16,968 nucleotides of DNA. Source: an uncultured Labedella sp. Its GTDB lineage: Bacteria; Actinomycetota; Actinomycetes; Actinomycetales; Microbacteriaceae. Position 1 is the first letter of the stretch. Every line of letters begins with the position of its first letter. This document shows, piece after piece, positions 1 through 16,968 of the stretch. The notes beneath the pieces were generated by a model. That model ran no database searches. It was given only the letters and a program-made list of their open reading frames with translations, and was not told where the DNA came from. Location: the NCBI GenBank assembly GCA_934636065.1, contig CAKTZW010000007.1, positions 1 to 16,968 of the forward strand, in the 5' to 3' direction. The position numbers and the translations under genes are program-made.

Positions 1-485
1 GCGCCGGCTACATCAGCCAGATCGAGAACGGCCAGGCCACCAACCCCAGCCTGGGCGTCATCCGCTCCATAGCGGACGCGTTCGGGTTCACGTGGCTGGA
101 GCTGTTCCAGCCCGCTCCGGAACACGGCCGTGTGCTCCGTCGCTCCGAGCGGCCGCACCTGTTCTCGGACGGGGGCATCAGTCACTTCGGAATCACACAG
201 CCGCCGGTGGGCAACGTCGAAGTGCTGGTGTCCGAGTACGAGCCGGACGCCCGCACGGGCGGTCCCGACTACACGCACGGCGATTCGCAGGAGATCTGCC
301 TCGTGACCCGGGGCGAGATCACCCTCACGATCGGCGACGAGACACACGTGCTCGAAGCCGGCGACAGCGTCGAGTACCGCACCTCGGTGCCGCACGCGCT
401 CCACAACTCCGGCGGCGACACCGCCGAAGCCGTCTGGATCGTCACCCCGCCGTCTGTCCCGCATCGTCGACGCGGCTCCAACTGA
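1..485 (+). CDS. XRE-family regulator with C-terminal cupin domain (5' truncated)
   Basis: The reading frame is already open at the left edge (codons begin at base 3) and gives 160 residues to a TGA. The first residues, GYISQIENG followed by PSLGVIRSIADAF, are the recognition helix and last helices of an HTH_3 (Cro/CI-type) domain. A cupin_2 beta-barrel follows, with HGDSQEICLVTRGEITLTIG, an EAGDSVEY segment and PHALHN. Proteins of this layout are DNA-binding repressors or activators whose cupin senses a small ligand. The gene lies 95 bp upstream of a co-directional transporter/amidohydrolase operon, so it is the natural candidate regulator of that operon, but this is inferred from position only. 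The start and most of the HTH lie outside the window. The family call is secure; the ligand is unknown. Confidence 0.9.
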   Translation, partial: AGYISQIENGQATNPSLGVIRSIADAFGFTWLELFQPAPEHGRVLRRSERPHLFSDGGISHFGITQPPVGNVEVLVSEYEPDARTGGPDYTHGDSQEICLVTRGEITLTIGDETHVLEAGDSVEYRTSVPHALHNSGGDTAEAVWIVTPPSVPHRRRGSN

Positions 486-498
486 CCAGCCTCTCCAC

Positions 499-516
499 GC
501 GTCGATCCGTCGACGC
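499..516. promoter_or_regulatory. Inverted repeat upstream of transporter operon
   Basis: A perfect 7-bp dyad (GCGTCGA, 4-nt spacer TCCG, TCGACGC) sits in the 95-bp gap between the XRE/cupin gene and the lipoprotein start. It could be an operator for the XRE/cupin protein or a small mRNA stem. No clear -35/-10 pair is visible beside it. Sequences of this composition are common by chance in such GC-rich DNA. Confidence 0.25.
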
Positions 517-580
517 CGCCCTCGGCGTACCCGCTCGCCGATCATCCAGTCACTCTCCGCCCTCATCCCCAGGAGCAGAA

Positions 581-1672
581 ATGAGTCCCAAGCACCCCAC
601 CATCGCCGTCCTGCTGACGGCGACGCTCGCTCTCACCGGCTGTGCCGGTCAGGCCACCTCTGCGGGCGGTGACGCCCTCGAATCCGTGCGCTTCGCCCTC
701 CCGACCCAGATGGGCGCCAACAACGCGCCCCTCGCCGTCGCCTCGGCGTTCGGCTACTTCGAGGACGAGGGCCTCGACGTGGAGATCATCAACACCTCCG
801 ACTCCGCCTCCATCGTCCAGGGCGTCGACGCGGGCTCGATCGAGATCGGAAGCACCCCGCCGGAGCCGCTCTGGCAGGCCGTGGCCTCCGGCGAGGACGT
901 GACGCTCATCTACAACTACATCCGCCAGCAGACCGGGTCCATCGTGTCGCTCGCGGACGGACCGGTGCAGACACTCGACGATCTCGAGGGTCGTTCGATC
1001 GGCCAGTCGAGTCTCGGTTCCAGCAACCTCCTGCTCTCGAACGGGATCCTCGCCTCCGCCGGACTCGAGGAGGACACCGACTTCACCAACATCGCCGTCG
1101 GCACGGGCGCGGCCGCACTGCAGGCGCTCGAGTCCGATCAGGTGCAGGCGCTCTCGCTGTGGGACACCGAGTACGCGGCCTTCGAGGCGACGGGTGCCGA
1201 GTTCAACTACTTCACGACCGACGAGGTCGAGCAGTTGTTCTCCACCACCTACTTCACGTCTCCGGACTACCTCGAGGAGAGCTCGGATGCGATCGCCGGC
1301 TTCGGCCGCGCGATGGCGAAGGGCACGCTGTTCACGGCCACCAATCCCGAGGCCGCCCTCCGCATCATGTACGAGAGCTATCCCGAGACACGCCTCGCCG
1401 GCGTGAGCGAGGACGAGCAGCTCGCCACCGATCTGGTCGCCCTCGAACGTCGCATCGTGCTCCTCGAGGCGGGTGACCCGCAGGGCAACAGCAGTTGGGG
1501 GAACTACGACCCCGCCGCCGTCGAGGCCTGGGCGGACTTCGCCTACGACGCCGGGATCATCGACACCGAGATCGAAGCGCAGGAGCACGTGAGCAACGAC
1601 CTCGTCGAGCAGTACAACGATTTCGACGCCGAGAGCGTCATCGCCGAGGCCACCGAATGGAGTGCCGAATGA
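581..1672 (+). CDS. ABC transporter substrate-binding lipoprotein (NMT1/SsuA/TauA type)
   Basis: The product is 363 residues and binds solute outside the membrane for the ABC importer encoded downstream. It starts at ATG 581, preceded by AGGAG at 571-575. Upstream in-frame codons are rejected because they overlap the cupin gene and lack a signal sequence. The signal peptide is short and hydrophobic and ends in the lipobox LTGC, with the lipidated Cys at residue 21. Next come VRFALPTQMGANNAPLAVA and FGYFEDEGLDVEI, typical of the NMT1/THI5-like and SsuA/TauA/NrtA periplasmic-binding fold, then GSIEIGSTPPEPLWQA and a LEGRSIG segment. Known relatives bind sulfonates, nitrate, taurine or pyrimidine precursors, and the ligand here cannot be read from sequence. 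Its stop overlaps the next start (ATGA). Family call secure; substrate unknown. Confidence 0.93.
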   Translation: MSPKHPTIAVLLTATLALTGCAGQATSAGGDALESVRFALPTQMGANNAPLAVASAFGYFEDEGLDVEIINTSDSASIVQGVDAGSIEIGSTPPEPLWQAVASGEDVTLIYNYIRQQTGSIVSLADGPVQTLDDLEGRSIGQSSLGSSNLLLSNGILASAGLEEDTDFTNIAVGTGAAALQALESDQVQALSLWDTEYAAFEATGAEFNYFTTDEVEQLFSTTYFTSPDYLEESSDAIAGFGRAMAKGTLFTATNPEAALRIMYESYPETRLAGVSEDEQLATDLVALERRIVLLEAGDPQGNSSWGNYDPAAVEAWADFAYDAGIIDTEIEAQEHVSNDLVEQYNDFDAESVIAEATEWSAE

Positions 1673-3006
1673 CCGACGCAGACCTCACCTTCAGCGACGG
1701 GGTTCCCGCTGTCGACCACCACAGCCACGCCGGCTACATCCGTCCCGGACAGCGTGTCGAAGGCATCGACATGTACGAGATCGAGAACGCGATGAGTCAT
1801 GTCGAGGCCAAGATCCCGCACGCGCACTACCAGGAGTACATGTCCGCGGTCGAATCGCACGACCAGGAGCGCACGCGCGAGTTGGCGCAACGTTTCGGGA
1901 TCCCCGCCCTCATCGAGGAGAGCCTGCGCTTCCAGTCGACCTCGGTGCATGCCGTCGCGCTCGCGGAGGGCAGCCGAGCCCTGTACGGCGACCTCTCCCG
2001 CGACCAGCTGATCGAGGCGAGCAAACGGGAGCGGCTGGAGGACGCGACGGCGCTGTACGACCGCGCGCTGCACCTGTCCGGGACGACGAGTGTGCTGACC
2101 GACATCCCGGAGATCGACGCCGAGCTCTGGCCGCACTCGCGCTACAAGCCGATCGGACGCATCGATCCCTACCTGTATCCCTTTGGTCACCCGACCTACA
2201 CCGGGCGCGGCACCGACACGCCGCGCTTCCGCCGCATCTTCTCGACAGTGCTCGACCGTCAGCTCGAGATCGTCGGACTGTCGCAGCGCCCCACGACGCT
2301 CGGCGAGTATCGGGAGTTCGTGCGTCGTGCTCTCGAGCTCCGGCGTGAGTCCGGTTTCGTCGGGCTCAAGATCGCCTCCGCCTACGTGCGCTCGCTCGCC
2401 TTCGAACGCGTCGACGACGAGACGGCGGACGCCGCGTGGCGCACGCTGGCCACGGCCGGCGAGCTCGACCCGACGGCACACAAGGCGTTGAGCGATTTCC
2501 TCACCTTCGAGATCGCGGAATGGGCGAACGACGAGGGCGTCCCGTTGCAGATCCACTCGGGCATGGGTCACGCCGAGCCCGGGCTCAAGATCACGGGCGC
2601 CAACCCTCTGCTGCTCGAGCCGCTCCTCGGAGACGCGCGCCTCAATCGGCTCCGGGTCATCCTCATCCACGGCGGATTCCCGTACAGCTCATCCCTCACC
2701 GCGCTCGCGCAGATGTACGGCAACGTCCATCTCGACTATTCGTGGATGACGTACCTGCAGCACCACACCATGACCAGAGTGCTCGAGGAGTGGCTCGAGC
2801 TTCTCCCCGCCAACAAGGTCATGTACGGCTCCGACACGGGGTCACCGGAGATGCACTACGCCTCGACGATGCGTGCGCGCGCCGGGCTCGACCGGGTGCT
2901 GACGAGCGGCGTCCGCGACGGGCTCTGGTCGGTGCGTCAGGCCGGATGGCTCGCCGAGCGAGTGATGCACCAGAACCTCCTCGACGTCTACGGGATCGAC
3001 GGATGA
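1669..3006 (+). CDS. Amidohydrolase family protein (metal-dependent TIM-barrel hydrolase)
   Basis: The product is 445 residues and belongs to the amidohydrolase_2 group, whose members hydrolyse or decarboxylate amide, lactone or aromatic acid substrates with a divalent metal. Visible metal-site elements are H18 and H20 (DHHSH near the N-terminus), K234 (GLKIASAYVR), H296 and H301 (QIHSGMGH), H334 (ILIHGGFP) and D389 (YGSDTG). Length and the late SDTG motif resemble the FluG-type N-terminal amidohydrolases. The start is ATG 1669, overlapping the lipoprotein stop by 4 bp, so translation is probably coupled. The gene lies between the binding protein and the ATPase of one importer, which suggests the enzyme processes the imported compound in the cytoplasm (no signal peptide is seen). 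The exact reaction is not predictable. Confidence 0.9.
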   Translation: MTDADLTFSDGVPAVDHHSHAGYIRPGQRVEGIDMYEIENAMSHVEAKIPHAHYQEYMSAVESHDQERTRELAQRFGIPALIEESLRFQSTSVHAVALAEGSRALYGDLSRDQLIEASKRERLEDATALYDRALHLSGTTSVLTDIPEIDAELWPHSRYKPIGRIDPYLYPFGHPTYTGRGTDTPRFRRIFSTVLDRQLEIVGLSQRPTTLGEYREFVRRALELRRESGFVGLKIASAYVRSLAFERVDDETADAAWRTLATAGELDPTAHKALSDFLTFEIAEWANDEGVPLQIHSGMGHAEPGLKITGANPLLLEPLLGDARLNRLRVILIHGGFPYSSSLTALAQMYGNVHLDYSWMTYLQHHTMTRVLEEWLELLPANKVMYGSDTGSPEMHYASTMRARAGLDRVLTSGVRDGLWSVRQAGWLAERVMHQNLLDVYGIDG

Positions 3007-3767
3007 GCGCCCTCGTCGAGCTCTCGCAGCTCAGTAAGGTCTACCGCACCAGGACGGGCGACGTCACGGCGCTGTCGGATGTCGACCTGCGCATCCGCGA
3101 GGGCGAGTTCCTCGCCATCGTCGGACCGAGCGGATGCGGCAAGACCACGCTTCTCAAGATCCTCGCCGGCCTCGAACAGCACACCTCCGGGAGCGGGACC
3201 CTCGGCGGCCGAGCACTGGGCACGCCGAGCGGCGACGCGGGGATGGTGTTCCAGAAGGCGACGCTCCTGCCATGGCTCGACATCCTCGACAACGTGCTGT
3301 TGCCGTTGTCGCTGAAACGCCGGGTCTCCGCGGCGGACCGTGAGCACGGCCGGGCGCTGCTGCGGATGGTCGGGCTCGAGGACTTCGCCGGCAAGCGCCC
3401 GGGCGAGCTGTCGGGCGGCATGCAGCAGCGAGCCGCGATCTGCCGGGCACTCGTCCACGATCCGTCATTGCTGCTGATGGACGAGCCGTTCGGCGCACTC
3501 GATGCGATGACCCGCGACAGTCTGAACGTCGAGGTCAACCGCATCTGGCGGGAGACGCACAAGACCGCCGTGCTGATCACGCACTCGATTCCCGAAGCGG
3601 TGTTCCTCGCCGAACGGGTGATCGTCATGAGCGCCCGACCCGGGCGGATCGTCGACGAGATCGTCGTTCCGTTCGGCCGTGAGCGGGGACCCGATCTGAT
3701 GGGCAGCCCGGAGTTCGCCGCACTCAGCGCTCGGATCCGTGGGCACTTCGAGGTGAGGGTCGCATGA
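3003..3767 (+). CDS. ABC transporter ATP-binding protein (SsuB/TauB/NrtD type)
   Basis: The product is 254 residues, a normal length for an importer ATPase, and powers the importer made with the flanking lipoprotein and permease. All nucleotide-binding elements are intact: Walker A GPSGCGKTT (41-49), Q-loop MVFQ (81-84) followed by LLPWLDILDNV, signature LSGGMQQR (136-143), Walker B LLLMDEP (156-162), D-loop GALD (164-167) and switch His194 (ITHS). The LLPW segment and the SARPGRIV C-terminal stretch are typical of the nitrate/sulfonate/taurine subfamily. It starts at ATG 3003, overlapping the amidohydrolase stop by 4 bp, and its own stop overlaps the permease start in the same way. Confidence 0.96.
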   Translation: MSALVELSQLSKVYRTRTGDVTALSDVDLRIREGEFLAIVGPSGCGKTTLLKILAGLEQHTSGSGTLGGRALGTPSGDAGMVFQKATLLPWLDILDNVLLPLSLKRRVSAADREHGRALLRMVGLEDFAGKRPGELSGGMQQRAAICRALVHDPSLLLMDEPFGALDAMTRDSLNVEVNRIWRETHKTAVLITHSIPEAVFLAERVIVMSARPGRIVDEIVVPFGRERGPDLMGSPEFAALSARIRGHFEVRVA

Positions 3768-4603
3768 CCGCGACGTCCACTCCGCCGGCCACCACCACGA
3801 CCACGACCGCGACCGCGTCGCCTCGGCGTCGCTTCGGCATGAGCCGCGGCACGCAGACACTCGGTGCGCTCGGCGTGCTCGGCGCCGTGCTGCTCGCCTG
3901 GCAGTTCCTCCCCACGCTGCTCGACACCCCGTCCTACGTCATGCCCGTGCTGAGCGATGTGCTCGTGGCGCTGTTCGACCCCGCTGCACTGCCGCGCTAT
4001 CTGGAGCACGGTGCCGCGACGATGACCGAGGTGGGCCTCGGCCTCGTCATCGGCGTCGCGCTCGGTCTCGTGCTCGCCGTGACGCTCGCGAACCTGCCCA
4101 CCGTGTACGGGATCGTCTTCCCCTACATCGTGGCGATCGAGTCGATCCCGAAGGTGGCGATCGCGCCCCTGTTCATCATCTGGTTCGGGTTCGGGCTGCC
4201 TTCGAAGGTCGTCGTCGTCGTGCTGCTGGCGTTCTTCCCCGTGCTGGTCAACACCATCCACGGCTTGCGGAGCGTCGATCGCGACCAGATCGATCTGTTC
4301 AGGGTCAACGGTGCGTCGAGCCTGCAGCTGCGCCTCCGGCTCATGATCCCCGCCGCGTTGCCGCAGATCTTCAGCGGCCTCGAACTCGCCGTCGCGAGCG
4401 CGATGATCGGCGCGATCGTCGCGGAGTTCGTGGGTGCGCAGCAGGGGCTCGGCGTGCTCATCCTGCAGGCGCAGGGGCGCATGGAGACCCCAGCGGTGTT
4501 CGCGCTCCTCATCATCCTGTCGGCGCTCGGCATCCTGCTGAACCTGCTCGTGCGCGTGACGCGGCGCCTCGTCGTCAGTTGGGAACCGAGCGGTCAGAAG
4601 TGA
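3764..4603 (+). CDS. ABC transporter permease (SsuC/TauC type)
   Basis: The product is 279 residues and is the inner-membrane component of the importer. The N-terminus is a Thr-rich cytoplasmic stretch (10-18) with basic RRR. Hydrophobic segments follow around 32-50, 88-110, 115-140, 147-165, 205-225 and 245-265. The EAA-type coupling loop that contacts the ATPase is at about 177-200, with the central Gly183 and the IPAALP ending. The IESIPKVAIAPLFIIWFGFG segment is characteristic of the sulfonate/nitrate/taurine permease family. It is the last gene of the operon: its TGA at 4601 is followed within a few bases by a strong hairpin. Confidence 0.95.
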   Translation: MTATSTPPATTTTTTATASPRRRFGMSRGTQTLGALGVLGAVLLAWQFLPTLLDTPSYVMPVLSDVLVALFDPAALPRYLEHGAATMTEVGLGLVIGVALGLVLAVTLANLPTVYGIVFPYIVAIESIPKVAIAPLFIIWFGFGLPSKVVVVVLLAFFPVLVNTIHGLRSVDRDQIDLFRVNGASSLQLRLRLMIPAALPQIFSGLELAVASAMIGAIVAEFVGAQQGLGVLILQAQGRMETPAVFALLIILSALGILLNLLVRVTRRLVVSWEPSGQK

Positions 4604-4606
4604 AAG

Positions 4607-4644
4607 GGGCGGGGTGGAGGGCCGCAGAGCACTCCACCCCGCCC
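4607..4644. terminator. Bidirectional hairpin between convergent genes
   Basis: A perfect stem (GGGCGGGGTGGAG at 4607-4619 against CTCCACCCCGCCC at 4632-4644, 13 bp, 12-nt loop) fills the 42-bp gap between the permease stop and the convergent CCA-enzyme stop. On the - strand it is followed by CTTT, on the + strand by no T-run. It probably ends both transcripts, more classically the - strand one. Confidence 0.75.
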
Positions 4645-4645
4645 G

Positions 4646-6079
4646 TCAGACCTGGTCCGCGCGCCCTGACCACCACTCGAGCAGGCGGCGCTCCGCCTCC
4701 TCCTCGCCGAGCGGGCCCTCGTCGAGACGCAGCTCGAGGAGGAAGCGGTACGCCTCTCCGACGACGCGCCCCGGTCGGACGCCCAGGACCTCCTGGATGC
4801 GGTTGCCGTCGAGCTCCGGTCGCACTGCGTCGATCTCCTCCTGCTCGCGCAGGTCGGCGATGCGGTGCTCCAGATCGTCGTACGCAAATCCGAGCCGGTC
4901 GGCCTTCCGTCGATTCCGCGTCGTGACGTCGGCGCGCGTGAGCATGTGCAGCCGCTCGAGGAGCGGACCAGCGTCCCGCACGTAGCGGCGGACGGCGGAG
5001 TCGCTCCACGCCGCCTCGGTGTAGCCGAAGAAGCGGAGGTGCAGCTCCACGAGCCGGGCGACGTCGCGGATGGTGTCGCCGTCGTAGCGCAAGGCGGTGA
5101 GGCGCTTCTTCGCGAGCTTCGCGCCCACGATGTCGTGGTGGTAGAACGTGACGCCGCCCGGTTCGGTGCGCTTGGTGGCGGGCTTGCCGATGTCGTGCAG
5201 CAGGGCCGCGAGGCGAAGCGTGACGTCCGGCTCCTCCCCCGGGTGCCGCTCCTTCTCGTACCCGATCGCCTGATCCAGCACCGTCAGGGAGTGCTCGTAC
5301 ACGTCCTTGTGATGATGGTGCTCGTCGATCTCGAGCCGGAGCGCGGGGATCTCGGGCAGGAAGCGCTCGGCGAGACCGGTGTCGACGAGGAGTCGGATGC
5401 CGTTCCGCGGCGCGTCGGTGCTGAGGAGCTTCGTGAGCTCGCCCTGGATGCGCTCGGCGCTCACGATGTCGAGCGTCGCCGCCCGTTCGGCCATCGCGGC
5501 CCGCACCTCCTCGTGGACCGAGAAGCCGAGCTGCCCCGCGAAACGGGCGGCCCGGAGCATGCGCAGGGGGTCGTCCCCGAAACTCACGTCGGGGTCGATG
5601 GGCGTGCGGAGGACTCCGGCCACGAGGTCCTCGACGCCGCCGGACGGATCGACGAGGGCCACCTCCGGGACGCGCAGCGCCATCGCGTTGACGGTGAAGT
5701 CGCGGCGGGCGAGGTCGCCCTCGAGTGAATCGCCGAACGCGACCACGGGCTTGCGGGTCGTGCCGTCGTACTCGTCGGCACGGTAGGTGGTGATCTCGAC
5801 GGTCTCGCCGTCCACCCGAGCGCCGATGGTGCCGAAGTCGCGACCGATGTCCCACTGCGCCGTGGAGATCGGCGTGACGATCCGCAGGATCTCGTCGGGA
5901 CGCGCATCGGTGGTGAAGTCGAGGTCGTTCGTGCCGCGACCGAGCATCGCGTCCCGCACGGGACCGCCGACGAGTGCGAGCTCGTGGCCCGCGTCGCGGA
6001 AGGCTGTGGCGAGAGCGGTGACGGTGGGAAGGCCGGCGAGGGTCTGCAGGCGCACGAGTGCCTCCGCCATCTTCACCAT
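4646..6079 (-). CDS. cca: CCA tRNA nucleotidyltransferase
   Basis: The product is 477 residues and adds or repairs the 3'-CCA end of tRNAs using CTP and ATP. The class II nucleotidyltransferase head has VGGPVRDAMLGR and the catalytic DLDFTT. It is followed by the RRDFTVNAMAL segment, the RMLRAARFAGQLGF motif of the poly(A) polymerase/CCA family, and a C-terminal HD domain (HHHHKDVYEHSL, ALLHDIGKP). Length fits the actinobacterial enzymes that carry an HD domain. Three in-frame ATGs lie at 6088, 6079 and 6070. I chose 6079 because a TACGAT hexamer ends exactly 7 nt upstream, a leaderless-promoter arrangement, and no good ribosome binding site precedes any of the three. Essential in most actinobacteria. 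The function call is secure; the start is less so. Confidence 0.95.
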   Translation of the reverse strand: MVKMAEALVRLQTLAGLPTVTALATAFRDAGHELALVGGPVRDAMLGRGTNDLDFTTDARPDEILRIVTPISTAQWDIGRDFGTIGARVDGETVEITTYRADEYDGTTRKPVVAFGDSLEGDLARRDFTVNAMALRVPEVALVDPSGGVEDLVAGVLRTPIDPDVSFGDDPLRMLRAARFAGQLGFSVHEEVRAAMAERAATLDIVSAERIQGELTKLLSTDAPRNGIRLLVDTGLAERFLPEIPALRLEIDEHHHHKDVYEHSLTVLDQAIGYEKERHPGEEPDVTLRLAALLHDIGKPATKRTEPGGVTFYHHDIVGAKLAKKRLTALRYDGDTIRDVARLVELHLRFFGYTEAAWSDSAVRRYVRDAGPLLERLHMLTRADVTTRNRRKADRLGFAYDDLEHRIADLREQEEIDAVRPELDGNRIQEVLGVRPGRVVGEAYRFLLELRLDEGPLGEEEAERRLLEWWSGRADQV

Positions 6080-6086
6080 GCGGACC

Positions 6087-6092
6087 ATCGTA
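6087..6092 (-). promoter_or_regulatory. -10 hexamer TACGAT, leaderless promoter of CCA enzyme
   Basis: TACGAT fits the actinobacterial TANNNT -10 consensus and is followed by 7 nt (GGTCCGC) and then ATG at 6079, so transcription would begin at the start codon. The hexamer overlaps an alternative upstream ATG. No recognisable -35 box. Three other genes in the window share this spacing. Confidence 0.5.
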
Positions 6093-6098
6093 TCGGGG

Positions 6099-6139
6099 GC
6101 GCTCCCCGGGCCCGCGCCGCCCTCGGAGGCCGGGGACGC
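6099..6139 (-). terminator. Imperfect GC-rich hairpin after the lytic transglycosylase gene
   Basis: GCGCTCCCCGG (6099-6109) pairs with CCGGGGACGC (6130-6139) with one bulged base and a 20-nt loop. It lies between the transglycosylase stop and the CCA-enzyme promoter. There is no T-run, so it is only a possible terminator. Confidence 0.3.
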
Positions 6140-6152
6140 TCGAACGGAGTCG

Positions 6153-6920
6153 TCAGCCGTTCGCGGCGTCGGCGTACCGGTCCGCGAAGTCGGCGACCGA
6201 GGCGTTGTACTCGCGGTTCGGGTTGTACGCGTGGATCGCGGCGATCCAGTCGTCCCGCTGCGTGAGATCGCGTTCGTGCAGGCAGAGATAGCGCGCCGCC
6301 GTCAGCACCGCGTCGTCGATCTGCTGCGGGTCCGCCGTCCCGTCGACGTCGCCGTCCGAGCCGATGCCCGACCACGTGGACGGGATGAACTGCATCGGGC
6401 CGACGGCCCTGTCCCATTCGGCGTCGCCGTCGAGCGCTCCCCCGTCGGTGTCCGGGATGGCGAGCACGCCGTCCCCGTCGAGGGGGATCCCGACGATCGG
6501 AGGCGTCGCGCGGCCCGCGTCGTCGAGGGCCGAGTCGAAGATCGTCGCGTGCACCGTCTCGACGCGCCCGATCGCGGCGAGGGTCGTCCACTCGAGGCGG
6601 CACGCCGGCTGCTCGTCGGCCAGGCGCAGGGCGGCACCGGCGTACGCGGACAACGGACGGATGGGGATGCCGGTGCGGCCGGCGATCTCCGCCACCCAGT
6701 CCGGATCGGCGAGGTCCGCGATGGAGCGGGAGGCCGGCAGGGGGATCGCGTCGATGCGGTTCGCTTCCACGATCGGGTCGGTGGCACCGGGTGGGCCGCC
6801 CGCCTCGTCGCTCGGTCGAGGGCCGCCGACTGCGAGCGCCACGAGGGCGGCTATGACCACGACGACGAGCGCCGAGGCGATGACGGTGGTCACGACGAGG
6901 CCGCGCGTCGCGGGGCGCAT
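6153..6920 (-). CDS. Membrane-anchored lytic murein transglycosylase
   Basis: The product is 255 residues and is predicted to cleave peptidoglycan glycan strands outside the membrane. One N-terminal membrane anchor (about 7-31) is followed by a Pro/Gly-rich linker and an SLT/MltB-like domain. Seen are AAIGRVETVHA with candidate catalytic Glu121, VGPMQFIPSTW (173-183), DVDGTADPQQIDDAV, the cysteine pair C107/C213, and AIHAYNPNREYNASVADFADRYA near the C-terminus. These match the family's order of motifs, although the Glu context reads ETVH where many relatives have ESNH. I chose ATG 6920, which has GGAGG just upstream. An ATG at 7022 would add a 34-residue Arg/Thr-rich cytoplasmic tail and cannot be excluded. 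Confidence 0.88.
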   Translation of the reverse strand: MRPATRGLVVTTVIASALVVVVIAALVALAVGGPRPSDEAGGPPGATDPIVEANRIDAIPLPASRSIADLADPDWVAEIAGRTGIPIRPLSAYAGAALRLADEQPACRLEWTTLAAIGRVETVHATIFDSALDDAGRATPPIVGIPLDGDGVLAIPDTDGGALDGDAEWDRAVGPMQFIPSTWSGIGSDGDVDGTADPQQIDDAVLTAARYLCLHERDLTQRDDWIAAIHAYNPNREYNASVADFADRYADAANG

Positions 6921-7018
6921 ACGCCTCCGACGGGAGACTGGTGAGCGCCTCACGGTCGTCCGCGGAGTCGTCCGCGGAGCCGTCCGCGAGGGCCGGCCAC
7001 GACCACGATCACCGCGAC

Positions 7019-7075
7019 TCATCCGCGGCACCGCAGAGAGGTGCGGGCGGACGGCATGGGGCACGGGTGGGGCAT
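7019..7075 (-). other. Possible upstream leader peptide for lytic transglycosylase
   Basis: An 18-codon ORF runs from ATG 7075 to a TGA that overlaps the alternative transglycosylase ATG at 7022 in an ATGA arrangement. It begins a few bases after the predicted transcription start of the TACACT promoter. If translated it could couple translation to the 7022 start. It has no recognisable peptide features and may be fortuitous. Confidence 0.2.
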
Positions 7076-7085
7076 GGCGCTCACG

Positions 7086-7091
7086 AGTGTA
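7086..7091 (-). promoter_or_regulatory. Candidate -10 hexamer TACACT upstream of lytic transglycosylase
   Basis: TACACT fits TANNNT and lies between the hairpins that end the surface-protein transcript and the transglycosylase gene, where a promoter is expected. Transcription would start near 7078, giving a leader of about 55 nt to ATG 7022 or about 160 nt to ATG 6920. No -35 element is seen. Confidence 0.3.
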
Positions 7092-7123
7092 GACGGCACG
7101 ACTGTCCGCGGGCTGCGCTCGAA

Positions 7124-7172
7124 CGACGAGGAGCCCGTCACGGCGGCCTCAGCCGTGACGGGCTCCTCGTCG
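7124..7172 (-). terminator. Perfect 21-bp hairpin downstream of surface-protein gene
   Basis: The arms 7124-7144 and 7152-7172 are perfect reverse complements (21 bp) with a 7-nt loop GGCCTCA. On the - strand the stem is followed by TTC only. It is the second of two hairpins met by transcripts leaving the surface-protein gene and is the strongest stem in the window. Confidence 0.75.
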
Positions 7173-7210
7173 GACGGGAGGGACGACCGATCATGCGTCC
7201 CTCCCGTCCG
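7171..7210 (-). terminator. Perfect 15-bp hairpin immediately after surface-protein stop
   Basis: CGGACGGGAGGGACG (7171-7185) pairs perfectly with CGTCCCTCCCGTCCG (7196-7210), loop 10 nt, starting 5 bp after the surface-protein stop codon. It shares its outer CG (7171-7172) with the neighbouring 21-bp hairpin, so the two stems abut. No T-run. Probably a terminator or a 3'-end stabilising structure. Confidence 0.65.
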
Positions 7211-7214
7211 GTCC

Positions 7215-10200
7215 TCAGTCGGTCAGCGCTCGCCGACGGGCCACCACGATGCCGAGACCGGTGAGCAGCGCGAGCAGGCCCGCGACGCTCCAGAGTCCCA
7301 GTTCGGCCGAGGGGCCGGTCACCGCGAGCGGAGGCCGCACGACGGTGGAGGAGACGGCGCAGTCCGCGTCCTCGGAGCCCTCGATGCAGTTGCCGCCGAG
7401 CGGCGTGACGACCGCGTTGTTCAACTCACCGTTGCCGGCGATCGGGTCGGCGACGGTCACCGAGTAGGTGACGGTCGTCTCCTCTCCCACCGCGAGCGCA
7501 CCGGACCACGACAGGACCGGGGCCGCGTAGGTGGCTCCGTTGGTCGCGTCGTCGTTGTAGGCGGCGTCGTCGATCACGTCGGACAGGTCGTCCGTGAAGG
7601 ACGCGGGGTCCTCGTCGGTGTAGTCGGCCGCACCCGTGTTCGTGACGGTGATCGTGTAGGTCACGGTCGCGCCCGGCTTGACGTCCGTCGAGCTCACGGT
7701 CTTGACGACCTCGAACGACTGCACCGGGGTGGTGGTCGCGCAGCTGTCGTCCGTCACGCACTCGCCGCCGGTGCCGGTCGGGCGCACGAAGTTGGACAGC
7801 GTCTGGTCGCCCTCCACCGGCGAGTCGACCGTCACCGAGTAGGTGATGGCGATCGTCTCGCCCACGGCCAGCGGGCCGGACCACGTGAGCAGGTCGCCGT
7901 CCACGACGGCCCCGTTCGAGGCGTCGCCGTTGTACGTCGCGTCATCGAGCACTGCCGAGAGGTCGTCCTCGAAGGACGCCGGGTCGGCCGCGGTGTAGGC
8001 GGCCTTTCCGGTGTTCGTCACCTCGACCGTGTAGGTCAGCGTCGCGTCCGGGTTGATCGTCGTCGACGATGCCGACTTGGCCACCGTGAACGACTTCGCC
8101 GGGATCTCGACGTTGCACGCCGGGTCATCCGAGTCAGGCGGGCAGTTGCCGCCGACACCCGTGACGACGGTGTTCGGCAGCACGCCGTCGCCCGTCGCCG
8201 GGTCGTTGACCGTCACCGAGTAGGTGACCGTCACCGTCTCGCCCACGGCGAGTGGACCGGACCACGAGATCGTGGGCTCGTCGTACGTGGCGCCGCTCGT
8301 CGCGTCGTCGTTGTACGTCGCGTCGTCGAGGATCGCCGACAGGTCGTCGGTGAACGTCGCCGGCTCGCCGTCCGTGTAGGCGACCGCTCCGGTGTTCTCG
8401 ATCTCGATCGTGTAGGTGATCGTCCCGCCGAGGACGACCTCGTCGGTGTCGGCCGTCTTGGTGGTGGAGTACGACTGCACGAGCGTGCTCGTCTCGCAAC
8501 CGTCCTCGGTCTCGCAGTCGCCGCCGGGGCCCGTGGGCACGGCCGCGTTGCGGAGATCGTTGTCACCGTTCACGGGGTTGTCGACGGTCACCGAGTACGT
8601 GACGGTGATCGACTCGCCGACCTCCAGCGATCCCTCCCACGTGAGCGTGACGCCCGTCACGACGGCGCCGTTCGTGGCGTCACCGTTGTAGGCGGCGTCA
8701 TCGAGCACGCCGGTGAGGTCGTCCGAGAACGACGCGGGGTCCTCGTCGGTGTAGTCGGTCTGGCCCGTGTTGGTCACCGTGACCTCGTAGGTCACGATGC
8801 CGCCCGGGTTGACGGTCGTCGCCGACGAGGTCTTCGCGACGGAGTAGGACTGCAGCTCCGTCGTCGTGGAGCACTCGCCGACGCACTCGCCGCCGGGGAC
8901 GGTGGGCACGACGACGTTCTCGAGGACGCCGTCGCCGGTGCCCGCAGCGGCCACCGTCACGGAATACGTGATCGTGATGGTCTGGCCCACTGCGAGGGCG
9001 CCCGACCAGGTCAGGGTGTCACCGTCCACCACGGCGCCGTTCGTGGCGTCGTCGTTGTACGTCGCATCGTCGAGGACGGCCGAGAGGTCGTCGTCGAAGG
9101 AAGCAGGCGCCTCGTCGGTGTAGGCGGCGCCTCCCGTGTTCGTCACGGTGACGGTGTAGGTCACGGTGTCGCCCGGGTTCGCCGTCGTGGCGGACACCGC
9201 CTTCTCCGTCGTGTAAGAGGAGACGTTGGTCGTCGTCGTGCAGTCGTCCTCCGTGGCGCACACTCCGCCCGGACCGTCCGGCACGACAGCGTTCGTGAGG
9301 ACGCTGTCGCCCGTGACGGGATCGTCGACGGTCACGGAGTACGTGATGGTGACGGTCTCCCCGAGCCCGATCGGGCCCGACCAGCTGAGCGTGTTCCCGG
9401 ACACGGTGGCGCCGTTCGACGCGTCGCCGTTGTAGACGGCGTCGTCGAGCACGTCGGACAGGTCGTCGGTGAACGACGCCGGCTCCTCCGTGGTGTACGG
9501 CACGTTCCCGGTGTTCGTGACCGAGATCGTGTAGTCGACCGTGTCACCCGCGGTGACCGTCGCCGCCGACGACGTCTTCGCGACCGTGTACGACGGGTCG
9601 GGGCACAGGGCCACCGACTCCACCTCGGCGTTGAAGCCCTCGGCCACGTAGTAGCTCGCGACCTGCACGGTGATCGTGTTCAGACCCGTCTGCCACGGTC
9701 CGTCCAGGGTCGTGCTCGCCGCGCTGCCCGGGAGGAAGCCACCACCCTGATACGGGGCGTCGGGGCTCTGCGGGAGGTTGTCGCCCTCCTGCAGCTGCTC
9801 GTTCACCCAGACGGCGTTGACGCTGTTGTCCGCCATCCAGTTCATCTTGAGCTGGAACGAAGCGGGGTCGACGGCCGCGTCGAGGTCGAACTGGTACCGG
9901 TAGTACCACGTGCCGTATCCGTCGGACTGGTTCTGCCCGACGACGTAGTTCGCCGTGATCCACTGCGACTCACCCGAGAGGCTGTCCGCCCAGGCGGCGT
10001 TCGCCTTCCCGGCGAACGCCGCGGAGTACGTCGTGCCCTCCGGGGGCAGCGTCGCGGCGAGAGGACCCGCGGGCGGAGTCCCCGGCCCGTGGTCGAGCCC
10101 GTCCACTCCACCGGCGACCATCCACCGCTCGTCGGGAACACCGTTGGGGGTCTGACCGCCGGTCTCGGCGTCGTAGCCCGTGTTGAAGATCACCGGGTCG

Positions 10201-11399
10201 GTCGTGCAGGTGACCAGGGGGATGTCCGCGTCCGTGACCGTGAGGGTCGACTCGCCGGGCTCGTTGAGGCCGGTCGTCGTGACGTTGTCCGGCCCGTTGA
10301 CGAACGAGCCCGTGCCGTCGGGGACGACCGTCACCGTGATGGTGCAGGAGGCCTGACCGGCATTGAGGTTGCCGGAGGCGGTGATCGTGTCGCTCCCTGC
10401 CGGAGCCGTCACGACGCCCGCGGCACAGGTCGTCGAGGCGCCGGAGGGGTTCGCGACCGAAAGGCCCTCGGGAAGCGCATCGGTGAAGGACCAGCCGTTC
10501 TTCGCGGCGAGCTCCTCCGTGTTCGTGACCGTGAACGTCAGCGTGCTCGTCTGTCCGAAACGGATCGCCGTCGGGCTGAACGACTTGTCGAGCTGCGGGG
10601 TCACGTCGAGGATGCGGATGTTGTCGAAGGCCGCGTCGTTGCCCTGGCCGGAACCGTTCGCGTTTCGCATCCGCACGCCGACCGTCGCGCCGTTGAAGAG
10701 GACGGAGCCGTTCGAGGTGTAGGTGTCGACGTTGATCGCTCGTGCGGGCAGAGTGCCGTATGCCGGCACATTCACCGTGTTGCTCGAGGTGCAGGCGTTG
10801 ATGAGGCCGCCAACGTTCGTGGCGGCGCCCTGAGCGTTGACGAACGAGAACTGGTACTGGGGTGCGGACACCTGGCAGTTCACGGCCGCGGTGTCGACGC
10901 TGAAGGTCAGGAAGCGGCCGGAGGCGTCCGCCAGGGGGATACCCGTCGCCGTCTGGAACTCGATCGCGTTCGCGCCGGGGCTGTTCTCGGTGTACGCGGC
11001 GACGGCGTGGTTGTTCGCCGGGGTCGCCGCGTTGCTGTGAGCGCCGAGCGCGTAGGCGAGCTGGCCCATGTTCTCCGTCGACGACTGCGCCGTGCAGTTG
11101 CCGAGCGTCGTGATCGGGGTGTTGAAGCTGCGGACCTGCCCGTTACAGCCGGTCAGCCAGCCGTTGTCGGCGGTGTACTGCTGTCCGGTGGCGCCGGTGT
11201 AGTTCGTCAGGAGAACCGGAGTCGTTCCGACGCCGTTCTCGAAGTTCTCCTCGAACGCCACGGTGTTCGCCTGGGGGGTACCAGGTGTCCCGGGTGCTGC
11301 GCTCGCCGGGACGGCGGCGACGACGGCCCCGACGGTGAGGCTGGCGACACCGAGCACGGTGCTGAGAAGAGCCGACAGCAGACGAGATGGTCGACGCAC
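7215..11399 (-). CDS. Sortase-anchored multidomain surface protein with six DUF11-like repeats
   Basis: The product is 1394 residues. The start is GTG 11399, with AGGAGG 9 nt upstream. A longer frame from a TTG at 11537 adds a non-signal-like N-terminus and is rejected. A Sec signal peptide (MRRPSRLL, hydrophobic core, cleavage after ASA at 34) leads to three domains: about 42-265 (unrecognised; Cys 85, 102, 175, 203), 268-392 (DUF11/DUF7933-like, beginning LDKSFSPTAIRFGQTSTLTF), and 396-600 (a lectin- or CBM-like beta domain bracketed by C398 and C599). Six repeats of 123-127 residues span 603-1354. The end is LAVTG (1358-1362), a hydrophobic segment and ARRR, a class E sortase signal. The protein is therefore probably covalently attached to the cell wall as a long stalk displaying the N-terminal domains. 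The target is unknown, and adhesion is inference. No sortase gene lies in the window. Confidence 0.93.
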   Translation of the reverse strand: MRRPSRLLSALLSTVLGVASLTVGAVVAAVPASAAPGTPGTPQANTVAFEENFENGVGTTPVLLTNYTGATGQQYTADNGWLTGCNGQVRSFNTPITTLGNCTAQSSTENMGQLAYALGAHSNAATPANNHAVAAYTENSPGANAIEFQTATGIPLADASGRFLTFSVDTAAVNCQVSAPQYQFSFVNAQGAATNVGGLINACTSSNTVNVPAYGTLPARAINVDTYTSNGSVLFNGATVGVRMRNANGSGQGNDAAFDNIRILDVTPQLDKSFSPTAIRFGQTSTLTFTVTNTEELAAKNGWSFTDALPEGLSVANPSGASTTCAAGVVTAPAGSDTITASGNLNAGQASCTITVTVVPDGTGSFVNGPDNVTTTGLNEPGESTLTVTDADIPLVTCTTDPVIFNTGYDAETGGQTPNGVPDERWMVAGGVDGLDHGPGTPPAGPLAATLPPEGTTYSAAFAGKANAAWADSLSGESQWITANYVVGQNQSDGYGTWYYRYQFDLDAAVDPASFQLKMNWMADNSVNAVWVNEQLQEGDNLPQSPDAPYQGGGFLPGSAASTTLDGPWQTGLNTITVQVASYYVAEGFNAEVESVALCPDPSYTVAKTSSAATVTAGDTVDYTISVTNTGNVPYTTEEPASFTDDLSDVLDDAVYNGDASNGATVSGNTLSWSGPIGLGETVTITYSVTVDDPVTGDSVLTNAVVPDGPGGVCATEDDCTTTTNVSSYTTEKAVSATTANPGDTVTYTVTVTNTGGAAYTDEAPASFDDDLSAVLDDATYNDDATNGAVVDGDTLTWSGALAVGQTITITYSVTVAAAGTGDGVLENVVVPTVPGGECVGECSTTTELQSYSVAKTSSATTVNPGGIVTYEVTVTNTGQTDYTDEDPASFSDDLTGVLDDAAYNGDATNGAVVTGVTLTWEGSLEVGESITVTYSVTVDNPVNGDNDLRNAAVPTGPGGDCETEDGCETSTLVQSYSTTKTADTDEVVLGGTITYTIEIENTGAVAYTDGEPATFTDDLSAILDDATYNDDATSGATYDEPTISWSGPLAVGETVTVTYSVTVNDPATGDGVLPNTVVTGVGGNCPPDSDDPACNVEIPAKSFTVAKSASSTTINPDATLTYTVEVTNTGKAAYTAADPASFEDDLSAVLDDATYNGDASNGAVVDGDLLTWSGPLAVGETIAITYSVTVDSPVEGDQTLSNFVRPTGTGGECVTDDSCATTTPVQSFEVVKTVSSTDVKPGATVTYTITVTNTGAADYTDEDPASFTDDLSDVIDDAAYNDDATNGATYAAPVLSWSGALAVGEETTVTYSVTVADPIAGNGELNNAVVTPLGGNCIEGSEDADCAVSSTVVRPPLAVTGPSAELGLWSVAGLLALLTGLGIVVARRRALTD
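7278..7328 (-). other. Class E sortase cell-wall sorting signal (LAVTG)
   Basis: Residues 1358-1362 of the surface protein read LAVTG, followed by a hydrophobic stretch (about 1367-1387) and the basic tail ARRR. Class E sortases of high-GC Gram-positive bacteria are known to use LAXTG in place of LPXTG. Cleavage between T1361 and G1362 would link the protein to peptidoglycan. Confidence 0.85.
7338..9593 (-). repeat. Six tandem repeats of about 375 bp inside the surface-protein gene
   Basis: Protein-level repeats lie at residues 603-727, 728-850, 851-975, 976-1102, 1103-1227 and 1228-1354 (DNA 9219-9593, 8850-9218, 8475-8849, 8094-8474, 7719-8093 and 7338-7718). Each carries YTVTVTNTG, PASFxDDL, LDDAxYNxDA, LxWSG, GETxTITYSVTV, LxN and GGxC...C. 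Repeats 4 and 6 share a CX8C ending and VVTxxGGNC, while 1, 3 and 5 share CX5C. This suggests at least one duplication of a two-repeat unit. The DNA is also similar between copies, so recombinational copy-number change is possible. Confidence 0.92.
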
Positions 11400-11471
11400 G
11401 GTCAACCGCCTCCTCCCCTCGGCAGTGTGTGATGGCGTGCGAGTCGGCACAGTGATTCCCTCCGGTAGCGA

Positions 11472-11500
11472 GGCCGAGACTCCCGAACATGTTCTCGGCC
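11472..11500. repeat. Nested palindrome GAACATGTTC in 8-bp inverted repeat
   Basis: GAACATGTTC (11485-11494) is a perfect 10-bp palindrome. It is flanked by GGCCGAGA (11472-11479), which is the reverse complement of TCTCGGCC (11493-11500). The outer stem and inner palindrome overlap by two bases and cannot both fully form. It lies in the untranslated leader or promoter zone of the surface gene, about 85 bp before its start. Confidence 0.5.
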
Positions 11501-11559
11501 GATTCACAGCTAATCGAGGCGGCACGCGATCGACCAAGGCGGCGGCCGCGCGTTAACCC

Positions 11560-11583
11560 CCGGGGTGACGGAATGCACCCCGG
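11560..11583. promoter_or_regulatory. Operator-like dyad CCGGGGTG-N8-CACCCCGG
   Basis: Perfect 8-bp arms separated by 8 nt lie near the middle of the divergent intergenic region. The size is suitable for a dimeric HTH regulator such as the adjacent LuxR-type protein. Two more C4/G4 dyads follow within 60 bp. Confidence 0.4.
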
Positions 11584-11585
11584 AC

Positions 11586-11600
11586 GCCCCCGAACGGGGC
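11586..11600. promoter_or_regulatory. Short dyad GCCCC-N5-GGGGC
   Basis: A 5-bp inverted repeat lies 2 bp from the preceding dyad. It is short and may be chance, but its CCCC-N5-GGGG core resembles the CCCC-N6-GGGG core of the dyad at 11619-11638. Confidence 0.25.
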
Positions 11601-11618
11601 ACACGGTGTCGGCGGCCT

Positions 11619-11638
11619 GGTCCCCCTAAGAGGGGACC
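11619..11638. promoter_or_regulatory. Operator-like dyad GGTCCCC-N6-GGGGACC
   Basis: Perfect 7-bp arms surround the spacer CTAAGA. A half-site copy, ACCCCCT, follows immediately (11636-11642). On the + strand CTTT follows, so a weak terminator is the alternative, but no + strand gene precedes it. An operator is more plausible. Confidence 0.4.
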
Positions 11639-11781
11639 CCCTTTCGTGGGACGGCGAGCCCGCCGACGATTGCCGACCGAGATCATTGAGGCGTCGAAGA
11701 ATCTACGGTTCAATCGACCCCGGACGACGGATCGAACGCGAGGGGTTTGCTGACCGTGATGCTCAGGGCTGACGGGGAGCG

Positions 11782-13353
11782 ATGGACGTGACGGCGAGAG
11801 CCGACGATTCCCCCGTGCGGTCACGGACCGACCGGACGCACCAGCGCATCCCCGTCGGCCGCTTCCGCGTCGCCATGTCCGAGGTCATCGCCCGTGAGGG
11901 GTGGCAGGCCGCGATCCCGCTCATCGAGGCGCACTGGGACGTGCTCTCCTCTGAGGCTCCTCAGCAACTGCTCGCCGTGATCCGCTCGCTCCCCGGCGCC
12001 GCCTTCGTCGATCGCCCCACGTTGCTCGTCGCGGCCAACTACCTCCAGCACGTCGTCGCCGGCGGTGACCCCGCCCGGTTCGCGGGTGTCAACGTGGTCG
12101 ACGCCGAGATGGGAGGCGTCGAGCTCGGGCTGATGGACCGGCTCGCACTGCTGACGTCCAGGGCGGCCGACGCCCGGACCTCCGGCGATGTCACCGTCGC
12201 TCGCACTGCAGCGGAGGAGGCGCGGGCCATTCTCGACCGGTCCTCGAACCAGGAACGCGCGGCCATCCTCACCTCGCTCCCCCACATGGCCGTCCAATGG
12301 GGCCGCTCGCTCGAGCAGGCCGAGGCGCCTCGAGCGGGCTTCGAGTACGAGGAGGCGTACGAGACCGCTCTGCTGACCGATCAGGCGGCGATCGCACGGC
12401 GTGCCGCCGCGCGCCTCGCCTGGCTGCATGCGGTCCGCGGGCGGCTGAACGCCGCCGAGCTCTGGGTCGCTCGAGCGGCCGACCGCCGAGCGGGGTCCGG
12501 GCGCTACGACGGCGTCATCTACATCACGCGTGCCCTCATCCATCTCGATCGGGACGACAACGACGGAGCGCGGCGCGAGCTCGCCCTCACCGCGGCCCTC
12601 GGCGACGGCGAGGACTGGGCCGGAGCTCTCTGGGTGGAATCCATGACGGCGCGCGATGCGGCGACGGCGACGGTGATCGAGGCTCGCATCAACCAGCAGC
12701 TCGAGCGACTTCCCGAGCGGCTGGCCGTCTCGGGGGCCAACGGTCGATTCATCCGGGCGTCGGGAGCGCGCCTCGCGGCCCTGCGCGGTCGATCGGTGAA
12801 GGCGTCCATGCCTCCCCAGCGTGATTCGACCACGACGGATCTGGTCATCGCGGGTGCCGTCGCCCTCGCCGAGCGCCGGTATCACGACGCGACCGAGGTC
12901 ATCCAGCCCGCGACGGCCGCCGACGAGACGCCGCGCGTGCAGTCGAGCGCCCTCCTCGTCGAGGCGGCGTCGCTGCTCGCGCTCGGCCAGTCCGAGTCGG
13001 CGGAGCGCTCCTTCCGTCAGGCCCATGCGCTCATCGAGGAGGAGCGCATCCACACGACCTACGAGTGCATCCCGCCGGACTGGCTCGAACGCCTCGCGGC
13101 GCTCAGCTCGGTGCCGCCTCCCCATGCACGCTCCCCCATCCACCGGGATCCGAGCGACGCACGGCTGCTGAGCCGACGCGAGCAGGAGGTCCTCGGGCAG
13201 CTCGACACCGACCGGTCGATGGCCGAGATCGCGGCAGCGCTGTACGTGAGCGTCAACACGGTGAAGTCGACGGTCCGTCGGCTCTACCGGAAGCTGGAGG
13301 TCGACTCGCGGGGCGCCGCACTCGACGTCGCGAAGAGCCGTGGGCTGTTCTAG
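11782..13353 (+). CDS. LuxR-type regulator with helical-repeat N-terminal region
   Basis: The product is 523 residues. The C-terminus (about 462-523) is a clear LuxR/GerE DNA-binding domain: LSRREQEVLGQL, MAEIAAALYVSVNTVKSTVRRLYRKL, then RGAALDVAKSRGLF. The first 450 residues are Ala/Glu/Arg-rich and helical, with repeated AARLAWLHAVRGRLNAAELW-like and ALLVEAASLLALGQSESAERSF segments. This resembles the TPR-like sensor arm of MalT/LAL regulators, but no Walker A or B motif and no receiver domain is present. The start ATG 11782 has GGGGAG only 2 nt upstream; the in-frame GTG at 11788 has better spacing (8 nt). It is divergent from the surface-protein gene and is its likely regulator, by position only. 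The signal is unknown. Its stop overlaps the convergent downstream gene by 4 bp. Confidence 0.9.
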   Translation: MDVTARADDSPVRSRTDRTHQRIPVGRFRVAMSEVIAREGWQAAIPLIEAHWDVLSSEAPQQLLAVIRSLPGAAFVDRPTLLVAANYLQHVVAGGDPARFAGVNVVDAEMGGVELGLMDRLALLTSRAADARTSGDVTVARTAAEEARAILDRSSNQERAAILTSLPHMAVQWGRSLEQAEAPRAGFEYEEAYETALLTDQAAIARRAAARLAWLHAVRGRLNAAELWVARAADRRAGSGRYDGVIYITRALIHLDRDDNDGARRELALTAALGDGEDWAGALWVESMTARDAATATVIEARINQQLERLPERLAVSGANGRFIRASGARLAALRGRSVKASMPPQRDSTTTDLVIAGAVALAERRYHDATEVIQPATAADETPRVQSSALLVEAASLLALGQSESAERSFRQAHALIEEERIHTTYECIPPDWLERLAALSSVPPPHARSPIHRDPSDARLLSRREQEVLGQLDTDRSMAEIAAALYVSVNTVKSTVRRLYRKLEVDSRGAALDVAKSRGLF

Positions 13354-13694
13354 CGGGCGACCGACTCCGCGCGCTCGGTCGTGCTGGCGGCGTTCACGCC
13401 CCGCTCGCCGTCATCGGTGGGCGCCGGCGCCTGCCGGAACAGGCTCAGGAATCCGCTCGAGAGGAATAGAGCGACGAGCAGGACGAGGGCGACGAGGAAC
13501 ATGATGGCGCGCCGCCGTCGGTAGGAGGGCAGTCGCGTGGGGCCGTCCTCGTCATCGTCGTCTGCGAGGGCCGCGTCGGGGGTCGACGGCGGGGCGACGC
13601 GTCGCGGGGCTGTGGGGGCGGCGAACTGTCGTTCGAGATCCCGGGGCGTCTCGAAATCGAGGTGATCGATGTCGTCGGAACGATCGGAGGCCAT
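13350..13694 (-). CDS. Small single-span membrane protein, unknown function
   Basis: The product is 114 residues. The N-terminal 60 residues are charged and Pro/Asp-rich, with an acidic run (DDDDED around 45-50) and then YRRRRA. One membrane segment covers about 63-86, and a 30-residue polar tail follows. The topology predicted by the positive charges is N-terminus inside, tail outside. I chose ATG 13694 over 13703 because a TAGCAT hexamer ends 7 nt before it. I do not recognise a family. The gene converges on the LuxR-type gene with a 4-bp overlap of stop codons and is followed upstream by another small membrane-protein gene on the same strand. Confidence 0.75.
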   Translation of the reverse strand: MASDRSDDIDHLDFETPRDLERQFAAPTAPRRVAPPSTPDAALADDDDEDGPTRLPSYRRRRAIMFLVALVLLVALFLSSGFLSLFRQAPAPTDDGERGVNAASTTERAESVAR

Positions 13695-13701
13695 GCCCGT
13701 C

Positions 13702-13707
13702 ATGCTA
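13702..13707 (-). promoter_or_regulatory. -10 hexamer TAGCAT, leaderless promoter of 114-residue membrane protein
   Basis: TAGCAT fits TANNNT, is followed by 7 nt (GACGGGC), then ATG 13694. It overlaps an alternative ATG at 13703, exactly as at the CCA enzyme. No -35 box or ribosome binding site is visible. Confidence 0.5.
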
Positions 13708-13735
13708 CGTCAGCCGGACGCGGTCCGGTGCTGCG

Positions 13736-14056
13736 TCAGCGCGCACCGACGAGCACGGCGAGGTCGACCACGAGCACCGGGATGCGCACGATGAGCACGA
13801 CGAGCGACGCGAGGAATCCGAACGCCGACAGACCCGCGCCTCCGAGAGTCGGATCGGCCTGCAGCCGCTTCCGCGAAACGAGACCGAGGACGAACCCGGC
13901 GGCCGCGAGCGCCAGCGCCACGTAGATCACCCAGAACCAGGGCGCGAAGAAACCGGCGACGGCGAGCGCACCCGTGATCGCGGTGAGGACCGCGACCACG
14001 TCGGTGCGATCGTGCGCCACGTCCGGCGCCGGCGTGAACCGCTTCTCGGGAGGCAT
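13736..14056 (-). CDS. Small multi-span membrane protein, unknown function (DUF4190-like)
   Basis: The product is 106 residues with a polar N-terminus and three hydrophobic stretches (about 18-40, 42-60 and 76-102). SRKRLQADPTLGGAG lies between the second and third. The pattern of paired helices, a basic loop and a Gly-rich turn resembles DUF4190-type small actinobacterial membrane proteins, but the match is by eye and the function is unknown. The start ATG 14056 has no ribosome binding site but a TAGGCT hexamer 7 nt upstream. The promoter region (14057-14121) is shared with the divergent TmrB-like gene. Confidence 0.78.
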   Translation of the reverse strand: MPPEKRFTPAPDVAHDRTDVVAVLTAITGALAVAGFFAPWFWVIYVALALAAAGFVLGLVSRKRLQADPTLGGAGLSAFGFLASLVVLIVRIPVLVVDLAVLVGAR

Positions 14057-14063
14057 GCCGTCC

Positions 14064-14069
14064 AGCCTA
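14064..14069 (-). promoter_or_regulatory. -10 hexamer TAGGCT, leaderless promoter of 106-residue membrane protein
   Basis: TAGGCT (TANNNT) is followed by GGACGGC (7 nt) and then ATG 14056. It lies 39 bp from the opposing TATCCT hexamer of the divergent gene, so the two promoters are nearly back to back. Confidence 0.5.
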
Positions 14070-14108
14070 GTTCGAGCCGTCGAGCGCCCCGATCCGAGGC
14101 AGCAGCCG

Positions 14109-14114
14109 TATCCT
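14109..14114 (+). promoter_or_regulatory. -10 hexamer TATCCT, leaderless promoter of TmrB-like gene
   Basis: TATCCT (TANNNT) is followed by CGGATCC (7 nt) and then GTG 14122. No ribosome binding site precedes the GTG, which supports a leaderless transcript beginning at the start codon. Confidence 0.55.
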
Positions 14115-14121
14115 CGGATCC

Positions 14122-14709
14122 GTGCTGCTCTGGATCAACGGGACCTTCGGCGTGGGCAAGACCCACGTCGCTCACGAACTCCGCCGCAAGATCGCGGGCA
14201 GCGTCGTCTCCGATCCCGAGCTGCTCGGCATGGGCATCCAGCGGATGTATCCGCCGGCCCTCCGGACCGACTTCCAGGAGACACCGTGGTGGGCCGCCAC
14301 CGTCGCGGAGATCCTCATCGACCTCGACAGCCGGCATCCGGGCCTCGTGATCGTGCCGATGACCCTGTCCGATCCCGAACGGCGAACCGCCGTGTTCGAC
14401 GCACTCCACCGCGCCGGCGTCGAGACCCGCGAGGCGATCCTGCTCGCGTCACGGGACTCCATCCGACGGCGGGTGCGCGCGCGGTTCCAGGACCCCGAGG
14501 GTTGGCCTCTGCAGCATTACGACGCCGTGGACGCGTCGCTGCGGGCGGTGCGGTCCGGCGGGACGATCGAGACGGACCGGCTCTCGCTCCCGGAGGTCGT
14601 CGTCGAGGTCGCTCGGCTGGCCGGGGTCGAGCTCGCCTACTCCCGACGGGAACGTCTCACGCTCCCCGCTCGTCGCGTCCGGGTGACGGTCGCGCACGTG
14701 CGCTGGTAG
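14122..14709 (+). CDS. P-loop ATP-binding protein, TmrB/AAA kinase-like
   Basis: The product is 195 residues. It begins LLWINGTFGVGKTHVAHEL, with Walker A GTFGVGKT at 7-14, followed by SDPELLGMGI and PGLVIVPMTLSDPERR. This order is that of TmrB-like proteins (named for tunicamycin resistance in Bacillus) and related small nucleoside-kinase-fold ATPases. In TmrB the protein is thought to bind tunicamycin, but a resistance role here is not supported by context. The middle contains a RDSIRRRVRARF arginine-rich LID-like segment. The start is GTG 14122 because upstream frames are poor and the TATCCT hexamer fits a leaderless start. It ends 6 bp before the convergent 68-residue gene. Confidence 0.82.
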   Translation: MLLWINGTFGVGKTHVAHELRRKIAGSVVSDPELLGMGIQRMYPPALRTDFQETPWWAATVAEILIDLDSRHPGLVIVPMTLSDPERRTAVFDALHRAGVETREAILLASRDSIRRRVRARFQDPEGWPLQHYDAVDASLRAVRSGGTIETDRLSLPEVVVEVARLAGVELAYSRRERLTLPARRVRVTVAHVRW

Positions 14710-14715
14710 CGGAGG

Positions 14716-14922
14716 TCAGTCCCCGAAGGTGCGCATGACGCTGTGCGATCCGTCCGGAGACGGCCCCATCGGCACCGTGGTGGAGGGCGTGACCATGAGG
14801 GCCGCGCACACCGTGGCGAGGGTCAGGGCGAGGGTCCCCATGAGCGCGATGACGGGCGACGGGACGTCGCCGGTCGCGTCCGGCTCGGACGAGCGGGGCG
14901 GCCGTCGCTGCAGGAGAGTCAT
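14716..14922 (-). CDS. Small single-span membrane protein, unknown function
   Basis: The product is 68 residues: a polar N-terminus with RRPPRSSEPD, one membrane segment (about 21-45, PSPVIALMGTLALTLATVCAA), then a Pro/Ser tail ending SVMRTFGD. I chose ATG 14922, preceded by GGGAAGG with good spacing (about 6 nt), over the ATG at 14979, which has no ribosome binding site and adds an Arg/Cys-rich stretch. I recognise no family. It is convergent with the TmrB-like gene. Two adjacent dyads (14979-15004) lie upstream and may control it. Confidence 0.6.
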   Translation of the reverse strand: MTLLQRRPPRSSEPDATGDVPSPVIALMGTLALTLATVCAALMVTPSTTVPMGPSPDGSHSVMRTFGD

Positions 14923-14978
14923 GAGGCGCCTTCCCTCGGAGCGGGCGCGGCACCGGATCGAATGCCGTGACCCCAGCA

Positions 14979-15004
14979 TGACCGGTGGTCACTAGACGAT
15001 CTAG
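14979..15004. promoter_or_regulatory. Paired operator-like dyads with CTAG arms
   Basis: TGACC-GGT-GGTCA (14979-14991) directly abuts CTAG-ACGAT-CTAG (14992-15004), about 57 bp upstream of the 68-residue gene and just beyond the ArsB-like gene's stop. CTAG is rare in such GC-rich genomes, and this is a local AT-richer patch continuing to TGTACA. Likely an operator/promoter of the small gene. The binding protein is unknown. Confidence 0.4.
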
Positions 15005-15041
15005 CTATGTACACGGCGGCTCCGGCGTGGTAGCCCCGGGA

Positions 15042-16196
15042 TCAGCGGGTGAGCGCGAAGGCGAGCGTCGCGGCGACGACCGTCAGCGGGGCGACCACGA
15101 GGCCGAGTCCGGCGAACCGCAGCCACGAGATCTCGACGCCGAGCGAGGTCAGGCGGCCGTGCCAGAGCAGGGTCGCGAGCGATGCCCACGGCGTCACGAG
15201 CGGACCGGCGTTGACCCCGATGAGCACGGCGACGAGGCGCTCCGGGCTCTCCGCGACGGGCTCGAGCGCGAGGTAGGCGGGCAGGTTGTCGAGCGCGTTG
15301 GCGCCGACCGCCCCCACCCCCGCGACGCGCAGCAGGTCGCCCGTTCCCCCGCCCGTGCCGGCGAGCGCCGACACGAGCTGCGTGAGCCCGAATCCCTGCG
15401 CCGCGTCGACGGTGAGGAAGAGCCCGGCGGCGAACACCACGATCTGCCACGGCAGCAGCCCGAGGCCGAGGGACTCCCGCCGCCGGACGGCGAAGACAGC
15501 CACGAGCACGACGGCGGCGATCACGGCGGGGATCCACACCTCGATCCCGGATACGAGCGCCGGAACCAGGAGCACGAGCACGGCGGCGGACCACCGGAAC
15601 AGGACCGGGTCCTGGATCGGCTCCTCATCGGCGACCTCGTATACCCCGGCCAGGTCGCGGCGGTACACGAGCGCGAGCACCCCGACCGGCACGGCGACGG
15701 CGACGAGCGCCGGCACGATCGTGAGCGCGGCGAAGCCGAGCGGCCCGACCCCGTCGAGCGAGTGCTCCGCGAGCAGATTGGTGAGGTTGGAGACGGGGAG
15801 GAACAGCGACCCGGTGTTGGCCAGCCACACCGTCGTCAGCGCGAACGGGATGGGGTTCACCCCGATGTGACGGGCGAGCAGCACGACCACCGGGGTCAGC
15901 AGCACCGCCGTGGTATCGAGCGACAGGAAGGCCGTGCTCACGACGGCGAAGGCCACCACGAGCAGCCAGAGCACGGTCGTCCGCCCGCGGCCGATCCGCG
16001 CGAGCCGCTCGGCGACCACCCGGAAGACCCCGGCCTCGGCCGCGAGCTCGGCGACCACCGTGATGGACACGACGAACAGCAGGACGGGCCAGATCCGCTC
16101 GGCGAGCGCGGTGAGTTCGTCCGCAGGCGTTCCTGTGACGAGCGCGAGGACACCACCGAGCAGCAGGAGGGCGAGGCCGACGATGCCCGTGCGCAT
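15042..16196 (-). CDS. ArsB/SLC13-like membrane transporter
   Basis: The product is 384 residues with about ten to eleven hydrophobic segments and belongs to the ion-transporter superfamily of ArsB, SLC13/CitM and NhaD. Family motifs appear at 93-102 (LDTTAVLLTP), 128-143 (TGSLFLPVSNLTNLLA), 298-313 (GANALDNLPAYLALEP) and 327-345 (GVNAGPLVTPWASLATLLW). These two inverted NxL/NLP re-entrant regions form the substrate site in relatives. The last two motifs are closest to arsenite carriers, but no arsR, arsC or arsA is nearby, so the substrate could also be another anion. The start ATG 16196 has GGAGG 4 nt upstream. It is divergent from the acyl-CoA dehydrogenase-like gene across 183 bp. Confidence 0.9.
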   Translation of the reverse strand: MRTGIVGLALLLLGGVLALVTGTPADELTALAERIWPVLLFVVSITVVAELAAEAGVFRVVAERLARIGRGRTTVLWLLVVAFAVVSTAFLSLDTTAVLLTPVVVLLARHIGVNPIPFALTTVWLANTGSLFLPVSNLTNLLAEHSLDGVGPLGFAALTIVPALVAVAVPVGVLALVYRRDLAGVYEVADEEPIQDPVLFRWSAAVLVLLVPALVSGIEVWIPAVIAAVVLVAVFAVRRRESLGLGLLPWQIVVFAAGLFLTVDAAQGFGLTQLVSALAGTGGGTGDLLRVAGVGAVGANALDNLPAYLALEPVAESPERLVAVLIGVNAGPLVTPWASLATLLWHGRLTSLGVEISWLRFAGLGLVVAPLTVVAATLAFALTR

Positions 16197-16379
16197 GCCA
16201 CCTCCGACGATCGACCAGCCGGGAGACGCGCCCGCCTCGGATCACCGTACCGCGGGCGGGATCCGCGTCCGCGCGGTACACCCCACGGCGGCCCTGTCGC
16301 GATCGCGGGACCGCGTCAAGGGTCGTCCCCGTGGTCGGCGAATTCGTAGCGTCGAGCCAACTCACGAGAACGGAACACG
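16197..16379. promoter_or_regulatory. Divergent intergenic region with two dyads
   Basis: This 183-bp gap separates the ArsB-like (-) and acyl-CoA dehydrogenase-like (+) genes. It holds an 8-bp inverted repeat GTACCGCG (16247-16254) / CGCGGTAC (16272-16279) and a 10-bp palindrome CGCGATCGCG (16298-16307). TAGCGT at 16347-16352 is a possible + strand -10, giving a leader of about 20 nt. No -35 is obvious. Confidence 0.35.
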
Positions 16380-16968
16380 GTGACACTGCTGACCTCGACG
16401 GCCTGGCCAGACGGAACGCCTCCGCAGGGAGAGCTCGACGTCCTCCGTCGAGCGGCGGAGGACGCACACGGATCCGTGGAGGCGGCACTCGACGTCGCCC
16501 GCGGAGCCGTCGACCGCGCCGGCCTCCTCACCACGAGACGTGCCGGTGGGTATCTCGCATCGCTCGGGGCGATCGCCGCCGGGGACGTGACCGTCGCGCG
16601 CGTCGTCGAACCGCACCTCGACGCGCTCGGCATCCTCGCCCAGGCCGGAGAGTCGCCGGACCCGGCCACGACGTGGGGCGTCTTCGCGGCGGAGGCACCG
16701 GGAGCGACGCTGACGGCGGTCCCGCACGGGGAGGAGTGGCGCCTCGACGGCCGCAAGCCGTGGTGCTCCCTCGCCGGACGGCTCGATCGGGCGCTGGTCA
16801 CCGCACACGTCCCGAGCGGCGAGCGGCGGCTCTTCCGCATCGACCTCACCGGGCCGGGCGTCGCCGTCGACCCGGCCTGGGCGGCCCGCGGGATGCCGCT
16901 CGTCCCGTCCGGCCCCGTCGACCTCGATGCCGTGCCCGCCCGAGCCGTCGGTGAGGAGGGGTGGTACC
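16380..16968 (+). CDS. Acyl-CoA dehydrogenase-like protein (3' truncated)
   Basis: 196 codons are in the window and the frame is open at the right edge. Start GTG 16380, reading MTLLTSTAWPDGTPPQGELDVL; the ribosome binding site is weak (GGAA nearby). The visible part has a helical N-terminal region, GGYLASLGAIAAGDVTVARVVEPHLDAL, and then WGVFAAEAPGATLTAVPHGEEWRLDGRKPWCSLAGRLDRALVTA. This is the beta-domain of acyl-CoA dehydrogenases, where the substrate/FAD-binding WxLxGxKxW motif appears as WRLDGRKPWCS. Divergent members of this family occur in Microbacteriaceae beside PIG-L deacetylase, methyltransferase and glycosyltransferase genes. That recollection is from general knowledge and the neighbours are beyond the window. 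The catalytic region is not visible. Confidence 0.8.
   Translation, partial: MTLLTSTAWPDGTPPQGELDVLRRAAEDAHGSVEAALDVARGAVDRAGLLTTRRAGGYLASLGAIAAGDVTVARVVEPHLDALGILAQAGESPDPATTWGVFAAEAPGATLTAVPHGEEWRLDGRKPWCSLAGRLDRALVTAHVPSGERRLFRIDLTGPGVAVDPAWAARGMPLVPSGPVDLDAVPARAVGEEGWY

Follow-up and report, generated by a model that had tools for sequence, protein, structure and literature searches.

The minus strand of the window (the whole stretch of DNA analysed, 16,968 nt) codes for a long protein in which six tandem repeats carry the same lysine, aspartate pair and asparagine. The question raised by this locus is whether these residues close a covalent Lys-Asn bond inside each repeat, as was proposed in an earlier note on this DNA. 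The analysis below leaves a chain of self-locking Lys-Asn repeats, in the stalk of a putative wall-anchored adhesin of an actinobacterium, as the best explanation and as a highly probable one.

Anatomy of the protein and surroundings of its gene

The features of the gene and its product are collected in Table 1. Residues follow P0001 numbering, including those of the repeats; subtracting 46 gives the residue numbers of the earlier note. The product is 100% identical to database protein P0003 over its length. A plus-strand frame (7041-11432, 1463 aa) was set aside, its translation looking like a low-information mirror of the coding strand.

Table 1. Features of the adhesin-like gene and of the protein that it encodes
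Feature	Window position	Strand	P0001 residues	Details and basis
Whole gene; product like a sortase-anchored fibrillar adhesin	7215..11399	minus		1394 aa; ORF; likely start GTG at 11399 with GGAGGAGG shortly upstream, stop at 7215
Probable signal peptide	11298..11399	minus	47-80	ends ...VPASA; judged by eye from the sequence
N-terminal head	10599..11282	minus	86-313	jelly-roll fold (CBM4/MAM-like)
DUF7933 domain	10245..10598	minus	314-431	Lys-Asp-Asn triad K318, D353, N414
Second beta-rich region	9603..10220	minus	440-645	without family; low-confidence model
Repeat 1 (DUF7927)	9228..9602	minus	K654, D691, Y733, N749; Cys 760, 766	profile, alignment, AlphaFold2 model m2255df8c2e59
Repeat 2 (DUF7927)	8859..9227	minus	K779, D816, Y858, N874; Cys 885, 889	profile, alignment, AlphaFold2 model m2255df8c2e59
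Repeat 3 (DUF7927)	8484..8858	minus	K902, D939, Y981, N997; Cys 1008, 1014	profile, alignment
Repeat 4 (DUF7927)	8103..8483	minus	K1027, D1064, Y1106, N1122; Cys 1132, 1141	profile, alignment
Repeat 5 (DUF7927)	7728..8102	minus	K1154, D1191, Y1233, N1249; Cys 1260, 1266	profile, alignment
Repeat 6 (DUF7927)	7353..7727	minus	K1279, D1316, Y1358, N1374; Cys 1384, 1393	profile, alignment
C-terminal sorting signal	7218..7328	minus	1404-1440	LAVTG, hydrophobic stretch, ARRR tail; sequence

With its probable signal peptide, predicted jelly-roll head, stalk and LAVTG tail, the protein resembles a sortase-anchored fibrillar adhesin. The NCBIfam LAXTG model gave a weak match at residues 1404-1436, scoring 15.2 bits where the cut-off is 65. 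Among the 120 listed relatives (of 1612, the protein of the window included), the last 70 residues held LAxTG in 86/120, LPxTG in 6/120 and neither in 28/120. The second beta-rich region reached block-mean pLDDT values of 25-67 in the predicted model, and in searches with an N-terminal fragment no match extended past fragment residue 364 (P0001 449).

A gene for a LuxR-type regulator (GerE domain; 11782-13353, plus strand) is divergent from the adhesin gene, the two starts being 382 bp apart. A LuxR-type homologue was located by tblastn near the adhesin in 5/72 loci. In L003, L012 and L024 it lies upstream in the opposite orientation, in L001 and L002 downstream in the same one; this neighbour hints at a dedicated control of the adhesin. 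Next to the adhesin gene, at 4646-6088 and 6153-7064 and both on the minus strand, are a CCA tRNA nucleotidyltransferase of actinobacterial type (742.5 bits) and a weak lytic-transglycosylase match. Since a homologue of the nucleotidyltransferase occurred in the examined stretch of only 1/72 loci, the adhesin gene appears to have a variable location. Just 3' of its stop, a perfect inverted repeat (21-bp arms, 7-nt gap, 7124-7172) is possibly a terminator; the T-tract scan found no terminator at this position. Rfam and tRNA searches of the window found nothing, and a plasmid search returned 22 records, and the matches of the 20 that were listed are confined to an ABC ATPase stretch.

The six repeats (123-127 aa each) follow one another in tandem over minus-strand positions 7353-9602. 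All residues listed in the earlier note were recovered in 6/6 repeats, namely Lys608/733/856/981/1108/1233, Asp645-646 with its equivalents and Asn703/828/951/1076/1203/1328 (numbers of that note), and in the repeat alignment Lys, Asp-Asp and Asn stand constantly at 0, +37/+38 and +95. A pair of cysteines, with 3 to 8 residues between them, closes each repeat. The note proposed a chain of six candidate bonds, but the candidates number seven, the DUF7933 domain adding a triad outside the interval covered by that note (codons 10584-10586, 10479-10481 and 10296-10298). An invariant lysine had also been regarded as striking in a protein with so few of them. Lysines are indeed scarce: 13 in the whole protein and nine within the 750 repeat residues, six of these nine at the triad column. 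However, the six repeats share 39 invariant alignment columns anyway, so that the invariance of the triad inside one protein is weak evidence. As it proves little, the triad was tested as a unit across relatives.

Joint loss and gain of the triad residues among relatives

A narrow set was taken from 120 listed proteins of 1612 found, that of the window among them; it held 1341 domains. Removal of those without a residue at K, D or N, or with fewer than 95 filled columns, left 1284 unique ones. Lys (K) was found in 1213, the first Asp (D1) in 1262, the second Asp (D2) in only 1047 and Asn (N) in 1222 of the 1284 domains. Before filtering (1284 domains), the pairs K-N, D1-N and K-D1 held ranks 4, 7 and 14 of 321 column pairs; their ranks were 1, 5 and 6 in the 1206 well-aligned domains and 1, 2 and 3 in the 358 of these that were non-redundant at 70%. 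The filter used here counted the Tyr column among the context residues; that of the wide set described below did not. Loss branches were few on the narrow-set tree (K 6, N 7, 3 shared) and the double K and N losses came from six proteins only; the test was therefore repeated on a wider set.

The wide set, picked for holding many losses, added 120 listed relatives of P0105 (of 1724 found), a protein with many losses. Some of these were already on the first list, which thereby grew to 234 proteins; the open frames of 78 loci, some coding for the same proteins, were taken as well. Of its 3984 domains, 3645 were unique and complete, 3552 well aligned and 726 non-redundant at 65%. Over these 726 domains, the top three of 943 pairs were, in this order, K-D1 (phi 0.804), K-N (0.797) and D1-N (0.725); K-Tyr88 (0.632) and Tyr88-N (0.611) came next. 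In a tree from which the K, D1, Tyr and N columns had been left out, 19 branches showed a joint loss of K and N (out of 41 losses of K and 45 of N) and 15 a joint gain (out of 24 and 31), rank 1 in both cases. K-D1 ranked 2 for losses and 3 for gains, and D1-N 5 and 15, these statistics being rankings against other column pairs whose P values are uncalibrated (they presuppose parsimony and independence of the branches, on a noisy tree from about 100 columns).

The earlier note had named the Asp pair as the acidic member of the triad. This held for its first residue, which co-varies with Lys and Asn, and much less for the second, for which phi with Lys was 0.396 against 0.804. D1 is regarded as the triad partner because it was present in 472/472 domains with both K and N, against 325/472 for D2, and this pattern makes it the likely catalyst. 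The Tyr column accompanied the triad less strictly. Tyr occurred in 95% of the 472 full-triad domains as opposed to 31% of 191 domains without K and N, and K-Tyr ranked 3 for losses and 2 for gains. Against a full partnership stand the loss rank of Tyr-N, only 19 (gains 4), and the gain rank of D1-Tyr, 80 (losses 8). Such figures suggest that Tyr is a weaker, looser fourth partner, following Lys closely and D1 and N less so.

Loss of the triad was not strictly all-or-none: among the 3645 domains, 141 had K and D without N and 81 had D and N without K. Repeats with K and N and repeats without either shared one chain in 103/314 proteins or frames (the count uses unique domains, and some frames and proteins overlap). 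P0123, P0131 and P0132 are examples; of the 24 domains counted in P0123, 8 keep K and N and 16 have lost both. Separately from the triad, a second co-losing cluster was formed by Asp53/Asp54 and Gly98 of the repeat alignment, perhaps a metal or turn site.

Family membership and predicted fold

Searched as a whole against Pfam, the protein matched DUF7927 (PF25549) in seven stretches and far above the cut-off (339.4 bits against 31), as well as DUF11 (147.8 against 24.6), DUF7933 (PF25564; 100.3 against 26.5, with its triad present) and DUF7507 (59.4 against 27). Lys, Asp and Asn occur in the order predicted for DUF7927 in 6/6 repeats. The NCBIfam model TIGR04226 for the isopeptide-forming domain of fimbrial proteins (RrgB-D2 model) scored 75.0 bits against a cut-off of 30. 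In a scan of AlphaFold models for isopeptide domain families, Costa et al. 2025 list in their Table 1 both DUF7927 (example Lys125, Asp161, Asn225 of A0A6G8FG97) and DUF7933 (example Lys973, Asp1008, Asn1068) as predicted members (PMC12617251). The same report describes the solved structure of a DUF11 domain, renamed CLIPPER (PDB 9IFR, Lys715-Asn806 bond). Its transition to disorder lies at about 80°C, against about 45°C in a Lys-to-Ala variant, and its bond shields against Proteinase K; across DUF11, conservation of the isopeptide positions is not universal (PMC12617251). With both families in that table, a DUF11 bond structurally proven and an NCBIfam model matching, the cross-link can no longer be called little described, as it was in the earlier note. 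For DUF7927 as a family, the isopeptide hypothesis has already been published as a prediction; in the literature searched, the family was found by name only in Costa et al. 2025 (PMC12617251). No solved structure of the family was found by PDB sequence comparison and literature search.

An AlphaFold2 model of two repeats (m2255df8c2e59) reached a pLDDT of 96.4. Its predicted fold is a CnaA-like beta-sandwich of the CLIPPER/DUF11 group, and 9IFR was its best match in VIA-align. The triad residues lie on model strands 11-17, 48-53 and 107-114, an agreement with 9IFR that was judged solely by counting end points. In sequence, the repeat aligns weakly with 9IFR, and Asn749 falls one residue off the Asn of 9IFR; a one-gap shift would bring both into register. 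A PDB search with a narrow profile built from 11 repeats missed 9IFR and gave one match only (E 0.66), taken as chance. Foldseek ranked integrin alpha chains at the top for the repeat model (query TM-score about 0.35, rmsd 11-12 Å) and 9IFR at rank 23; the integrin likeness was read as a generic two-Ig match. A CnaB-like reading was also set aside. In CnaB-like domains, the catalytic residue that lies between Lys and Asn is a Glu (Table 1, PMC12617251), whereas the co-varying acid is Asp in 6/6 repeats here and the best VIA-align match is CnaA-like, even though the RrgB-D2 model scores above its cut-off. When the 9IFR chain is counted from Lys715, the Asp of its LND motif comes out at 749 and an Asn at 748, with Asn806 and Cys818/821 in agreement; the paper gives Asp-748, possibly a one-off in print or numbering (PMC12617251).

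The proposed bond, its alternatives and known systems

A Lys-Asn bond catalysed by an acidic residue, the core of the original proposal, is the best-supported reading of family, 9IFR fold match and co-loss, with D1 rather than the Asp pair as the candidate catalyst. The six repeats would be CnaA-like (E-set) beta-sandwich domains in which, after secretion and folding, the Lys side-chain amine on the first strand and the Asn side-chain amide on the last would meet in the buried core; D1 would assist proton transfer and ammonia would be lost. The resulting isopeptide bond would join these two strands within each repeat, and a pulling force would run through it without unzipping the domain. The upstream DUF7933 domain would likewise be bonded, giving seven cross-links, and the Cys pair at the end of each repeat is probably an added disulfide. 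Together these domains may make up the stalk on which a monomeric fibrillar adhesin carries its jelly-roll head, the protein being putatively anchored to the wall at LAVTG by a class E sortase.

Other origins of the pattern can be envisaged. Recent duplication could have left a triad without any special role as a by-product, as the many invariant columns among the six repeats would allow, but the chances of this are negligible. The co-loss test already disfavours it: the triad is conserved over the 1284 domains of the narrow set (120 listed of 1612 relatives), the joint loss and gain of K, D1 and N stand out against the other 940 column pairs, and the neighbouring D2 tracks Lys much less closely. 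A buried network of salt bridges and hydrogen bonds, in which the three residues stabilise the fold and the covalent bond never closes, would give the same co-loss pattern and would suit the incomplete conservation of the DUF11 positions (PMC12617251). Nevertheless, the same kinds of residues form the bond within the same fold in 9IFR, the best VIA-align match (PMC12617251), and all three are kept in the six repeats here, so that such a network appears quite improbable.

Metal binding is a further alternative. The acidic residues near the Asp pair (DDL...LDDA.YN.DA) might bind calcium, the rigidity of the stalk then being mainly due to metal and Asp having a dual role. All six repeats agree at D53, D54, Y57, N58, D60 and A61 (alignment numbering), and D53/D54 form a co-varying cluster of their own with G98; yet the strongest partners of D1 are Lys, Asn and Tyr88 instead of this cluster, and 0/18 Pfam families listed for the protein are calcium-binding. 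We consider this explanation unlikely, and its odds overlap with those of the isopeptide reading because calcium binding is compatible with the bond.

The self-locking Lys-Asn chain being preferred, it may tentatively be extended: the DUF7927 bond could be a four-residue device (Lys, Asp, Tyr, Asn) turned on or off as a unit in evolution, with Tyr as an aromatic cap, and long relatives could mix bonded and unbonded repeats into rigid and extensible segments. If the bonds form, up to seven internal cross-links would be present in one chain, and the protein would be of use as a naturally occurring supply of highly stable beta-sandwich repeats; the mixed chains of its relatives would provide a natural control for the effect of the bond on the stalk. 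The new findings are modest ones. Sequence evolution alone backs the published structure-based prediction of DUF7927 isopeptide bonds, the putative catalyst is narrowed to one Asp, a Tyr is suggested as a candidate partner and a seventh candidate bond is added.

The protein is a good but ordinary example of an already predicted domain kind. Its repeats share the order Lys, Asp, Asn with the DUF7927 domain of Costa et al. 2025, with Asp and Asn at +37 and +95 compared with +36 and +100 in the published example (PMC12617251). DUF7933 is present as a single copy with its own triad, outside the six repeats and between head and stalk. CLIPPER (DUF11, PF01345; 9IFR) comes from a Gram-negative adhesin and its Cys pair is CTTC, unlike the wider spacing of the cysteines here. 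The C-terminal domains of Antigen I/II proteins (SspB, SpaP, BspA, AspA) show 14-18% identity and belong to other Pfam families.
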